A stretch of DNA of 64,000 nt from Aequorivita vladivostokensis. Lineage in GTDB: Bacteria > Bacteroidota > Bacteroidia > Flavobacteriales > Flavobacteriaceae. The DNA lies in assembly GCF_000952855.1 (NCBI RefSeq), contig NZ_JSVU01000001.1, positions 434,001 to 498,000 of the forward strand, in the 5' to 3' direction. The notes under the pieces are model-generated. The model made no database searches, was not told where the DNA came from, and saw only the letters and a list, made by a program, of their open reading frames with translations. The position numbers were made by a program, and so were the translations under genes. Below, piece after piece: positions 1 to 64,000 of this stretch (position 1 is its first letter; every line of letters starts with the position of its first letter).

Positions 1-74
1 AAACATTTGTAGCCTTCGGGCGTAAGGTAATAATCGCCTTCTTCTAGCTCTATTTTTTTCTTTGGAAAAAGCAT
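1..74 (-). CDS. DUF5522 family protein (partial, 5' end only)
   Basis: The reverse strand reads from an ATG at 72-74 to the left edge without a stop, giving 24 residues that begin MLFPKKKIELEEGDYY and continue LTPEGYKC. The 'YYLTPEGY.C' segment is the start of the small cysteine-rich DUF5522 family, which normally continues into a Cys-rich tail outside the window. The family is short and of unknown function; its cysteines suggest metal binding, which is inference. It diverges from era with about 100 bp between the two starts. Only the N-terminus is visible, so the family call rests on a short motif. Confidence 0.6.
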   Translation of the reverse strand, partial: MLFPKKKIELEEGDYYLTPEGYKC

Positions 75-174
75 TTCACAAAAGTAAGGATTTCAAGGCT
101 GAAAGTTTTAAAATTGAACCAAATCCATTGTTTCGGGATTTAAGCCTTAAATTTGCAATATCAATTCCAAAGAA

Positions 175-1062
175 ATGACAAAACACAAGGCTGGATTCGT
201 AAATATTATTGGAAACCCAAACGTGGGCAAAAGCACGTTGATGAACGCTTTTGTGGGTGAACGGCTTTCCATCATCACTTCCAAAGCGCAGACCACGCGC
301 CATCGCATTTTGGGAATTGTGAACGGCGATGACTTTCAAGTGCTTTTGAGCGATACGCCCGGAATCATAAAACCTGCGTACCAATTGCAGGAAAGTATGA
401 TGGATTTTGTGAAATCTGCCTTTGAGGATGCCGATATTCTTTTGTATTTGGTGGAATTGGGCGAAAAGGAATTGAAGGATGAAGCGTTTTTCAACAAAAT
501 AACCAATTCAAAAATTCCAGTTTTATTGCTGATAAATAAAATTGACAAAGGCAACGAGGAGCTGCTTTCCGAAGCCTTAAAGCTTTGGCAGGAAAAAGTT
601 CCGAATGCTGAAATTTTTGCGATTTCTGCACTACAAAATTTTGGGGTTCACGAAGTTTTTAATCGAATTATTGAATTGTTGCCCGAATCGCCGCCCTTTT
701 ATCCAAAAGACCAACTCACCGATAAGCCCGAGCGATTTTTCGTAAACGAAGCCATTCGCGAAAAAATACTGATGCACTATAAAAAGGAAATTCCCTATTC
801 CGTTGAAATTGATACCGAGGAATTTTTTGAGGACGAAAACATCATCCGCATCCGTAGTATAATTATGGTGGAGCGCGAAACGCAAAAGGGGATTATCATT
901 GGCCACAAAGGTTCAGCTTTAAAGCGCGTGGGCACTGAAGCCCGAAAGGATTTGGAGAAATTCTTTGGAAAGCAAATTCATTTGGAACTTTATGTGAAGG
1001 TGAATAAAGATTGGAGAAGTAACGAAAAGCAGCTACGGCGATTTGGGTACAACCAGAAATAA
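175..1062 (+). CDS. era: GTPase Era
   Basis: Era is an essential GTPase that binds the 3' end of 16S rRNA and assists 30S subunit maturation at the inner face of the membrane. The 295-residue length is normal. The P-loop GNPNVGKST lies near residue 13, the switch II motif DTPG near 62, and NKID near 121. The C-terminal KH RNA-binding domain contains the typical 'GIIIGHKGSALKRVGTEAR' segment near residue 240. The ATG at 175 gives the standard Era N-terminus (MTKHKAGFVNIIGNPN). A second translation GTPase, der, follows on the same strand after a minus-strand membrane gene. Confidence 0.97.
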   Translation: MTKHKAGFVNIIGNPNVGKSTLMNAFVGERLSIITSKAQTTRHRILGIVNGDDFQVLLSDTPGIIKPAYQLQESMMDFVKSAFEDADILLYLVELGEKELKDEAFFNKITNSKIPVLLLINKIDKGNEELLSEALKLWQEKVPNAEIFAISALQNFGVHEVFNRIIELLPESPPFYPKDQLTDKPERFFVNEAIREKILMHYKKEIPYSVEIDTEEFFEDENIIRIRSIIMVERETQKGIIIGHKGSALKRVGTEARKDLEKFFGKQIHLELYVKVNKDWRSNEKQLRRFGYNQK

Positions 1063-1064
1063 AT

Positions 1065-1275
1065 TTCAAATCACAAATTCCAAATTCCAAGCTCGCCTGT
1101 CGATGGGCCGATACCGAACTCAACTCCTTTGAATATGGAATTTGAAAAAGTCCTACCCCAACCCTTCCAAAGAGAAGCAGTAATTCCCCCTTTGAAGGGG
1201 GCTAGGGGGATGTATTGATTTTGGAATTTATTCGGAATTTAAGACTTATTTGGAATTTGGTGCTTAAAATTTGGA
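1065..1275. repeat. Intergenic repeat patch: AATTCCAAATT motifs and a C5/G5 palindromic element
   Basis: Between era and the minus-strand membrane gene lie several copies of a short motif (AATTCCAAATT and its complement TTTGGAATTT at 1073-1092, 1219-1231, 1250-1258 and 1270-1280). Between them, at about 1150-1212, is a degenerate inverted repeat. Its right arm, TTCCCCCTTTGAAGGGGG followed by CTAGGGGGA, matches elements found inside metH at 30939-31001 and 31819-31880. No gene is apparent. The motif families recur at 9.7, 20.0, 21.7 and 40.4 kb. Confidence 0.7.
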
Positions 1276-1761
1276 ATTTATAATCTCATTCATAAAATCA
1301 TAAAGCTCGCGCATTCCGGGTTTTCCTTTTTTCTTTCCCATGGCTCCGGCGAAATACAGTAAAATCCAAGCCAATACCAAAACAACTGCAATAATGATTT
1401 GAATGGTTATCGGGTTTCCCAAATTGTAATTGGAGTACAACCAAGTCAAATCTACCATAAATAGAATTCCAACCGCAACATGCAGAAACATAAACATGGT
1501 CCACACAGTTGGATTTGGCCCGAAAAAACCGTGGAGGGAACAGGAGTTTTCATCTTTTTCAGTTATTTCCAAATGCAGTTGCGGCGACCAAAAATGCTGT
1601 TCCTTATTTGGAAGTTTTATAAAAATGTGATCGTCCACGCAGGAAATTATAAATCTATTTTGCGATTTTTTTACTTCCGAAAATTTCATAACCAATTGTG
1701 AACAGGGTTCTTCAAGTTCCATTTGGAAACGTGGGCGCAATACAATTTCATTGGAAAGCAT
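1264..1761 (-). CDS. Small membrane protein of unknown function
   Basis: A 165-residue protein with two hydrophobic segments, about residues 88-112 (WTMFMFLHVAVGILFMVDLTW) split by polar ends and about 118-142 (ITIQIIIAVVLVLAWILLYF). A soluble N-terminal part is rich in charged residues. The loop between the domains contains 'HGFFGPNPTVWTMF'. It sits between era and der on the opposite strand. I see no catalytic motif and no signal peptide. It is probably an inner-membrane protein, and its role is unknown. The ATG at 1759-1761 is followed at once by a charged region typical of a cytoplasmic N-terminus. Confidence 0.7.
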   Translation of the reverse strand: MLSNEIVLRPRFQMELEEPCSQLVMKFSEVKKSQNRFIISCVDDHIFIKLPNKEQHFWSPQLHLEITEKDENSCSLHGFFGPNPTVWTMFMFLHVAVGILFMVDLTWLYSNYNLGNPITIQIIIAVVLVLAWILLYFAGAMGKKKGKPGMRELYDFMNEIINSKF

Positions 1762-1819
1762 TCTTTAATTATTTATTTTTAAAGCCGTTAAAATAGTATT
1801 TTTTCTGCCAACTAAAAGC

Positions 1820-1827
1820 TATTTTTG
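1820..1827 (+). promoter_or_regulatory. -7 promoter box of der
   Basis: TATTTTTG followed by CAC matches the Bacteroidetes -7 consensus TAnnTTTG, 19 bp before the der ATG at 1846. An in-frame TTG at 1825 lies inside this box and therefore cannot be the translation start. Confidence 0.6.
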
Positions 1828-1845
1828 CACCCTAAAATTAAGATT

Positions 1846-3150
1846 ATGAGCATTGTTGCCGTCGTAGGAAGACCAAATGTGGGAAAATCCACTTTTTTCA
1901 ATAGATTGATTCAGCGCAGGGAAGCCATTGTGGATGCGGTGAGCGGCGTTACGCGCGACCGCCATTACGGAAAAAGTGACTGGAACGGAAAGGAATTTTC
2001 GTTGATTGACACAGGCGGTTATGTGAAGGGAAGCGACGATATTTTTGAAGCTGAAATTGACAAGCAAGTGGAACTAGCCATTGATGAAGCAGATGCCATA
2101 ATCTTTATGGTTGACGTGGAAAGTGGCGTTACGGGAATGGACCAAGAGGTTGCAAAATTGCTTCGCCGTTCAAAAAAACCAATCTTTTTGGCAATCAACA
2201 AAGTGGATGCTGCTTCTCGGGTGAATGATGCTTTGGAATTTTATTCGCTTGGGTTTGAAAACCAATACAATATTTCCAGCATTAATGGTAGTGGCACTGG
2301 TGAATTGCTCGATGATTTGGTGAAGGCATTGCCGAATAGGGAAGAACCGGATGACAGCGAGCTTCCACGTTTTGCAGTTGTGGGTCGTCCGAATGCAGGA
2401 AAATCTTCGTTCATCAATGCGTTGATTGGCAAAGACAGATACATTGTTACCGACATCGCGGGAACTACGCGCGATAGTATTGATACAAAATACGACCGTT
2501 TCGGGTTTGAATTCAATTTGGTTGATACTGCCGGAATCCGCAAAAAGAGCAAGGTAAAGGAAGACTTGGAATTTTATTCCGTAATGCGAAGCGTCCGCGC
2601 TATAGAGCACTGCGATGTTATCATCCTTATTTTTGACGCTACCCGCGGTTTTGACGGGCAAGTGGAGAACATTTTCTGGCTTGCACAGCGAAACAATAAA
2701 GGAATCGTGATACTTGCCAACAAGTGGGATTTAGTGGAAGACAAAGAAAGCAGCAGTGTGAAAGATTACGAAAAATACATCCGTCAGCAAATTGAGCCTT
2801 TTGTGGACGTGCCTATTGTTTTTGTTTCCGTACTTACAAAGCAACGTATTTATAAAGCCATTGAAACAGCAGTAGAAGTTTACCAAAACCGAAGCAAAAA
2901 AGTTAAGACCAGTGAGCTTAACGAAGTGATGCTTCCTATTATCCAAGCGTATCCGCCGCCAGCATACAAAGCGAAATATGTAAAAATAAAATTCTGTACG
3001 CAGTTGCCAACTCCGTATCCAAGTTTTGCATTTTTCTGTAATCTTCCGCAGTATGTAAAAGACCCGTACAAACGTTTTATTGAGAATAAACTTCGGGAGA
3101 ACTTTGATTTTACCGGGGTTCCGATTACGGTTTATTTTAGGAAGAAGTAG
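1846..3150 (+). CDS. der: Ribosome biogenesis GTPase Der (EngA)
   Basis: Der is a double-GTPase needed for 50S subunit assembly. Two tandem G domains are visible: the first P-loop GRPNVGKST begins near residue 8 and the second, GRPNAGKSS, near residue 181. Each has its own DT(G/A)G motif and NK.D motif (NKVD, NKWD). The C-terminal KH-like domain ends with '[16 protein letters not shown]', the typical Der terminus. From the ATG at 1846 the protein has 434 residues, the normal length. An upstream in-frame TTG is rejected because it overlaps the -7 box. Confidence 0.97.
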
Positions 3151-3245
3151 ATTCATTAAGTGTTAAGCGTTGTGGAAATTTCTTTTATGGCTTCAACTTT
3201 AAACGCTATCTTCGATTTCAAAATAAACTTGCTTCATTTATAAAT

Positions 3246-6017
3246 ATGAGGAATTACTTTTTAGTGGTCTTCTTCCTAATTGCTTCCCTTGGCTTTTCAC
3301 AGAATTTTCAAGTCTCTGGCACATTGACGGACAAAGAATCCAGCAACCCTCTTGAGGCCGCAACTGTTTTTATGGAAACTGTAAAAGACAGTACCTTGAT
3401 TACTTATACCATTACAGATAGAAACGGCAAGTTTGTCTTAGAAGGGAAAACTTCGGAAAAAAATGTGCGTGTGAACATCAGTTTTGTGGGGTACGAAAAT
3501 TTTCAAAAAGAATTGAATTTGGATAAACCTATCCAGGATTTGGGGATAATTCCTATTTCGGTTTCGGTAGCAAATCTCGATGAAGTAATCGTGAAATCGC
3601 GTGCGCCCGTAACTATTAAGAAGGATACCTTGGAATTTAACGTGGCTTCCTTCAAAACAAAAAAAGACGCCAATATCGAGGATTTGCTTAAGGAACTTCC
3701 CGGTGTGGAGGTAAGCCCCGACGGAAAGATAAAAGTGAACGGCAAGGAAGTGAGTAATATTATGGTAAACGGAAAACCATTTTTTGGCAACGACCCTACC
3801 ATTGCCTCCCGAAACCTGACAAAGGATATTGTTGAAAAAGTACAGATTGTTGATACCAAGGGTAAGTCTGAAGCATTTACTGGCGAAAAAGGGAGTCAAG
3901 AGAGTAAGACCATCAATCTTACCATAAAGGAAGAGAACAATAAGGGTGTTTTTGGAAGGGTTGCGGCCGGAGGTGGCACTGACGAACGTTTTGAATATGC
4001 GGGCATTTTTAATTATTTTGCCAACGACCGGCGTTTGAGCGTGCTCGGCGGAGGGAACAATATCAACTCGCCCGGTTTTAGTTTTGGCGAGATTGAAAAA
4101 ATGTTCGGAAGCCCGCGAAATATGTCCATGAGCAGCTCTGGCAGTTTTACCATCGACGGTCGCAGTTTTGGCTATGGCGATGGGATTGTAAATAGTAGAA
4201 TCTTAGGCAGCAGTTATGCCGATGTCATCGAAAAAAAGACCGATATTTCGGCAGATTATTTTTATTCCAGCAGCAACTCCTATAGCGATTCCAAAACACA
4301 GCGGGAGAATATTTTGCCAGATCGCAGTTATTTCACCGAAAGCAATAGTTCCACCAATAGCGATACAGATAGTCATAACGTAAATCTGGGTTTTGATATA
4401 AAGGTAGATTCCACATTTCTCATAAATATCAAGCCGAATATTTCCTATTCCAAACTTTCTGGACACAGAGAGACCGATGCTGCCTCTCTCGATGAAGATG
4501 GATTGGTGACCAACAGTTCGTCGCTTTTCAATTCAAATGAAATAAGTACCCGACAATTCAAAAACCAGTTGGATTTAACAAAGAAGTATGGTGCTGGCGG
4601 TGGTTTCTTTAAAGTCAATTTTACCAATGAATGGAACGCGACCACGGGAGAAGATTATCTTTTAAGCACGAAGCAGATTTTTGGGGATAACCCTTCCGAA
4701 GAGAACAGAAATCAGTTTACCAATGTTGAAAAAAAGTACAGCAATTACTACACGCGGCTTACCTATAGGTTGCCGTTGTTGCCCAAAAAACTGCTTTGGG
4801 AGCTGAGTTATACCTATGGTCTCAAACAAACGATGAATGCTGAATCGGTGTTTGATTTTAATGAAGTTTCACAAAATTATACACTGTTCAATTCCCTACT
4901 AAGCACCGACTATACGTTTAAGGATATTCGCAGTACGCCGCTGACATCGGTAATTTATAGATTTGAAAAAGGTTGGGCAGATATGGGTGCAGGTTATGTT
5001 TTCCGAAAATTGCAGGGAGAGGATACATTGCGGCCCGAACTGAAAGTTGATAATAATTTTGAGGCTTGGGAGCTTTATATGCGTGGAAATTTTAAATTTT
5101 CTTCAAAAGCGCAAATATATACCGGTTATGTTTTGCGGAATGAAGCACCGGCAATTGAGCAGTTGCTCCCCAATACCAATGTAGCCGACCCATTGAACAT
5201 AATCACCGGAAATCCAAATTTAAAACCCACAAACAACCATTCTTTTTATTTGAATTACAATAATTATGATTTTCAAAAGGGTAGTGGCTTTTATGCTTAT
5301 GTAAATGTCGATGCATCAGAAAATGCCGTCGTAGCGACAACAAATGTTGATGCAAACAATATAAGAAACACAACCTACGCCAATGTTAACGGCAAATACA
5401 GTATTAGGGGAAGTGCCTCAACCAACCGAAAGCACAGCTTGGACAGTTTACGGAGCATTAAAACCGGAATAGGCGTATATGGCAATTTTTCGCAGGACGT
5501 AAATTTCAACAATGGACTTGAGTATAAAAGCCACAATTTTACACTTACGCCCAATGCCAATCTTTCGTTTTCTTGGCAAGAACTTTTTGATATCCGGGTG
5601 TATTACTCGCTCGGGATTTCAAAAAATAGTTTTGAAAGCAACATTTTTGAAGACCGCAATTATTTGAACCATTCGGTTAAACTTTCAACAAGTCTCTATG
5701 TTCCGAAGAATTTTGAATGGAAGAACGAAATTGATTTTGATTATAACCCCGATATTGCTCCCGGTTTTCAGAAAAGTGCTTGGTTCTGGAACAGTACCTT
5801 GGCATATTCGCTGCTAAAGGAACAGGGCACGTTAACGTTGAAAGTTTATGACCTGCTGAACCAAAACACGAATGCACGCCGCACATTTTCTGAAAATTTT
5901 ATACAGGATAACCAAAGCACCGTGCTTCGGCAGTATTTTATTTTGAGCTTCAGCTATAAGTTCAATACCCTGGGAAGCAAGGGCGAGACGGGAAGGGGTT
6001 CTATTTATTTCGACTAA
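3246..6017 (+). CDS. Outer membrane beta-barrel protein with carboxypeptidase-regulatory-like domain
   Basis: A 923-residue outer-membrane protein related to TonB-dependent receptors (outer membrane beta-barrel family). The order is: signal peptide (MRNYFLVVFFLIASLGFSQ), a carboxypeptidase-D regulatory-like beta-sandwich at about residues 22-100 (VSGTLTDKESSNPLEAATVF), a plug-like region at 110-225 (DANIEDLLKELPGVEVSPDG, then VQIVDTKGKSEAFTGEKGSQ), and a long C-terminal barrel rich in alternating aromatic and polar residues. No TonB box is obvious and no SusD partner is adjacent, so the ligand cannot be named. It is a single-gene unit; der ends 95 bp upstream. Confidence 0.85.
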   Translation: MRNYFLVVFFLIASLGFSQNFQVSGTLTDKESSNPLEAATVFMETVKDSTLITYTITDRNGKFVLEGKTSEKNVRVNISFVGYENFQKELNLDKPIQDLGIIPISVSVANLDEVIVKSRAPVTIKKDTLEFNVASFKTKKDANIEDLLKELPGVEVSPDGKIKVNGKEVSNIMVNGKPFFGNDPTIASRNLTKDIVEKVQIVDTKGKSEAFTGEKGSQESKTINLTIKEENNKGVFGRVAAGGGTDERFEYAGIFNYFANDRRLSVLGGGNNINSPGFSFGEIEKMFGSPRNMSMSSSGSFTIDGRSFGYGDGIVNSRILGSSYADVIEKKTDISADYFYSSSNSYSDSKTQRENILPDRSYFTESNSSTNSDTDSHNVNLGFDIKVDSTFLINIKPNISYSKLSGHRETDAASLDEDGLVTNSSSLFNSNEISTRQFKNQLDLTKKYGAGGGFFKVNFTNEWNATTGEDYLLSTKQIFGDNPSEENRNQFTNVEKKYSNYYTRLTYRLPLLPKKLLWELSYTYGLKQTMNAESVFDFNEVSQNYTLFNSLLSTDYTFKDIRSTPLTSVIYRFEKGWADMGAGYVFRKLQGEDTLRPELKVDNNFEAWELYMRGNFKFSSKAQIYTGYVLRNEAPAIEQLLPNTNVADPLNIITGNPNLKPTNNHSFYLNYNNYDFQKGSGFYAYVNVDASENAVVATTNVDANNIRNTTYANVNGKYSIRGSASTNRKHSLDSLRSIKTGIGVYGNFSQDVNFNNGLEYKSHNFTLTPNANLSFSWQELFDIRVYYSLGISKNSFESNIFEDRNYLNHSVKLSTSLYVPKNFEWKNEIDFDYNPDIAPGFQKSAWFWNSTLAYSLLKEQGTLTLKVYDLLNQNTNARRTFSENFIQDNQSTVLRQYFILSFSYKFNTLGSKGETGRGSIYFD

Positions 6018-6169
6018 TTAATGTTTAGTTTTTAGCTTTTACTTGTACAAACTTTTAATTTCTAATGAATCTCGTAAACGGAAACTAAGAAATAAGATTG
6101 ATCTTTTTTTTGAATAAGTTTTTACGTATTTCCGCTGCAAATAAATTTTAGAATCCGAAAATGTAATCC

Positions 6170-6177
6170 TATCTTTA
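6170..6177 (+). promoter_or_regulatory. -7-like box before the YheT-like gene
   Basis: TATCTTTA fits TAnnTTTG except at the last base and lies 34 bp before the ATG at 6212. I see no clear -33 element. Confidence 0.35.
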
Positions 6178-6211
6178 AGGAGAAAGGAAATTTCTGACAA
6201 TGTAGCAAACC

Positions 6212-7171
6212 ATGCCTTATCTGGAAAAATCCACATACCGGCCAGACCCCATTTTTCATAATGGGCATATTTCCACCATCTATTCGGGGGTCATCCGGAA
6301 ATTTGGACCGCCAGATTATGACCGAAAAAAGCTGATATTGCCCGATGCCGATTATCTGCTGCTGGATTATAAGTTGCAGGATTCACAAAAGGCAGTGATT
6401 CTTTGCCACGGACTTGAGGGGAATTCCAGAAAAAATTACAATAACGTATGCGCCAATTATTTTCTTGAAAAAGGCTATTCGGTTTTCGCGTGGAATAACC
6501 GCAGTTGTGGCGGCCAGATGAATTTATTGCCCCAATTGTACCACCACGCCTCCATAGAAGATTTGGAATATGTAGTAAAACATGTGGCGCAAAACGGTTT
6601 TACCAAAATTTTCTTAGTTGGTTTTTCTTTGGGAGGTGACCAGATTATGAATTATTTGGGGAAGCGTGAAATTCCAGTGGAAGTAAAGGCCGCGGTAGCC
6701 ATTTCGGCTCCTTTCCAGTTACGGTCGAGTGCCGAAAAATTGCAATCGGGATTCAGTAAAATTTATCAGCGACGGTTTATAGGAAAGGTAAAATCGAAGA
6801 TAGCCGCAAAAACCATCCAGTTTCCCGATGCCGTTCCTGCGGATGCTGCCAAATACATCAAAAATTTTGATGATGTTGTGACCCGGTTCATCATTCCCGT
6901 GCACGGTGGCTACAGCAATTTAGACGATTATTATCTGAATGCTTCCCCGGGAAATTCAGTTGCAGGAATAAAATTGCCGTTGTTAGTGATAAATGCTTGG
7001 GACGACCCCATTCTGGGGACAAAAGACCATCCTGTGGAAATGGCCAAGGCCCACGATTATCTGTTTTTGGAAACCCCTGCCCACGGAGGACATTGCGCCT
7101 TTCCGCCTAAATATTCACATCAACCGTATTCGGTAGTACGGGCTTTTGAATTTGTTGAGGAAATGGGTTAA
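6212..7171 (+). CDS. YheT-family alpha/beta hydrolase
   Basis: A 319-residue cytoplasmic alpha/beta-hydrolase of the YheT/ABHD1-3 group. The oxyanion region 'LCHGLEGNSRKNY' is near residue 67, the nucleophile elbow GFSLGG places Ser at about 139, and the C-terminal 'HGGHCAFP' carries the catalytic His. An acidic residue in 'NAWDDPILG' is the likely third member of the triad. YheT relatives are esterases or lipases of uncertain substrate. The gene is isolated, converging with a minus-strand TPM operon 11 bp downstream, with no terminator visible in between. Confidence 0.85.
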   Translation: MPYLEKSTYRPDPIFHNGHISTIYSGVIRKFGPPDYDRKKLILPDADYLLLDYKLQDSQKAVILCHGLEGNSRKNYNNVCANYFLEKGYSVFAWNNRSCGGQMNLLPQLYHHASIEDLEYVVKHVAQNGFTKIFLVGFSLGGDQIMNYLGKREIPVEVKAAVAISAPFQLRSSAEKLQSGFSKIYQRRFIGKVKSKIAAKTIQFPDAVPADAAKYIKNFDDVVTRFIIPVHGGYSNLDDYYLNASPGNSVAGIKLPLLVINAWDDPILGTKDHPVEMAKAHDYLFLETPAHGGHCAFPPKYSHQPYSVVRAFEFVEEMG

Positions 7172-7182
7172 ATAAGTTGAAT

Positions 7183-7944
7183 TTACCACCCACCACTAGC
7201 ACCGCCCCCGCCGAAGCCTCCTCCGCCGAAACCTCCGCCAAAGCCTCCGCCGCCACCAAAACTTCCGCCACCGCCGAAGCTACCCCCGCCTCCGCCAAAA
7301 CCTCCGCGGCCAAGGCTGCTTAGCACAATAATGTCCAGCAAGCTTCCGCCGCCTCCACCTTTACCGCCGCGTCCTCCTTTTCGCATAAGCGCAATGATGA
7401 TAATGATAAAGATGAAAATAATGAAAAAGGGGATGGGCGTTCCGTCCTTTTTTCCGAAATCGCGGTCTTCTTTGAATTCACCTTTCAATGCTGCAAAAAT
7501 AGCATCACTTCCTTGATCCAAACCTGCATAGTAATTTCCCTCTTTAAATTGGGGAATCATTATTCGGTTGATGATGCGTTCCGACATTAAATCGGTAATA
7601 CGGTATTCAATGCCGTAACCTGTGTTTATATCTACTTTTCGGTCGTCCTTGGCGAGGGTAATTACAATTCCGTTGTCTTCTCCTTTTTGCCCGATTCCCC
7701 ATTTTTGGCCCCATTCCGCACCGAGCATAGAAATGTCCTCGCCGTTTGTGGAACCGATAATAATACAAACAATCTGAGTGGAGGTAGAATCCGCATAGCG
7801 AACCAGCTTACTTTCCAACGCACTTTTTTGGGACGGTGTGAGCAGGTCGATATAATCGTAAAGAGAGGTCTGCTTTTCAGGTTTCGGCGGAATTTCATAC
7901 TGGGCCGAAACATTTTCGGAGAAAAAACCGATTGCTACAAACAA
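7183..7944 (-). CDS. TPM domain-containing secreted/membrane protein with glycine-rich tail
   Basis: The protein has a TPM (TLP18.3/Psb32/MOLO-1) domain at about residues 27-150 (YIDLLTPSQKSALESKLVRY; DNGIVITLAKDDRKVDINTGYG), a transmembrane helix near 175-187 (PFFIIFIFIIIIIALM), and a tail of more than 60 residues that is mostly Gly with Phe/Ser and ends GGGASGGW. The start is odd. No ATG exists in frame: the frame is open upstream to a TAA at 7990-7992, and hydrophobic residues (NFLFKYYFLLL) continue upstream of the TTG at 7944. The true signal peptide may therefore begin at a non-ATG codon such as ATA at 7977. A repeat array (7971-8002) occupies the expected start region. It is last in the minus-strand LemA/TPM operon. 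Confidence 0.8.
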   Translation of the reverse strand: MFVAIGFFSENVSAQYEIPPKPEKQTSLYDYIDLLTPSQKSALESKLVRYADSTSTQIVCIIIGSTNGEDISMLGAEWGQKWGIGQKGEDNGIVITLAKDDRKVDINTGYGIEYRITDLMSERIINRIMIPQFKEGNYYAGLDQGSDAIFAALKGEFKEDRDFGKKDGTPIPFFIIFIFIIIIIALMRKGGRGGKGGGGGSLLDIIVLSSLGRGGFGGGGGSFGGGGSFGGGGGFGGGFGGGGFGGGGASGGW

Positions 7945-7970
7945 CAGTAAAAAGTAATATTTAAATAAAA

Positions 7971-8002
7971 AGTTTATGGGTTTATGGGTTTAAAAGTTTA
8001 AA
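7971..8002. repeat. Octamer array (about 4 x GTTTATGG/GTTTAAAA)
   Basis: Four consecutive 8-base units, AGTTTATG, GGTTTATG, GGTTTAAA and AGTTTAAA, lie at the presumed start of the glycine-rich TPM gene. They resemble the AAACNNTT octamers before gldB (59543-59582) read on the other strand. Confidence 0.7.
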
Positions 8003-8026
8003 AATGGCAATTCTACGAAACCTTTG

Positions 8027-8047
8027 TTCCCCTTTAGGGGTTAGGGG
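8027..8047. repeat. Half copy of the C5/G5 palindromic element
   Basis: TTCCCCTTTAGGGG followed by TTAGGGG lies between the two TPM genes. It resembles the right arm of the 62-bp elements at 1150-1212, 30939-31001 and 31819-31880. Confidence 0.55.
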
Positions 8048-8055
8048 CTATGGCT

Positions 8056-8517
8056 TTACCCAATAGAAATATCATCCGGCAATTCGTTTTTATCGTCTTT
8101 TTTAAATGGAAAATGTTTCTTCAACTGTTCGCCAGCTTTTAGGATTCCTTCCACCAAACCTTGTTTCATATCACCATTTTTAAAATGGTTAATGATGATG
8201 TCTTTGGTACTTTCCCAAAAATTCTGGCCCACAATATCGTTGATGCCCTTGTCGCCCATAATTACGAGCGTTCGGTCATCTATGGCAACATAAATTAGCA
8301 CGCCGTTGCGTTCTGCGGTGTTGTGCATATTCAGCGTATCAAACACTTCCGCAGCACGGTCAAAGGCATCTATATGTTCGTTAGGTTCTTCGGCCGAGAT
8401 GGAACTGGGTTCCAAATGCACGCGTATTTCGCCCGAGGTGTTTTTTTCGGCAATACGAATGGCTTCAATAATGGCAGCTTCTTCTTCCGAAGTTAGAAAA
8501 TCTTCAACTTTAGACAT
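8056..8517 (-). CDS. TPM domain-containing protein
   Basis: A 153-residue protein that is essentially one TPM domain: 'FLTSEEEAAIIEAIRIAEKN' then 'SGEIRVHLEP', 'RNGVLIYVAIDDRTLVIMGD' and a C-terminal helix (GMKQGLVEGILKAGEQLKKHFP in part). It has no signal peptide or transmembrane segment, unlike its downstream neighbour. TPM proteins often sit with LemA and a second glycine-rich TPM protein, as here. Their role is linked to membrane or protein quality control, but the biochemical activity is not established. It shares the minus-strand operon with lemA upstream and is separated from it by a period-7 repeat array. Confidence 0.85.
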   Translation of the reverse strand: MSKVEDFLTSEEEAAIIEAIRIAEKNTSGEIRVHLEPSSISAEEPNEHIDAFDRAAEVFDTLNMHNTAERNGVLIYVAIDDRTLVIMGDKGINDIVGQNFWESTKDIIINHFKNGDMKQGLVEGILKAGEQLKKHFPFKKDDKNELPDDISIG

Positions 8518-8521
8518 TTTT

Positions 8522-8577
8522 TTAGATGTTAGATGTTAGATGTTAGACTTGAGACTTGAGACCCAGATCTTTGAGAT
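8522..8577. repeat. Heptamer array TTAGATG grading into TGAGACT
   Basis: Eight units in strict 7-base register: TTAGATG three times, then TTAGACT, TGAGACT, TGAGACC, CAGATCT and TTGAGAT. It begins 5 bp upstream of the start codon of the minus-strand TPM gene. Confidence 0.85.
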
Positions 8578-8635
8578 TTATATAAAGAAACTCTTTTTCG
8601 TCGCTTGTCCCAAATCTCAAATCTTTTTGGGTTTT

Positions 8636-9244
8636 TTAATCATCTTTTCCCAGGTCATCAAAATTTACTTCAGGGGCTTTTTCGCTACCGGAATCGGCTT
8701 TGAAATATGCTTTTTCGTGGAAGCCCAATAGCCCGGCAAACATCTTTGTTGGGAATTTATGTATTTCGGTATTGAACAGTCGCGCTTCTTCGTTAAACCT
8801 GTTACGCTCCACGTTGATGCGGTTTTCGGTGCGTTCCAGTTCGTTAATCAATTCCTTGAAATTTTCATTTGCCTTTAAATCGGGGTATCTTTCAAAAACG
8901 GCCAACAATCGTGAAAGAGCAGAGCTTACGCCTGCCTGCGCTTGTTGATATTGCGCCAGTTGCTCTGGAGTTATGTTTGAGGGGTCGATATTTATGGAAG
9001 TGGCTTTGCTTCTGGCCTCGGTAACGGCAACCAAAGTTTCCTGCTCAAACTCGGCATAGCCCTTTGCAGTGCTCACAATGTTTGGAATAAGGTCTGCCCG
9101 GCGCTGGTACGAGCTTTCCACGTTGGCCCACTGGGCGGTGGCCTTTTGGTCCAATTCCACGAGTTTGTTGTTAAGGCTGGCCAAATAACCTCCAATAATT
9201 AAAATTAGGCCGAGGATAATAATGATGGGTAACCATTTTTTCAT
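8636..9244 (-). CDS. LemA family protein
   Basis: A 202-residue LemA protein. It has an N-terminal membrane anchor (residues 4-24, WLPIIIILGLILIIGGYLA) with a Lys-rich start, and then the long helical LemA domain (LVELDQKATAQWANVESSYQ; RRADLIPNIVSTAKGYAEFE; 'RNRFNEEARLFNTEIHKFPT'). LemA is a membrane-anchored helical-bundle protein that is widely co-encoded with TPM proteins; its function is not well defined. It follows the MerR gene by 13 bp on the same strand, so the two are probably co-transcribed. Confidence 0.93.
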   Translation of the reverse strand: MKKWLPIIIILGLILIIGGYLASLNNKLVELDQKATAQWANVESSYQRRADLIPNIVSTAKGYAEFEQETLVAVTEARSKATSINIDPSNITPEQLAQYQQAQAGVSSALSRLLAVFERYPDLKANENFKELINELERTENRINVERNRFNEEARLFNTEIHKFPTKMFAGLLGFHEKAYFKADSGSEKAPEVNFDDLGKDD

Positions 9245-9257
9245 GATGCGATTGGTT

Positions 9258-9587
9258 TTAGAGTTGTTCTTTGATTTTTAAAAGTTCTGCTTTTACCGAC
9301 TCCAGTTTGCGGATAATCTCAAACCGGTCCAGTGTTTTTTGTTTATTTTCCTTTAAATGGATTTTTGCGCCTTCCAGCGTAAACCCGCGCTCTTTCACCA
9401 AATGGTAGATGAGTTCCAGATTTTTGATGTCCTGCGGGGTAAACTTTCGGTTGCCTTTGGCGTTTTTTTTTGGCTTCAATACATCAAATTCCTTTTCCCA
9501 AAAACGTATCAGCGAGGTATTCACGCCGAAAGCTTCGGCTACTTCGCCAATGCCATAATATAGTTTTTCGGGTAGGTCTATGTGCAT
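9258..9587 (-). CDS. MerR family transcriptional regulator
   Basis: A 109-residue MerR-type regulator. The winged helix-turn-helix lies at residues 8-60 (LYYGIGEVAEAFGVNTSLIR, FWEKEFDVLKPKKNAKGNRK) and is followed by a coiled dimerization helix (KENKQKTLDRFEIIRKLESV). It lacks a long effector domain and metal-binding cysteines, so the effector is unknown. It is first of a minus-strand group with lemA and two TPM genes and could regulate them. A 109-bp heptamer array lies just upstream of its start codon, between it and the M23 peptidase gene. Confidence 0.9.
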   Translation of the reverse strand: MHIDLPEKLYYGIGEVAEAFGVNTSLIRFWEKEFDVLKPKKNAKGNRKFTPQDIKNLELIYHLVKERGFTLEGAKIHLKENKQKTLDRFEIIRKLESVKAELLKIKEQL

Positions 9588-9594
9588 TTGTTTT

Positions 9595-9703
9595 GTTAAG
9601 GGTTAAGGGTTAAGGGTTAAGGGTTAAGGGTTAAGGGTTAAGGGTTAAGGGTTAAGGGTTAAGGGTTAAGGGTTAAGGGTTAAGGGTTAAGGGTTAAGGG
9701 TTA
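9595..9703. repeat. Tandem heptamer array (GGGTTAA) x about 15.6
   Basis: A near-perfect run of 7-base units (GGGTTAA on +, TTAACCC on -) covers 109 bp. It starts 8 bp upstream of the merR start codon and ends about 50 bp after the M23 peptidase stop codon. Perfect repetition suggests a recent or unstable copy number. Confidence 0.97.
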
Positions 9704-9711
9704 TCAGTGAT

Positions 9712-9755
9712 TAATTTCAATTTTTTGGAATTTGGTTTTTATTTTTTGGAATTTA
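9712..9755. repeat. TTTGGAATTT motif patch after the M23 peptidase gene
   Basis: Two copies of TTTTTTGGAATTT-like sequence lie between the GGGTTAA array and the M23 stop codon. They belong to the AATTCCAAATT family. Confidence 0.6.
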
Positions 9756-10730
9756 ATCTAAAGATTGGTTTTCTTCCTGTGATTTTCTCAAGATTTCTGC
9801 AAATTCTTCCGCAGTTAAACTTCCGTAGTAAAAATTAATCGGATTAATGCGTTCGCCATCCTTGAAAACTTCGTAATGGCAGTGCGGAGCCTCGCTTCTT
9901 CCGGTGCTTCCCACAAAACCTATAATGTCGCCGCGCTGCACTTTTTGCCCTGGGCGCACATTGTATTTGTACAAATGTCCATACAGACTTTCATAGCCAT
10001 AGCCGTGATCAATCACCACGTGGTTTCCGTAGCCCGTGGCCGTATTGTCGGCGCGGGTTACTTTGCCATCGCCCGTTGCATAAACCGGGGTTCCGCGTGG
10101 GGCGGTAAAATCCATTCCGTAATGGAACTTGCGGGCCTTCGTGAAAGGATCTGTTCTATATCCAAAACCCGAAGCCATTCGCGTTAAATCCTCATTCTTT
10201 ACCGGTTGGATTGCAGGAATAGCGGCCAAAAGCTTTTCTTTTTCCTCGGCAAGTTTGGCTATCTCATCCAATGATTTCGACTGCACCACAATCTGCTTGG
10301 TTAAAATATCCAGATTGCGGGTGGTATTTATTATCAATTTTGAATTGTCAAAACCCTCCAGATCCTTATAGCGGTTAATACCTCCAAAACCAGCTCTCCG
10401 CTGCTCTTCGGGAATGGGGTTGGTCTCGAAATATACACGGTAAAGATTGTTGTCCCGCTCCTCAACCTCGGCAAGCACGGCCTGTGCCTGCTCCATTTTT
10501 TTGTTCAAAAGCTCAAACTGAAGCTGCATTTGGTTCAGCTCGCGCTGCAGTGCCAACTCCTTTGGGGTTTGAACCGAAGGCAGATTTATATAAACCAAAA
10601 GTAGCAAAAAGCCGCTCAAAAACATTCCCAAAAGACTTAGGGCGAAAATCTTCAGTTTTCGGCCTTTTTTCTTTTCTATTTTTCGGTACGAAAGCGTTTC
10701 GCTATCGTAGTAATATTTAACCTTAGACAT
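9753..10730 (-). CDS. M23 family metallopeptidase (LytM-type)
   Basis: A 325-residue peptidoglycan endopeptidase. It has a short cytoplasmic N-terminus, a transmembrane anchor at about residues 28-48 (IFALSLLGMFLSGFLLLLVY), a coiled coil at 58-105, and the M23 domain at about 195-295. The zinc motifs are intact: HYGMD (HxxxD) and HCHYE (HxH form), with the connecting 'GYGNHVVIDHGYGYESLYGH' segment. It cleaves cross-links in the periplasm during wall growth. It diverges from alaS, with a well-formed minus-strand promoter at 10793-10824. Confidence 0.92.
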   Translation of the reverse strand: MSKVKYYYDSETLSYRKIEKKKGRKLKIFALSLLGMFLSGFLLLLVYINLPSVQTPKELALQRELNQMQLQFELLNKKMEQAQAVLAEVEERDNNLYRVYFETNPIPEEQRRAGFGGINRYKDLEGFDNSKLIINTTRNLDILTKQIVVQSKSLDEIAKLAEEKEKLLAAIPAIQPVKNEDLTRMASGFGYRTDPFTKARKFHYGMDFTAPRGTPVYATGDGKVTRADNTATGYGNHVVIDHGYGYESLYGHLYKYNVRPGQKVQRGDIIGFVGSTGRSEAPHCHYEVFKDGERINPINFYYGSLTAEEFAEILRKSQEENQSLD

Positions 10731-10745
10731 GCATTAAAAAATTGC

Positions 10746-10753
10746 TATTTTTG
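10746..10753 (+). promoter_or_regulatory. Possible -7 box for alaS
   Basis: TATTTTTG followed by CGC lies about 100 bp before the alaS ATG. A weaker alternative, TAATTTTAG, is at 10829-10837, closer to the start. Which one is used cannot be decided here. Confidence 0.35.
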
Positions 10754-10792
10754 CGCGTTGTTTGTTCGCGCGAAGTAAAGGTAACGTTTTTA

Positions 10793-10824
10793 CAAATATA
10801 GAAATTGTTTGCCACTGCGCCCAA
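10793..10824 (-). promoter_or_regulatory. Promoter of the M23 peptidase gene
   Basis: On the minus strand TTG (10824-10822) is followed after 21 bp by TATATTTG (10800-10793), the Bacteroidetes -33/-7 arrangement. The gene starts at 10730. Confidence 0.6.
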
Positions 10825-10853
10825 CCCTTAATTTTAGCATAACTTTATAAGAA

Positions 10854-13466
10854 ATGAACTCGAAGGAAACCCGTTCCAGATTTTTAGAATTTTTCAAGTC
10901 GAAGCAACACGCCATTGTGCCCTCAGCGCCGATGGTGGTGAAGAACGACCCAACCCTAATGTTCATCAATAGTGGGATGGCGCCTTTTAAGGAATATTTC
11001 CTCGGAAATGGAAAGCCAAAAAGCAACCGGATTGCAGACACACAGAAATGCCTGCGCGTAAGCGGAAAGCACAACGATCTTGAAGAAGTGGGAATGGACA
11101 CCTACCACCACACTATGTTTGAAATGCTCGGCAATTGGAGTTTTGGCGATTATTTCAAAAAAGGAGCCATCGAGTGGGCGTGGGAGCTTTTGACCGAAGT
11201 GTATAAAATTGATAAGGAAATTCTCTACGTAACCATCTTTGAAGGCGATGAAAGTGAAGGCTTGGAGCGCGATACCGAAGCTTATGAACTTTGGAAACAA
11301 TTCGTGCCCGAAGACCGCATTTTAAACGGAAACAAAAAGGACAATTTTTGGGAAATGGGCGACCAAGGTCCGTGCGGGCCGTGCAGCGAAATACACGTAG
11401 ATATCCGTTCGGCGGAAGAGAAGGCTAAAATTCCGGGGAAGGATTTGGTGAATAACGACCACCCGCAAGTAGTGGAAATCTGGAACTTGGTTTTTATGCA
11501 ATTCAACCGAAAAGCCAACGGCAGCCTTGAAAAATTACCTGCACAGCACGTTGATACCGGGATGGGTTTTGAACGTTTGTGTATGGTTTTGCAAAACAAA
11601 CAGAGCAATTACGATACCGATGTTTTTACACCGCTCATTCGGGAGATTGAAGCAATTACGAATTCAAAATACGGAAAGGACGAGAAAAAGGACATTGCGA
11701 CACGTGTAATTGCAGACCACGTTCGCGCCGTGGCATTTTCAATCTCGGATGGACAGCTTCCGAGCAATACTGGCGCCGGTTATGTAATACGAAGGATTTT
11801 GAGAAGGGCCATCCGTTACGGGTTTACGTTTTTGGACAAAAAAGAGCCTTTCATTTATAAATTGGTAGAAACGCTCAGCGCGCAAATGGGCGACGCTTTT
11901 CCGGAGTTAATTACTGAAAAGAACTTAATCACCAATGTTATTCGCGAAGAGGAACAATCGTTTTTGCGAACGCTGGACCAAGGTTTGGTGTTGCTTGAAA
12001 ACGTTATTGAAACCGCAGATTCAAAGGAAATTTCCGGTAAAAAAGCGTTTGAATTGTACGATACCTTCGGCTTCCCGATAGATTTAACGGCATTGATTCT
12101 TCGTGAACGCGGCTATTCTTTGAACGAAAAGGAATTTGACGCTGAACTTCAGCAACAGAAAGACCGCTCCCGCGCCGCAACAAAAGTGGAAACGGGTGAC
12201 TGGATTGTTCTGGAGAAAGATGATGTGGAGGAATTTGTGGGCTACGATACCTTGGAGACCCAAGTGCGCATTACAAAATACCGCAAGGTGGAAAGCAAAA
12301 AGGAGGGCGAAATGTACCAACTAGTTTTCAACCTAACTCCGTTCTATCCCGAAGGCGGCGGGCAGGTGGGCGATAAAGGCTATTTAAAAGCTGCCGATGG
12401 CGGCATTACTTATATTGTTGACACCAAAAAGGAGAACAATCTAATAATCCATTTTACAAAAACGCTTCCGCGAAATTTGGAGGGTACGTTTGTGGCCGTA
12501 GTGGACGAAAAACAGCGAAATCGTACCGCGGCCAACCATACCGCAACCCACTTGTTGCACCAAGGCCTGCGCAACATTTTGGGCGAACACGTTACCCAAA
12601 AAGGAAGTATGGTCCACAGCCGGAATTTGCGTTTTGACTTTTCGCATTTCGCAAAAGTGACCGACGAGGAACTGAAACAGGTGGAGGATTTTGTAAACGC
12701 CCGAATCCGTGAGGGAATCGCTTTGGAAGAAAGGCGAAATATTCCCTACCAGCAAGCCATAGACGAAGGTGCCATTGCGCTTTTCGGCGAAAAATACGGC
12801 GATAGCGTGCGCGCGATAAAATTTGGAAAATCGATGGAACTTTGTGGCGGAACGCACGTGCCGAATACAAATGATATTTGGCATTTCTTCATTACTTCCG
12901 AAGGTGCGGTTGCCTCGGGAATTAGAAGAATTGAAGCGATTACCGGCGATGCTGCCAAACAATATTTTATTGATAGAAGTGAAGCATTTGCCGCACTCCA
13001 AAAAGCATTGAACAATGCACAGGACCCCGTGAAAGCCGTGGAAAGTCTGCAGGAAGAAAACAGTGCCTTGCAAAAACAGATTCAGCAATTGTTGAAGGAT
13101 AAAGCCAAGAATCTAAAAGGCGAATTAAAAGCTGAAATTGAAGCAATAAACGGAATCAATTTCCTTGCAAAAGAAATAGACCTCGATGCTGGCGGAATGA
13201 AGGATTTGGCGTTTGAAATGGGCGGCGAAACCGAGAATCTATTTTTAGTTTTTGGCGCCGAACACGATGGAAAAGCGTTGCTTGCCTGTTATATTTCAAA
13301 AGAATTGGCTGCCGATAAAAATCTGGATGCCGGAAAAATCGTCCGCGAACTTGGAAAATACATCCAGGGCGGCGGCGGCGGACAAGCTTTCTTTGCCACT
13401 GCGGGAGGGAAGAATCCTGCGGGAATTGAAGAGGCTTTGGAAAAAGCAAAAACCTTTTTGATTTGA
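10854..13466 (+). CDS. alaS: Alanine--tRNA ligase
   Basis: AlaS charges tRNA-Ala and hydrolyses mischarged Ser/Gly. At 870 residues it is full length. The class II catalytic domain is N-terminal ([37 protein letters not shown]). The editing domain carries the zinc motifs NHTATHLLH near residue 562 and CGGTH near 665. The C-terminal DHHA1 domain ends with the Gly-rich '[20 protein letters not shown]'. The ATG at 10854 yields the standard N-terminus. A CTCTGTG palindromic repeat begins directly after the stop codon. Confidence 0.98.
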
Positions 13467-13527
13467 CTCTGTGACCTCTGTGTCTCTGTGGTAAATTATA
13501 AACCACAAAGGCACAGGGAACACAGAG
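13467..13527. repeat. Palindromic CTCTGTG/CACAGAG repeat, copy 1
   Basis: Three CTCTGTG units (spacing 9 and 8) lead to TGTGGT. After a short AT loop, the inverse ACCACAAAGGCACAGGG and ACACAGAG follow. It fills the gap between the alaS stop codon and the GSCFA gene start. A second copy with the same spacing is at 29631-29692. Confidence 0.85.
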
Positions 13528-13541
13528 ATTTTATATAACAG

Positions 13542-14561
13542 ATGAAGCTCCAAACCGAAATACCGCTAAACCCCGAAGAAAATCAAATAGATTATTCCTC
13601 CAAAATCCTTTTGATGGGAAGCTGTTTTTCGGAAAACATTGGAAGAAAGTTTGATTATTTCAAGTTTCAGAATCTGCAGAATACGTTTGGGGTAATTTTC
13701 AATCCTGTATCGATTGAAAAACTGATTGTTCGTGCAATTGACGACGTTTCCTTTTCCGAAAAAGATATTTTTCAGCACAACGAAGTTTGGAAATGTTTTG
13801 AAGCACATTCTGAGCTTTCGGCTTTAGATAAAAATGAATTTTTAGGTAATCTAAATTCGGCTTTGCAAAACCTTCGCGAAGCTCTCTTTTCTGCAACGCA
13901 TATTATTTTTACTTTTGGAACATCGTGGGTTTACAGAACTGTCGACGCTTCGGCTCCGCTCAGCGACCGTGCTTCGGCTCCGCTCAGCACAGGCGAAATT
14001 GTAGCCAACTGCCATAAACTTCCGCAGCAAAATTTTCAAAAGGAATTGCTTTCCATCGAAGAAATTTCAAAAAGCCTTCAAACTATTTTCGATAAAATTT
14101 CAACAATAAACCCAGCCGCGACAATTATAAACACAGTTTCGCCAGTGCGGCATATTAAAGATGGTTTCGCGGAAAATTCACTCAGCAAAGCGCATCTCAT
14201 TTCCGCAATCCACCACTTCTTAAATCTAAAATCGGCTCCCGATAGCTTTCGAGACCTAAATCGTAAATCCTTTTACTTTCCTGCCTTCGAAATCATGATG
14301 GACGAACTGCGCGATTACCGTTTTTATGCCGAGGATCTGCTTCATCCAAACAAGACCGCCATCGAGCTTATTTGGCAGAAATTTTCACGAGTGTGGATTG
14401 CTTCGGAAACCGAAACCCTTCAAAAAGAAATTACGGCTGTTCAAAGTGGTTTAAACCACAGGCCCTTCAACCCAAATAGTGCTGAACACCTTCAGTTTTC
14501 GGAAAAACTTCAATTAAAAATTAGGGAGATTCAAAAACGGTTTCCGCACATTCAGTTTTAG
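13542..14561 (+). CDS. GSCFA domain-containing protein
   Basis: A 339-residue GSCFA-domain protein, named after the motif present here as GSCFSENIG near residue 24. The family resembles SGNH/GDSL-type hydrolases and is of unknown substrate; 'EDLLHPNKTAIELIWQKF' near the C-terminus would carry the catalytic Asp/His pair. There is no signal peptide. The gene contains in-frame repeat DNA: two copies of GCTTCGGCTCCGCTCAGC (13947-13964 and 13971-13988) encode SAPLSDRASAPLS between 'WVYRT' and 'TGEIVANCHK', and a degenerate TCCCGATAGC palindrome lies at 14237-14254. These insertions probably sit in loops. Confidence 0.85.
   Translation: MKLQTEIPLNPEENQIDYSSKILLMGSCFSENIGRKFDYFKFQNLQNTFGVIFNPVSIEKLIVRAIDDVSFSEKDIFQHNEVWKCFEAHSELSALDKNEFLGNLNSALQNLREALFSATHIIFTFGTSWVYRTVDASAPLSDRASAPLSTGEIVANCHKLPQQNFQKELLSIEEISKSLQTIFDKISTINPAATIINTVSPVRHIKDGFAENSLSKAHLISAIHHFLNLKSAPDSFRDLNRKSFYFPAFEIMMDELRDYRFYAEDLLHPNKTAIELIWQKFSRVWIASETETLQKEITAVQSGLNHRPFNPNSAEHLQFSEKLQLKIREIQKRFPHIQF
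13947..13988. repeat. In-frame dispersed repeat inside the GSCFA gene (2 copies, 24-bp period)
   Basis: GCTTCGGCTCCGCTCAGC occurs twice, separated by 6 bp, and is translated as (A)SAPLS twice without breaking the frame. Confidence 0.85.
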
Positions 14562-14598
14562 AAAACTACAATCTAAAATCGTAATTCGTATATCAGAA

Positions 14599-14645
14599 TA
14601 CGTCAATTGCCCTATTGTAAAAACTTTCGGTTTGGGTCAATTTTG
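14599..14645 (+). promoter_or_regulatory. Operator-promoter A of the two-component island
   Basis: Palindromic box TACGTCAATTGCCCTA (14599-14614) is followed directly by TTG (14615-14617), a 20-bp spacer and CAATTTTG (14638-14645), close to the -7 consensus. The lipoprotein gene starts at 14697. Four other sites in the island have the same layout. Confidence 0.7.
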
Positions 14646-14696
14646 CTTCAACATTAATCACGTATTCGCCTATAGCGGAATATTAAACCAAACATT

Positions 14697-15224
14697 ATGA
14701 AAACATTTAAAAAATCTATTTTAGTATTAATGGCAGTAGTTGCCGTAAGTTTAACTTCTTGTAAAAAAGATGATGATGGAGGCGATGACCCACAAGGCAG
14801 CACTGGAACATTTACTGCAAAAGTTGATGGAAACAACTTTTCAGGAATGCAAGGAACAGTAGTGGCTAGGGTGACCAATTCTGGTGTAGGACAAGCGATT
14901 GCCATTAGTGGTGGAACAGAACAGTCTGAAAACCTACAAATTATTCTCACGAGTTTTGATGGCGAAGGTAGCTATGATTTGAATTTTGTTAATATTGGCA
15001 CATATAGTTTTTTACCAGATCCAAGTAACCCAGATCCTAATACAGTAGTTGTTTATTCAACTGTTGGAACCGGACAAGGAAACAATGGTACGCTAAACAT
15101 TTCTAGTTACGACGGAAATACAATTAAGGGTACGTTTAATTTTACTGGTTATAATTTGAATAACACTAGTGAGAGTGTTTCAGTAACCGACGGCCAGTTC
15201 AATATTGAAGTGACCAATCAGTAA
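14697..15224 (+). CDS. DUF6252-like lipoprotein
   Basis: A 175-residue lipoprotein. The signal peptide MKTFKKSILVLMAVVAVSLT ends in a lipobox with Cys at residue 22, followed by an acidic stretch (KKDDDGGDDPQG). The mature part, beginning 'FTAKVDGNNFSG', is a beta-rich domain resembling the DUF6252 family ('GTFNFTG' and 'VTDGQFNIEV' near the end). Function is unknown. It is a single-gene unit: operator-promoter A lies upstream and a good intrinsic terminator follows at 15238-15260. Sharing the operator with the adjacent kinase and regulator genes suggests it is a target of that system. Confidence 0.75.
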   Translation: MKTFKKSILVLMAVVAVSLTSCKKDDDGGDDPQGSTGTFTAKVDGNNFSGMQGTVVARVTNSGVGQAIAISGGTEQSENLQIILTSFDGEGSYDLNFVNIGTYSFLPDPSNPDPNTVVVYSTVGTGQGNNGTLNISSYDGNTIKGTFNFTGYNLNNTSESVSVTDGQFNIEVTNQ

Positions 15225-15237
15225 TAAATATTTAAAG

Positions 15238-15260
15238 AAAATCTCTATGTTGAGGTTTTT
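15238..15260 (+). terminator. Intrinsic terminator after the lipoprotein gene
   Basis: AAAATCTC, a 6-base loop, then GAGGTTTT followed by T: an 8-bp stem with one G-U pair, 13 bp after the stop codon. Confidence 0.75.
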
Positions 15261-15315
15261 ACGTGGGCCGGGGGCGAAACGTGAGTTTTTCCTCCGGTTT
15301 TACTTTTCGTGTAAT

Positions 15316-15362
15316 TAAGGCAATTGCCTTATTGTTTGAATCTCTTGCGATTTTAAACTTTG
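15316..15362 (+). promoter_or_regulatory. Operator-promoter B of the two-component island
   Basis: A perfect 16-bp palindrome, TAAGGCAATTGCCTTA (15316-15331), is followed by TTG, a 20-bp spacer and AAACTTTG (15355-15362). The downstream gene starts at 15395. Confidence 0.75.
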
Positions 15363-15394
15363 TAAAACTATTTAATTTATAAAACCAAGCTATT

Positions 15395-16891
15395 ATGAAA
15401 ATAAACTTACTTAAACCAACATTGTACTTGTTATGGTCAATAATGCTTACTGCCACTGTAAACGGCCAGTGGCAACAAAAAGGTGCTGATTTTTTTGGGT
15501 CTGAATTTGATTCAACGGGCAGCTCCATTTCTGTTAGCGCCGATGGAAACACGCTGGCCGTAGGAGCATACCAGGCCGATCCCAACGGGTCGTCATCGGG
15601 AAATATGCGCGTATTTTCGTGGAACGGGAATCAATGGGCGCAGCGAGGCCAAACCCTTGAGGGAGAGGCTGCCAACTATAAATTTGGATACAGCGCGTCC
15701 TTGACGCCCGATGGAAACAGGTTGGCCGTCGGGGCCACGGGTGCTATGGCCGGTGGAAGAGCTTCTGCCGGACACGTAAAGGTTTTTGAGTGGAACGGCA
15801 CCTCCTGGCAACAACTCGGACCTACCATTGGCGGAGTTCTCAACGATATAAATTCAGGTTGGTCTGTGTCGTTAGACGAAAATGGCAATACCGTGGCCAT
15901 TAGTGCCCCACTTGCCGGACCTTCGGGAACACAAATTGGGGAAGTGCGGGTCTATACCTTTGATGGTACCGACTGGAACCAAATGGGCAGTGCCATTGAA
16001 GGTGAGAATCAATATGATTATATGGGCCATTGCATAAAACTTTCCGCAGATGGAACAAGAGTGGCCATCGGCACGCATATGAACGACGATTTCGCGACGG
16101 ATGCGGGCAGTGTTGATATCTACGAATGGAACGGCACCCAATGGAACCAGATGGGCAATAGGCTTACCGGTACTGAAGAAACCGATTGGTTTGGAAAATC
16201 GTTGGATTTTTCGGCTGATGGCAATCGGCTGGCAATAGGAGCTTGGCACCACGGAGCCGACCGCGGGCAGGTACGCGCATTTGAATGGGACGGAACGCAA
16301 TGGCAACAGCTGGGCCAAGCCATAGATGGAGAAAATGACAACTATAATTTTGGTCATTCCGTAGCCCTATCGGCAGACGGCACCACCCTTGTCGCTGGGG
16401 CAGTACAGCATCCGGGCGGAGGAGATTTGCGTGGCCAAACCCGCGTATATAGGTTGGTTGGCAATACTTGGTACCAAGTAGATAGCGGGATCAACGGTCT
16501 GGTTGACGGCGACTTTGGGGGCTACAATACTGCCATTTCTGCCAGCGGCGAAACCGTGGTTATTGGCATGCCCCTTTCTTCTTCCCACGGAACATTCACG
16601 GGTGCCGTGCGTGTTTATGAGGGTGGAGTCTTGGGAACTCAGGACCTCCTTGCCGACAAGAAAATACTGGCTTTCCCGAACCCAACCCATGATCGGTTAA
16701 TGTTGAAACTGCCAAAAACTTCTGAAACTATAATGGTTGCGCAATACAGCTTGCTGGGGCAGGTAGTGGCAAGTAATAGGTATAATGACATGGCTGAAAT
16801 TTCATTTGAAATGCAGGGTACGCCCGGCTTGTATTTGGTTTACGTTACGACCCGCTTTGGGGTACAATCATTTCAGATACTGAAAAATTAA
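15395..16891 (+). CDS. Secreted FG-GAP-like repeat protein with T9SS type A sorting domain
   Basis: A 498-residue exported protein. The signal peptide covers about residues 1-24 (MKINLLKPTLYLLWSIMLTA). The body is about seven repeats of roughly 50-60 residues built on 'G.S.S.S.DG..LAVGA' and 'G.VRV.EWNGT.W.Q.G', which predicts a beta-propeller of the integrin/FG-GAP kind. The last 80 residues form a T9SS type A sorting domain (FPNPTHDRLMLKLP ... GLYLVYV). It should therefore be moved across the outer membrane by the type IX system and displayed or released. Operator-promoter B precedes it. No terminator lies directly after the stop codon. Confidence 0.85.
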   Translation: MKINLLKPTLYLLWSIMLTATVNGQWQQKGADFFGSEFDSTGSSISVSADGNTLAVGAYQADPNGSSSGNMRVFSWNGNQWAQRGQTLEGEAANYKFGYSASLTPDGNRLAVGATGAMAGGRASAGHVKVFEWNGTSWQQLGPTIGGVLNDINSGWSVSLDENGNTVAISAPLAGPSGTQIGEVRVYTFDGTDWNQMGSAIEGENQYDYMGHCIKLSADGTRVAIGTHMNDDFATDAGSVDIYEWNGTQWNQMGNRLTGTEETDWFGKSLDFSADGNRLAIGAWHHGADRGQVRAFEWDGTQWQQLGQAIDGENDNYNFGHSVALSADGTTLVAGAVQHPGGGDLRGQTRVYRLVGNTWYQVDSGINGLVDGDFGGYNTAISASGETVVIGMPLSSSHGTFTGAVRVYEGGVLGTQDLLADKKILAFPNPTHDRLMLKLPKTSETIMVAQYSLLGQVVASNRYNDMAEISFEMQGTPGLYLVYVTTRFGVQSFQILKN

Positions 16892-16904
16892 ACCAACGGT
16901 AAAG

Positions 16905-16951
16905 TAAGGCAATTGCCGTATTGAAACATAGATTTTAAAATGGCAATTTTG
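16905..16951 (+). promoter_or_regulatory. Operator-promoter C, driving the candidate small RNA
   Basis: Palindromic box TAAGGCAATTGCCGTA (16905-16920), then TTG, a 20-bp spacer and CAATTTTG (16944-16951). No annotated gene follows before the terminator at 17098-17131. Confidence 0.7.
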
Positions 16952-16956
16952 TTTTT

Positions 16957-17131
16957 AAATGTATGATCCAACGAAAAGGAAGGCGGCCACAAAACTTTGT
17001 GGGGATAGGGTGTAGGGGCCGTCTGAATTTTCAGGAATTAAGTAGCTAACTAACCTAAAAAACCGCTGATGAAGTGAGGAGCATTGGCAGTTTTTAAAAA
17101 CCCTTGGGCTACCCCGGGGTTTATTTTTTTT
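16957..17131 (+). ncRNA. Candidate structured small RNA between the T9SS protein and kinase operon
   Basis: The 307-bp gap 16892-17198 holds operator-promoter C, this region, and operator-promoter E. Transcription from C would start near 16957 and end at the terminator 17098-17131. The segment is structured: an 8-bp stem pairs 16981-16988 with 17017-17024 (one G-U) and encloses ACAA/TTGT, and a second stem pairs AAAAACCGC (17057-17065) with GCAGTTTTT (17088-17096), with one mismatch. Two micro-ORFs exist (ATG at 16959, 18 codons; ATG at 16963, 28 codons), neither recognisable. A small RNA, or a micropeptide mRNA, are the two readings. No Rfam family is recognised. Confidence 0.45.
17098..17131 (+). 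terminator. Intrinsic terminator of the candidate small RNA
   Basis: AAACCC, TT, GGG, loop CTA, CCC, CG, GGGTTT, then ATTTTTTTT: a GC-rich stem with one internal mismatch pair and an 8-T tail. It separates promoter C from promoter E. Confidence 0.8.
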
Positions 17132-17177
17132 ACGGCAGTTACCCTATAAATTTATAAGGAAAGAAAATGTATCTTTA
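17131..17177 (+). promoter_or_regulatory. Operator-promoter E, driving the kinase operon
   Basis: TACGGCAGTTACCCTA (17131-17146), a weaker palindrome, is followed by TAA, a 20-bp spacer and TATCTTTA (17170-17177). The small membrane protein gene starts at 17199. Confidence 0.6.
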
Positions 17178-17198
17178 GTTTTTTAAAAGTCTCGGACT

Positions 17199-17441
17199 AT
17201 GGGTTTAACAATTATATTCAGCAGCTTGCTCGTTTTTGGTGTCCTCGGGCTCTTGGGGTGGCATTATAAAAGGAAACAGGAGGCCACTGCACAGTTCCGA
17301 GGTCGGATGATCCAATTGGAAAATACTTTTAAGTTACACGGAACACAACTTCTTTTTCGGGAACAAGCGCTTTTGAAATATAATTTTCTGAAGTACAACT
17401 TATCGGCTGCGCTGCTTGAGCAACCCGAAATCCAATTATAA
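17199..17441 (+). CDS. Small single-pass membrane protein upstream of the histidine kinase
   Basis: An 80-residue protein with an N-terminal hydrophobic helix (residues 2-21, GLTIIFSSLLVFGVLGLLGW) followed by a basic stop (HYKRKQE) and a helical tail. It is not a recognised family. It ends 5 bp before the kinase start codon, so the two are almost certainly co-transcribed from operator-promoter E and probably translationally coupled. The position suggests an accessory of the kinase, but this is inference. Confidence 0.6.
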   Translation: MGLTIIFSSLLVFGVLGLLGWHYKRKQEATAQFRGRMIQLENTFKLHGTQLLFREQALLKYNFLKYNLSAALLEQPEIQL

Positions 17442-17446
17442 GTTTT

Positions 17447-19246
17447 ATGCAGAACAATCTCCTCCAGCTTTTGCTGCTTCTGTTGGTTTGGAATCTTCAT
17501 TCACAGGATATTCAACACCAGAAGGCCAAAATCGATTCCATAAATAAAATCTATGTGCAGGGGCTCAACCTCCCGCAGGATTCCATAGTTGCCATTTTTA
17601 AAAAAAACCTAAACGACGCCCGTAAAATAGAATATAAACTGGGCCAGGCTGATGCCCATTCCCAGTTGAGTTTGGTGTATGGATATCAAGGTAATTACGA
17701 AGAAAGCACCAAGCAAGCAATTAATGGGATCAAGATTTATGAGAAACTCGGCAAAATGGAGCGTGTGGCAGATTATTATGCGGAATTGGGTTATAGTATG
17801 AAATATCGCGATTTGCCCAAGGCCCTTAGCTATATGCAAAAAGGGAAAAATATTGCAGAAGCCAATAATTTTGAGAATGAACTCAAGGATATTTATAATA
17901 ATTACGGGGTTTTAAAGGAAATAAATAAGGAGCTGGACAGTGCCCTGTTCTATTTTGAAAAGGGCTTGGAGATAAAGCTGAAACGTAACGATACTATTGG
18001 CATTCCCTACAGTTGGAGCAATATGGCCGGGACATATGGTTTACAGGGAAATTTTTCTAAATCGAGGGAATATTTCAACAAATCGCTTCAGCAACGTTTA
18101 CAGTGGGCAGATTCGTTGGGGATTGCCGAAAACTATACCCAATTGGGAGAAGTTTTTATTGCTGAGGAAAAATGGAGCAATGCAATTCCGCTAGTCCATA
18201 AGTCGTTGCCTATTTCAAAAAAGAAACAATATCAAAACCTCACCCAGTATAACTACAAGCTGCTTTCTGATATCTATAAGAAATTAAAAAATACAGATTC
18301 GGCACTATTTTATTTTGAACAATATGCGGCAGTAAAGGACAGCGTTCACGGATTAAAGGTACAGGAAAGAATTGCGGCCTTGAACGTGGAATTTGATACC
18401 GAAAAAAAACAAAACGAAATCCTACAACAACGCGCCCAGCTGGCAGAAAAAGATTTGGAGGTGCGCCGAAAAAACACTTTTATTTTTGGCAGTCTTGGGC
18501 TGGCTTTGGTTCTCGGGCTGCTGGGCTATTTACTCTATAACCAGCAGAAGCTCAAAAACCGCCAACTTCAAAAAGAAGGCGAGTTAAAAACGGCTTTGGC
18601 AAAAATTGAAACCCAAAATAAACTGCAGGAACAGCGTTTGCGAATTTCTCGCGATTTGCACGACAATATTGGGGCGCAGCTCACTTTTATAATTTCCAGC
18701 ATTGACAACCTGAAATTCGGCTTTACGGACATTGGTGAAAAACTTGGCAACAAACTTAGCGGAATCAGTGCCTTTACCTCGCAGACCATTTATGAACTGC
18801 GCGACACTATTTGGGCGATGAACAAGGAAAACATAACTTTTGAGGACCTGCAGGCCCGAATCGCCAATTTTATTGAGCACGCCAAAAACGCTTCGGAAAA
18901 AACCGAATTCTCCTTTAATATTGAAGAGAGTGTTGATGAATCGCATGTCTTCTCATCTGTAGAGGGAATGAATATTTACAGAATCATTCAAGAGGCGGTA
19001 AACAATTCATTGAAATATGCCGACGCCGACGAAATCGAGGTGAATATTTCAAAAGGAGATGGGCGGTACCTAATTGAGATTACCGATAACGGAAAAGGAT
19101 TCGAACCGGAAACGATCGTTATGGGCAACGGGCTAAACAATATGAAAAAACGCGCTCGGGAGATAGGTGGTACACTTCAACTTAAATCCTCTAAAAAAGG
19201 AACTTCTATATTGTTGAGATTGGCGAAACCATTTATGGAGAAATAA
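17447..19246 (+). CDS. TPR-containing sensor histidine kinase (HisKA_3 type)
   Basis: A 599-residue membrane kinase. It has an N-terminal signal or anchor (MQNNLLQLLLLLLVWNLHSQ), a periplasmic array of tetratricopeptide repeats at about residues 60-310 (e.g. 'ALFYFEKGLEIKLKRNDTIG'), a transmembrane helix near 345-365 (FIFGSLGLALVLGLLGYLLY), a coiled linker, the HisKA_3 dimerization domain with phospho-acceptor His405 in 'SRDLHDNIGAQL', and a HATPase_c domain (N box EAVNNSLKYA, G1 box DNGKGF). It should sense a periplasmic protein or signal through the TPRs and phosphorylate the LuxR-type regulator 82 bp downstream. It is preceded by a co-transcribed small membrane protein. Confidence 0.92.
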   Translation: MQNNLLQLLLLLLVWNLHSQDIQHQKAKIDSINKIYVQGLNLPQDSIVAIFKKNLNDARKIEYKLGQADAHSQLSLVYGYQGNYEESTKQAINGIKIYEKLGKMERVADYYAELGYSMKYRDLPKALSYMQKGKNIAEANNFENELKDIYNNYGVLKEINKELDSALFYFEKGLEIKLKRNDTIGIPYSWSNMAGTYGLQGNFSKSREYFNKSLQQRLQWADSLGIAENYTQLGEVFIAEEKWSNAIPLVHKSLPISKKKQYQNLTQYNYKLLSDIYKKLKNTDSALFYFEQYAAVKDSVHGLKVQERIAALNVEFDTEKKQNEILQQRAQLAEKDLEVRRKNTFIFGSLGLALVLGLLGYLLYNQQKLKNRQLQKEGELKTALAKIETQNKLQEQRLRISRDLHDNIGAQLTFIISSIDNLKFGFTDIGEKLGNKLSGISAFTSQTIYELRDTIWAMNKENITFEDLQARIANFIEHAKNASEKTEFSFNIEESVDESHVFSSVEGMNIYRIIQEAVNNSLKYADADEIEVNISKGDGRYLIEITDNGKGFEPETIVMGNGLNNMKKRAREIGGTLQLKSSKKGTSILLRLAKPFMEK

Positions 19247-19251
19247 ACTAA

Positions 19252-19298
19252 TACGGCAAATGCCCTATTTTCCGGTTGTCTTTTTTAAGCTAATTTCA
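19252..19298 (+). promoter_or_regulatory. Operator-promoter D of the response regulator gene
   Basis: TACGGCAAATGCCCTA (19252-19267), TTT, a 20-bp spacer and TAATTTCA (19291-19298) keep the geometry of the other four sites. A second possible promoter, TTG (19276-19278), 21 bp, TATCTTTA (19300-19307), overlaps it. The regulator gene starts at 19328. Confidence 0.65.
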
Positions 19299-19327
19299 GT
19301 ATCTTTAAACGACTAACCAAACAGAAA

Positions 19328-19975
19328 ATGTTGAAACTCGCCATTGTTGACGATAATTCCTTCCTTATCCACGCCGTAAAGGAGAAACTTTCTTTTTTTG
19401 AAGATGTTTCGGTCAAGCATACCTCGTTGAACGGTAGTGAGCTGCTTACAAAATTGGAGGAAAACCACAACCTAGATTTAATATTGATGGATATTGAAAT
19501 GCCCGTTCTCAACGGCATCGAAACCACGCAAATCGTTAAGCAGAAATATCCACACATCAAAATAATCATGCTTACGGCTTTTGACAATGACGAACATATT
19601 TTCAACGCCATAAAAGCGGGTGCGGACGGGTATTTGCTGAAGGAAATAAACCCAAAAGATTTATACGACGGAATTTTGGAAACCTTAAATGGCGGCGCGG
19701 CGATGAACCCTTCCATTGCGATGAAAACCTTGAAACTATTGCGAAACCCCATAGATATTCAAAACCTGAAAGACAAGGAGGAAATCTCCCTTTCCACCCG
19801 CGAGGTTGAGGTTTTGGAGCAGCTCAGCAAAGGTTTAAGTTATACGGTAATTGCAGATCATCTTTTTCTTTCGCCCAGCACGGTCCGAAAACACATTGAA
19901 AATATCTACAAAAAACTACAAGTGCACAGCAAGATTGAAGCGGTGCAAAAGGCGAAAAATCATAATATAATTTAA
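19328..19975 (+). CDS. LuxR/NarL-family response regulator
   Basis: A 215-residue response regulator. The receiver domain spans residues 1-120 with the acidic pair Asp8-Asp9, phospho-acceptor Asp55 in 'LILMDIEMPVLNG', and Lys in 'GYLLKEI'. The LuxR-type helix-turn-helix is at about 148-210 (LSTREVEVLEQLSKGLSYTV, then SPSTVRKHIENIYKKL). It pairs with the HisKA_3 kinase just upstream. Such regulators bind short palindromes as dimers, making it the best candidate to recognise the five boxes at 14.6-19.3 kb, one of which precedes its own gene. That assignment is inference. Confidence 0.93.
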   Translation: MLKLAIVDDNSFLIHAVKEKLSFFEDVSVKHTSLNGSELLTKLEENHNLDLILMDIEMPVLNGIETTQIVKQKYPHIKIIMLTAFDNDEHIFNAIKAGADGYLLKEINPKDLYDGILETLNGGAAMNPSIAMKTLKLLRNPIDIQNLKDKEEISLSTREVEVLEQLSKGLSYTVIADHLFLSPSTVRKHIENIYKKLQVHSKIEAVQKAKNHNII

Positions 19976-19978
19976 AGT

Positions 19979-20006
19979 ACCAAAAAATTTAAAATCCAAA
20001 TTCCAA
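19979..20006. repeat. AAATCCAAATTCCAAAAG motif patch after the response regulator gene
   Basis: A single AATTCCAAATT-family copy between the response regulator and the M28 peptidase genes. Confidence 0.5.
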
Positions 20007-20113
20007 AAGTCTAGATTTCTCGAAGCTAGGATAAGATTTCAATGGTTTTGACAAGTCTGGATGTTTTTTTTGCTTACGGTTTCCATAAGCTTTTAGTACT
20101 CCCAAATATATCG

Positions 20114-20122
20114 TAGTTTTAG
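20114..20122 (+). promoter_or_regulatory. -7-like box before the M28 peptidase gene
   Basis: TAGTTTTAG resembles TAnnTTTG, about 43 bp before the ATG at 20165. It lies upstream of an in-frame TTG at 20132. Confidence 0.35.
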
Positions 20123-20164
20123 ATTTCATTTTTGAAAAAATCTTTGAAACCTAAAATACTTATT

Positions 20165-21709
20165 ATGCAGAAGTTATCCCTTTACATCTTTCTCCTTTTA
20201 TTACCATTACTGGGCTTTTCGCAGGAAAAGAACACCGTAATTGAAAACATCCAAAAAGAGGCTTACGAAAATTCACAATTAGAAATACTTGGGCACGAAT
20301 TAATGGACGATATCGGTCCGCGTTTAGTTGGCACGCCCCAAATGCAGCAAGCCCACGATTGGGCCGTTGCCAAATATAAAAGTTGGGGTATTTCCGCAGA
20401 AAACCAACAATGGGGCGAATGGAAAGGCTGGGAGCGCGGCATAACCCATATCGATATGGTTTCGCCACGTGTTCAAACCTTAAGCGGGACACAATTAGCG
20501 TGGAATCCAGGTACCTCCTCAAAAGGCGTAACTGCTGAATTGATTGTGCTTCCCGAAATAAAGGATTCAATTTCATTCAGAAAATGGTTGCCGAATGTGA
20601 AGGGAAAATTCGTGATGGTTGCGATGAGACAGCCCACGGGAAGACCGGACGATAATTGGAAAGAATGGGCCACACCCGAATCTTTTGAAAAAATGAAGAC
20701 GGAAAGAGAAGAAATGACCAAAGCCTGGAACGAAAACATAAAACGCAGCGGCTACGACCGGAGAAGCATTATTCCAGCCTTGGAAGAAGCCGGTGCAGTT
20801 GGCATTGTTGATTCGTACTGGTCCAAAGCTTTTGGCGCGAATAAAATCTTCGGGGCGCGCACCAAAAAAATTCCTACCGTAGATATTCAGTTGGAAGATT
20901 ACGGTATGCTTTACCGGATGGTAGAACACGGCGACAAACCGAAAATACACGTGGTTGCAGAATCTAAGGATTTGGGGGTAATGCCTGCTTTTAACACCAT
21001 CGCAGAAATTAAAGGCACTGAAAAACCTGAAGAATACGTAATCCTTTCAGCACATTTTGATTCGTGGGACGGCGGAACGGGCGCAACAGATAACGGCACT
21101 GGAACTTTAGTGATGATGGAAGCCATGCGAATTCTAAAAAAAGTATATCCCAATCCAAAACGCACAATTTTAGTGGGCCATTGGGGAAGTGAAGAGCAAG
21201 GTTTAAACGGATCTTCTTCCTTCGTTGCAGACCATCCCGAAATTGTAAATAACATTCAAGCGGTTTTCAATCAGGACAATGGAACCGGAAGAGTAAAGAG
21301 TATTAATGGCGCTGGATTTTTACAGTCTTATGATTATATTTCACGATGGTTGCGTGCTGTGCCAGATACAATTCGCAAAAATATTGAAACCACTTTTCCC
21401 GGCTGGCCAGCAAGCGGTGGCTCAGACAATGCCAGTTTTGTGGCGGCCGGTGCACCCGCTTTCAGCTTGAGTTCTTTAAGTTGGGATTATTGGAATTACA
21501 CTTGGCATACAAACCTTGATACCTATGATAAAATTGTTTTTGACGATGTGCAAAGCAACGTAATTTTAACTGCAATTTTGGCTTATATGGCTTCGGAAGA
21601 CGATTCAAAAACTTCGCGCGAGCAAATTATTCTGCCAATTGATGATAAAACAGGAGAACGCCAAACTTGGCCAACACCGAGGGTTCCCCAAAGAAAAGGA
21701 GGAATGTAA
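20165..21709 (+). CDS. M28 family metallopeptidase (secreted)
   Basis: A zinc-dependent exo- or carboxypeptidase-like enzyme of 514 residues from the ATG at 20165. That start is preferred over an in-frame TTG at 20132 because it gives a clean signal peptide (MQKLSLYIFLLLLPLLGFSQ). A PA-like insert precedes the M28 catalytic domain at about 275-480. The metal ligands appear in order: 'SAHFDSWDGG.GATDNGTG' (His, Asp), 'WGSEEQGL' (Glu-Glu), 'SGGSDNASF' (Asp), and 'TWHTNLDTYDKI' (His). It is periplasmic or secreted and likely used in peptide nutrition. It converges with metK; a strong hairpin lies between. Confidence 0.92.
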   Translation: MQKLSLYIFLLLLPLLGFSQEKNTVIENIQKEAYENSQLEILGHELMDDIGPRLVGTPQMQQAHDWAVAKYKSWGISAENQQWGEWKGWERGITHIDMVSPRVQTLSGTQLAWNPGTSSKGVTAELIVLPEIKDSISFRKWLPNVKGKFVMVAMRQPTGRPDDNWKEWATPESFEKMKTEREEMTKAWNENIKRSGYDRRSIIPALEEAGAVGIVDSYWSKAFGANKIFGARTKKIPTVDIQLEDYGMLYRMVEHGDKPKIHVVAESKDLGVMPAFNTIAEIKGTEKPEEYVILSAHFDSWDGGTGATDNGTGTLVMMEAMRILKKVYPNPKRTILVGHWGSEEQGLNGSSSFVADHPEIVNNIQAVFNQDNGTGRVKSINGAGFLQSYDYISRWLRAVPDTIRKNIETTFPGWPASGGSDNASFVAAGAPAFSLSSLSWDYWNYTWHTNLDTYDKIVFDDVQSNVILTAILAYMASEDDSKTSREQIILPIDDKTGERQTWPTPRVPQRKGGM

Positions 21710-21730
21710 TTTTTTAAATCACAAAAAAAT

Positions 21731-21771
21731 AAATCCCAAATTCCAAAGAGTACACTTGGAATTTGGGATTT
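21731..21771. terminator. Bidirectional hairpin between the M28 gene and metK, made of AATTCCAAATT repeats
   Basis: AAATCCCAAATTCCAA (21731-21746) and its exact inverse (21756-21771) form a 16-bp stem with a 9-base loop between convergent genes. It belongs to the AATTCCAAATT repeat family, which seems to have been used as a terminator here. T tracts are weak. Confidence 0.55.
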
Positions 21772-21804
21772 GTGTTTTGGAATTTATTTGGAACTTGGTA
21801 TTTG

Positions 21805-21822
21805 TCCCGATAGCTATCGGGA
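21805..21822. repeat. 18-bp palindrome TCCCGATAGCTATCGGGA
   Basis: A perfect palindrome just after the metK stop codon. Related sequences form the terminator core at 47984-48005 and lie inside the GSCFA gene at 14237-14254. Confidence 0.75.
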
Positions 21823-21828
21823 TGGATT

Positions 21829-23082
21829 TTACAAGTTGAATGCTTCCTTCACTTTATCAACATAATCCAACTTCTCCCAAGTGAAAAGCTCCACTTCTTT
21901 TGTAATTTGTCCATTGTACGGGCTTTCAAAAGTTTTGGTAATCACTTCAGGATTTCTTCCCATATGTCCATAAGAAGCCGTTTCGGAATAGATAGGGTTT
22001 CTCAATTTCAACCTTTTTTCAATTGCGGCAGGACGCATGTTGAATATTTCTGAAACCTTTTTAGCGATTTCGCCGTCAGAAAGTTTTATCTTTTTAGAGT
22101 TGTAAGTGTTCACCAAAATTGAAGTTGGTTCTACTACACCAATTGCGTAACTAACCTGAACTAAAATTTCGTCTGCAACACCTGCAGCAACTAAGTTTTT
22201 TGCAATATGTCGCGCTGCATAAGCCGCACTTCTATCAACTTTACTCGGGTCTTTTCCGCTAAAAGCACCGCCACCGTGCGCGCCTTTTCCGCCGTACGTA
22301 TCAACGATGATTTTTCTTCCAGTTAAGCCCGTATCTCCGTGTGGGCCACCAATTACGAATTTCCCCGTTGGATTTATGTGGTAGGTAATATCGTCATTAA
22401 ACAATTTCTGAACGTAATCCGGAAGTTGTTTTTTAACGCGTGGAATCAAAATTTCCGTGATATCCTTTTTGATTTTCGAAAGCATTTTTTCGTCTTCATC
22501 AAAGTCATCGTGCTGTGTGGAAACAACAATTGCAACAATTTTCTGCGGAATATTATCGTCGCTGTATTCAATGGTTACCTGGCTTTTCGCATCGGGGCGC
22601 AGATATTTTATTGCCGAATCCTCACGGCGCAACGCAGCCAATTCAATCAAGATTTTATGCGAAATATCCAAAGCCAACGGCATATAGTTCTCGGTTTCCT
22701 TGGTAGCATAACCAAACATCATCCCTTGATCGCCAGCGCCTTGTTCTTCTTTATTCGCGCGGTCCACACCTTGGTTAATATCCTGTGATTGTTCGTGAAT
22801 CAATGAAATAACTCCGCAGCTATCGCCACTAAATTTGTATTCGCCTTTTGTGTAACCAATCTTGTTAATTACGTCACGTGCAATATTTTGCACATCAAGG
22901 TAGGTATTGCTTTTCACCTCGCCTGCCAAAACAACTTGTCCGGTGGTGACCAACGTTTCGCAAGCTACCTTACTTTCAGGGTCGAAAGCCAAAAAATTAT
23001 CTAAAAGCGCATCGCTAATTTGATCCGCAACTTTGTCTGGGTGTCCTTCAGAAACGCTTTCCGAAGTAAATAAATAGGCCAT
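21829..23082 (-). CDS. metK: S-adenosylmethionine synthetase
   Basis: MetK makes SAM from methionine and ATP. The 417-residue protein is full length and carries the family signatures '[18 protein letters not shown]' near residue 8, '[12 protein letters not shown]' near 115, and the Gly-rich '[19 protein letters not shown]' near 272. It is transcribed away from the methionine operon. Its leader of about 120 nt contains a SAM-II type aptamer (23148-23194), so the product should shut off its own synthesis. A minus-strand promoter is at 23210-23238. Confidence 0.98.
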
Positions 23083-23147
23083 AAAATGGTTTTAAAATTT
23101 ATAGTTTTCAGAAGATTTGACGAAAGCGCCGAAGGGAAGTTTTCACT

Positions 23148-23194
23148 GCCTTTAGCATTTTTTATTGAGGTTGCAATCAGTCAAATCTTTCCTC
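23148..23194 (-). promoter_or_regulatory. SAM-II riboswitch in the metK leader
   Basis: Reading the minus strand: P1 arm GAGG (23194-23191), then AAAGATTTGACTGATTGCAA, the P1 partner CCTC (23170-23167), AATAAAAAATGCTAAAGGC. The order and conserved blocks (GAUUUrAC, AUUGCA, AUAAA, GCUAAA) fit the SAM-II pseudoknot consensus as I remember it. A 10-base sequence GTCAAATCTT (23121-23112, minus) can pair exactly with AAGATTTGAC inside the aptamer (23189-23180), giving a mutually exclusive fold. No clear terminator follows, so control may be translational. Confidence 0.75.
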
Positions 23195-23209
23195 TTAATT
23201 TGTCTTGGG

Positions 23210-23238
23210 CAAAAGTAAAAAAATTAAATGAACCGCAA
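23210..23238 (-). promoter_or_regulatory. metK promoter
   Basis: On the minus strand TTG (23238-23236), 18 bp, TACTTTTG (23217-23210). Transcription would start near 23204, just before the SAM-II aptamer. Confidence 0.55.
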
Positions 23239-23265
23239 TTTTATTTAAAGTTTTTTGGCGAAATA

Positions 23266-23298
23266 TTTGGTTATTAAATTTTTCCGAACATATATTTG
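23266..23298 (+). promoter_or_regulatory. Promoter of the methionine operon
   Basis: TTTG (23266-23269), 21 bp, TATATTTG (23291-23298) followed by CAC: a near-ideal Bacteroidetes promoter. It places the transcript start about 25 nt before the SAM-I aptamer. Confidence 0.7.
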
Positions 23299-23328
23299 CA
23301 CTCACAAAGTTCAAATCTTTACTGAAAT

Positions 23329-23464
23329 GTTATCAAGAAAGGCCGAGGGAATAGACCCTATGACGCCTTAGCAACCCTTAAATTCCCGCGCAGGTGGGAA
23401 TCTCATTTAAGAAGGTGCTACATTCTACAACAATCCTGAAAATTCAGAATTGATGATAGATAAC
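23329..23464 (+). promoter_or_regulatory. SAM-I (S-box) riboswitch upstream of metY
   Basis: All S-box hallmarks are present in order: P1 GTTATC (23329-23334) pairing with GATAAC (23459-23464); ATCAAGAAAGGCCGAGGGA; the P2/pseudoknot region with CCCTATGACGCC; GCAACC; a variable P3 hairpin (TTCCCGC/GTGGGAA); GGTGCTA and TTCTAC. A hairpin CAATTTC/GAAATTG (23472-23491) with a T-rich tail follows. Its loop TTATC can pair with GATAA of P1, which would give a switch between P1 plus terminator and antiterminator. It should repress metY-metX-hom-metH-metF when SAM is high. Confidence 0.95.
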
Positions 23465-23592
23465 GACAAGACAATTTCTTATCTGAAATTGCTTTTCAAT
23501 TATTCTTTTTAACATTTTTCTATTAAAGTACGTCGCAAGGCGCATTTTGGCTTTTGTTTTAATTTTTTTATTAACTCAAAAAAACTAGAAAA

Positions 23593-24888
23593 ATGAGTAC
23601 ACAAAACAATTTCGCAACAAACTTGTTGCACGCAGGACACGATGTAACCGCCAACGGAGGAACCAGAGCGGTGCCAATTTACCAAACTTCCAGTTACGTT
23701 TTTAAAAATAGCGACCACGCTGCAAACCTGTTCAATCTTTCCGAACCCGGATTTATTTATTCGCGCCTTAACAATCCAACTTGCGATATTTTGGAAAAAC
23801 GTTTGGCGGCTTTGGAAGATGGTATCGGCGCGGTTACCACTGCATCGGGCGCATCTGCCATTTCCACAACATTGCTGACACTGCTTCGCGCGGGCGACCA
23901 TATTGTGGCGTCCAGCAGTTTGTACGGTGGAACTTTCAATTTGTTAAACGTTACTTTACCGCGTTTGGGAATTACAACCTCGTTTATCGATGGTTCAAAT
24001 CCTGAAAACTTTGGAAAAGCCGTAAAAGAAAATACTCGCGCAATTTTCATCGAATCCCTCGGAAATCCGAAGTTGGATGTTTTGGATATCGAAGCGATTG
24101 CCGCTGAAGCAAAGGCGAATAAAATTCCACTAATTGTGGATAATACGGTCGCTTCTCCGGCTTTGTTGAACCCTATTGCGCACGGTGCAAATATTGTAAT
24201 CCATTCCCTCACAAAATACATCAACGGAAACGGGACAACACTGGGTGGTGCAATTATTGACGCAGGAAATTTTGATTGGGCCAACGGAAAATTCCCTGAA
24301 TTTACCGAACCCTCTGCAGGTTATCACGGTTTAGTTTATTCCGAGGTTTTAAAGGAAGCCGCTTTTATCGCAAAAGTACGCCTTGAGGGGCTTCGCGATT
24401 TCGGCGCGGCTTTGAGCCCGTTTAGCGCTTTTCAGATTATTCAAGGTTTGGAAACTCTGGAAATTAGAATTAAAAAACACAGCGAAAATGCGCTGAATAT
24501 CGCCAAATGGCTTCAAAGTAGAGAAGAAGTAGCTTGGGTGAATTACCCCGGTTTGGCGGATAATCCGTATTTCAACCTCGCCCAAAAATACCTTCCCGAA
24601 GGACAAAGTGGCTTGGTTACTTTTGGCGTAAAAGGAGGCTTCGAAGCTGCGAAAAAAGTAGTTGATAATGTGAAGTTATTTTCACTTTTAGCAAATATAG
24701 GCGATACGAAATCCTTGATAATTCACCCTGCTAGCACAACGCACCAACAGTTAAACGAAGCAGATCAAACGGCCTCGGGGGTAAGTCAAGATTTAATCAG
24801 ACTTTCCGTTGGCTTGGAAAATATCGACGATTTAAAGACAGATTTGGAACAAGCTTTCAAGAGCGTTTTTAAAGAACAATTGGTTTAG
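23593..24888 (+). CDS. metY: O-acetylhomoserine aminocarboxypropyltransferase (sulfhydrylase)
   Basis: A PLP enzyme of the Cys/Met metabolism family that makes homocysteine from O-acetylhomoserine and sulfide. The 431 residues match the MetY length. The PLP-binding lysine is Lys208 in 'SLTKYINGNGTT'; other signatures are 'RLNNPTCDILEKRLAALEDG' and 'HPASTTHQQL' near residue 376. It is the first gene after the SAM-I riboswitch and precedes metX, which makes its substrate. The ATG at 23593 follows about 130 nt of AT-rich leader after the aptamer. Confidence 0.96.
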   Translation: MSTQNNFATNLLHAGHDVTANGGTRAVPIYQTSSYVFKNSDHAANLFNLSEPGFIYSRLNNPTCDILEKRLAALEDGIGAVTTASGASAISTTLLTLLRAGDHIVASSSLYGGTFNLLNVTLPRLGITTSFIDGSNPENFGKAVKENTRAIFIESLGNPKLDVLDIEAIAAEAKANKIPLIVDNTVASPALLNPIAHGANIVIHSLTKYINGNGTTLGGAIIDAGNFDWANGKFPEFTEPSAGYHGLVYSEVLKEAAFIAKVRLEGLRDFGAALSPFSAFQIIQGLETLEIRIKKHSENALNIAKWLQSREEVAWVNYPGLADNPYFNLAQKYLPEGQSGLVTFGVKGGFEAAKKVVDNVKLFSLLANIGDTKSLIIHPASTTHQQLNEADQTASGVSQDLIRLSVGLENIDDLKTDLEQAFKSVFKEQLV

Positions 24889-24892
24889 AAAA

Positions 24893-24948
24893 TCTCAAAT
24901 CTCACGTCTCAAGTCTCAAATCTAATGTCTCACATCTCAATTCTAACA
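24893..24948. repeat. Heptamer array (TCTCANN) running into the metX coding start
   Basis: Eight units in 7-base register: TCTCAAA, TCTCACG, TCTCAAG, TCTCAAA, TCTAATG, TCTCACA, TCTCAAT, TCTAACA. The metX ATG (24925) lies inside the fifth unit. Confidence 0.85.
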
Positions 24949-25932
24949 ATAGCAGATTACACCACAAAAAGTGGAGTTAGCCTCAAAAATCTTCCCTTAA
25001 GCTACCAAGTTTTTGGGAAGCAATTGGGCACGGCTCCCGTGGTTTTGGTAACGCACGCGCTTACCGGAAACAGCAATGTTTGCGGTGAAAAAGGCTGGTG
25101 GAAAGATTTAATTGGCCCTGAGAAATGTATCAATAGTGAAGAATATACAATTCTATCATTCAACATTCCAGGCAATGGATACGACGGATTTTTAATTGAA
25201 AATTATGAATACATAACCATTTACGATGTTGCCAAATGGTTTTTAACAGGATTGCAACTACTTAAAATATCGAAAGTTTTTGCAGGAATCGGAGGTTCTT
25301 TGGGCGGAAGTATTCTTTGGCAAATGGCAGTTTTAAAGCCTGCATTATTTCAAAATATAATTCTAATTGCTACGGATTGGAAAGCGACGGATTGGTTAAT
25401 TGCGCAATGCAGAGTTCAGAAGCAGATTTTATATAATTCTGAAAATCCTGTGCACGATGCGCGAGTACATGCGATGACTTTCTATAGAACCCCGCAGTCT
25501 TTTAAACAGAAATTCAATAGAAGTTTAAACGAAGCGAAGCATATTTTCAATGTTGAAAGTTGGTTGCTTCACCACGGTGAAACCTTACAAAAACGCTTTC
25601 AATTACAAGCCTATAAATTGATGAACCACTTGTTGGTTACCTCAGATTTTAAAACAGAGGAAGCGTTTTTGAGTATGGCATCTAAAATTGAAGGAAACAT
25701 CTATTTGGTGGGCATTGACAGCGACGGATTTTATTTAAACGAAGAGATAAAAGAGACGTATTCCGCATTAAAACCTTTAAAAGACAACGTGCATTTTGCC
25801 GAAATAAATTCCATTCACGGGCACGATGCATTTTTAATTGAATACGAACAATTAACGGGAATTCTGAACCCCATTTTTAATTCAGAATTAGTTACAAAAA
25901 CAAAAAATTATGAGCACGCAAGTATTGGATAA
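24925..25932 (+). CDS. metX: Homoserine O-acetyltransferase
   Basis: An alpha/beta-hydrolase-fold acyltransferase of 335 residues that activates homoserine with acetyl-CoA. It shows the MetX motif 'THALTGNSNV' near residue 44, the nucleophile elbow 'GGSLGGS' with Ser125, and the C-terminal 'INSIHGHDAFLIEYEQL' carrying the catalytic His. The start codon and first eight codons (MSHISILT) are built from the heptamer array, so the N-terminus is recruited repeat DNA. The 3' end overlaps the homoserine dehydrogenase gene by 23 bp, implying translational coupling. The whole path homoserine to homocysteine is in this operon. Confidence 0.93.
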   Translation: MSHISILTIADYTTKSGVSLKNLPLSYQVFGKQLGTAPVVLVTHALTGNSNVCGEKGWWKDLIGPEKCINSEEYTILSFNIPGNGYDGFLIENYEYITIYDVAKWFLTGLQLLKISKVFAGIGGSLGGSILWQMAVLKPALFQNIILIATDWKATDWLIAQCRVQKQILYNSENPVHDARVHAMTFYRTPQSFKQKFNRSLNEAKHIFNVESWLLHHGETLQKRFQLQAYKLMNHLLVTSDFKTEEAFLSMASKIEGNIYLVGIDSDGFYLNEEIKETYSALKPLKDNVHFAEINSIHGHDAFLIEYEQLTGILNPIFNSELVTKTKNYEHASIG

Positions 25933-27052
25933 TCCGGTTTTGCACCGAATTGACCTAAACAGTATAAAAAAGAAAAAAATAAACATAGCCATTTTTGGAC
26001 ACGGAAATGTGGGTGGCAAATTGGTAGATCAAATAATCTCCTCGAAGGAAGAAATCTCCCGAAGACGCGATTTGGAACTGAATATTTTCGCAATCGCAAA
26101 TTCAAAAACGGTTTTGCTTCAGCAACAAGGTTTGAACAAAAATTGGTTGGAAGAAAAGCTGGAAACTGGACAGTCTTATAATGTGGAAGAAGTAATTTCC
26201 TTTGCAAAATCCAACAACCTTCAAAACCTGATTTTAGTTGATAACACAGCAGATTCTGGCTTCGTTCAAAATTATTCAGCTTTTGTAGAAAACGGTTTCC
26301 ATTTGGTTTCTTCAAACAAAATCGCCAATACGTTGGATTTGAATTTTTACAAAAAACTTCGTGAAAAGTTGACTTCAAAAAAGCGGCAGTATTTATATGA
26401 AACCAACGTAGGCGCTGGACTTCCGTTGATAGATACCCTTAAACTTTTGCATCTTTCGGGTGAGAATATAACGCGAATCCGCGGGGTGTTTTCTGGTTCG
26501 TTGAGTTATATTTTCAATACTTTTTCCGAAGAAGATAGAACGTTCAGCTCGGTTTTAAAATCGGCAATCGACAAAGGATTTACAGAACCCGACCCGCGCG
26601 AAGACCTTTGTGGCAATGACGTTGGACGGAAATTGCTTATCTTGGCGCGTGAATTGGATCTGCACAACGAGTTTGCGGATATTTCAATTCAAAACTTAAT
26701 TCCGAAGGATCTGCGGAACGTTTCAAAAGAAGAATTTTTAAAGCGATTAAAAGAATTGGATGTACCGTTTCAAATTAAAAAGAAGAATCAGGCGAAGGAT
26801 TCGGTTTTTCGTTACGTTGCAGATTTGCACGGCGATTTATCAAAGGAAACCGGTGCCTTTTTGGATGTAAGTTTAGCTTCTGTTCCCAAAAATAGTATGT
26901 TGGGAGCATTGAAAGGCAGCGATTCCATTTTTGAAATTTACACCGAAAGTTATGGCGACAATCCAATAGTTATCCAAGGTGCGGGCGCTGGCGCAGCGGT
27001 GACGGCCCGTGGCGTTTTTGGCGATATTTTGCGAATAAGCGATAAAGATTAA
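25910..27052 (+). CDS. hom: Homoserine dehydrogenase
   Basis: A 380-residue NAD(P)-dependent dehydrogenase that reduces aspartate semialdehyde to homoserine. The dinucleotide-binding motif 'IFGHGNVGGKL' is near residue 30, followed by 'NTADSGF' and 'SSNKIAN'. The catalytic region 'YETNVGAGLPLIDTLK' and 'GVFSGSLSYIFNTFSE' are near residues 165-205, with 'GFTEPDPREDLCGNDVGRK' after. It resembles the C-terminal half of ThrA-type bifunctional enzymes but lacks the aspartokinase part and a separate ACT domain. It lies within the SAM-I operon, feeding metX. Confidence 0.92.
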   Translation: MSTQVLDNPVLHRIDLNSIKKKKINIAIFGHGNVGGKLVDQIISSKEEISRRRDLELNIFAIANSKTVLLQQQGLNKNWLEEKLETGQSYNVEEVISFAKSNNLQNLILVDNTADSGFVQNYSAFVENGFHLVSSNKIANTLDLNFYKKLREKLTSKKRQYLYETNVGAGLPLIDTLKLLHLSGENITRIRGVFSGSLSYIFNTFSEEDRTFSSVLKSAIDKGFTEPDPREDLCGNDVGRKLLILARELDLHNEFADISIQNLIPKDLRNVSKEEFLKRLKELDVPFQIKKKNQAKDSVFRYVADLHGDLSKETGAFLDVSLASVPKNSMLGALKGSDSIFEIYTESYGDNPIVIQGAGAGAAVTARGVFGDILRISDKD

Positions 27053-27053
27053 A

Positions 27054-27095
27054 AAAGACGTAAGACATAAGACCGCTTCGCTAAAAGACAAAAGA
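27054..27095. repeat. Heptamer array (TAAGACN/AAAAGAC)
   Basis: Directly after the homoserine dehydrogenase stop codon: AAGACG, TAAGACA, TAAGACC, GCTTCGC, TAAAAGA, CAAAAGA in 7-base register. Confidence 0.65.
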
Positions 27096-27188
27096 CTTTT
27101 GACAAAAAAAATCCTGTATAATTTAGTCCTACCTCCTACGTGTTACCGTCCTATGTCATTTCTAATTAAACGATAAACAAAATAAAAT

Positions 27189-27623
27189 ATGAAAGTTACC
27201 TTAAACAGAATAAACGACAACTATCTTTTTGAAGCAAAAGGCGCTTCCGGAGTTCCAGTTCTAATCGACAACAAAACCGACGAACCTTCCAAAGGCGCAA
27301 GCCCAATGGAGCTTTTACTAATGGGTGTTGGCGGTTGTAGTGCGATAGATGTTGTTTCAATTTTGAAAAAACAACGGCAGGAAATCACTTCCTATAAAAT
27401 GGAGGTGGAAGGCCAGCGAAAAGAAGTACGCGAGGCAAAACCGTTTGAAGCAATACATGTAACGCTACATTTGGAAGGCAAGATTGACGAGGCCAAGGCT
27501 GTCCGTGCCGCTAAGTTGAGCTTTGAAAAATATTGCTCGGTTTCAATTACGATGGAAGCCTCGGTAAAAATCACGTATAGTATTGAGCTAAACGGAAAAT
27601 CGTTGGATGTAATAGGAGTTTAA
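27189..27623 (+). CDS. OsmC family protein
   Basis: A 144-residue OsmC/Ohr-fold protein. Two conserved cysteines, Cys50 in 'GVGGCSAIDVV' and Cys116 in 'FEKYCSVS', match the peroxidatic pair of the family, which reduces organic hydroperoxides with thiols. It is embedded between homoserine dehydrogenase and metH on the same strand. Its place among sulfur amino-acid genes hints at a thiol-linked or persulfide-related role, which is inference. Confidence 0.88.
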   Translation: MKVTLNRINDNYLFEAKGASGVPVLIDNKTDEPSKGASPMELLLMGVGGCSAIDVVSILKKQRQEITSYKMEVEGQRKEVREAKPFEAIHVTLHLEGKIDEAKAVRAAKLSFEKYCSVSITMEASVKITYSIELNGKSLDVIGV

Positions 27624-27656
27624 AAACTTTCTGCAAGGTTTCTAAAACGAAAAGCA

Positions 27657-28670
27657 ATGAATAAAATACAAAAGGAATTACAAAACCGAATCCTAATCCT
27701 CGACGGCGCCATGGGCACGATGCTGCAGCGCTATAAATTTTCGGAAGAAGATTTCCGCGGCGAGCGGTTTAAGGATTTTCATAAATCGGTACAAGGGAAT
27801 AACGATTTACTTTCTATAACCCAGCCACAAGCCATTGCTGAAATCCATTCCAAATATTTCGCAGCAGGAGCCGATATTGTTGAAACCAACACATTTTCCA
27901 GCACTACTATTGCAATGGCAGATTACGATATGCAGGATTTGGTTTATGAATTGAATTTCGAATCTGCAAAAATTGCAAAAAAAGTTGCAGATGAATTCAC
28001 TTCGAAAGAACCCAACAAACCACGTTTTGTAGCCGGAGCAATGGGGCCGACAAACAAAACCGCCAGCATGAGCCCCGATGTAAATGATCCAGGTTTTCGC
28101 GCTATTTCATTTGAAGAACTCCGCGTTGCCTACAAACAACAGGCCGAGGCCTTGATTGATGGCGGCGTGGATTTGCTTTTGGTTGAAACCATTTTCGACA
28201 CTTTGAACGCAAAAGCAGCCCTTTTCGCAATTGATGAAATTAAGGAAGAGCGAAATCTCGACATTCCAATTATGATAAGTGGAACCATAACCGATGCTTC
28301 CGGAAGAACACTTTCGGGGCAGACGGCGGAAGCATTTCTGATTTCAATTTCGCATATTCCACTTTTGAGCGTAGGTTTCAATTGTGCTTTGGGCGCCAAA
28401 CAACTCACGCCCCATTTGGAAGTGATTGCAAACCGCACCAATCTTGCCGTAAGCGCCTATCCAAATGCGGGTCTGCCAAACGCCTTTGGGGAATATGACG
28501 AAAGTCCTGAGCAAATGGCTTCGCAGGTAAAGGAATATTTAGACAAACAATTGGTGAACATCATCGGCGGTTGTTGTGGCACCACGCCCGAGCACATTAA
28601 AGCCATTGCTGAAATTGCTTCAAAATATAAACCGCGACCTGTTTTTAATTCTGAAAATGCTGCCGTATGA
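27657..28670 (+). CDS. metH: Methionine synthase, homocysteine-binding module (MetH N-terminal protein)
   Basis: A 337-residue homocysteine S-methyltransferase domain, the first module of cobalamin-dependent methionine synthase encoded as its own protein. It starts 'RILILDGAMGTMLQRY'. The zinc ligands are visible as Cys243 in 'GFNCALGA' and Cys306-Cys307 in 'GGCCGTTPEH'. The folate, B12 and activation modules are in a second protein at 29704-32484; the split is common in Bacteroidetes and is not a frameshift. The last four bases (ATGA) overlap the dehydratase start. Confidence 0.93.
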   Translation: MNKIQKELQNRILILDGAMGTMLQRYKFSEEDFRGERFKDFHKSVQGNNDLLSITQPQAIAEIHSKYFAAGADIVETNTFSSTTIAMADYDMQDLVYELNFESAKIAKKVADEFTSKEPNKPRFVAGAMGPTNKTASMSPDVNDPGFRAISFEELRVAYKQQAEALIDGGVDLLLVETIFDTLNAKAALFAIDEIKEERNLDIPIMISGTITDASGRTLSGQTAEAFLISISHIPLLSVGFNCALGAKQLTPHLEVIANRTNLAVSAYPNAGLPNAFGEYDESPEQMASQVKEYLDKQLVNIIGGCCGTTPEHIKAIAEIASKYKPRPVFNSENAAV

Positions 28671-29629
28671 TTCCCACTAAACAAGAAGTTGAGGCGGCTT
28701 GCGAACGTGTAAAACCATACGTTCACAATACCCCTGTGCTAAAATCTTCTTTTTTGAATGAACTCTCGGGTGCCGAAATTTTCTTCAAATGTGAGAATTT
28801 CCAAAAGATGGGCGCTTTTAAAATGCGGGGCGCAACCAATGCCATTTTACAAGCCTGCCTGCCGAATGGGCAGGTTTCTGACGAACAGAAGAAGAATGGC
28901 GTGGTAACCCATTCTTCTGGGAATTTTGCGCAAGCCCTTTCTTTGGCTGCGAAAAATCTTGGCGTAAAAGCATACATCGTAATGCCAGAAAATGCGCCAC
29001 AAGTGAAAAAGGAAGCTGTAAAAGGTTACGGTGGAATTATCACAGAATCAGAATCAACCCCGATTGCGAGAGAAACCGAAGCCGAACGAATTCAAAAAGA
29101 AACCGGAGCAACATTTATCCATCCTTCAAACGACAGAAATGTTATTCTCGGCAATGCAACTTCAGCAGCGGAATTACTTCAAACTCATCCCGATCTCGAT
29201 TATGTTTTCACACCAGTTGGCGGCGGCGGATTGATTGCGGGGACTGCACTTTCGGTAAAATATTTCGGCACTGATTGCAAAACCATCGGCGGCGAACCGT
29301 TTGAAGTTGACGATGCTTTTCGATGTCTAGAAAGCGGGAAAATAGAATTCAACGAAACCACGAATACAATTGCCGATGGATTGAAAACATTCCTCGGCGA
29401 TGTCAATTTCCCGATTATAAAAGAATTGGTTTCAGAAATAATCAGGGTTGAAGAAACCGAAATTATTTCAGCAATGAAACTTATTTGGGAGCGGATGAAA
29501 ATAATCGTGGAGCCCAGCAGCGCAGTTGCTTTTGCGGCTTTACTTCGCGAAAAAGAACGGTTTAAAAATAAAAAAGTTGGAATATTAATTTCCGGCGGAA
29601 ATGTGGATTTAATGAATTTGCCATTTTAA
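28667..29629 (+). CDS. Threonine/serine dehydratase-like PLP enzyme
   Basis: A 320-residue fold-type II PLP enzyme close to catabolic threonine ammonia-lyase and serine racemase. It has no regulatory ACT domain. The PLP lysine is in 'KMGAFKMRGATNA', the Asn loop is 'SSGNFAQALSLAAK', the Gly-rich phosphate loop is 'PVGGGGLIAGTAL', and 'ISGGNVD' is near the C-terminus. The segment 'CLPNGQV' after 'NAILQA' is encoded by a palindromic dispersed repeat (28854-28874) and looks like an in-frame insertion. It is sandwiched between the two metH parts. Substrate choice between L-Thr and L-Ser cannot be told by eye. Confidence 0.85.
   Translation: MIPTKQEVEAACERVKPYVHNTPVLKSSFLNELSGAEIFFKCENFQKMGAFKMRGATNAILQACLPNGQVSDEQKKNGVVTHSSGNFAQALSLAAKNLGVKAYIVMPENAPQVKKEAVKGYGGIITESESTPIARETEAERIQKETGATFIHPSNDRNVILGNATSAAELLQTHPDLDYVFTPVGGGGLIAGTALSVKYFGTDCKTIGGEPFEVDDAFRCLESGKIEFNETTNTIADGLKTFLGDVNFPIIKELVSEIIRVEETEIISAMKLIWERMKIIVEPSSAVAFAALLREKERFKNKKVGILISGGNVDLMNLPF
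28854..28874. repeat. In-frame CCTGCC/GGCAGG palindrome inside the dehydratase gene
   Basis: CCTGCCTGCCGAATGGGCAG plus a final G forms a hairpin (CCTGCC/GGCAGG) and encodes residues CLPNGQ in a surface-loop position. Confidence 0.7.
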
Positions 29630-29630
29630 A

Positions 29631-29692
29631 CTCTGTGCTCTCTGTGCCTCTGTGGTGAAAAAATAAACCACAAAGACACAGAGGACACAAAG
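29631..29692. repeat. Palindromic CTCTGTG/CACAGAG repeat, copy 2
   Basis: Same unit spacing (9 and 8) as the copy at 13467-13527, with inverse ACCACAAAGACACAGAG. It starts right after the dehydratase stop codon and ends 11 bp before the metH ATG. Confidence 0.85.
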
Positions 29693-29703
29693 GATAATAA
29701 AAA

Positions 29704-32484
29704 ATGAAAACAGAAAATAAAAAATATCTAAAACTGAGTGGGCTCGAACCCCTTATAATCACCCCCGAAAGCAATTTCATAAATGTGGGAGAACGCACCA
29801 ATGTGGCAGGTTCAAAGAAATTTCTTCGACTAATAAAAGAACGGAACTTTGAAGAAGCACTTTCCGTAGCCCGCGAGCAAGTGGAAAACGGCGCACAGAT
29901 CATCGACGTGAATATGGACGATGGACTGATTGACGGGAAAGAGGCGATGGTGAAATTCTTGAACCTTGTGGTCGCCGAGCCGGATATTTCCCGCGTTCCA
30001 ATAATGATAGACAGCAGCAAGTGGGAAATCATTGAGGCCGGATTGCAAGTGGTTCAGGGAAAATGTGTGGTAAATTCAATTAGTTTAAAGGAGGGCGAAG
30101 CAGAATTTATCAACCACGCAAAACTCATAAAACGCTATGGCGCCGCGGTAATCGTAATGGCTTTTGACGAAACGGGCCAAGCCGATAATTACGAGCGAAG
30201 AACTGAAATAGCAAAACGCTCCTATGATATTTTGGTGAACCAAGTGAGATTTGCACCCGAAGACATTATTTTCGATTTAAACATTTTCCCGGTTGCAACG
30301 GGAATGGATGAACATCGAAGAAACGCCATCGATTTTATCGAGGCCACTCGTTGGGTTCGGGAAAATCTGCCGCACGTGAGCGTGAGCGGCGGCGTGAGCA
30401 ATGTGTCCTTTAGTTTCCGTGGAAATGATCCCGTTCGCGAGGCGATGCACTCGGTATTTTTGTACCACGCCATTCAAGCGGGAATGAATATGGGGATTGT
30501 TAACCCTGCGATGTTGGAGGTTTACGACGATATTCCAAAAGATCTTTTGGAACGCGTTGAAGACGTAATGCTCGACCGTCGCGAAGATGCTACGGAGCGA
30601 TTACTGGATTTTGCCGAAAACGTGGTCGGAAAATCAAAAGAGAGCAAAATAGATCTTTCCTGGCGGGAAGAACCGCTGCAAAACCGTATTACCAGAGCTT
30701 TGGTAAAAGGAATTGACGAATTTATTTTAGAGGATATTGAGGAAGCGAGGCAAAGTGTTTCCAAACCAATTGAAGTGATTGAAGGGCATTTAATGACGGG
30801 GATGAACGTGGTTGGAGACCTCTTCGGAAGTGGAAAAATGTTTTTGCCGCAAGTGGTTAAATCTGCTCGTGTAATGAAAAAAGCAGTTGCTTATTTGCTT
30901 CCGTATATTGAAAAAGCAAAAAAAGATTTGACTGAAAAGTCCCCCCAGCCCCCAAAGGGGGAGAAGGCCGAACTTGTTCCCCCTTTGGGGGCCAGGGGGA
31001 CGGATTCGGCTGGTCGAATATTAATGGCAACCGTAAAAGGCGACGTTCACGACATTGGAAAAAACATTGTAGGCGTGGTTTTGGCGTGCAATAATTATGA
31101 AATAATAGATTTGGGCGTAATGGTGCCACCCGAAAAAATAATCGCAACCGCGAAAGAACAAAACGTGGATGCCATTGGTTTGAGCGGTTTGATTACGCCT
31201 TCATTGGACGAAATGGTTTTTTTGGCGAAGGAAATGCAGCGTCAAAATTTTACGGTGCCGCTGCTCATTGGCGGCGCAACTACGAGTCGGGCGCATACCG
31301 CGGTAAAAATTGATCCTGAGTACGAATGTGCCGTGGTGCATATAAATGATGCTTCGCGAGCGGTTACGGTGGTTGGCGATTTGCTAAAAAAGGAAACTTC
31401 GGAAGCCTATAAAGAAAACATTAAAAAGGAATATGAAACCTTCCGAAAGGATTTTCTGAAACGTCAAAAGGTAAAAACCTATTTGCCCATTTCCGAAGCG
31501 CGGAAAAACAAGTTTCAAATTGATTGGAATTCTTCAGAAATAGTGAAACCCAACAAACTGGGAGTTCACGTTTTAAAGGATTTCGATTTAAATATATTGC
31601 TGGATTATTTAGATTGGACGCCCTTTTTCAGAAGTTGGGAACTGCACGGCAGGTATCCAAATATTTTGACGGATGAAATTGTGGGCGAACAAGCTTCGGA
31701 ATTATTTGAGGATGCGAAAAAAATGCTTCATAAAATAAATTCAGAAAAATTGTTGGAAGCGAGGGCTGTCTTTGGAATTTTTGAGGCGAATACTGTTAAT
31801 GATGATGACATTGAAGTAGTCCCCCTAACCCCCAAAGGGGGAACTATTTTAGGGGCCCCCCCTTCGGGGGACGGGGGGACTTTCCGAACCCTTCGCCAAC
31901 AATCCCAAAAGGCAAAAGGAAAACCCAACCTTGCCTTGGCAGATTTTATCGCGCCAAAGGAAAGCGGAATTCGGGATTATATCGGCTGTTTCTGCGTAAG
32001 TGCCGGTTTTGGAACTGCGGAATTGGCCGCAAAATATGTTGCAGAGCACGATGATTATAATGCGATTATGGTAAAAGCTTTGGCAGACCGCTTGGCAGAG
32101 GCTTTTGCGGAATATCTTCACAAAGAAGTGCGAACAAACTATTGGGGCTACGCTTCCGAAGAAAATCTTTCAAACGAAGACTTGATTTCAGAAAAATACA
32201 AAGGTATTCGCCCAGCGCCCGGTTATCCCGCCTGTCCCGACCATTTGGAAAAAAGGACTATTTGGGAGCTTTTAAAAGTGAAAGAGAATATCGGCGTAGA
32301 ACTCACGGAACATATGGCCATGTGGCCAGCGGCTTCGGTTTCGGGATATTATTTTGCCAATCCCGAAGCCCGCTATTTCGGTCTTGGAAAAATTAAGGAA
32401 GATCAAGTGGAAGATTTCGCAAAGCGAAAAAATATGAATTTAGAAGAAGCCACGAATTGGCTGAAAACAAACCTTGCAGATTAG
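29704..32484 (+). CDS. metH: Methionine synthase, folate/B12/activation modules
   Basis: A 926-residue protein that, with the 27657-28670 product, makes cobalamin-dependent methionine synthase. Domains in order: pterin-binding barrel (residues 20-280, '[14 protein letters not shown]'), helical cap (about 320-410), B12-binding Rossmann domain with cobalt ligand His449 in '[10 protein letters not shown]', and the SAM-binding reactivation domain from about 590 ('[12 protein letters not shown]' near 838). Two repeat-derived segments interrupt it in frame: residues about 413-433 ([20 protein letters not shown]) between cap and B12 domain, and about 706-726 ([20 protein letters not shown]) within the reactivation domain. 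Both are in linker or loop positions. metF starts directly after the stop codon. Confidence 0.95.
30939..31001. repeat. 63-bp inverted C5/G5 element inside metH, copy 1
   Basis: GTCCCCCCAGCCCCCAAAGG and further G residues form the left arm; the right arm TTCCCCCTTTGGGGGCC followed by AGGGGGAC is its inverse, with about 15 bp between. It is translated in full. Confidence 0.9.
31819..31880. repeat. 62-bp inverted C5/G5 element inside metH, copy 2
   Basis: Left arm GTCCCCCTAACCCCCAAAGG plus GGG, right arm GGCCCCCCCTTCGGGGG then ACGGGGGGAC. It is read in a different frame from copy 1 yet remains open. Confidence 0.9.
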
Positions 32485-33441
32485 ATGAAAGTAACCGAGC
32501 ACATAAAAAACGGCAACGGAAAAACACAGTTTTCGTTTGAGATTTTACCGCCTTTGAAAGGGGAAAATATACATTCCATTTTTGAGAATATTGATCCGTT
32601 GATGGAGTTTCAGCCGCCCTACATAAACGTTACCTATCATCGGGAGGAATATGTTTTTAAGGAATTGAAGAACGGTTTGATTGAAAAGAAAATCGTTCGC
32701 AAACGTCCGGGAACGGTGGGGATTTGCGCGGCAATCCAAAACAAATACGAAGTTGATGCCGTGCCGCACATTCTTTGCGGCGGGTTTACGAAGGAAGAAA
32801 CCGAGAATTTTTTGATAGATCTCCAGTTTTTGGGAATTGATAACGTAATGGCCCTGCGCGGCGATGCGGTTAAAAGTGAGACCTATTTCACGCCCGAGAA
32901 AAACGGCCATAAGTACGCTTGCGACCTTGTTTCACAAATAAATGCTTTGAATAAAGGCACTTATTTGGATGACGAGCTTCAACATACTTTCCCGACGAAT
33001 TTTTGTGTGGGCGTGGCCGGATATCCCGAAAAACATATGGAAGCCCCGAGCAGCGAGAGCGATATCCATTTCCTAAAAAAGAAGATAAAAAACGGCGCGG
33101 AATACATCGTTACCCAAATGTTTTTCGACAATGAAAAATATTTCAAATTTGTTGAAAAATGCAGGGCAGAAGGAATTACCGTGCCCATTATTCCGGGTTT
33201 GAAACCCATTGCGGTAAAATCGCATCTCAATTTAATTCCGCACAGATTTAAAGTAGATTTGCCTGATTCGCTGGTGATGGAAGTGGTAAATGCCAAGGAC
33301 AATAAAGCGGTTCGGCAGATTGGGATTGATTGGTGCGTAAAGCAGAGCAAAGAACTTGTAAAAGCCGGCGTGCCTTTTCTTCACTACTATTCTATGGGAA
33401 AAAGCAGCAATATTAAGGAAATCGCTTCGCAGGTATTTTAA
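32485..33441 (+). CDS. metF: Methylenetetrahydrofolate reductase
   Basis: A 318-residue FAD-dependent TIM-barrel enzyme that supplies 5-methyl-THF to MetH. Characteristic segments are 'FSFEILPPLKG' at residue 18, 'NVTYHREE', 'ALRGD' near 130, 'GVAGYPEKHMEA' near 178, 'GAEYIVTQMFFDNEKYFKFV' near 205 and 'PGLKPI'. The ATG abuts the metH TAG with no gap, so translation is coupled. It is the last gene of the methionine operon. Confidence 0.97.
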   Translation: MKVTEHIKNGNGKTQFSFEILPPLKGENIHSIFENIDPLMEFQPPYINVTYHREEYVFKELKNGLIEKKIVRKRPGTVGICAAIQNKYEVDAVPHILCGGFTKEETENFLIDLQFLGIDNVMALRGDAVKSETYFTPEKNGHKYACDLVSQINALNKGTYLDDELQHTFPTNFCVGVAGYPEKHMEAPSSESDIHFLKKKIKNGAEYIVTQMFFDNEKYFKFVEKCRAEGITVPIIPGLKPIAVKSHLNLIPHRFKVDLPDSLVMEVVNAKDNKAVRQIGIDWCVKQSKELVKAGVPFLHYYSMGKSSNIKEIASQVF

Positions 33442-33461
33442 GATTGCTTTATTTTGCGGCG

Positions 33462-34556
33462 ATGTCCCGAATTGCGTTTTTGGTGTTTTTTCTCACAACT
33501 TCTTTTGTTTTTTCACAGGAAAAAAACAAGGATTTTTTCGTGGACGCCAATTATTTCTACGGAACCATTCTTCGGCACAATAAAGATATTTCACATTTGG
33601 TGAAAGCGCATCCCGACGGTTTCATCGTTGGTTTTAACCGAAAAACCTACGGAGCTGAACGGTGGCAACAGGAATACAATTACCCCGATTGGGGATTTTC
33701 CTTTGTGCACCAAAATGCACATTACGATGTTTTGGGTGAAAATTATGGGCTTTATGGGCATTTCAATTTTTACTTTTTAAAACGAAATCTTTTCTTCCGA
33801 ATTGGGCAGGGTATTGCCTATAACACCAATCCGTTCGATTTGGAGACCAATTTCAAAAACAACGCTTACGGCACACGTTTGTTGAGTTCAACCTATTTGA
33901 TGCTGAATTACAACAAACAAAATCTCTTCAAAAACTTCGGGGTTCAAGCGGGAATTGCTTTGGTGCATTATTCCAACGGAAATTTTAAGGCGCCAAATTC
34001 GAGTACGAATGCTTTCACTTTAAATGTGGGCGTGCAATATTCACTTGGTGATGAAAGGAATTCTGAATACATTACCGATTCCATTCCCAAGAAAATTTCG
34101 GAACCTATAAAATACAACTTTGTGCTCCGCGGCGGGTTGAACGAAAGCGATTATTTAAATCTTGGGCAGCATCCGTTTTTTTTGATTTCGGCCTTTGCGG
34201 ACAAGCGGTTGAGCTATAAAAGTACGCTTCAGTTGGGTGCGGATTTTTTCTATTTGCCATTTCTGAAAAAGGAAATAGAATACCTTTCCATTGCTTTTCC
34301 AAATATGGGCATTAAAGGCGATGAGGATTTTAAACGCGTCGGGATTTTTGCAGGGCACGAACTTACCATCAATAAATTGGCAGTAGTTTCACAGGTTGGC
34401 TATTATGTATATTATCCCTACGATTTTGAGGGAAGAACATATTTTCGGGCAGGTCTGAAATATTATTTTACCAAAAAACTTTTCAGCGCAATCACGCTAA
34501 AATCGCACGGTGCGAAAGTGGAAGGCGTGGAATTTGGCGTGGGAATTAGAATATAG
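33462..34556 (+). CDS. PagL-like acyloxyacyl hydrolase / lipid A deacylase, copy 1
   Basis: A 364-residue outer-membrane protein. The ATG at 33462 is chosen over an in-frame TTG at 33444 because it gives a typical signal peptide (MSRIAFLVFFLTTSFVFSQ). The core repeats amphipathic beta strands and contains 'HYSNGNFKAPNSSTN', matching the PagL His-x-Ser catalytic motif (lipid A 3-O-deacylase), which would trim acyl chains of lipid A in the outer leaflet. The whole gene and its downstream partner are duplicated at 35340-37227; the paralogues share blocks such as 'FNRKTYG' and 'YNYPDWGF'. Confidence 0.82.
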   Translation: MSRIAFLVFFLTTSFVFSQEKNKDFFVDANYFYGTILRHNKDISHLVKAHPDGFIVGFNRKTYGAERWQQEYNYPDWGFSFVHQNAHYDVLGENYGLYGHFNFYFLKRNLFFRIGQGIAYNTNPFDLETNFKNNAYGTRLLSSTYLMLNYNKQNLFKNFGVQAGIALVHYSNGNFKAPNSSTNAFTLNVGVQYSLGDERNSEYITDSIPKKISEPIKYNFVLRGGLNESDYLNLGQHPFFLISAFADKRLSYKSTLQLGADFFYLPFLKKEIEYLSIAFPNMGIKGDEDFKRVGIFAGHELTINKLAVVSQVGYYVYYPYDFEGRTYFRAGLKYYFTKKLFSAITLKSHGAKVEGVEFGVGIRI

Positions 34557-34559
34557 ATT

Positions 34560-35312
34560 ATGAAGAAGTTATTTTTTGTCAGCTTGGTTTTTTTGCTGTT
34601 TTCGTGCGATTCCGAAAACGGTTGGGACTGTGTGCAAGCGGCAGGAGATTCAATTTCCAAAGAATATATTGTTTCCGAATTTTCAAAAATTAGAATTGAA
34701 GATGAGGTCACTTTATATTTGAAACAAGGAGATATGCAGCAGGTAAAACTTGAGACCGGGGAAAACCTTTTAAGCGATATTTCCGTAGGTGTTGAAGGAA
34801 ATACTTTGGTGGTGAAAGATAATAATGATTGCAATTTGGTCCGCGATTACGGCATTACGAAAGTATTTGTAACCGTGCCAAACATTACTGAAATCAGGAA
34901 TAGCTCGGCTTACGACGTAATTGGCGAGGGAATATTGAATTTTCCGCAACTCACTTTGGTTAGCAACAGTTCGGCTGGCCCAGAAACAATCAGAAAGAGC
35001 GGCGATTTTTATTTGAACCTTATTTGTGAAGATTTCCGCGTAAGCGCAAACGGCCAAAGTGTTTTTTATATTACGGGCACCGCTGGCAAAGCCAATCTTA
35101 GTTTTGCTGACGAAATGCCCCGGTTTGAGGGAGAAAATTTTATAATTGATGAACTCACTGTTTTTCAAAGAAGTGCGAACAAAATGATAGTAAATCCGCA
35201 GCAAAGTATCGTCGGAAAAATCGTGGCCACGGGCGATATTATCAGCCACAACCGCCCTCCGCTGGTAGATGTAAAAGAATTATTCACGGGCAGGCTATTA
35301 TTTGAAGATTAG
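34560..35312 (+). CDS. Head-GIN (DUF2807) lipoprotein, copy 1
   Basis: A 250-residue lipoprotein with signal MKKLFFVSLVFLLFSC, Cys16 as lipid site, followed by 'WDCVQAAGDSI'. The rest is the right-handed beta-helix-like 'putative auto-transporter adhesin, head GIN' domain (DUF2807), with typical 'VTLYLKQGDMQQVKLETGEN' and 'TVFVTVPNITEIRNSSAYDV'-like strands. The function of the domain is unknown. It starts 3 bp after the PagL-like gene, so the two form one unit. Confidence 0.83.
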   Translation: MKKLFFVSLVFLLFSCDSENGWDCVQAAGDSISKEYIVSEFSKIRIEDEVTLYLKQGDMQQVKLETGENLLSDISVGVEGNTLVVKDNNDCNLVRDYGITKVFVTVPNITEIRNSSAYDVIGEGILNFPQLTLVSNSSAGPETIRKSGDFYLNLICEDFRVSANGQSVFYITGTAGKANLSFADEMPRFEGENFIIDELTVFQRSANKMIVNPQQSIVGKIVATGDIISHNRPPLVDVKELFTGRLLFED

Positions 35313-35313
35313 T

Positions 35314-35321
35314 TTATCTTT
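35314..35321 (+). promoter_or_regulatory. -7-like box between the two PagL/head-GIN units
   Basis: TATCTTTA lies 18 bp before the ATG of copy 2. No -33 element is clear. Confidence 0.3.
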
Positions 35322-35339
35322 ACGGGCGTTGAAAAAAAT

Positions 35340-36449
35340 ATGAAGCACTTTCTTTCCGTAATTTCAGTCCTATTTATAAGTCTTTCGCTTTTTTCCCAAG
35401 AAGAAGAATTGAAACCAATTTCACTGGAGGCAGATTTTTTCTACGGAAGTATTCTGGAGCACAATCCAGATATTGAGCACTTAATTACCGGACATCCCAC
35501 AGGTTTTATTCTTTCCTTTAATCGAAAAACCTATGGGTTTAACGAATGGGAACGCCGTTATAATTATCCCGATTGGGGTTTTACACTCGCATATCAAAAT
35601 ATGCACAACGAGTATTTGGGAAATGTAATTGGGGCCTATGGTCATATGAACTGGTATTTTTTAAAAAGGCACCTTATGCTGAGCGTTGGGCAGGGAATTG
35701 CATATTCTGCAATCCCTTATGATCAGGAAACAAATTACATCAACAATGCTTATGGCACACATTTATTGAGTACAACTATTTTAAAAGGAAATTTTGTGCG
35801 TGAAAACATTTGGAAGGGGCTGGGCCTTCACGCAGGTTTTACGGTTATCCACTATAGCAATGCCAATTTTAAAGCTCCGAACAACAGTACTAATTCATTT
35901 TTGTTAAATGCAGGGGTAAGTTATCAATTGGATTATAAGGAATTTCCAGAATACATTCATAAAGAAGATTCGCTCAGCAAAACCCACGCAGAAAGGTTTA
36001 AATACAACCTTGCTTTTAGAACAGGTATAAATGAAAGTGATGTAGTAGGTTTAGGGCAAGAGCCTTTTTATGTAATTTCAGCTTTTGTGGACAAACGCAT
36101 TAACTATAAAAGCACATTTACAGCTGGGGTAGATGTTTTCTTTTCTACTTTTTTGAAAGAATTGATCAACTATCGCTCAATTGCCTATCCAGAGGACGGA
36201 CTTTCGGGTGATGAAGATTATAAACGCGTTGGGGTATTTGTGGGCCACGAATGGCGTTTTAATAAAGTTGCGTTTATTTCGCAGTTGGGTTATTATGTAT
36301 ATTGGCCTTATGAATTTGAAAACCGTATTTATAACCGTTTAGGGCTTAAACGATATTTTTTCAACGATAAAATTTTTGCCGCCATAAGCGTTCATGCACA
36401 TTGGGCAAAAGCGGAAGCAGTTGAGTTTGGTGTAGGTTACAGATTGTAA
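35340..36449 (+). CDS. PagL-like acyloxyacyl hydrolase / lipid A deacylase, copy 2
   Basis: A 369-residue paralogue of the 33462-34556 product. The signal peptide is MKHFLSVISVLFISLSLFSQ. The catalytic-type motif is 'IHYSNANFKAPNNSTNSFLL', with His and Ser intact. Both copies keep the aromatic block 'YYVY' plus a 'P...FE.R.Y.R.GLK' near the C-terminus. Since both active sites are intact, the two may act on different acyl positions or under different conditions, which is inference. It is followed by the second head-GIN lipoprotein. Confidence 0.82.
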   Translation: MKHFLSVISVLFISLSLFSQEEELKPISLEADFFYGSILEHNPDIEHLITGHPTGFILSFNRKTYGFNEWERRYNYPDWGFTLAYQNMHNEYLGNVIGAYGHMNWYFLKRHLMLSVGQGIAYSAIPYDQETNYINNAYGTHLLSTTILKGNFVRENIWKGLGLHAGFTVIHYSNANFKAPNNSTNSFLLNAGVSYQLDYKEFPEYIHKEDSLSKTHAERFKYNLAFRTGINESDVVGLGQEPFYVISAFVDKRINYKSTFTAGVDVFFSTFLKELINYRSIAYPEDGLSGDEDYKRVGVFVGHEWRFNKVAFISQLGYYVYWPYEFENRIYNRLGLKRYFFNDKIFAAISVHAHWAKAEAVEFGVGYRL

Positions 36450-36477
36450 AAAATTCTGAAAATTTCAGAAAAAGATT

Positions 36478-37227
36478 ATGAAAAACATATTTTACTGCAT
36501 TTTGGTTTTGATTTTTACGGGCTGTAATTCAGAGTCGAGTTGGGATTGTATTCAGAATGCTGGAACTATCGTACAAAACGAAGTTACAGTGCCGCCCTTT
36601 ACTAAAATATTGGTTTGGGAGCGTACCAAGGTATTTATTCAACAGGGTGAAGAGCAAAAAGTGGTTATTGAAACAGGAGAAAGCCTTATGAATGATGTAG
36701 AAGTTACCGTAACCGATGGTAGACTTGAAATTCACAATAACAACAGTTGCAATTTGGTTCGTGATTACGAAATAACCAAGGTGTATATCACTTCGCCAAA
36801 CATAACCGAAATCCGCAGTAGCACTGGTTACCTTATTGAAAGTATCGGCGTGCTTCGGTATCCGTCGTTAACACTTTTGTCGGAAGATCAGCAAAACGAG
36901 GATCAGTATCACATTGACGGCGATTTTAAATTGAATTTGGATGTTCAGAGTTTAAGCGTCGTGGCCAATGGACTGTCCAAGTTTTATATAAAGGGAAGTG
37001 CTGCCAATACCAATTTTGGGCTCTACGCAGGCGATTGCAGGATTTTTGCTGAAAATTTAACCGTACAGAACCTCTATGTTTATCACCGAAGTACAGGCGA
37101 AATGGTAGTGAATCCACAATTGGCCATTCGTGGAAAAATTGTGAGTTTGGGCAATGTTATTTCCAAAAACAGACCTGCAATTGTTGAGGTCGAGGAACTG
37201 TATCGAGGGAAACTTATTTTTGAATAG
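36478..37227 (+). CDS. Head-GIN (DUF2807) lipoprotein, copy 2
   Basis: A 249-residue paralogue of the 34560-35312 product, with lipobox 'IFTGCNSESSWDCIQNAG' (lipidated Cys16) and conserved strings 'NSCNLVRDYEITKVYITSPN' and 'NPQLAIRGKIVSLGNVIS'. The 'WDC.Q' motif near the N-terminus is shared by both copies. Its 3' end overlaps the convergent gldA gene by 14 bp. Confidence 0.83.
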   Translation: MKNIFYCILVLIFTGCNSESSWDCIQNAGTIVQNEVTVPPFTKILVWERTKVFIQQGEEQKVVIETGESLMNDVEVTVTDGRLEIHNNNSCNLVRDYEITKVYITSPNITEIRSSTGYLIESIGVLRYPSLTLLSEDQQNEDQYHIDGDFKLNLDVQSLSVVANGLSKFYIKGSAANTNFGLYAGDCRIFAENLTVQNLYVYHRSTGEMVVNPQLAIRGKIVSLGNVISKNRPAIVEVEELYRGKLIFE

Positions 37228-38113
37228 TCAATTCAGAAAACAATTTTTCGAGCGTTGTATTTTTTTGGTGGAGCTGAAGTATTTTCAAGCCATTATCGTG
37301 TGCAAAATCGAAGACCTTTCCGCGCATATCCTGCTCGGTTTCAAAGTAAAGCTGATACACAAAACCGATGGAATTTTCAACTTTTTGAATCTTCGGAAGC
37401 TGTTGTAAAGCCACTTCTTCCACCCGATAATCAAATTCCACTTCAATAATCTGTTGCTGATTATTTTTTAAATCTGAAAGTTTTTTATCGAGCACTATTT
37501 CGCCTTTGTTTATAATTATTACGCGATCGCAAATGGCTTCCACTTCCTGCATAATGTGGGTGGAAAGCAAAACTGTTTTTTCCTTGCCCACGTTTTTTAT
37601 GAGTTGACGGATTTCAATCAATTGATTTGGATCCAAACCGGTAGTTGGTTCATCCAAAATCAAGACTTCGGGGTCGTGCAACAGCGCATTTGCAAGCCCA
37701 ACCCGTTGGCGATACCCTTTTGAAAGTTGGCCTATTTTTTTGTTCGCTTCGGGCGTTAAACCGGTTTTTTCAATAACGCTTTCAACCTCCGCTTTGGGAA
37801 TATTATAAATTCCCGCATTAAAAAGAAGGTATTCTCGAACATACATATCCAAATAAAGCGGATTGTGTTCGGGCAGATAGCCAACGCTTTTTTTTACGGA
37901 AATATCATCCTTCGTTACTTCAAAACCGTTCACGATCGCCACGCCTTCCGAAGCGGGAAGAAAGGTGGTCAAAATTTTCATCATTGTAGATTTTCCGGCG
38001 CCGTTCGGGCCCAGAAATCCTACGATTTCCCCTTTTTCTATGGTGAAGGAAACCTTGTTCAGCGCTTTTTGTTCGCCGTATGTTTTGGTTATATTTTCTA
38101 CTTTTATCGACAT
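37214..38113 (-). CDS. gldA: Gliding motility-associated ABC transporter ATP-binding protein GldA
   Basis: A 299-residue ABC ATPase. Walker A is 'GPNGAGKST' near residue 37, the signature is 'LSKGYRQRVGLANALLHDP', Walker B is 'VLILDEPTTGLDPNQ', and the H-loop is 'STHIMQEVEAICDR'. The C-terminal extension is typical for GldA, which works with GldF and GldG in an exporter linked to gliding. gldF/gldG are not adjacent here. A -7 box (TAGTTTTG, 38134-38127) sits just before the start. Confidence 0.9.
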   Translation of the reverse strand: MSIKVENITKTYGEQKALNKVSFTIEKGEIVGFLGPNGAGKSTMMKILTTFLPASEGVAIVNGFEVTKDDISVKKSVGYLPEHNPLYLDMYVREYLLFNAGIYNIPKAEVESVIEKTGLTPEANKKIGQLSKGYRQRVGLANALLHDPEVLILDEPTTGLDPNQLIEIRQLIKNVGKEKTVLLSTHIMQEVEAICDRVIIINKGEIVLDKKLSDLKNNQQQIIEVEFDYRVEEVALQQLPKIQKVENSIGFVYQLYFETEQDMRGKVFDFAHDNGLKILQLHQKNTTLEKLFSELTIQK

Positions 38114-38126
38114 ATTTTCAGAATAG

Positions 38127-38134
38127 CAAAACTA
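38127..38134 (-). promoter_or_regulatory. -7 box of gldA
   Basis: TAGTTTTG followed by C on the minus strand, 13 bp before the ATG at 38113, implies a very short leader. Confidence 0.5.
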
Positions 38135-38213
38135 CATAAATTTTCTTCTGAAGTGTTTGCACTTCGCGATTTAAAATTTTTCATAAAACGTTTTCCGCCT
38201 CACAATTATTGGC

Positions 38214-38221
38214 TACTTTAG
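38214..38221 (+). promoter_or_regulatory. -7-like box of the DAHP synthase leader transcript
   Basis: TACTTTAG, one base off the consensus, ends 5 bp before the leader-peptide ATG at 38227. The leader transcript would thus begin at or next to that ATG. Confidence 0.4.
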
Positions 38222-38226
38222 CGGCT

Positions 38227-38292
38227 ATGATTATGAAACCTATTTACAATTTTTCCAAGGCTTGGTGGCATATGTTCCAAAACATTCGCTAA
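38227..38292 (+). CDS. Aromatic-amino-acid leader peptide (attenuator peptide)
   Basis: A 21-codon reading frame reading MIMKPIYNFSKAWWHMFQNI then R and stop. It contains tandem Trp codons (38263-38268) plus Tyr and two Phe. It precedes an intrinsic terminator (38325-38350) and the DAHP synthase gene. TTGGGA (38293-38298), immediately after the stop codon, can pair around TCCCA (38330-38334) of the terminator's left arm. A ribosome stalled at the Trp codons would leave this antiterminator free; one that reaches the stop codon would cover it and allow termination. That is the logic of trp-type attenuation. The role is inferred from layout. Confidence 0.7.
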   Translation: MIMKPIYNFSKAWWHMFQNIR

Positions 38293-38324
38293 TTGGGATT
38301 ATTGTATTTTAAAATATACTTTTG

Positions 38325-38350
38325 AAAAGTCCCATATTGGGGCTTTTTTT
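38325..38350 (+). terminator. Attenuator terminator upstream of DAHP synthase
   Basis: AAAAGTCCC, loop ATATT, GGGGCTTTT and three more T: a 9-bp stem (one U-G pair) with a 7-T tail, ending 14 bp before the coding start at 38365. Confidence 0.85.
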
Positions 38351-38364
38351 ATGAAATTGATTTT

Positions 38365-39447
38365 ATGGAAAACAAAAAAGAACTGCGCAGTTGGTTAGAT
38401 GCCTTTGGGTTAAACCATCCACTTGTAATTGCGGGGCCTTGCAGTGCCGAAACTGAGGAGCAACTGCTGAAGATAGCACATCAATTGAAGGATACAGACA
38501 CCTCGGTGCTACGGGCCGGAATCTGGAAACCACGAACCCGTCCGGGCAATTTTGAGGGCGTTGGCGCCTTGGGCTTAAAATGGCTTCAAAGGGCAAAAGA
38601 AGAAACCGGATTGCTCACAACCACTGAAGTTGCGAACGCAAACCACGTAGATTTGGCACTAAAACACGATGTGGATATTCTGTGGATTGGCGCACGCACT
38701 ACGGTTTCGCCTTTTATTGTACAGGAAATTGCAGAGGCGGTTAAGGGAACCGATAAAATAATTTTGGTAAAGAATCCAGTGAACCCAGATTTGGCTCTGT
38801 GGTTGGGTGCTGTGGAACGATTTTATACCGCCGGAATAACCAAGCTCGGAGTAATCCACCGCGGTTTTTCTACTTATGAAAAAACGCGTTATCGCAACAA
38901 TCCCGAATGGCAGATTCCTATAGACCTTCAAAACACATTTCCAGATTTACCGCTTATTTTGGATCCCTCACACATTGCGGGCAAACGCGATATTATTTTT
39001 GACCTTTGCCAAACCGCGCTCGACCTAAATTATGATGGGTTGATGATAGAAACGCACTTTGACCCCGACAATGCTTGGAGCGATGCGAAACAGCAAATAA
39101 CGCCCCGGGCGTTGGACAAAATGACGGTTGATCTGAAAATCCGAAAGGTTGAAGGGGACGAAGCCGAATTCAATAATCAATTAAATACCATGCGCACGCA
39201 GATTGATTTAATTGACGATCAAATCATGGACATGTTGGGCAAACGGATGAAGATAGTTGACGGAATTGGCGCTTTGAAAAAGAAGAATAATGTTGCCATT
39301 TTACAGGTAAAACGATGGAATGAAGTTTTGGGACGTATGATTCTTGAGGGCGAACAGAACAAACTCAGGGAAGAATTTGTATTGAAAATTTACAAAGCCA
39401 TTCACCAAGAATCCATTAACCATCAGAAAAAGGTTATTAATGAGTAA
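38365..39447 (+). CDS. Bifunctional DAHP synthase / chorismate mutase (type II)
   Basis: A 360-residue fusion. Residues 1-265 form a type I DAHP synthase of the KDO8P-synthase-like (AroA-beta) group ('VIAGPCSAETEEQLL', 'RAGIWKPRTRPGNFEGVG', 'GVIHRGFSTYEKTRYRN', 'DPSHIAGKRD'). Residues about 275-355 form an AroQ chorismate mutase helical domain ('LNTMRTQIDLIDDQIMDMLG', 'KRMKIVDGIGALKK'). It catalyses the first shikimate step and the branch to prephenate, so control by aromatic amino acids is expected. The leader-peptide attenuator upstream fits this. rsgA follows 21 bp downstream. Confidence 0.93.
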   Translation: MENKKELRSWLDAFGLNHPLVIAGPCSAETEEQLLKIAHQLKDTDTSVLRAGIWKPRTRPGNFEGVGALGLKWLQRAKEETGLLTTTEVANANHVDLALKHDVDILWIGARTTVSPFIVQEIAEAVKGTDKIILVKNPVNPDLALWLGAVERFYTAGITKLGVIHRGFSTYEKTRYRNNPEWQIPIDLQNTFPDLPLILDPSHIAGKRDIIFDLCQTALDLNYDGLMIETHFDPDNAWSDAKQQITPRALDKMTVDLKIRKVEGDEAEFNNQLNTMRTQIDLIDDQIMDMLGKRMKIVDGIGALKKKNNVAILQVKRWNEVLGRMILEGEQNKLREEFVLKIYKAIHQESINHQKKVINE

Positions 39448-39468
39448 AAAGTTTTGCAACTTTGCGAG

Positions 39469-40419
39469 ATGAAAGGCATCGTCTATAAATCTACCGGCAG
39501 CTGGTATTCCGTGAAAGCGGAAAATGGTACTTTTTACGATTGCCGTATAAAGGGTAAATTCCGAATTGGCGGTATTAAAAGCACAAATCCCGTTGCCGTG
39601 GGCGACCACGTAGATTTTGATATTGAAAAAAAAGGCGATGAAACCGTTGGGGTGATAAAACATATTGACGAACGTGAAAATTACATCATCCGTAAATCTG
39701 TAAACCTTTCCAAACAAACTCACATCATTGCCGCGAATATTGACGTTGCTTTTCTGCTTATAACGTTGAACAACCCGCCCACATTCACCACTTTTATCGA
39801 TCGTTTTTTGGTAACTGCGGAGGCGTATCACATTAAAGCTGTGCTCCTTTTCAACAAAATTGACACCTACAACGAAGACGAATTATTAGAGATAAAATTC
39901 CTTGCAGCGCTTTACCGAAAGATAGGGTACGAGTGCATCGGAATTTCGGCAGTAACAGGGAAAAATATTGACAAGGTAAAAGCCATAATGAAAGAGAAGG
40001 TGACGATGTTTTCGGGCCACAGCGGCGTGGGGAAATCTACTTTAATCAACGCAATTGAACCCGACCTGGATTTAAGAACCTCAAAAATTTCTGAACAACA
40101 TTTGCAGGGGCAGCACACAACCACATTTGCAGAAATGTTCGATCTTTCCTTTGGCGGACAGATAATAGACACTCCCGGAATTAAGGGTTTTGGCGTGGTG
40201 GAAATGGACAAGGAAGAATTGGGCGATTATTTTCCAGAGTTTTTTGAACGGAAGGAAAATTGCAAATTTAACAATTGCCTTCATTTGGAAGAACCCCAAT
40301 GTGCGGTAAAGGAGGCGTTGGAAAATGAGGAAATAGCGTGGTCCCGCTATAAAAGCTATTTACAGATTTTGGAAGGGGAAGAGGATCACTTCAGAAAAGA
40401 TATATATAACGAAAAATAA
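39469..40419 (+). CDS. rsgA: Ribosome small subunit-dependent GTPase A
   Basis: RsgA checks late 30S assembly. The ATG at 39469 gives the usual OB-fold N-terminus (MKGIVYKSTGSWYSV), so an in-frame TTG at 39454 is rejected; the protein has 316 residues. It has the circularly permuted G-motif order: 'LFNKIDTY' (G4), then 'SGHSGVGKSTLIN'-type P-loop (G1), then 'DTPGIKGFG' (G3). The C-terminal zinc motif follows (Cys in 'NCKFNNCLHLEEPQC'). It is 21 bp behind the DAHP synthase gene. Confidence 0.96.
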   Translation: MKGIVYKSTGSWYSVKAENGTFYDCRIKGKFRIGGIKSTNPVAVGDHVDFDIEKKGDETVGVIKHIDERENYIIRKSVNLSKQTHIIAANIDVAFLLITLNNPPTFTTFIDRFLVTAEAYHIKAVLLFNKIDTYNEDELLEIKFLAALYRKIGYECIGISAVTGKNIDKVKAIMKEKVTMFSGHSGVGKSTLINAIEPDLDLRTSKISEQHLQGQHTTTFAEMFDLSFGGQIIDTPGIKGFGVVEMDKEELGDYFPEFFERKENCKFNNCLHLEEPQCAVKEALENEEIAWSRYKSYLQILEGEEDHFRKDIYNEK

Positions 40420-40474
40420 AAATTCCAAATCCCAAATTCCACTCAATAACCCTTAACTCTTAACAAATAACAGA
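40418..40474. repeat. AATTCCAAATC motifs followed by a TAACNNN heptamer array
   Basis: After the rsgA stop codon: AATTCCAAATCCCAAATTCC, then TAACCCT, TAACTCT, TAACAAA, TAACAGA in 7-base register (40447-40474), ending 1 bp before the dtd ATG. Confidence 0.8.
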
Positions 40475-40475
40475 G

Positions 40476-40928
40476 ATGCGCGCACTGATCCAAAGAGTAA
40501 AAAAAGCATCCGTGACTATTGAAGGAAAAATTTTTTCTGAAATAGAGCAGGGACTTCTCGTTCTATTGGGAATCGAAGCTGCGGACGCCCAAGAGGACAT
40601 TGACTGGTTAGCAGGAAAAATTGCTCGTTTGCGGATTTTTTCAGATGAAAACGAAACGATGAATCTGTCGGTGCAGGATATAAATGGCGACTGTTTGGTG
40701 GTTAGCCAATTCACGTTACACGCAAATACCAAAAAAGGAAATCGTCCTTCCTTTATAAATGCCGCCAAACCTGAAACAGCCATCCCGCTCTACGAAAAAT
40801 TTGTGCTTCAACTTGAAAATGAAACCAATACAAAAGTAAGGACGGGACGTTTCGGGGCTATGATGGAGGTTGCCCTAATCAATGACGGGCCGGTAACAAT
40901 CTGGATAGATTCAAAAAAAAGAGAATAA
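40476..40928 (+). CDS. dtd: D-aminoacyl-tRNA deacylase
   Basis: A 150-residue Dtd that removes D-amino acids from mischarged tRNA. The start 'MRALIQRVKKASVTIEGKIF', the cross-subunit 'SQFTLHANTKKGNRPSF' (Ser-Gln-Phe-Thr) and 'GRFGAMMEVALINDGPVTIW' with the Gly-cisPro-type loop region are the family signatures. A heptamer array occupies the space just before its start codon, leaving no room for a classical Shine-Dalgarno sequence. Confidence 0.96.
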   Translation: MRALIQRVKKASVTIEGKIFSEIEQGLLVLLGIEAADAQEDIDWLAGKIARLRIFSDENETMNLSVQDINGDCLVVSQFTLHANTKKGNRPSFINAAKPETAIPLYEKFVLQLENETNTKVRTGRFGAMMEVALINDGPVTIWIDSKKRE

Positions 40929-40990
40929 TCTCTTTAACTTTTTTTTAACCTTTCGGAAATTTTATATATTGCCAAGTGAAAAATTACTTT

Positions 40991-42892
40991 ATGAAAAAGA
41001 TTTTTTGCTTGGCATTCCTACTTTGCTCAGCTCATATATTTTCCCAAAAGGGGTATTCCATTGCTTCTATCCCAGAAGAATTGACCGAATATTCAAACAG
41101 TGTATTGCTTGATGAATTGGTAGAAATAGATGTGACCAACATCAATAAACTGAAAGAAAAAAAATATCGGGTCATTGCAGTACTGAACAAACTTGGCGAT
41201 AGAGATCCGCGACTGCATGAGTACTACGATTCAAATTCGCGTGTAAAGGATATTGAGGTTAGAATCTATAACGCCTTTGGAAAGGAAGTGGAACATTTCA
41301 AAAAAAAGGATTTTAGAGATGTGAGCAGGACGGGCTATAATATGTACACAGACTCACGAATGCTATATCTGAATTATACCCCTACTTCATACCCGTATAT
41401 CGCAGTTTTTGAGAGTGAAACGGAATCCGGTGATACAGCATTTTTGAGTCCGTGGATTCCATTAAAAGGCTATGCCGAAAGTGCGCAGAAAAGTGTACTG
41501 AAAATAAAATATGATCCTGCAAATAAGCCAAAATATAAGCCCCAAAATGTAGAGGGACTTGATATCGCCATTTCCGATACACCGGAGGAATTGATTTTCT
41601 CGGCGGCAAACCTAAAAGCTGTTCGGTACGAGGAGCACGGGCCTTTGATGAACAAAATATTCCCGAGTGTTTATGTTGCGCTCAACAACTTTAATTTAAA
41701 AGAAACCGTGGGTTCGGGTACAGACTGGCGAGAGTTTGGAATCTGGATGAACAAGAGCTTACTTTCTGATGTAGGCGATGTACCAGAGGGCTCGTTGGCA
41801 CGCGTAAAAAGTCTTGTAGCAAATGAAACTACCACGGAAGGAAAGGCCCGAAAAATATATCAATTTGTCCAGGATAAAGTGCGTTATATCAGCATCCAGA
41901 TTGGGATAGGAGGCTGGAAGCCTATGCCTGCCTCAGATGTGGATAAGCTCAGTTACGGGGATTGTAAGGCGTTGACGAATTACACAAAAGCCCTACTGGA
42001 CGCTGTAGGCGTACCTTCTTACTATACCGTGGTATATGGCGATAAGATAAAATGGGATATCATGGAAGATTTTTCCTCATTGCAGGGTAATCACGTAATT
42101 CTCGGAATACCCAATAATGATGAAATAACCTGGTTAGAATGTACCAGTCAGGATACGCCCTATGGATATATTGGGAAATTTACCAATGATAGAGATGTGC
42201 TGATGATAACGCCCGAAGGCGGTAAAATTGCACATACCAAAGTGTACGAAACAGAAGAAAACACACAAGAAAACAGCGCCAATGTTAGAATTGATGCCAA
42301 TGGTAATCTAACCGCAACCCTGAAAAGTGTATCCAAGGGCCTTCAATATGACGATGACTACATGCTGCCAAAAGAAAAACAGGAAGAATTGGATGAGCAC
42401 TACAAAAAGAAGTGGAATTACATCAATGGCTTTTCAATTACAGATATAAACCTCGATAATAACAGGGAAGAAGTGATATTTACGGAAGACTTATCCCTCA
42501 ACATCCCAAATTATGCAAATCCCGTAGGAAGCGATTATCTTTTTTGCGCCAATATTTTCAATCAAAACCAATACATTCCTCCGCGAATAGATAGCCGAAA
42601 ACAAAATCTTTATATAGCCAATGGCGCAATCGATATTGATACGATAACCGTGGAAATACCTGATAATTTAACGATTGAGGGCCTACCAGAGGCAACCGTT
42701 CTGGAAACCAAATTCGGAAAATATCAAATCGATTTTAATATATCATCAGATAACAAACTGACCTATACTCGTGAATTAATAATAAACAAAGGGGAATATC
42801 CATCTTCGGAATACGAAAACTTTAGGGATTTCCTCCGTTCTATTGCCAGATTGGACAAAACTAAAGTACTACTAAAACAGAATATTCAATAA
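40991..42892 (+). CDS. DUF3857 / transglutaminase-like domain protein, copy 1
   Basis: A secreted or periplasmic protein of 633 residues from the ATG at 40991, which gives signal peptide MKKIFCLAFLLCSAHIFSQ; a GTG lies in frame at 40976. DUF3857 covers about residues 50-210 ('YRVIAVLNKLGDRD'). A transglutaminase-like core lies at about 260-350, with Cys in 'KLSYGDCKALTNYTKALLDA' and His in 'GNHVILGIP', so the Cys-His-Asp triad appears intact. The last 200 residues form a beta domain (DUF3858-like). Function is unknown. A second member follows 15 bp downstream. Confidence 0.85.
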   Translation: MKKIFCLAFLLCSAHIFSQKGYSIASIPEELTEYSNSVLLDELVEIDVTNINKLKEKKYRVIAVLNKLGDRDPRLHEYYDSNSRVKDIEVRIYNAFGKEVEHFKKKDFRDVSRTGYNMYTDSRMLYLNYTPTSYPYIAVFESETESGDTAFLSPWIPLKGYAESAQKSVLKIKYDPANKPKYKPQNVEGLDIAISDTPEELIFSAANLKAVRYEEHGPLMNKIFPSVYVALNNFNLKETVGSGTDWREFGIWMNKSLLSDVGDVPEGSLARVKSLVANETTTEGKARKIYQFVQDKVRYISIQIGIGGWKPMPASDVDKLSYGDCKALTNYTKALLDAVGVPSYYTVVYGDKIKWDIMEDFSSLQGNHVILGIPNNDEITWLECTSQDTPYGYIGKFTNDRDVLMITPEGGKIAHTKVYETEENTQENSANVRIDANGNLTATLKSVSKGLQYDDDYMLPKEKQEELDEHYKKKWNYINGFSITDINLDNNREEVIFTEDLSLNIPNYANPVGSDYLFCANIFNQNQYIPPRIDSRKQNLYIANGAIDIDTITVEIPDNLTIEGLPEATVLETKFGKYQIDFNISSDNKLTYTRELIINKGEYPSSEYENFRDFLRSIARLDKTKVLLKQNIQ

Positions 42893-42907
42893 ACACCCTA
42901 AAATAAA

Positions 42908-44926
42908 ATGAAATCAAGCTTACTTGCCCTCATCGCCATCGTGTGTTTTTCTGGCACCTCCATTGCCCAAAATTATAAATTTGGAAAAGTTTCCAAGGAA
43001 GAGTTGCTCCAAAAGGAACACCCCACCGATCCTACTGCCAATGCCGCAATTCTTTACCGAGAAACCAAGACCGATTTTCAATATACTCAAGACTCGGGTT
43101 GGTATATGGTAACAGATTACTTTGTGCGTATTAAAATTTATAACAAAGAAGGTTTTGATTGGGCAAATACCACTATCGATCTGTACAAGGGAGATGGTGA
43201 AGATAAATTGTTAGGATTGAAGGGCTATACTTATTATTTGGATGGCGACGGCAAAATAGAAGAGGTAAAGTTACGGAATGATGGAATCTTTGAAGAGGAA
43301 ACCACCAAGTTTCTTACCCAGACCAAAATTACCATGCCAGACGTGCGCGAAGGTTGTGTTATTGAATATAAATATACTATCAACTCGCCTTTTATTTTCC
43401 AGATTGACGAATTTAAGTTTCAGGAAACGATTCCTGTGGATAAGGTGAGCGTTACCTTCACCTCCCCCGAATATTTTGTCTATAAAACTCACCAAAGAGG
43501 CTGGGTGCCCTATAATGTTGATGTAAAATCAAGGGAAAGAACAATGAGCTATCGACAAACAACCCAAGATATTAAAGCTTTTTCGGGCTCCGGAATTCCA
43601 GAAACCTCTACCCGGGAAGTAAAATTTAAGGAAGATATTTATACCCTGGAGCTCGAAAACGTTCCCGCCTTAAAGGAAGAGGCGTATGTGGGTAATTTAA
43701 ATTATTACACAACCGCCTTACAGTTCGAAATGAGTTACATTGATTTTCCAGGCTCTCCCATTAGGACGTTTTCAACCACCTGGGAGGATGTATCAAAGCG
43801 AATTTTTGAGGTAGATTCCTTCGGTAATGAACTATCCAAGGACAATTATTTTGAAAATGATCTAAACAATCTTTTAAGTGGTGTAAGCAATCCTGAGGAA
43901 AAGGTTGTAAAGATCTTTTCATTCGTGCTGAATAAAATGACCTGGAACAATTATCTGGGTTATTACACAAATGAAGGTGTAAAGGAAGCCTATAAAAAAG
44001 GCTCCGGAAATGTAGCCGATATCAATCTAATGCTTATCGCTATGTTGCGGAAGGCCAATCTAAATGCCAATCCGGTTTTAGTTAGTACTAAGGATAATGG
44101 CATGCCTCTCTTCCCTACGCGCAATGGTTTCAATTATGTGATTGCCGCCGTGGAGCTTCCACAGGGCATTGTGTTGCTGGATGCTACAAATAAAGATGCC
44201 GATATTGGGGTTTTGAGAACCAGTATTATGAATTGGAAAGGTCGCGTCATCACCAAAGAGGGATTCTCTGATTGGATATCGCTCAGCCCTCAGATTCCCG
44301 CCGTAAAAAGTGCAATGGTCAATGCCGAAATAAAACCCGACTTTACCGTCGTTGGGAAAGCCCAGAACAGATTTACCGGCAATTACGCCTTTCAGTATAG
44401 GCAGGAATACAAAAGCATGAATGAAGATGCCAAAAGAAAAGCAATAGCAAAGGAAACCGACCAAGCAGAACTTTCCAATGTAACTTTTGAGAATTTGGAG
44501 AGCCTGGGAAAACCTGTTTCTTTGGAATATGATTTTGAAGTGGCGGATGCCGTGGAAGACATAGCCGGAAAACTATATTTTTCACCTTTGGTATTCATGG
44601 CTGCCAAAGAAAGTCCTTTCAAGCCTGACACCCGCTTATATCCTATAGATTTCGGTTATCCTATGAAAGATCGATACATTGTAAATATTGATTTACCCGA
44701 AGGGTATCAAGTAGAATCCTTACCCGAAAACACCGTTTTTAATTTGGGTGAGAATATAGGTAGTTTCCGCTATTTGATATCGCAAATTGGCAACAAGCTG
44801 CAACTTTCGGTTGAATTTTCTATCAAAAAATCTTTTATTGCTGCCGAAGAATACGGAAATTTGAAGAAATTCTATGAACTCTTAATCGCGAAGGAAAACG
44901 AAAAGGTTGTACTTTCAAAAGCATAA
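42908..44926 (+). CDS. DUF3857 domain protein, copy 2
   Basis: A 672-residue exported paralogue with signal MKSSLLALIAIVCFSGTSIA. The DUF3857 part ('YFVRIKIYNKEGFDWANTTI', 'REGCVIEYKYTINSPF') precedes a transglutaminase-like region in which the expected Cys is replaced: the aligned stretch reads 'GSGNVADINLMLIAMLRKAN'. This copy may therefore be catalytically inactive, unlike its upstream neighbour. The TAA shares one base with the ATG of the MazG-like gene, indicating translational coupling. Confidence 0.83.
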   Translation: MKSSLLALIAIVCFSGTSIAQNYKFGKVSKEELLQKEHPTDPTANAAILYRETKTDFQYTQDSGWYMVTDYFVRIKIYNKEGFDWANTTIDLYKGDGEDKLLGLKGYTYYLDGDGKIEEVKLRNDGIFEEETTKFLTQTKITMPDVREGCVIEYKYTINSPFIFQIDEFKFQETIPVDKVSVTFTSPEYFVYKTHQRGWVPYNVDVKSRERTMSYRQTTQDIKAFSGSGIPETSTREVKFKEDIYTLELENVPALKEEAYVGNLNYYTTALQFEMSYIDFPGSPIRTFSTTWEDVSKRIFEVDSFGNELSKDNYFENDLNNLLSGVSNPEEKVVKIFSFVLNKMTWNNYLGYYTNEGVKEAYKKGSGNVADINLMLIAMLRKANLNANPVLVSTKDNGMPLFPTRNGFNYVIAAVELPQGIVLLDATNKDADIGVLRTSIMNWKGRVITKEGFSDWISLSPQIPAVKSAMVNAEIKPDFTVVGKAQNRFTGNYAFQYRQEYKSMNEDAKRKAIAKETDQAELSNVTFENLESLGKPVSLEYDFEVADAVEDIAGKLYFSPLVFMAAKESPFKPDTRLYPIDFGYPMKDRYIVNIDLPEGYQVESLPENTVFNLGENIGSFRYLISQIGNKLQLSVEFSIKKSFIAAEEYGNLKKFYELLIAKENEKVVLSKA

Positions 44927-45252
44927 TGGACATCAAAAACGCACAAAAGGCAGTAGATGAGTGGATAAAGGAGCACGGCGTGCGCTATTTTAATGAGCTC
45001 ACCAATATGGCCCAGCTTACCGAGGAAGTAGGCGAGGTAGCACGTATCATAGCCCGTCGCTACGGCGAGCAGAGCGAAAAGGAAAGCGATAAAACCAAAG
45101 ATTTGGGCGAAGAACTTGCCGATGTTATTTTTGTTGTGCTCTGCCTGGCCAATCAAACGGGTGTCGATCTCGAAAAGGCGTTCCAAAAAAAGCTGGACTT
45201 AAAAACCAAACGCGACCACGATAGGCACCACAACAACCAAAAACTAAAATAA
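44926..45252 (+). CDS. MazG-like nucleotide pyrophosphohydrolase
   Basis: A 108-residue all-alpha NTP pyrophosphohydrolase of the MazG family. The metal motif is visible as 'LTEEVGEVARIIAR' (ExxE) and 'LGEELADVIFVVLCLA' (ExxD) separated by about 28 residues. Such small MazG-like proteins cleave (d)NTPs to monophosphate and pyrophosphate. The start overlaps the previous stop by one base and the stop overlaps the next ATG by one base, so it is part of a tightly coupled run up to aroA. Confidence 0.9.
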   Translation: MDIKNAQKAVDEWIKEHGVRYFNELTNMAQLTEEVGEVARIIARRYGEQSEKESDKTKDLGEELADVIFVVLCLANQTGVDLEKAFQKKLDLKTKRDHDRHHNNQKLK

Positions 45253-45494
45253 TGTTCAAAAGGGTTATAAATACAAAGGGATTTTGGAAGTCGGTGCTTT
45301 CGCTTGCCATAGCCTTTGCGCTGCTGTTTGCGTTGATAAAATGGGCAATCGAGGGTTTCGAAATAGCCTATTTTACGGAGAGGGATCCTGTAATGTTTAT
45401 GCTTACGCTGCTTTTGGCGGGATTTGTATATGGGTTTTTCGTAACCTTCGGAAAGTTTAGGGCGAAACTCAAAGAAAAAGAGAAAGGGCAATGA
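45252..45494 (+). CDS. Small two-helix membrane protein of unknown function
   Basis: An 80-residue protein with two hydrophobic helices (SVLSLAIAFALLFALIKWAI near 14-33 and VMFMLTLLLAGFVYGFFVTF near 47-66) and charged termini (KLKEKEKGQ). I do not recognise the family. It overlaps the neighbours on both sides by one and four bases, which argues that it is a real, translated gene of the mazG-aroA unit. Confidence 0.7.
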   Translation: MFKRVINTKGFWKSVLSLAIAFALLFALIKWAIEGFEIAYFTERDPVMFMLTLLLAGFVYGFFVTFGKFRAKLKEKEKGQ

Positions 45495-46723
45495 AGGCCA
45501 ATTTTAAACGTGGAGAACTCCCTTCAGAAAATATAAAAATCAACATTTGCGGTTCCAAAAGTGAATCGAACAGATTGTTAATCCTTCAGGCACAATTCCC
45601 AAATATTTCCATCGAAAACCTTTCAGACAGTGATGACACCGCTGTTTTACAAAAAGGATTGAAAATTTCAAAAGGTACGGTAGATGTGCATCACGCCGGT
45701 ACAGCCATGCGTTTTTTGACAGCCTATTTTGCCGCAACGGAAGGAACCGAGGTGCTGCTCACCGGCAGCCCGCGTATGCAGCAACGTCCCATCGGTATTC
45801 TGGTGGACGCTCTTAAAAGTTTGGGCGCCGATATTGAATACGCCCAAAACGAAGGCTTCCCACCTTTAAGAATAATAGGTAAAAAACTTCTCAAAAATGA
45901 AGTCAGGATCAAAGCCGACGTCAGCAGTCAATATATTTCCGCTTTAATGCTCATTGCGCCCGCGCTTCCCAAAGGTTTGAAAATTTTCCTGCAAGGCAAG
46001 ACCACTTCGGTGCCCTATATAGAAATGACCCTCCAACTCTTGAGAAATATTGGAATTTCAGGAGATTTCGAAAAAAATGTAATATCAATTTCTTCTGCGA
46101 AAACCATCCATGACAATCTTATGATCGTGGAATCTGATTGGAGCTCGGCTTCCTATTTTTACAGTTTGGTAGCCCTTTCCGACGACCTCCAGATTGCCCT
46201 AGGCAGTTTTTCTGAAGAAAGTTTGCAGGGCGATGCCGCTTTGGCCCAGATTTACGAAGCTTTGGGCGTACAGACCTATTTTAATATTTCCGAAAAGACC
46301 ATTTCGCTTTCAAAAAAAAATTCCCAACTGCCAGACTCGCTATTGCTCGATCTTGCCAACACACCAGATTTGGCACAGACAATTGCGGTAAGTTGTTTCG
46401 GACTGGGGATAGGCTGCAGGCTTACGGGGCTCCACACTTTAAAGATTAAGGAAACGGATCGCCTTTCGGCTTTAAAAATTGAATTGGAAAAACTGGGCGC
46501 GTCTGTTCAGATTGACGAAAGCTCGCTAAACCTTGAGAAATCTTTTCACCTAAATCCGGAAGTTAGGATAGAAACCTATCAGGACCACCGTATGGCGATG
46601 GCATTTGCGCCACTGGCCTTAAAAACTGAACTCACCATCAACAACGCCGAAGTGGTTTCAAAATCATACCCCAACTTTTGGAGTGATTTAAAAATTGCGG
46701 GAGTTGAATGTGAAATGTCCTAA
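45491..46723 (+). CDS. aroA: 3-phosphoshikimate 1-carboxyvinyltransferase (EPSP synthase)
   Basis: A 410-residue EPSP synthase, sixth step of the shikimate pathway. Visible motifs are 'GSKSESNRLLILQA' (S3P-binding KSxSNR), 'HAGTAMRFLTAYFA' (the NAGT-like loop), 'GSPRMQQRPI', 'ADVSSQYISALMLIAP', 'KIKETDRLSALKIELEKLGA' and 'YQDHRMAMAFAPLAL'. The protein is somewhat shorter and more divergent than proteobacterial AroA, which is usual in Bacteroidetes. It complements the DAHP synthase gene 7 kb upstream. Confidence 0.95.
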   Translation: MKANFKRGELPSENIKINICGSKSESNRLLILQAQFPNISIENLSDSDDTAVLQKGLKISKGTVDVHHAGTAMRFLTAYFAATEGTEVLLTGSPRMQQRPIGILVDALKSLGADIEYAQNEGFPPLRIIGKKLLKNEVRIKADVSSQYISALMLIAPALPKGLKIFLQGKTTSVPYIEMTLQLLRNIGISGDFEKNVISISSAKTIHDNLMIVESDWSSASYFYSLVALSDDLQIALGSFSEESLQGDAALAQIYEALGVQTYFNISEKTISLSKKNSQLPDSLLLDLANTPDLAQTIAVSCFGLGIGCRLTGLHTLKIKETDRLSALKIELEKLGASVQIDESSLNLEKSFHLNPEVRIETYQDHRMAMAFAPLALKTELTINNAEVVSKSYPNFWSDLKIAGVECEMS

Positions 46724-46814
46724 AACCCAATGCTGAAAATTTCAGCAAAATAGGTCTTTGCGGATGTAATTATCCCGCTCTGGAAGTTAATTGGTTAAAT
46801 AAACCATCATTTAC

Positions 46815-46846
46815 TTGACAACGCCTGTTCTGAGGTTGTATATTTG
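46815..46846 (+). promoter_or_regulatory. queA promoter
   Basis: TTG (46815-46817), 21 bp, TATATTTG (46839-46846) followed by CGC, 57 bp before the queA ATG. Confidence 0.65.
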
Positions 46847-46903
46847 CGCCCTTGTAAACCAAAGCCTTGAAGGGGCATTTTAAATTCAAAAGAACTACGC
46901 ATT

Positions 46904-47959
46904 ATGGGAATGAAACTTTCAAACTTCAACTTTAACCTTCCGGAAGAATTATTGGCAGAATATCCTGCACCAAACCGTGACGAATCGCGCTTGATGGTAT
47001 TGGACAGAAAAAACAAGACCATTGAGCATAAAATGTTCAAGGATCTGATTGATTATTTTGAGGAAGATGATGTTTTGGTAACCAACAATACAAAAGTTTT
47101 TCCTGCACGTCTCTTCGGAAATAAGGAAAAAACCGGTGCCCGTATTGAAGTTTTTCTTTTAAGGGAATTAAACCCCGAAACCCGTCTTTGGGATGTTTTG
47201 GTAGATCCGGCCCGAAAAATAAGGATTGGAAACAAACTGTATTTTGGCGATGATGAAACCCTCGTGGCAGAGGTTATTGACAATACCACTTCGCGCGGCA
47301 GAACCCTGCGTTTTCTTTTTGATGGTTCTTATGAAGAGTTCCGGAATAAATTGACGGAATTGGGCGAAACTCCTCTTCCGAAATATATTAAAAGGGAAGT
47401 AGAACCCGAAGATGCAGAGCGCTATCAAACTATTTTTGCTAAAAATGAAGGCGCCGTTGCCGCACCCACTGCAGGTCTCCACTTTTCAAAACACCTTTTA
47501 AAACGTCTTGAAATTAAAGGAGTAAACGTTGCCGAAGTTACGCTTCACGTTGGGTTGGGAACGTTCAGCTCTGTTGAGGTGGAGGATCTTTCAAAACATA
47601 AGATGGATTCGGAAGAGATGGAGATTGACCAAAAAGCCGTAAGTATCATCAATGCCGGTATTCAAAAGAAAAAACGTGTGTGCGCCGTGGGAACTACCGC
47701 AATGCGTGCCTTGGAAAGTTCGGTTTCTTCAAACCACACGTTAAATCCTTATAAGGGATGGACCAACAAATTTATTTTTCCGCCGTATGATTTCAGTATA
47801 GCCAATGCGATGGTGACGAATTTCCACACCCCGAAATCTACATTGTTGATGATGGTTTCGGCATTTGCGGGACACGATTTTATAAAGGAAGCCTACGCTG
47901 AGGCCATTAAGGAAAAATACAGATTTTATACCTATGGCGATGCTATGTTGATTATCTAA
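46904..47959 (+). CDS. queA: tRNA preQ1(34) S-adenosylmethionine ribosyltransferase-isomerase
   Basis: A 351-residue QueA that adds the ribosyl moiety of SAM to preQ1 in the tRNA wobble position (queuosine pathway). Family strings are '[20 protein letters not shown]', '[13 protein letters not shown]', '[20 protein letters not shown]', '[14 protein letters not shown]', '[14 protein letters not shown]' and '[19 protein letters not shown]'. It is a single-gene unit with a clear promoter and a strong terminator. Confidence 0.97.
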
Positions 47960-47983
47960 TAGAGATTTCATATAAATTTTAAG

Positions 47984-48010
47984 AATCCCGATGCGCATCG
48001 GGATTTTTTA
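47984..48010. terminator. Terminator after queA
   Basis: A near-perfect palindrome (AATCCCGATG, CG centre region, CATCGGGATT) followed by a run of T. The core is related to the dispersed TCCCGATAGCTATCGGGA palindrome. Confidence 0.85.
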
Positions 48011-48089
48011 TTTTATAAGCGTTTGGTTTTCAAATGTCAGATTAATAATATACCTTAGTCTTTCTTATGAAAACTAACCGGGTAACTGC

Positions 48090-49748
48090 ATGAAAAAAAC
48101 TATACTTTGCTTCATTTTTTGCACGGTTTATTTAGTTGCCCTTCCTCAGGGTATGGGCTGGGATTTGCCTGAGAGCTGGAACTTAAATTTGGCCGAACAC
48201 CCGGAAATTTTTCATCTCCCTCCTTTAGATACCCAATTGATATTGCAACAGGATAGCATCAACGATTTGGATAAAAGTATGCCCTGGCGTTATGGTATTG
48301 AAATGCAACTTGACTTGAATATGTGGCGCGATGGTCTATGGACCACACTGCCCAATGGAGCCAAGATTTGGCGAGCCACCATTCATTCAGCGGATGCAAT
48401 GAACCTAAGCGTTAATTTTAGTGATTTTTATTTACCGCCTGGCTCAAAACTTCAATTATATAATCAAGAGAGAACAGATGTTACCCAGACCTTCGACCAT
48501 GACCAAAATAGGATAAACGGCCAATTGGGTACCTGGTTCGTAGAAGGCGATATTATCTGGATTGAATATTACCAACCACCAGGCACACCCAATACGGCAA
48601 GGCTGCAAATAAATAGCGTAATCCACGGGTATAGAATGGGCAGGGTAAACGCAATTATTGGGGAGGGCAAAGGATTTAATGATGCGGGAGCCTGTAATTA
48701 TGATGTGAATTGTCCGGTAGGGTCCGATTTCGACGGTAAAAAAGATTTGGTAAAAAAAGCAGTAGCCCTTTTGAATCTGGGAAATGGCTATCTATGCTCC
48801 GCAGCCTTGGTTAACAATACTAAAAATGATAAAACTCCTTTTCTTTTAACAGCCAATCATTGTCTTCAGAATAGCAATCCGGCTCTTTGGGTTATTAGGT
48901 TTAACTGGGTAAGCCCTGTCCCGGTTTGTGGCACAGGGGAGGAAAGTGGCAATCTGCAAACCAATTTCACCATTAGTGGAGCCGAACTCCGCGCAAATAA
49001 TGCCAAAAGTGATTTTGCGCTTGTAGAACTTTTAGATAGAATACCAGAATCGTGGGATGTCGCTTTTGCAGGTTGGGACAATTCCGATACCGCTCCAATT
49101 TTTGAAGTAGGTATTCACCATCCAAAAGGCGATATTATGAAAATTTGCCGCGATGATTCCGGTGCCCAGAAAGTGGACGCCAACGGGACCCAAGTTTGGC
49201 TGGTGGGTGGCGGAACGCATGGCAGCGGTAATGGTTGGGAAATAGGAACTACCGAAAGTGGCTCCTCTGGCTCTCCTTTATTTGATGAAAATGGAAGGAT
49301 TATCGGGCAACTTTATGCTGGGCAGTCAGCCTGTAATGGCTTGGAAAATAATAACGATTATGATATTTACGGCAGATTTGGGGTTTCGTGGAATACCGGC
49401 ACTACTTCCCAAACCCGCCTTTTGGAATGGTTGGATCCTATCAATTTTGGGAGTGCTACCGTAGAAACCCTCCAAAACCTATTGAACACTCCGGATTTTG
49501 AAATTACGGGAGATCTTAAAATCTATCCAAACCCTGCAAAAACAACCATCACGGTTATGAATAATAGATATCCGCATCTATCCTTTCAGTTTTTTAATGT
49601 GGTGGGGCAGCGGATCCACTCGGGTTCATTGTCCAATACAATGAATACCATTAATGTAACCAATCTTGCAGAGGGGGTTTATTTTCTTCATTTAATGGAT
49701 GAAGACAGCAACGACTCGATGACCAAAAAAATCATAATCAATAAATAA
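48090..49748 (+). CDS. Secreted trypsin-like serine protease (lysyl-endopeptidase type) with T9SS sorting domain
   Basis: A 552-residue exported protease. The signal peptide (about 1-20, MKKTILCFIFCTVYLVALPQ) is followed by a propeptide of about 190 residues. The chymotrypsin-fold domain carries the triad His257 in 'LTANHCLQ', Asp308 in 'KSDFALVEL' and Ser393 in 'GSSGSPLFD', in the order and spacing of lysyl endopeptidases. Cys residues at 'ACNYDVNC' and 'QSACNG' suggest disulfides as in that group. The last 80 residues are a T9SS type A sorting domain (IYPNPAKTTITVMN ... GVYFLHL). Substrate specificity (Lys) is inference. Confidence 0.88.
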   Translation: MKKTILCFIFCTVYLVALPQGMGWDLPESWNLNLAEHPEIFHLPPLDTQLILQQDSINDLDKSMPWRYGIEMQLDLNMWRDGLWTTLPNGAKIWRATIHSADAMNLSVNFSDFYLPPGSKLQLYNQERTDVTQTFDHDQNRINGQLGTWFVEGDIIWIEYYQPPGTPNTARLQINSVIHGYRMGRVNAIIGEGKGFNDAGACNYDVNCPVGSDFDGKKDLVKKAVALLNLGNGYLCSAALVNNTKNDKTPFLLTANHCLQNSNPALWVIRFNWVSPVPVCGTGEESGNLQTNFTISGAELRANNAKSDFALVELLDRIPESWDVAFAGWDNSDTAPIFEVGIHHPKGDIMKICRDDSGAQKVDANGTQVWLVGGGTHGSGNGWEIGTTESGSSGSPLFDENGRIIGQLYAGQSACNGLENNNDYDIYGRFGVSWNTGTTSQTRLLEWLDPINFGSATVETLQNLLNTPDFEITGDLKIYPNPAKTTITVMNNRYPHLSFQFFNVVGQRIHSGSLSNTMNTINVTNLAEGVYFLHLMDEDSNDSMTKKIIINK

Positions 49749-49770
49749 CAATTTCATTTCAAATTAAGCT

Positions 49771-49804
49771 AAGTCTCTATTCTGAAAAGAAAGGGGCTTT
49801 TTGT
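49771..49804 (+). terminator. Terminator after the serine protease gene
   Basis: AAGTCTCT pairs with AGGGGCTT (8 bp with two G-U pairs) and is followed by TTTTG; the loop is about 14 bases. Confidence 0.5.
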
Positions 49805-49815
49805 TTTAAATACCG

Positions 49816-49823
49816 TAATTTTG
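49816..49823 (+). promoter_or_regulatory. rlmN promoter -7 box
   Basis: TAATTTTG followed by CAC ends 4 bp before the rlmN ATG (49828), so the transcript would begin at the start codon. Confidence 0.55.
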
Positions 49824-49827
49824 CACG

Positions 49828-50868
49828 ATGGTTTCAGAAAAAAGAGATATACGGGCACTTTCAAAAGAAGAACTACGAAGTTTCTTTGAAAGCATTGGTG
49901 ACAAGGCTTTTAGAGGGACACAGGTTTATGATTGGCTATGGAGCAAGGGGATTCACAGCTTTGATGATATGACCAATATTTCAAAGGAAACCCGAAAGCA
50001 TTTGGATGAAAATTTCGTCATTAACCATATTAAAGTTGACCACCTTCAAAAGAGCAACGACGGAACCATAAAAAACGCCGTGAAACTTCACGATGACCTG
50101 GTGGTCGAATCGGTCTTGATTCCCACAAAAAAGAGGACGACCGCCTGCGTTTCCAGTCAGGTGGGCTGTAGTTTGGATTGTACTTTTTGCGCTACGGCAA
50201 GGCTGAAACGAATGCGCAATCTAAACCCAGACGAAATCTACGATCAAGTAGTGGCCATCGATAAGGAAAGCCGTCTATATCACAATAAGCCCCTTTCCAA
50301 CATTGTTTTTATGGGAATGGGCGAGCCGCTCATGAATTATAAAAATGTGTTGGAATCTATCGAGAAAATTACCTCTGAGGACGGTTTAGGAATGTCTCCA
50401 AAACGCATTACCGTATCTACCTCTGGCGTTCCAAAAATGATAAAGAAGCTTGCGGATGATGAAGTAAAATTCAATCTCGCGGTATCATTGCATTCCGCCA
50501 TTCAGGAAAAGCGGGAGCAGATTATGCCTTTTGCGAAAAGTTTTACGCTACCCGACCTGCGCGAATCCTTGGAGTATTGGTACAGCAAAACCAAACGTAA
50601 GATTACGTATGAATACATTGTTTGGAAGGATATAAACGATAGGTGGGAAGATATTGAGGCGCTCGTTACGTTCTGCAAATACGTGCCGTGCAAGGTAAAT
50701 ATTATTGAATACAATCCTATTGAAGATGGCCATTTTCAACAGGCTTCATCCACAGTGATTGATGATTATATACAAGCCTTGGAACACGACAGAATTCCCG
50801 TAACCGTCCGCCGAAGCCGCGGTAAGGACATTGACGCCGCCTGCGGGCAATTGGCAAACAAACAATAA
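49828..50868 (+). CDS. rlmN: Dual-specificity 23S rRNA/tRNA adenine C2 methyltransferase
   Basis: RlmN is a radical-SAM enzyme that methylates A2503 of 23S rRNA and A37 of some tRNAs. The 346-residue protein has the cluster motif 'CSLDCTFCATARLKRMRNL' (CxxxCxxC), 'NIVFMGMGEPLMNY' and 'VSTSGVPKMI'. The catalytic Cys pair is completed by 'VSSQVGCS'-side Cys and the C-terminal 'DIDAACGQLA'. The -7 box is so close that a leaderless mRNA is likely. A strong terminator follows. Confidence 0.96.
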   Translation: MVSEKRDIRALSKEELRSFFESIGDKAFRGTQVYDWLWSKGIHSFDDMTNISKETRKHLDENFVINHIKVDHLQKSNDGTIKNAVKLHDDLVVESVLIPTKKRTTACVSSQVGCSLDCTFCATARLKRMRNLNPDEIYDQVVAIDKESRLYHNKPLSNIVFMGMGEPLMNYKNVLESIEKITSEDGLGMSPKRITVSTSGVPKMIKKLADDEVKFNLAVSLHSAIQEKREQIMPFAKSFTLPDLRESLEYWYSKTKRKITYEYIVWKDINDRWEDIEALVTFCKYVPCKVNIIEYNPIEDGHFQQASSTVIDDYIQALEHDRIPVTVRRSRGKDIDAACGQLANKQ

Positions 50869-50896
50869 AAAGAGCGGCTTTTGGCCGCTCTTTTTT
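50867..50896. terminator. Bidirectional terminator between rlmN and the T9SS protein gene
   Basis: AAAAAGAGCGGC, loop TTTT, GCCGCTCTTTTTT: a GC-rich stem flanked by A and T runs between convergent genes. Confidence 0.92.
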
Positions 50897-50918
50897 ATTT
50901 AATATTGCTGGAAACAAA

Positions 50919-51803
50919 TTAGTTTTTTACAATACGGAAAGTCTTGCTTGCGCCCTCAATAGAAACAGTCACGATGTAAACACCAGACTGAAGTCCAGAA
51001 ATATTTACAGTTTCGTTGTTGCTATTCAATTTTTGAGATACCACTTGTTGTCCTAACATATTGTAAAGAGCAACTTTTTCCATAGATGTATTTGCGGAAA
51101 GGTTTAACTGGCCGTTTGCAACGAAGTGTTTGAAACCGTTGAAAACTAAATCATTAACGCCCAATACATCGGCTGAAACTTTAAAGTCGTCAACTTGAAA
51201 ACCAAATTGATCCGAAGCCACATGGTTAATAGCAATATAAACATCTTGTCCGGCATAAGCATCTAAGTCAAAAGTAAATTCTTCCCAATCGATTGCTTGA
51301 GGAACTAAACCTGAGTCCAATGAAGAGAAACTACTTGGATCCGTATCAACCGTAGATATCAATACATTAAAAGTTTCTTGTGCATAGGTAGCGTCAGCTG
51401 CTTTTGCCCAAAAAGAAAGTAAATTTCCAGAGGTTCCAAGTGTAATTTGTGGGGAAATTAGCCAATCGTTGTTTGCATTAGTTGTGCCGTCTGGTACAGC
51501 GGCAAAAGATGTCATTGCCTTCACTCCACTGTATGCAGTCCAGTCAGAATCAGCTGATGGATCTAACGGAGGATTTGTTGCAGTAGAATTGAAAACAATA
51601 AAAGCGCCAGTGTATCCAGAATTGTCAAAAGTAATACCTTGGAAACCGTAAGTAGGTAAAAGGTCAAGATCAACTAAAGTCCAATCTCCCACATTTTCAA
51701 TAATGAAATCATCATAAGATTCAAAATCATCTTCAAAAATAGTAGTCTGAGCATTCATAGCAAAGCCAGCAAACAATGCGGCCAATAGTGTAATTTTTTT
51801 CAT
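50919..51803 (-). CDS. Secreted choice-of-anchor J domain protein with T9SS sorting domain
   Basis: From the ATG at 51801-51803 the protein has 294 residues with signal peptide MKKITLLAALFAGFAMNAQ; the frame is open upstream to 51950, but that extension lacks features of a protein. The middle is a jelly-roll 'choice-of-anchor J' domain ('FEDDFESYDDFIIENVGDW', 'WLISPQITLGTSGNLLSFWA', 'VYIAINHVASDQFGFQVDDF'), common in secreted enzymes and adhesins. The C-terminal T9SS type A domain includes 'EKVALYNMLGQQVVSQKLNS' and 'GVYIVTVSIEG'. No enzymatic domain is present, so it is probably a surface or adhesin component. Confidence 0.85.
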   Translation of the reverse strand: MKKITLLAALFAGFAMNAQTTIFEDDFESYDDFIIENVGDWTLVDLDLLPTYGFQGITFDNSGYTGAFIVFNSTATNPPLDPSADSDWTAYSGVKAMTSFAAVPDGTTNANNDWLISPQITLGTSGNLLSFWAKAADATYAQETFNVLISTVDTDPSSFSSLDSGLVPQAIDWEEFTFDLDAYAGQDVYIAINHVASDQFGFQVDDFKVSADVLGVNDLVFNGFKHFVANGQLNLSANTSMEKVALYNMLGQQVVSQKLNSNNETVNISGLQSGVYIVTVSIEGASKTFRIVKN

Positions 51804-51838
51804 TTTAATAATAATTAAGGAGTTAAAATTAATTTTCC

Positions 51839-51846
51839 CAAAAATA
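51839..51846 (-). promoter_or_regulatory. -7 box of the choice-of-anchor J gene
   Basis: TATTTTTG followed by GG on the minus strand, 36 bp upstream of the ATG at 51803. Its position supports that start rather than the longer reading frame. Confidence 0.5.
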
Positions 51847-52108
51847 AGGCTTGTTCCTTTGTTTACGTCTGTTTCGGAATGTTTTAACGCCTTTTTAAAA
51901 ATTCGCATTTTAAAAGCACTGTTGAGTGTCTGTTTCGTATTTATTAACAAGGTTTTTCAATTTTTAAAAATTAAATGATAGTTTTACTGAGATTTTGGTT
52001 TTTACAGGTAAGAATGATTTCAAAATATTTTGTTAAATTCCCGTTCCTGTTTTTTAAATCCATCACCTTTACTTGTGTTCTCGTTTAAAACCATCGTCCA
52101 TTTTTAAC

Positions 52109-52116
52109 TATCTTTG
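52109..52116 (+). promoter_or_regulatory. -7 box of the polyprenyl synthetase gene
   Basis: TATCTTTG matches TAnnTTTG exactly and ends 7 bp before the ATG at 52124, implying a nearly leaderless mRNA. Confidence 0.5.
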
Positions 52117-52123
52117 AGCCTTT

Positions 52124-53101
52124 ATGAAGATAGTTTCACGAATCAAACTTCCCATTGAAACCGAGATGGAGCTTTTTGAAAAAAAGTTCTCTGCCTCCAT
52201 GTCTTCCAAAGTTTCCCTTCTCAACAGAATTACCCACTACGTAGTAAACCGAAAAGGAAAGCAGATGCGCCCCATGTTCGTTTTCCTCATTGCGAAAATG
52301 ACGGGCAATGGGCAGGTGAACGAGCGCACCTATCGCGGCGCTTCCGTTATCGAGCTTATCCACACCGCAACGCTAGTGCACGATGACGTGGTAGATGATA
52401 GCAACCGCAGGCGTGGCTTCTTCTCCATAAATGCACTTTGGAAAAACAAGATTGCCGTGCTCGTAGGTGATTATCTGCTTTCAAAAGGCTTGTTGCTTTC
52501 CATTGACAACGACGATTTCGATTTATTGAAGATAATTTCAGTAGCCGTACGCGAAATGAGCGAGGGGGAACTGCTTCAAATAGAAAAAGCCCGAAGGCTC
52601 GACATTACCGAGGAAATCTATTTTGAAATCATCCGCCAAAAAACCGCCACCTTAATTGCCGCTTGCTGTGCCATGGGTGCCCGGTCCGTAATGGCGCCCG
52701 ACGAAGAGGTGGAAAAAATGCGCAAGTTTGGCGAGCTCATTGGCACCGCCTTTCAGATAAAGGACGACCTTTTCGATTACGGGACTGAACATATCGGCAA
52801 GCCCACAGGCATTGATATTAAGGAGCAAAAAATGACGCTACCTTTAATATATGCTCTAAACCATTCTTCTTCCCAAGAAAAAAAGTGGCTCATCAATTCG
52901 GTGAAAAACCACAATAAGGACAAGCAGCGCGTGAAGGAAGTCATCACTTTTGTGAAAGACAACGGCGGGCTTGACTATGCCGTTACAAAAATGAAGGAGT
53001 ACCAACAACAAGCCCTGCAACTCCTGGAGTCTTATCCCACTTCGCCCTATAAGGAATCATTGGAATTGATGGTGAATTACGTTATCGACCGGAAAAAATA
53101 G
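52124..53101 (+). CDS. Polyprenyl (trans-isoprenyl) diphosphate synthase
   Basis: A 325-residue class I prenyltransferase. The first aspartate-rich motif is 'LVHDDVVDDSNRRRG' near residue 85 and the second is 'IKDDLFDYGTEHIGKPTGID' near 212. 'KGKQMRPMFVFL' is the diphosphate-binding start. Small residues before the first motif suggest a long-chain product such as the octaprenyl or heptaprenyl tail of menaquinone, but chain length cannot be read reliably. It is monocistronic. Confidence 0.9.
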   Translation: MKIVSRIKLPIETEMELFEKKFSASMSSKVSLLNRITHYVVNRKGKQMRPMFVFLIAKMTGNGQVNERTYRGASVIELIHTATLVHDDVVDDSNRRRGFFSINALWKNKIAVLVGDYLLSKGLLLSIDNDDFDLLKIISVAVREMSEGELLQIEKARRLDITEEIYFEIIRQKTATLIAACCAMGARSVMAPDEEVEKMRKFGELIGTAFQIKDDLFDYGTEHIGKPTGIDIKEQKMTLPLIYALNHSSSQEKKWLINSVKNHNKDKQRVKEVITFVKDNGGLDYAVTKMKEYQQQALQLLESYPTSPYKESLELMVNYVIDRKK

Positions 53102-53106
53102 CAGGT

Positions 53107-53173
53107 TTCAGTCTCAGTATTCAGTCTAAGTATTCAGAGGCTAACTGAATACTGCGACTGAAAACTGAAAACT
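53107..53173. repeat. ATTCAGT/ACTGAAT repeat patch
   Basis: Direct repeats around CAGTATTCAGTCTAAGTATT are followed by their inverse CTGAATACTGCGACTGAAAA, giving an approximately 7-base period and a loose hairpin right after the polyprenyl synthase stop codon. Confidence 0.65.
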
Positions 53174-53248
53174 TTTCCCCCCATTAGACAACCATTTTTC
53201 AAAAACCTGCGTCTATTAAAATAGAAGCCTTTAACAGCAAAGCGTATT

Positions 53249-53815
53249 TTGAAAATTATACCCTTACATAAAAACTATTCACAGTTGATAGCGAAAGCGT
53301 CCAAAGGCGACCGCCGCGCGCAGCATCAATTGTTTGAAATGTTTTCGCCTAAAATGCTGGGCGTGTGCAGGCAATATTTGAAAGATAACGATTTGGCGGA
53401 GGAAGTTATGCTTTCGGGCTTTTTCAAAATGTTCACCCATTTAAACGATTTTAAAAATGAGGGCAGTTTTGAAGGTTGGATACGAAGGATTATGGTGAAC
53501 GAAAGCATCTCCCAACTTCGGAAAGACAAAAAGCTGCATTTCATTTCGGAAACGGAAATAGAAAACACCAGTGAGCACGCCACCTTTATTGAAACCGAAC
53601 TGGAAGCGAATGAAATCCAAAAAATGATAGACACTCTGCCCGACGGCTACAAAACGGTTTTTGTACTCTACGCGGTGGAAGGCTATAAGCACGGCGAAAT
53701 TGCCGAATTGTTGCAGATAAGTGAAAACACTTCAAAAACACAACTGTTCAAGGCCCGCAAAATGCTTCAAAATATGGTAAAACAACAAAATAATCTGAGC
53801 TATGGCACCCTATAA
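53249..53815 (+). CDS. RNA polymerase sigma factor, sigma-70 (ECF-like) family
   Basis: A 188-residue sigma factor with region 2 ('QLFEMFSPKMLGVCRQYLKD', 'NEGSFEGWIRRIMVNESISQ') and region 4 ('IDTLPDGYKTVFVLYAVEGY', 'KHGEIAELLQISENTSKTQL'). The start is a TTG at 53249, giving MKIIPLHKNYSQLI, the usual N-terminus of this flavobacterial group; no ATG occurs before region 2. The next gene overlaps by 14 bp. It probably controls a small envelope regulon, perhaps including the barrel protein at 54680, which is inference. Confidence 0.9.
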   Translation: MKIIPLHKNYSQLIAKASKGDRRAQHQLFEMFSPKMLGVCRQYLKDNDLAEEVMLSGFFKMFTHLNDFKNEGSFEGWIRRIMVNESISQLRKDKKLHFISETEIENTSEHATFIETELEANEIQKMIDTLPDGYKTVFVLYAVEGYKHGEIAELLQISENTSKTQLFKARKMLQNMVKQQNNLSYGTL

Positions 53816-54593
53816 ACTGGAAGATAACATCCGCGAAAAGCTGGAAGCGAGAGAAATGAAACCTTCCGCCAATGCCTGGAAAAAATTGGAGGCAAAACTG
53901 GATGCGGAGCAGCCTAAAAAGAAAACCGTGCTGTGGTATTATGTCGCCGCAAGTTTTGTGGGTCTCTTGATTTTGGCCTCTGTTTTATTCAACCGAAATA
54001 CTTCGGAAGTGAAAAACCAAGTGGTGAATGAAAACTCTGAAACACCCGCCACGGAAACGGAGTTGGAAATTATTCCGAATAATTCCAACAATGAAACAAT
54101 TGCTTCGGAAGAAAATAGTTCTGAAAAAATGGAAAACAAAGCGTCAAAAAAGAAAGCCTCGGAAACGCAGAAACCAAATGTTGAGCCGAAACCATTTCAG
54201 CAAAAGAAATCCGCAATCGATAAAAGGATTGAAAAGCGCGATGCTATTGCCGTACAAAATTCAGATGTAGAACAAACCGTAAACACCGAAAAAACTGTGC
54301 TTTCCAAGGAAGACCAAATTTTTAATACGAAAGTAGATGAAGTTGTTGCATCCGTAAAAAAACTCCAGCAAGACAACGCTGAAGTTACCGCAACTGAAGT
54401 GGAAGCCCTACTTGCCAATGCCCGCCGCGAGATACAAACACAGCGCATCCTAAACAGTGAAAAAGTGGATGCCACCGCACTTTTGCAGGATGTGGAATGG
54501 GAGCTGGAAAAAAGTTTCCGCGACAAGGTTTTTGACGCCCTGGGCGAAGGTTTTCAAAAAGTGCGGACAGCTGTTTCAGAAAGAAACGATTAG
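53802..54593 (+). CDS. Putative membrane-bound anti-sigma-like protein
   Basis: A 263-residue protein with a cytoplasmic N-terminal helix (YKLEDNIREKLEAREMKPSA, NAWKKLEAKLDAEQ), one transmembrane segment (about residues 44-62, VLWYYVAASFVGLLILASVL), a low-complexity Lys/Glu/Ser-rich periplasmic stretch, and a C-terminal coiled-coil helix region. The start overlaps the sigma-factor gene, and the architecture (short cytoplasmic part, single TM, periplasmic domain) is what anti-sigma factors look like. No zinc-binding or RskA signature is visible, so this is inference. Confidence 0.7.
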   Translation: MAPYKLEDNIREKLEAREMKPSANAWKKLEAKLDAEQPKKKTVLWYYVAASFVGLLILASVLFNRNTSEVKNQVVNENSETPATETELEIIPNNSNNETIASEENSSEKMENKASKKKASETQKPNVEPKPFQQKKSAIDKRIEKRDAIAVQNSDVEQTVNTEKTVLSKEDQIFNTKVDEVVASVKKLQQDNAEVTATEVEALLANARREIQTQRILNSEKVDATALLQDVEWELEKSFRDKVFDALGEGFQKVRTAVSERND

Positions 54594-54600
54594 CAATTTT

Positions 54601-54643
54601 CAATAAACAATAAACAATAAACAATAAACAATAAACAATAAAC
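54601..54643. repeat. Heptamer array (CAATAAA) x 6
   Basis: Six perfect CAATAAA units, followed by four CAT/ATC-type triplets, fill the gap between the putative anti-sigma gene and the next gene. Confidence 0.95.
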
Positions 54644-54679
54644 ATTCATCATCATCATTAATCAAAAAATCGAACACTT

Positions 54680-55741
54680 ATGAAACTAATTACATTTACC
54701 ACCGCGCTCGCCCTGTGGCTACTTGCAGGGATTTATGCCCAGGCGCAGGAAACAGACAGCGCATCTCAAACAGCAGTTGAGGAGCTTATTTCTTTAAAGG
54801 AAGAAATTATTAAAGAAGAAAAAGACGCTCTGAAAGCGGAAGTTGAGAATATTATTAAACGTTTGGAAAGTGGAAACATTTCTGAATCTCAAGCCGAAAC
54901 CCTGAAACAGGAAGCTGCAGAAAAGCATGCCTTAAATATCCAAAACCGACTGGCGATAATTGACAATAAAGTCGCTCTATTAAAGCGCAATGGTTCCATT
55001 GAAAATAATGAAGACCGAATTACTATTCGTATTATTACTTCGGGAAAAGATGAAGACAATATTATTTTTATAGGTCCAAAGAGTAAACAGCGAAAATACG
55101 ACCGTCGCACCACCTCTGACTTCGTCTTGGCTTTCGGACTCAACAACGCAATTACCGAAGGCGAATCCTTGCAGGATTCAGACTTTAAGGTTGCCGGCAG
55201 CCGTTTTGCGGAGCTCGGTTGGGCGTGGAAGACCCGTGTGTTCAAAAATACCAATTGGCTTCGTATTAAATATGGACTGTCGTTTCAATTTAATGGTCTA
55301 AAGCCTACCGATAACCGCTATTATGTAGATACGGGCGAACGGACTGAACTTCAAAACTATCCTTTAAAGCTGGACAAATCCAAATTTAGAATGGACAATC
55401 TGGTGGTGCCAATCCACTTTGAATTTGGCCCCTCAAAAAAGATAGAGCACGATGATTATTTTCGCTACTCAACCCATAACCAATTGACGGTTGGGCTGGG
55501 AGGCTATGCAGGAATAAACTTGAGCGCGCGCCAGAAATTGAAGTTTGAGGATAATGGCGAAGATCAAAAACTAAAGTTAAAGGCAGACTACAATACAAAC
55601 AACTTTATTTATGGCCTCAGCGGTTATATTGGTTGGCAGGGTGTGGCGCTATATGCCAAATACGACCTTAATACCATTTTCAAAAACAATCCGATAGACC
55701 AGCGCAACGTTTCCCTCGGGCTGCGGTTTGATGTGGATTAG
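54680..55741 (+). CDS. Outer membrane beta-barrel protein with N-terminal coiled coil
   Basis: A 353-residue exported protein with signal MKLITFTTALALWLLAGIYA. Residues 30-100 form a charged coiled coil (ELISLKEEIIKEEKDALKAE, then SESQAETLKQEAAEKH). The C-terminal two thirds are aromatic-alternating beta strands ending 'NVSLGLRFDVD', typical of a small outer-membrane barrel. A coiled coil before a barrel suggests contact with peptidoglycan or other envelope parts, which is inference. It lies downstream of the sigma/anti-sigma-like pair on the same strand. Confidence 0.75.
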   Translation: MKLITFTTALALWLLAGIYAQAQETDSASQTAVEELISLKEEIIKEEKDALKAEVENIIKRLESGNISESQAETLKQEAAEKHALNIQNRLAIIDNKVALLKRNGSIENNEDRITIRIITSGKDEDNIIFIGPKSKQRKYDRRTTSDFVLAFGLNNAITEGESLQDSDFKVAGSRFAELGWAWKTRVFKNTNWLRIKYGLSFQFNGLKPTDNRYYVDTGERTELQNYPLKLDKSKFRMDNLVVPIHFEFGPSKKIEHDDYFRYSTHNQLTVGLGGYAGINLSARQKLKFEDNGEDQKLKLKADYNTNNFIYGLSGYIGWQGVALYAKYDLNTIFKNNPIDQRNVSLGLRFDVD

Positions 55742-55773
55742 CCACACATCGTTTCATTATTCGTTTGTTAATT

Positions 55774-55807
55774 AACCTGCAAGGTTTCCAAAACCTTGTG
55801 GGTTTTT
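55774..55807 (+). terminator. Repeat-type terminator after the barrel protein gene
   Basis: AACCTGCAAGGTTT, CCA, AAACCTTGTGGGTTTTT. It resembles the hairpin at 60978-61010 and belongs to an AACCT.AAGGTTT dispersed family. Confidence 0.7.
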
Positions 55808-55846
55808 CATTCTTAATATTCCTATTTTTACAAATCGAAATCCTAA

Positions 55847-55902
55847 TAACCCTTAACACTTAACGCTTAACGCTTAACCCTTCACACTCAACGCCAATAA
55901 AC
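55847..55902. repeat. Heptamer array (TAACNCT) abutting the dnaG start codon
   Basis: Eight units in 7-base register: TAACCCT, TAACACT, TAACGCT, TAACGCT, TAACCCT, TCACACT, CAACGCC, AATAAAC. The next base is the T of the dnaG TTG start. Confidence 0.85.
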
Positions 55903-57861
55903 TTGATAAGCCGAACTACCATAGACAATGTTTTTGAGACCGCCCGCGTAGAGGAGGTAATCGGCGATTTTGTGCAGTTGAAGAAATCCGGCAGCAACTA
56001 TAAAGGGCTCAGCCCCTTTACCGATGAGCGCTCGCCGAGTTTTATGGTTTCGCCCGTTAAGCAAATTTGGAAGGATTTCAGTAGCGGAAAAGGGGGGAAT
56101 GTGGTTTCGTTTTTAATGGAACACGAACATTTCACCTATCCCGAGGCCATCAAATTTTTGGCAAAAAAATACGGAATCGAAATAGAGGAAACGGAGCAGA
56201 CCAGCGAAGAAAAGGAGCAGGCCAACGAGCGCGAAAGCCTTTATCTGGTAAGCGAATTTGCAAAGGATTATTTTCACAACACCTTGCTCAAAACCGAAGA
56301 GGGCAAGGCAATCGGCCTTTCCTATTTTAAGGAAAGAGGTTTTACCGATGAAACCATCAAAAAATTTGAACTCGGTTATTCTCCAGATTCTTGGGATGCC
56401 TTTACCAGTCACGCCATCAAAAAAGGCTATAAACTTGAATTCCTCGAAAAAACGGGGCTTTCCATCGTAAAGGAAGAAAAACAATTCGACCGCTTTAAGG
56501 GTAGGGTAATGTTCCCCATCTTAAGTATGAGCGGTCGCACGCTTGGTTTTGGTGGGCGGATTTTAACTTCGGATAAGAAAGCGGCAAAGTATTTAAACTC
56601 TCCCGAAAGCGACATTTACCACAAGAGCAAGGTGCTTTACGGAATTTTTCACGCCAAGCAAAGCATTGCCAAAGAGGACAATTGCTATTTGGTTGAAGGC
56701 TATACCGATGTTATCCAGTTTCATCAAACGGGTATTCACAATGTGGTGTCCTCTTCGGGAACAGCCTTAACGCCAGAGCAAATCCGGTTGATTAATAGGC
56801 TTACCAAAAACATAACCGTGCTTTTTGACGGCGACGCGGCAGGCCTTCGCGCTTCGTTACGCGGTATCGACTTGATTTTGGAACAGGGGATGAACGTGAA
56901 AATCTGCACCTTTCCCGAAGGCGAGGATCCCGATAGTTTTTCGCGAAAAAATTCGTTGGAAGAGCTTACGCTTTATCTGGAAGAAAACGCCAAGGATTTC
57001 ATCACTTTTAAAGCTTCTTTGCTTGCAAATGAAGCAAAGAACGACCCGATAAGGAAGAGCGAGACCATACACGATATGGTAAACAGCATCGCCAAAATCC
57101 CCGACGTGATAAAGCGCGAAGTGTATATAAAGGAATGTTCCCGGATTATGGATATTTCGGAACAAGTACTGTTTAATACACTGGCGCAGATTTTCCAAAA
57201 GGAACGCAAGGATTCCGCAAAGAAGGCCGAGGTTCCACAAGGGGCTTTTGAAATAATCCCCGCGGAAAGAAAAATTGAGAAAGTTGATGTCCAGCTTCAG
57301 TTGGAAAAGAAAATAATCGAGTTGCTTTTGCTTTACGGAAATGTGGAGGAGAATTTTGAGGATTTAATACTGGAAGCCGACGAAAAAGGCGAAATTTCAT
57401 TTAGGCCTGAAATCCATAAGTCGCGGGTTTTTGAAAAAATTTATCTGGATTTGCAGGAAGATGAAATTGAATTTACAAATCCGGAATTCAAGGATTTATA
57501 TTATGAGGTGGTAAACCGCTATAACCAAAATCCAGAGGCAAAGGCGGAGACCTTCATTAATGAATTAGAGCCGGAAATGGCTTCTGCCGTGACCCATATT
57601 TTGATGGAAGAAGAACGCTACGTGCTTCATAATTGGGAACGAAAGGAAATTTATGTGAAGGAAAAAGAACAGACCATAGCCCAAATGGTAAGTGAGACTA
57701 TCCTGAACTTGCGCCGTCATCTGGTTGCACAAAAAATAAACGAGCTTTCTGAAACTATGAAACAGGAAGACAATTCTGAAAAGGAAGCCGGCCTACAGGA
57801 AATTGTAGATTATTTAAGCTTAAAAAAAGTACTTTCCAATAAACTAAATCGCGTATTGTAA
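55903..57861 (+). CDS. dnaG: DNA primase
   Basis: DnaG synthesises RNA primers at the replication fork; 652 residues is normal. The start is TTG at 55903, giving MISRTTIDNVFETARVEEVI, the conserved N-terminus. The TOPRIM domain has 'YLVEGYTDVIQF' near residue 265 and 'LFDGDAAGLRA' near 308, both intact. The N-terminal zinc-ribbon, however, lacks its ligands: the usual Cys/His positions read 'YKGLSPFTDERSPSFMVSPV' and 'KDFSSGKGGNVVSFLMEHEH'. I recall this ligand loss in other flavobacterial primases, so it is probably lineage-typical. A period-7 array directly precedes the start codon. Confidence 0.95.
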   Translation: MISRTTIDNVFETARVEEVIGDFVQLKKSGSNYKGLSPFTDERSPSFMVSPVKQIWKDFSSGKGGNVVSFLMEHEHFTYPEAIKFLAKKYGIEIEETEQTSEEKEQANERESLYLVSEFAKDYFHNTLLKTEEGKAIGLSYFKERGFTDETIKKFELGYSPDSWDAFTSHAIKKGYKLEFLEKTGLSIVKEEKQFDRFKGRVMFPILSMSGRTLGFGGRILTSDKKAAKYLNSPESDIYHKSKVLYGIFHAKQSIAKEDNCYLVEGYTDVIQFHQTGIHNVVSSSGTALTPEQIRLINRLTKNITVLFDGDAAGLRASLRGIDLILEQGMNVKICTFPEGEDPDSFSRKNSLEELTLYLEENAKDFITFKASLLANEAKNDPIRKSETIHDMVNSIAKIPDVIKREVYIKECSRIMDISEQVLFNTLAQIFQKERKDSAKKAEVPQGAFEIIPAERKIEKVDVQLQLEKKIIELLLLYGNVEENFEDLILEADEKGEISFRPEIHKSRVFEKIYLDLQEDEIEFTNPEFKDLYYEVVNRYNQNPEAKAETFINELEPEMASAVTHILMEEERYVLHNWERKEIYVKEKEQTIAQMVSETILNLRRHLVAQKINELSETMKQEDNSEKEAGLQEIVDYLSLKKVLSNKLNRVL

Positions 57862-57863
57862 AA

Positions 57864-58496
57864 TTAATTGAATTGAAACATTCGCGCCTGGTTTATCAAT
57901 TCGGCCAAGCTTGTAACGTTCAATTTTTTTAAAAGCCGCGTTTTATAGGTGCTTACGGTTTTTTCGTTAATCTCCAACAGCGAGGCGATGTCTTTATTAC
58001 GCTTGCCGTTTGATAAAAGATTTAGTACTTCCACTTCTCTCGCAGAAAGTTTTTTGTAACGGCCCACAAGCGTATTGTCGCTCACTGAACGACTGTTGAA
58101 GACCGCCGCCAATTCGTCGTTCAAATAAATTCCGCCGAGCGCAATCCGTTTAATGGCCTGCAAAAATGCTTCTGAAGAAGTGGTCTTCGGAATATAGCCG
58201 GCGGCACCGGACTTTACGGAGCGCAGGGCATAAATTTCCTCGGGATGTGAGGAGAAAATGGCAATTCGGGTTTTTGGAAATTCCTCACGAATACTACGAA
58301 GCGCGTGAAAGCCATTTATTTCAGGAATGCTTAACTCCAAAATTAAAATATCGGGTCGTTCTTTTTCAAGGCACTTTAACAATTCAGATCCTCGGGCTAC
58401 TTTCCCAACAATGGTATATTCATTGGTGCTATCAAGTAAAATGGAAACACCTTTTCTGGTTACAGGATGATGATCGGCAATTACAACGGTTTTCAT
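57864..58496 (-). CDS. LuxR-family response regulator with atypical receiver domain
   Basis: A 210-residue protein with a receiver domain (1-120) and a LuxR-type helix-turn-helix at about 143-205 (KLSAREVEVLNLLSNGKRNK, EKTVSTYKTRLLKK). The phospho-acceptor position holds Glu54 in 'DILILELSIPEING' rather than Asp, and the first acidic pair reads Asp8-His9. The Lys near 103 is kept. The receiver therefore probably cannot be phosphorylated normally and may be locked in one state. No kinase gene is adjacent. It converges with dnaG, with only 2 bp between the stop codons. Confidence 0.9.
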   Translation of the reverse strand: MKTVVIADHHPVTRKGVSILLDSTNEYTIVGKVARGSELLKCLEKERPDILILELSIPEINGFHALRSIREEFPKTRIAIFSSHPEEIYALRSVKSGAAGYIPKTTSSEAFLQAIKRIALGGIYLNDELAAVFNSRSVSDNTLVGRYKKLSAREVEVLNLLSNGKRNKDIASLLEINEKTVSTYKTRLLKKLNVTSLAELINQARMFQFN

Positions 58497-58664
58497 TTTT
58501 TAGTTTTTATAGATTCAAAAAAAATGTATAAAACCTTTAGGCTTTGGGGAATTTTTTAGTTTTAGACACGTAATATTAATACTACATTTTGAATATATAA
58601 AATCTCACGTTAAAGAAAATCGAACCTTTCGTTTAATGGTTAAATTATTCGATAAATAACAATA

Positions 58665-59462
58665 TTACTTCAATTCTTTGGGGATTTCACAAACGGGGAT
58701 TGGCTCCATTTTGTGTTGGTTGGCTCTATTTAATCTTTTGTAGATGTCAAAAACCACTTTTTCCCTTCCCGAGAAATCGGAGCTGGTTTTTCCCGCTTCC
58801 ACCATTTTCATGGCCCATTCCAGTTCGTCATAGCTTGCGCCAAGCTGTTCTTCGTCTGAGCGGCTATCGCCGAACAATCCATCGGTAGGTGCAGCTTTCA
58901 TAATGGAATTGGGAATATTTAACGCCTCTCCCAGTTTATAGACTTCGCTTTTCATCAAATCTGCAATGGGACTCAAATCTACGCCGCCATCGCCGTATTT
59001 TGTGTAAAAACCTACGCCGAAATCCTCAACCTTATTGCCGGTGCCCGCAACCAAATAACGGTGCAGCCCCGCAAAATAATAAAGCGTAGTCATCCGCAGC
59101 CGTGCGCGTGTGTTGGCTAGCGACAGGTCTAGGAAACTGTCTCGCTTGGTTTGGGGAACGGCCGTTTTAAACTCTTCAAAAACAGAAGTTAGGTTTACCT
59201 CTGTATTGCTCACATTCGCATAATGCTTCTTCAAAAACTGAATGTGCTCCCGGCCGCGGTCCACTTGGCTTGGCGCTTGGTGTATGGGCATCTCCACGCA
59301 AAGTGTGCGCAATCCCGTTTTTGCGCAGAGCGCTGAGGTTACGGCAGAATCAATACCACCGCTTATGCCTAATACAAATCCGTCCATTTTTGCGTTTGTG
59401 GCGTAACTTTTCAGCCAATCCACAATATAATCTATAACTTTTTCGGTCTGCATATTTTTCAT
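58665..59462 (-). CDS. nadE: NAD synthase (ammonia-dependent)
   Basis: A 265-residue NadE of the short type: the PP-loop 'GISGGIDSAVTSALC' is near residue 28, with no N-terminal glutaminase domain, so NH3 is the nitrogen donor. Other signatures are 'VAGTGNKVEDFGVGFYTKYG' and 'DLSPIADLMKSEVYKLGEAL'. The ATG at 59462 or the one three codons later (59453) could start translation. The gene is upstream of the response regulator on the same strand, with a 168-bp gap in which I see nothing definite. Confidence 0.95.
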   Translation of the reverse strand: MKNMQTEKVIDYIVDWLKSYATNAKMDGFVLGISGGIDSAVTSALCAKTGLRTLCVEMPIHQAPSQVDRGREHIQFLKKHYANVSNTEVNLTSVFEEFKTAVPQTKRDSFLDLSLANTRARLRMTTLYYFAGLHRYLVAGTGNKVEDFGVGFYTKYGDGGVDLSPIADLMKSEVYKLGEALNIPNSIMKAAPTDGLFGDSRSDEEQLGASYDELEWAMKMVEAGKTSSDFSGREKVVFDIYKRLNRANQHKMEPIPVCEIPKELK

Positions 59463-59542
59463 TATTTATTTTTATACCTATTCTATAAAACCCCGGCCCT
59501 AAAGGGTGCATTTTGTTCTCTCCTTATAAAGGTTGAAGGCGA

Positions 59543-59582
59543 AAACTTCTAAACTTTTAAACCCTTAAACTGTTAAACTCTT
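59543..59582. repeat. Octamer array (AAACNNTT) x 5
   Basis: AAACTTCT, AAACTTTT, AAACCCTT, AAACTGTT, AAACTCTT in strict 8-base register, between nadE and the gldB promoter. Confidence 0.8.
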
Positions 59583-59594
59583 TCAACAATAAAG

Positions 59595-59602
59595 TACCTT
59601 TG
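59595..59602 (+). promoter_or_regulatory. -7 box of gldB
   Basis: TACCTTTG followed by CAC matches TAnnTTTG, 40 bp before the first possible gldB start. Confidence 0.6.
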
Positions 59603-59641
59603 CACCGCAAAAGTGGTTAAAGATAAAATTAATAATAGGGA

Positions 59642-60631
59642 ATGGCGTTAACCAACAATAACAATTTTTCTATGGTGAAATATTTCGCACTCGCTCTTTT
59701 AGGCGTTTTCCTTTTTTCGTGCAATGACGAAAGCAAGGTTGAAAAGGAGATTGAAAAAATTCCTATAAACGTTGAAATCATCCGTTTCGACAAGGAATTT
59801 GCTGAAGCCACTCCCGAAACGCTGCCGAAGTTAAAGGCTGAATTTCCGGCTTTTTTCCCAGAACAATACAGCGACAGTATTTGGGTTGAAAAACTGACCG
59901 ATACACTTCAAAAGCAACTTGAAAGTGAAGTGTTGAAAGCATTTCCGAATGATGAAGCTTTGGAGGAAGTTCTCGTGCCGTTATTTCAACATATAAAATA
60001 TTACTTCCCGAAATTTACCACGCCGGTGGTGGTTACCACAACTTCAGACGTGGATTATCGCAATAAGGTAATCCTTGCGGATAGTATGCTGGTGATTGGC
60101 CTGGACAATTATTTGGGTGCGGAACATCGTTTTTATGAAGGAATTGACAATTATATTTCCAAAGAAATGAAACCCTCGCAAATAGGCCCGGACATTGCCG
60201 AAGCTTATGCCCGGCAGTATATAAAACCGCCCAATAAAGCTAGCTTTTTGGGGCAGATTATTTACTTCGGAAAAGAGCTTTATTTAAAGGATTTATGGCT
60301 TCCGAATGCTTCAGATGCTGAAAAAATAGGCTATACCGAAGCGGAATACCAATGGGCAGAGGAGAATGAGGAATATATGTGGCGCTATTTTATTGAGAAG
60401 GAATTGCTCTACAGCACCGACCCGAAACTGGGCGCACGGTTTATAAATCCCGCGCCTTTTTCAAAATTTTACTTGGAAATAGACAACGAATCTCCCGGAA
60501 TGTTGGGGCGCTATTTGGGCTGGAAAATTGTTCGTGCCTATATGGAAAAAAACGATACGGATGTGCAGCGGCTCATGATAACCGACGCAGACGAAATATT
60601 TACGAATTCAAAATACAAACCAAAGAAATAA
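59642..60631 (+). CDS. gldB: Gliding motility lipoprotein GldB
   Basis: GldB is a lipoprotein required for flavobacterial gliding. The 329-residue protein has a lipoprotein signal ('FALALLGVFLFSCND', lipid Cys near 27) and the GldB domain ('VEIIRFDKEFAEATPETLPK', 'ADSMLVIGLDNYLGAEHRFY', 'PGMLGRYLGWKIVRAYMEKN'). An ATG at 59672 (MVKYFALALL) would give a more typical signal peptide than the one at 59642, and I cannot choose with certainty. The gldC ATG overlaps the stop codon by one base. Confidence 0.92.
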   Translation: MALTNNNNFSMVKYFALALLGVFLFSCNDESKVEKEIEKIPINVEIIRFDKEFAEATPETLPKLKAEFPAFFPEQYSDSIWVEKLTDTLQKQLESEVLKAFPNDEALEEVLVPLFQHIKYYFPKFTTPVVVTTTSDVDYRNKVILADSMLVIGLDNYLGAEHRFYEGIDNYISKEMKPSQIGPDIAEAYARQYIKPPNKASFLGQIIYFGKELYLKDLWLPNASDAEKIGYTEAEYQWAEENEEYMWRYFIEKELLYSTDPKLGARFINPAPFSKFYLEIDNESPGMLGRYLGWKIVRAYMEKNDTDVQRLMITDADEIFTNSKYKPKK

Positions 60632-60969
60632 TGGCAATTAAACACACTTCAGAAATAAGGCTAAAAGTGGGTCTTGACGAAAATAAAATACCTGAAAATA
60701 TCCATTGGACAGCCGAGGACGGCGGCGTGTCAAACGAGGAAACAAAGGCGGTGATGCTATCGGTTTGGGACAGTAAAAGCAAGGAATCGCTCCGGATAGA
60801 CCTTTGGACAAAGGAAATGCCCGTGGACGAGATGAAAATTTTCTTCCACCAAACCTTAAGTGCGATGGCCGATACATTTCAGCGTGCCACCAATGACGAA
60901 AAGATGAGCGCCACGATGCGCGATTTCTGTGATTATTTTGCTGAAAAATTGGAGTTGAAGCGGGGATAA
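60631..60969 (+). CDS. gldC: Gliding motility protein GldC
   Basis: A 112-residue cytoplasmic protein matching GldC ('IKHTSEIRLKVGLDENKIPE', 'NIHWTAEDGG', 'LSVWDSKSKESLRIDLWTKE', 'MPVDEMKIFFHQTL'). It is translationally coupled to gldB (shared base at 60631), as in other flavobacteria. It supports gliding; its exact biochemical role is unknown. A long hairpin immediately follows. Confidence 0.93.
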   Translation: MAIKHTSEIRLKVGLDENKIPENIHWTAEDGGVSNEETKAVMLSVWDSKSKESLRIDLWTKEMPVDEMKIFFHQTLSAMADTFQRATNDEKMSATMRDFCDYFAEKLELKRG

Positions 60970-60977
60970 GGCCGATT

Positions 60978-61012
60978 AAACCTAACAGGTCTCAAAGACC
61001 TGTTAGGTTTTT
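60978..61012. terminator. 15-bp hairpin terminator shared by gldC and engB
   Basis: AAACCTAACAGGTCT, loop CAA, AGACCTGTTAGGTTT and T-rich tail. It lies between convergent genes and overlaps the last codons of engB. Confidence 0.85.
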
Positions 61013-61597
61013 ATTTAATTCGTCAATATAATTCAACACTTCATCCCTTCCCGTGGAATCACTGGCTGAGGTAACAAAATACGGCGGCATTTCTTCCCAG
61101 GTTTCGAGCATTTTTTCGGTGTAAGCAGCCATATTTCTTTCCAATGCTTTTGGCTTCAGCTTATCTGCTTTTGTAAAAATGATGTTGAAGGGGATTCCAC
61201 TTTCGCCCATCCATTGCATAAACTCCAAATCGATGGGTTGCGGTTCGTGGCGGCAATCTACCAATACAAAGGCGAGTACCATTTGCTCCCGCTTTTCAAA
61301 ATAATTGGTGATGAATTTCTGAAAAGTCTTTTTACTGCTTTTTGAAACACGTGCATACCCATAGCCCGGTAAATCCACCAAATACCAATTCTTATTTACG
61401 AGAAAATGGTTTATAAGCTGAGTCTTTCCAGGTCTTCCCGAAGTCTTTGCCAAACTCTTGCGCTGCATCAACATATTGATAAGCGAAGATTTCCCAACGT
61501 TACTGCGTCCAATAAAAGCGTATTCCGGCAAACGGTCCTTTGGGCATTTGGCAACATCGCTGTTGCTCATTACAAATTCTGCCGATTTTATGTGCAT
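60992..61597 (-). CDS. yihA: Ribosome biogenesis GTP-binding protein EngB/YsxC
   Basis: A 201-residue GTPase for 50S assembly: G1 '[15 protein letters not shown]' near residue 31, G3 '[12 protein letters not shown]' near 74, G4 'TKADKLKP' near 140 and G5 '[12 protein letters not shown]'. Its last residues (KNLTGL) and stop codon are read from the shared terminator hairpin. A GAGTTAA heptamer array begins 8 bp upstream of its start codon. It is the third ribosome-assembly GTPase of the TRAFAC class here besides era and der; rsgA is a fourth. Confidence 0.96.
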
Positions 61598-61604
61598 TGC
61601 TTTA

Positions 61605-61674
61605 GGGTTAGGAGTTAAGAGTTAAGAGTTAAGAGTTAAGAGTTAAAAGTTAAGGGTTAGGAGTTAAGGGTTAT
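61605..61674. repeat. Heptamer array (GAGTTAA/GGGTTAG) x 10
   Basis: Ten units in 7-base register, five of them perfect GAGTTAA, lying directly upstream of the minus-strand engB start. Confidence 0.92.
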
Positions 61675-61693
61675 GCGGGAGAATATGTTTTTT

Positions 61694-61728
61694 TAGAAAC
61701 TTGAAACCTGAAACCTGAAACTTGAAAC
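61694..61728. repeat. Heptamer array (TTGAAAC/CTGAAAC) x 5
   Basis: TAGAAAC, TTGAAAC, CTGAAAC, CTGAAAC, TTGAAAC in register, ending 2 bp from the stop codon of the minus-strand hydrolase. Confidence 0.85.
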
Positions 61729-61730
61729 TA

Positions 61731-62495
61731 CTAAAACCCTCGTTTCTGTAACCAAGAGTAAAGAAGTTCATTAAACTCATCGGGATGCTCCATCATTGCG
61801 GCGTGGCCACATTTATCAATCCAGAATAATTCAGAATCTGGTAGTAGTTCATCAAACTCAATGGCTACTTCCGGAGGGGTTACGTTGTCATTTTTCCCCC
61901 AGATAATACAGGTTGGGGTGTACATTTTGGGCAAATCCTTTGCCATATTGTGCCTGATGGCACTTTTTGCAATGGCCAGTGTCCGTATTAATTTGTTTCG
62001 GTCGTTTACGGTTTCATAAACGTCGTCCACAATTTCTTTGGTAGCCACAGCAGGGTCGTAAAAAACGTTTTCGGCTTTTTTCTTTATGTAATCATAATCG
62101 CCGCGTTTTGGGTAGCTTTCGCCCATGGCGCTCTCGTAAAGACCAGAACTTCCGGTGATTACCAAAGCTTTTACTTTTTCGGGATACATTTTTGTGCAGA
62201 GTAGGCCAATGTGCCCACCCAGCGAATTTCCCAAAAGAATCACTTCCTCATAACCCAAATGGTCGATAAACTGCCCCACGTATTTCGCGAAATTTTTCAC
62301 GTTGGTACGCAAGAGGGTCATTTTGTAAATGGGCAATTCGGGTATAAGGATTTTATATCCCTTTGGCGGAAAGAAATCTGCAACTCCGTCAAAATTGCTT
62401 AACCCGCCCATTAGTCCGTGAAGAATGATTATTGGTGTGCCTTCACCTATTTCTAAATATGAAAATTTTCCTTCTTTCTTTAAGTTTTCCGACAT
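61731..62495 (-). CDS. Alpha/beta fold hydrolase
   Basis: A 254-residue cytoplasmic hydrolase from the ATG at 62493-62495 (MSENLKKEGKFSYLEIG). The frame extends to a TTG at 62534, but a -7 box lies inside that extension. The oxyanion motif is 'ILHGLMGGLSNF' near residue 25, the nucleophile elbow 'LLGNSLGGHIG' has Ser, and a His sits in 'DKCGHAAMMEHP'. An Asp in 'WGKNDNVTPPE' completes the triad. Substrate is unknown; such proteins are often annotated MenH-like or esterases. It diverges from mraZ. Confidence 0.87.
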   Translation of the reverse strand: MSENLKKEGKFSYLEIGEGTPIIILHGLMGGLSNFDGVADFFPPKGYKILIPELPIYKMTLLRTNVKNFAKYVGQFIDHLGYEEVILLGNSLGGHIGLLCTKMYPEKVKALVITGSSGLYESAMGESYPKRGDYDYIKKKAENVFYDPAVATKEIVDDVYETVNDRNKLIRTLAIAKSAIRHNMAKDLPKMYTPTCIIWGKNDNVTPPEVAIEFDELLPDSELFWIDKCGHAAMMEHPDEFNELLYSWLQKRGF

Positions 62496-62521
62496 GCTGT
62501 GGTTGGTGCAATTTAGAAAGA

Positions 62522-62529
62522 CAAAAGTA
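62522..62529 (-). promoter_or_regulatory. -7 box of the alpha/beta hydrolase gene
   Basis: TACTTTTG followed by TC on the minus strand, 27 bp before the ATG at 62495. Confidence 0.5.
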
Positions 62530-62601
62530 AACAAAAATATTTCATACGGTCTATTTAATGTTAGGCTTTGTTCATTGCCAGTTCCATTTTAGGTTATCTA
62601 C

Positions 62602-62668
62602 AATGTGGTAAAACTTATCAACAAAGTGGTAGAATGTGGTAAAAAGTGGGAAAAGTTATATATATTTG
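62602..62668 (+). promoter_or_regulatory. MraZ-box array and mraZ promoter
   Basis: AATGTGGT (62602), AAAGTGGT (62623), AATGTGGT (62633) and AAAGTGGG (62643) are direct repeats on a 10-bp grid, with one grid position degenerate. They resemble the AAAGTGG-type repeats bound by MraZ in other bacteria. The -7 box TATATTTG (62661-62668) follows, so bound MraZ would cover the -33 region and repress its own operon. Confidence 0.7.
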
Positions 62669-62700
62669 AAACTATAAATTACAAATCGGGAATTTCCACA

Positions 62701-63174
62701 ATGCTCAATCTAATAGGCACATACGAATGTAAAGCAGACGTAAAGGGACGGGTCATGGTACCTGCGCCGCTGAAAAAGCAGTTGGCGACCGTGGCTCCCG
62801 AGGGCTTCGTCATCAAGCGCGCCGTCTTCCAGCCCTGCCTGGAAATTTACCCGATGAAGGAATGGGACGCCCTCATGCTAAAAATGGGCGAGCTGAACCG
62901 ATTCAACAGAAAAAATAACGATTTCATAAGAAGGTTTACGGCGGGCGTAAAGACTGTAGAGCTTGATGCTACGGGCCGATTGCTCATTCCAAAGGACTTG
63001 CTCTCTTTTGCCGGCATCAACAAGGAAATTGTGTTCTCTTCCGCGATAAACATTGTGGAGGTTTGGGATAAGGATAAATACGAACAGGCTATTGACGATG
63101 CCGCAAGCGATTTTGCCGATTTGGCCGAAGAAGTAATGGGAAACAAAAGCAATGATGGTGATGGAATATCATAA
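62701..63174 (+). CDS. mraZ: Division/cell wall cluster transcriptional regulator MraZ
   Basis: A 157-residue MraZ from the ATG at 62701 (MLNLIGTYECKADVKGRVMV). The frame is open upstream to 62605, but that part overlaps the operator repeats and promoter. It holds two AbrB-like DNA-binding halves, the first around 'DVKGRVMVPAPLKKQL' and the second around 'DATGRLLIPKDLLSFAGINK'. MraZ forms ring oligomers that bind repeated boxes upstream of the dcw operon. rsmH follows and overlaps its 3' end by about 20 bp. Confidence 0.95.
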   Translation: MLNLIGTYECKADVKGRVMVPAPLKKQLATVAPEGFVIKRAVFQPCLEIYPMKEWDALMLKMGELNRFNRKNNDFIRRFTAGVKTVELDATGRLLIPKDLLSFAGINKEIVFSSAINIVEVWDKDKYEQAIDDAASDFADLAEEVMGNKSNDGDGIS

Positions 63175-64000
63175 TCCGGTTTTGCTGAAAGAAACTGTTG
63201 ATGGGCTTAACATAAAGCCAGATGGGATTTATGTTGATGTCACTTTCGGCGGTGGCGGTCACTCCCGCGAAATCCTGAAGCGGTTGGGTCCCACTGGAAA
63301 ACTCATCGCCTTCGACCAAGACAAGGACGCTTTGCAAAACGCTATCGACGATACGCGTTTTTTGCTTATAAACCAAAATTTTCGGTTTCTGAAGCAATTT
63401 TTGAGATTCCACGGTTTTAGGACTGTGGACGGAATTTTGGGCGACTTCGGGGTTTCCTCGCATCAGTTTGATGTGGCCGAGAGAGGTTTTTCTACCCGTT
63501 TTGAAGCCGATTTGGATATGCGTATGAATCGCGATACAAATTTTTCGGCATATACGGTGGTCAACAAATATGAAGAGGCCCAATTGCGAAATGTGCTTTC
63601 AAATTACGGTGAATTGCGAAGCGCCGCAGGAATGGCCCGCGTAATTGTGGAAGCGCGCCAGACCGAAAAGATAAAAACGAGCGAACAATTAAAGAAAGTG
63701 CTCAGCAGGTTTCTGCCAGCGCATAAAGAAAACAAGATTTTGGCCCAGATTTATCAGGCCATTCGCATCGAGGTAAATCAGGAACTGGAGGCGTTGAAAG
63801 ATTTTTTGCTTCAAACGAACGAAGTTTTAAAACCGGGTGGGCGCCTTAGTTTAATAAGCTATCATTCTTTGGAAGATAGGTTGGTGAAAAGATATATCCG
63901 CAACGGATTGTTTGAAGGGGAACCGGAGAAGGATGCTTTTGGGCATTTTGAAGTGCCATTCAAGGCGGTGGGGAAATTTATAATCCCTTCCGATGAAGAA
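63152..64000 (+). CDS. rsmH: 16S rRNA (cytosine(1402)-N4)-methyltransferase RsmH (partial, 3' end outside window)
   Basis: A reading frame begins MMVMEYHNPVLLKETVDGLN and stays open to the right edge (283 codons). It has the SAM-binding motif 'VDVTFGGGGHSREILKRL', 'GDFGVSSHQFDVAERGFST', 'DMRMNR' and 'GGRLSLISYHSLEDRLVKRY', all diagnostic of RsmH (MraW). ATGs at 63152, 63155 and 63161 are possible starts; all overlap mraZ. RsmH methylates C1402 of 16S rRNA in the decoding centre. This is the second gene of the dcw cluster; ftsL-like and ftsI should follow outside the window. Confidence 0.96.
   Translation, partial: MMVMEYHNPVLLKETVDGLNIKPDGIYVDVTFGGGGHSREILKRLGPTGKLIAFDQDKDALQNAIDDTRFLLINQNFRFLKQFLRFHGFRTVDGILGDFGVSSHQFDVAERGFSTRFEADLDMRMNRDTNFSAYTVVNKYEEAQLRNVLSNYGELRSAAGMARVIVEARQTEKIKTSEQLKKVLSRFLPAHKENKILAQIYQAIRIEVNQELEALKDFLLQTNEVLKPGGRLSLISYHSLEDRLVKRYIRNGLFEGEPEKDAFGHFEVPFKAVGKFIIPSDEE

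Follow-up and report, generated by a model that had tools for sequence, protein, structure and literature searches.

A conserved palindromic operator in fixed promoter register and its probable LuxR/NarL-type regulator in Aequorivita and related Flavobacteriaceae

Results

A two-component gene cluster with five palindromic boxes

The window analysed here, a 64,000-nucleotide stretch of Aequorivita vladivostokensis contig NZ_JSVU01000001.1, contains a gene cluster lying entirely on the forward strand. It begins with a lipoprotein of the DUF6252 family (14697..15224, 175 aa; PF19765 at 32.6 bits, cut-off 27.2, lipobox identified by eye) and a secreted FG-GAP repeat protein (15395..16891, 498 aa; PF14312 at 67.3 bits). 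These are followed by a predicted small RNA (16956..17131) and an 80-aa small protein (17199..17441), in which one membrane helix at the N-terminus, followed by a polar tail, was recognized by eye and for which no Pfam family was matched; across the compared loci the position of this small protein before the kinase is conserved and its sequence variable. The cluster continues with a 599-aa TPR sensor histidine kinase (17447..19246) carrying HisKA_3 (PF07730, 35 bits) and HATPase_c (PF02518, 50.7 bits) domains, whose gene lies directly upstream of that for a 215-aa LuxR/NarL-type response regulator (19328..19975). Both the receiver domain (Response_reg, PF00072, 85.7 bits) and the C-terminal GerE domain (PF00196, 65 bits) of the regulator score above cut-off, residue 184 in the DNA-binding domain is a serine, and D55, which by analogy with the NarL/FixJ family we take to be the phospho-acceptor aspartate, is present in 105 of 105 aligned regulators.

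A preliminary description of this DNA had placed five variants of one 16-bp palindrome at 14599, 15316, 16905, 17131 and 19252, and we recovered all five on the forward strand with the same coordinates and letters. Box 1 (TACGTCAATTGCCCTA, 14599..14614) is followed by TTG (14615-14617) and the -7 element CAATTTTG (14638-14645) in the predicted promoter of the lipoprotein gene, box 2 (TAAGGCAATTGCCTTA, 15316..15331) by TTG and AAACTTTG (15355-15362) in that of the FG-GAP gene, and box 3 (TAAGGCAATTGCCGTA, 16905..16920) by TTG and CAATTTTG (16944-16951) in that of the small RNA. Box 4 (TACGGCAGTTACCCTA, 17131..17146; -7 element TATCTTTA, 17170-17177), preceding the small membrane protein and kinase genes, and box 5 (TACGGCAAATGCCCTA, 19252..19267; -7 element TAATTTCA, 19291-19298), preceding the regulator gene, both lack the TTG. 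The proposed register of box, 3 bp, 20 bp and -7 element holds for all five on a loose reading and for four of five under the strict pattern NANNTTT, which fails only at the regulator's own -7 element TAATTTCA, by one base. When up to three mismatches to TAMGGCAAWTGCCNTA were allowed, the window contained 19 matches, whereas shuffled sequences averaged 7.8 (1 of 100 shuffles reached 19), ten of them being the five boxes counted once per strand, and with up to two mismatches no other place in the window was found. The five boxes are genuine, stand in fixed register and are well over chance expectation.

The box is conserved across the genus and beyond

A box of the genus-wide consensus TAnGnCAnnTGnCnTA is present in 28 of 28 Aequorivita genomes. 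Searching these genomes with TAVGKCADHTGCCBTA yielded 229 matches (118 forward and 111 reverse, palindromic matches being counted on both strands), and the reversed pattern gave 3 (2 and 1). The boxes are not scattered at random through coding DNA, as only 3 of 223 in the fetched regulator loci fall inside ORFs of at least 100 aa, and their placement next to orthologous kinase and regulator genes is maintained in the genus and beyond. In related genomes they precede genes for the DUF6252 lipoprotein, secreted beta-propellers, the small membrane protein with the TPR kinase, and the LuxR-type regulator; coordinates and orthologous boxes at related loci bear out the assignment of boxes to the regulator's own gene, the kinase operon and the lipoprotein. 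For the proposed T9SS-exported repeat protein, the box and the FG-GAP repeats stand, but the weak T9SS tail (PF18962, 21.7 bits) falls below the Pfam cut-off of 27. The compact regulon of the preliminary description likewise stands for the cluster but not as a local oddity, since the regulon is widespread. At locus L078 no box with up to two mismatches precedes the kinase operon or the regulator gene, and none occurs in the stretch of L082, whose regulator (47%) comes from another family of the order.

Outside the cluster, we examined sites among the matches listed. Of 17 box stretches outside the locus in related genomes, one (L205) is in strict register, with no ORF start within 345 bp; ten, together with one in the A. 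vladivostokensis genome, precede the gene of one 258-aa protein and are out of register. The latter site (C1:72836) is intergenic and conserved before this exported protein, and is only a lead as a regulon site. Some genome matches outside regulator loci are coding; C1:158880 lies inside a fabG-like gene and was rejected.

One box, two promoter classes

To describe the register more broadly, we counted boxes lying no more than 160 bp from an ORF start on the same strand in 105 regulator loci, almost all from the same family as Aequorivita (L117-L121 were omitted from the register, co-occurrence and residue-184 counts as duplicates of genus genomes in the set). NANNTTT occurs at offset 24 after 165 of 187 boxes, versus 4 of 186 when the opposite strand is read. 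With a wider box definition, 244 occurrences fall at offset 24, compared to 1 to 24 at each of the remaining offsets between 10 and 49. Regularity is lowest at the promoters of the regulator gene itself, with 30 of 46 in strict register. Because TAnnTTTG occupies -12 to -5 in Flavobacterium psychrophilum (in the available text of PMC9723704), the box would span -51 to -36, stopping just short of the -33 triplet and leaving both the -33 and -7 elements uncovered. The predicted operator is shared by two promoter classes: output promoters (lipoprotein, propeller, small RNA) have a good -33 TTG and TAnnTTTG, whereas kinase and regulator promoters lack the -33 TTG and mostly carry TAnnTTTA. TTG is found at -33 in 75 of 79 lipoprotein, propeller and FG-GAP promoters, versus 4 of 77 kinase-operon and regulator promoters.

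Box occurrence and box type follow the regulator

The proposal that a single regulator acts on these boxes is backed by the co-occurrence of the two and by box differences that track regulator differences. The box was detected in 19 of 52 regulator-bearing genomes versus 6 of 147 lacking the regulator, absence being defined as no match at 1e-50 (Fisher 2.6e-8), while a reversed-pattern control gave 5 of 52 and 9 of 147 (p 0.53). Moreover, the box type, GGCAnnTGCC (type A) or TAATTCATC (type B), differs between loci whose regulators differ at the beginning of the recognition helix. Among 192 boxes of regulators with S184, 185 have a CA..TG core and 33 are strictly TACG..CGTA; of the 51 boxes of regulators with G184, 14 have this core and all 51 are strictly TACG..CGTA. 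The difference in box type extends to the Flavobacterium rows L176/L194 and L193, which do not group with the main G184 clade. On a receiver-domain tree (8 of 28 Aequorivita rows kept, L082 left out), residue 184 changes at least five times, with about half of the inner branches open; an independent-pairs test was not significant, and the independent events are few. We infer that the encoded regulator very probably binds the boxes and is paired with the kinase, whereas the box, its register, the promoter classes, conservation, co-occurrence and the RNA structure described below are read from the sequence. Residue 184 is a candidate specificity switch, and the regulator-box pair may serve as a natural experiment in NarL-type site change.

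A conserved structured RNA follows box 3

The candidate small RNA of the preliminary description proved to be a conserved RNA with three hairpins and strong covariation, present in 28 of 28 Aequorivita genomes. Its start was inferred from TAnnTTTG at -12 to -5, and its conserved part (17018-17131) ends with the third hairpin, a terminator. In the middle stem 5 of 5 pairs show double changes, as do 7 of 8 in the first stem. Alignment A2 included four doubtful rows (L062 minus, L078 minus, L068 753 and L141), which are absent from A3. Wherever an Aequorivita genome carries the propeller gene (14 of 14), the RNA is the 3'UTR of that gene, conserved and structured, directly after the stop codon and ending in the mRNA terminator. 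It is also kept in 14 of 14 genomes lacking the propeller gene, 13 of which have an in-register box for it and one of which (G025) has none. Propeller gene presence changes at least five times on a tree in which 13 of 30 inner branches are open and ten rows are poorly filled. The idea that box 3 is what remains of a defunct promoter for the propeller gene was dropped when alignment revealed the conserved RNA behind it.

A search with the RNA model listed 47 rows, 28 of them the locus itself and the other 19 at no more than 44.3 bits, two of which (L244, L245) were inspected. No Rfam family reached its gathering score in the stretch (three hits at E up to 5, far below cut-offs), the CsrA/Hfq families PF02599 and PF17209 had no match in the genome (controls match in 3 and 5 of 14), and the sole perfect 11-base match to the loop complement in the genome is the RNA itself.

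Discussion

The regulon interpretation of the preliminary description is supported. We put at about 82% the reading that the five boxes are operators of the encoded regulator, which is phosphorylated by the TPR kinase and activates transcription. In this scheme, the kinase would phosphorylate the regulator encoded at 19328-19975, a dimer of which would occupy the 7-2-7 palindrome. With its centre near -43.5, this palindrome directly adjoins the -33 position, and the dimer would recruit polymerase as at a single-site NarL promoter. With kinase and regulator promoters on the same operator, the system would be positively autoregulated, and its output would comprise exported surface proteins together with a conserved 3'UTR-derived RNA.

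It is improbable that the boxes are instead bound by another transcription factor encoded elsewhere, the two-component pair being just one of its targets. Binding by the regulator is a prediction from sequence, a conserved box does lie upstream of an unlinked gene, and a box occurs in 6 of the 147 genomes in which no regulator match reaches 1e-50; however, this rate is near that of the reversed pattern (9 of 147), the regulator adjoins the boxes in the fetched loci, and the box type varies with the start of its recognition helix, including in L176/L194 and L193. We also think it quite unlikely that the regulator binds yet represses, for example by blocking polymerase until phosphorylation. Nearness of the box to -33 would by itself suit either activation or repression, but the box ends ahead of the -33 triplet, leaving both promoter elements free, the scarcity of a -33 TTG at kinase and regulator promoters (4 of 77) fits promoters needing help, and the matching NarL geometry activates (in the available text of PMC7419079). 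By this analogy, the regulator would act as an activator.

The role of the RNA is more tentative. It could be no more than what a deleted propeller gene left behind, a 3' end with its terminator, devoid of a function of its own, a serious contender at appreciably less than even odds: the RNA is a 3'UTR wherever the propeller gene is present (14 of 14), its third hairpin is a terminator, the rest of the genome offers its loop no perfect 11-base partner, and G025, without the propeller gene, also lacks the box before the RNA. Such a remnant is harder to reconcile with the retention of the RNA in 14 of 14 genomes without the propeller gene, 13 with an in-register box, with at least five changes in propeller gene presence on the tree, and with covariation in two upstream hairpins not expected to be necessary for termination. 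Possibly, though still short of an even chance, what lasts as the output of the two-component system is the RNA rather than the propeller protein. In this reading, the 3'UTR of a secreted propeller mRNA would have turned into an independent small RNA on a promoter of the regulator where the coding part was lost, with sensors and surface proteins exchanged around a near-constant regulator and RNA. The RNA may have a function, and it is a testable case of a 3'UTR outliving its coding sequence.

To our knowledge, few Flavobacteriaceae regulators have a mapped operator. Here, sequences from many genera give the operator, its register, the probable regulator, two promoter classes and a specificity difference, and one binding experiment would therefore annotate many genomes.

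VraR has an operator, kinase and targets that differ from those described here. Like other LuxR-type response regulators with solved structures, it shares the same two domains with our regulator, and it provides the best PDB sequence match (7ve6, 2.7e-30). The preliminary description considered the motif undescribed, and we found no description of the motif, regulon or RNA among the matches listed from the open-licence literature; the terms LuxR and histidine kinase were not found in the available text of the Aequorivita paper PMC10663628, nor palindrom, LuxR or response regulator in the main text of PMC9723704. The F. psychrophilum motifs SM1-SM6 in the latter share the TAnnTTTG -7 element, but are sigma-factor motifs. 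Like the 3'UTR-derived small RNAs of Bacteroides thetaiotaomicron, as far as the available sources describe them, the RNA lies at an mRNA end and finishes in the mRNA's own terminator, but it has no Rfam match and persists in genomes without the coding gene, in 13 of 14 behind its own regulator box. The motif is not of a wholly unknown kind, being a NarL-like 7-2-7 repeat. NarX-NarL of E. coli likewise combines a receiver-GerE regulator (NarL structure 1a04 matched at 1.2e-27) with a HisKA_3-type kinase, and NarL sites have two 7-mers inverted around 2 bp with TAC...GTA ends (available text of PMC7419079). The same text describes a single 7-2-7 NarL site just upstream of -35 as sufficient at yeaR-yoaG and places ogt site II at -44.5. 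Spacing and TAC...GTA ends fit the NarL regulon proper, but the inner letters do not, the half-site here being TACGGCA and the NarL heptamer TACYYMT (available text of PMC4886647). The shared promoter feature is the single-site architecture, a 7-2-7 site abutting -33 at fixed spacing (165 of 187 in register), which in contrast to NarX-NarL is combined here with a flavobacterial -33/-7 promoter, a TPR rather than a nitrate sensor, and an output of exported surface proteins and an RNA.

The operator and its register

The five 16-bp palindromic boxes proposed in the preliminary description are present in the window as described, and they are the only ones in this part of the 3.27-Mb genome that match its consensus with at most two mismatches. 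Across 28 Aequorivita genomes the 16-base box pattern matched 229 times on both strands, versus 3 times for the reversed pattern. We surveyed 105 loci and found 223 distinct sites fitting TAnGnCAnnTGnCnTA; besides the window, the set took in 27 loci of the genus (L054-L080), 75 named loci (L122-L196) and two single loci, L081 from a different genus of the same family and L082 from a different family in the order. With only 3 of the 223 falling inside open reading frames (ORFs) of at least 100 aa, the surveyed sites are not scattered through coding DNA.

A same-strand ORF start lies within 160 bp of 187 of the 223 sites, and in 165 of these 187 the -7 core NANNTTT, which was not part of the pattern used to select sites, starts exactly 24 bases past the box (versus 4 of 186 on the opposite strand), bearing out the fixed spacing originally claimed. 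A looser palindrome frame combined with the -7 core gave 244 instances at spacing 24 and 1 to 24 at every other spacing from 10 to 49. Since TAnnTTTG is placed at -12 to -5 in Flavobacterium psychrophilum in the excerpted text of PMC9723704, the box would occupy -51 to -36 and be centred near -43.5.

Of the 79 promoters of lipoprotein, propeller and FG-GAP genes in the 105-locus survey, 75 carry TTG immediately past the box and all 79 are in register. Among the 77 promoters that drive the small-protein/kinase operon or the regulator, TTG occurs in 4, the register is kept in 59 and the -7 element ends in A in 64. The other 31 promoters (30 of other genes and one of a kinase without the small protein) include 8 with TTG and 27 in register. 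Thus, one operator serves output promoters with a good -33 position and regulator promoters without one.

The candidate binder

The LuxR/NarL-type response regulator (19328..19975, +) was found in 27 of 27 other Aequorivita genomes searched (89-100% identity) and, at 69-95% identity, in 80 loci of genome_contigs, the best 80 of 542 relatives passing the first test. Of the 199 genomes examined from the same family, the regulator (at 1e-50) is encoded in 52 and the strict box TACGDCADHTGHCGTA is present in 25. This box occurs in 19 of the 52 genomes with the regulator versus 6 of the 147 without it (Fisher 2.6e-8); a reversed-pattern control was unlinked to the regulator (5/52 versus 9/147). This link is probably understated, because the strict pattern misses the less symmetric boxes of the window's own genome.

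A second set of genomes, which includes Bizionia, Winogradskyella and Algibacter among others, has boxes of the form TACGTAATTC(A/G)TCGTA or similar at the same place and register, and there the recognition helix of the regulator starts S-x-G-T-(V/I)-R-K versus S-P-S-T-V-R-K. Regulators with S at residue 184, which lies in the DNA-binding domain (63 loci), accompany 192 in-register boxes, of which 185 have CA..TG and 33 the strict TACG..CGTA; those with G184 (37 loci) accompany 51, with CA..TG in 14 and TACG..CGTA in all 51, and the single A184 locus has one in-register box of neither kind. When Aequorivita is left out, strict boxes number 29 of 94 (S184) versus 51 of 51 (G184). R187, K188, H189 and E191 are invariant among 105 regulators. 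Weighing against this co-variation, residue 184 changed as few as five times at minimum on the receiver tree, on which a paired test of this residue against box type was not significant.

Sensors and outputs exchanged around a near-constant regulator

Mean identity within Aequorivita is 93% for the regulator, 81% for the kinase half and 60% for the periplasmic half of the TPR sensor kinase (17447-19246, +), 43% for the 80-aa membrane protein (17199..17441, +) and 49% for the DUF6252 lipoprotein (14697..15224, +). In 6 of 26 Aequorivita kinases the sensor half is just 26-31% identical to that of the window. Those products encoded downstream of boxes that were inspected by eye, the regulator excepted, have exported- or membrane-like N-termini. 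Among the outputs of different lineages are repeat proteins, unrelated to each other, of beta-propeller or propeller-like build: FG-GAP in the window (15395..16891, +), PQQ_2 in kin, PD40 together with OmpA in L172, and RCC1 joined to a T9SS tail in L182. Another output is the FGE-sulfatase-like protein of L173. At the level of sequence, then, the regulator is near-constant and sensors and outputs are exchanged.

The periplasmic sensor half is swapped in those 6 of 26 loci, the kinase half and regulator staying alike. In eight loci (L055, L056, L059, L063, L067, L068, L075 and L079) an additional TPR histidine kinase gene precedes those for the small protein and the main kinase. The window also holds two riboswitches arranged back to back (23141-23466): a SAM (S box) element (23327-23466, +) before a plus-strand gene starting at 23593, and a SAM-II element (23141-23200, -) before a minus-strand gene (21829-23082), metK-like by eye.

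Beyond the locus, 17 further box stretches from kin were compared. Only one (L205) is in strict register, and no ORF starts within 345 bp of it. Ten of them, and one stretch in the window's own genome, lie out of register before one and the same exported protein of 258 aa, and some fall in coding genes. The regulon of this geometry is, so, mostly the locus itself. The box before the 258-aa protein (~95 bp upstream at G000:C1:72836 (L083 6837), L199, L201, L202 and L208-L214) is conserved in at least 11 Aequorivita genomes without the -7 register.

A predicted RNA after box 3

The candidate small RNA proposed downstream of box 3 (16905..16920, +) corresponds to a stretch without a listed gene (16956..17131, +), conserved over 17018-17131, and it held up well: a model-free alignment of 11 sequences folds into three hairpins with double changes in 8 of 26 pairs, and an RNA model built on it finds one strong match per genome in 28 of 28 Aequorivita genomes (51-132 bits). 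In an alignment of 33 rows fitted to the model, 93.2% of cells pair (versus 22-51% with slid partners) and double changes affect 18 of 26 pairs. The RNA lies less than 10 kb from the regulator gene in 26 genomes and 18 kb away in G009; in G007 it is on a different, small contig that also carries the lipoprotein gene.

Of the 28 Aequorivita genomes, 14 have the secreted beta-propeller gene, whose presence changed at least five times on a partly resolved tree, and in all 14 the RNA starts at the propeller stop codon. All 14 genomes without this gene retain the RNA, 13 of them with an in-register box upstream and one (G025) with no box ahead of it. Outside the genus, the first model placed the RNA after a propeller gene in L122, L123, L124, L126, L127, L132 and L134 (31-55 bits), and a second, built with those loci, added weaker matches in L136 and L133 (76 loci searched). 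No Rfam family matched at Rfam thresholds.

A second RNA-like stretch (G000:C1:207183-207300 (L245), also G026:C20:466715 (L244)) has both a terminator and the hairpin loop GAAGTGAGGA in common with the RNA after box 3, and weak hits of the model in several kin may be relatives. In many L139-L190 loci (Bizionia/Algibacter/Psychroserpens side) the propeller 3'UTR contains another recurrent sequence, AATCTTGTTGTTGAGATT, along with a terminator.

Proposed mechanism and known systems

We propose that the TPR half of the kinase would sense a cue in the envelope or outside and then phosphorylate the regulator, a dimer of which, on the 7-2-7 box next to -33, would recruit polymerase and raise expression of its own operon, the surface proteins and the RNA. 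The steps of binding, phosphotransfer and activation are extrapolated from what is known of the family and from NarL at yeaR-yoaG and ogt, as excerpted from PMC7419079.

Among the papers listed in searches of open-licence PMC articles, none described this system. It is not a NarL regulon, because the NarL heptamer, as given in the excerpt of PMC4886647, differs from that of the present box. It is a new regulon under a known kind of regulator, and its RNA output is unusual.
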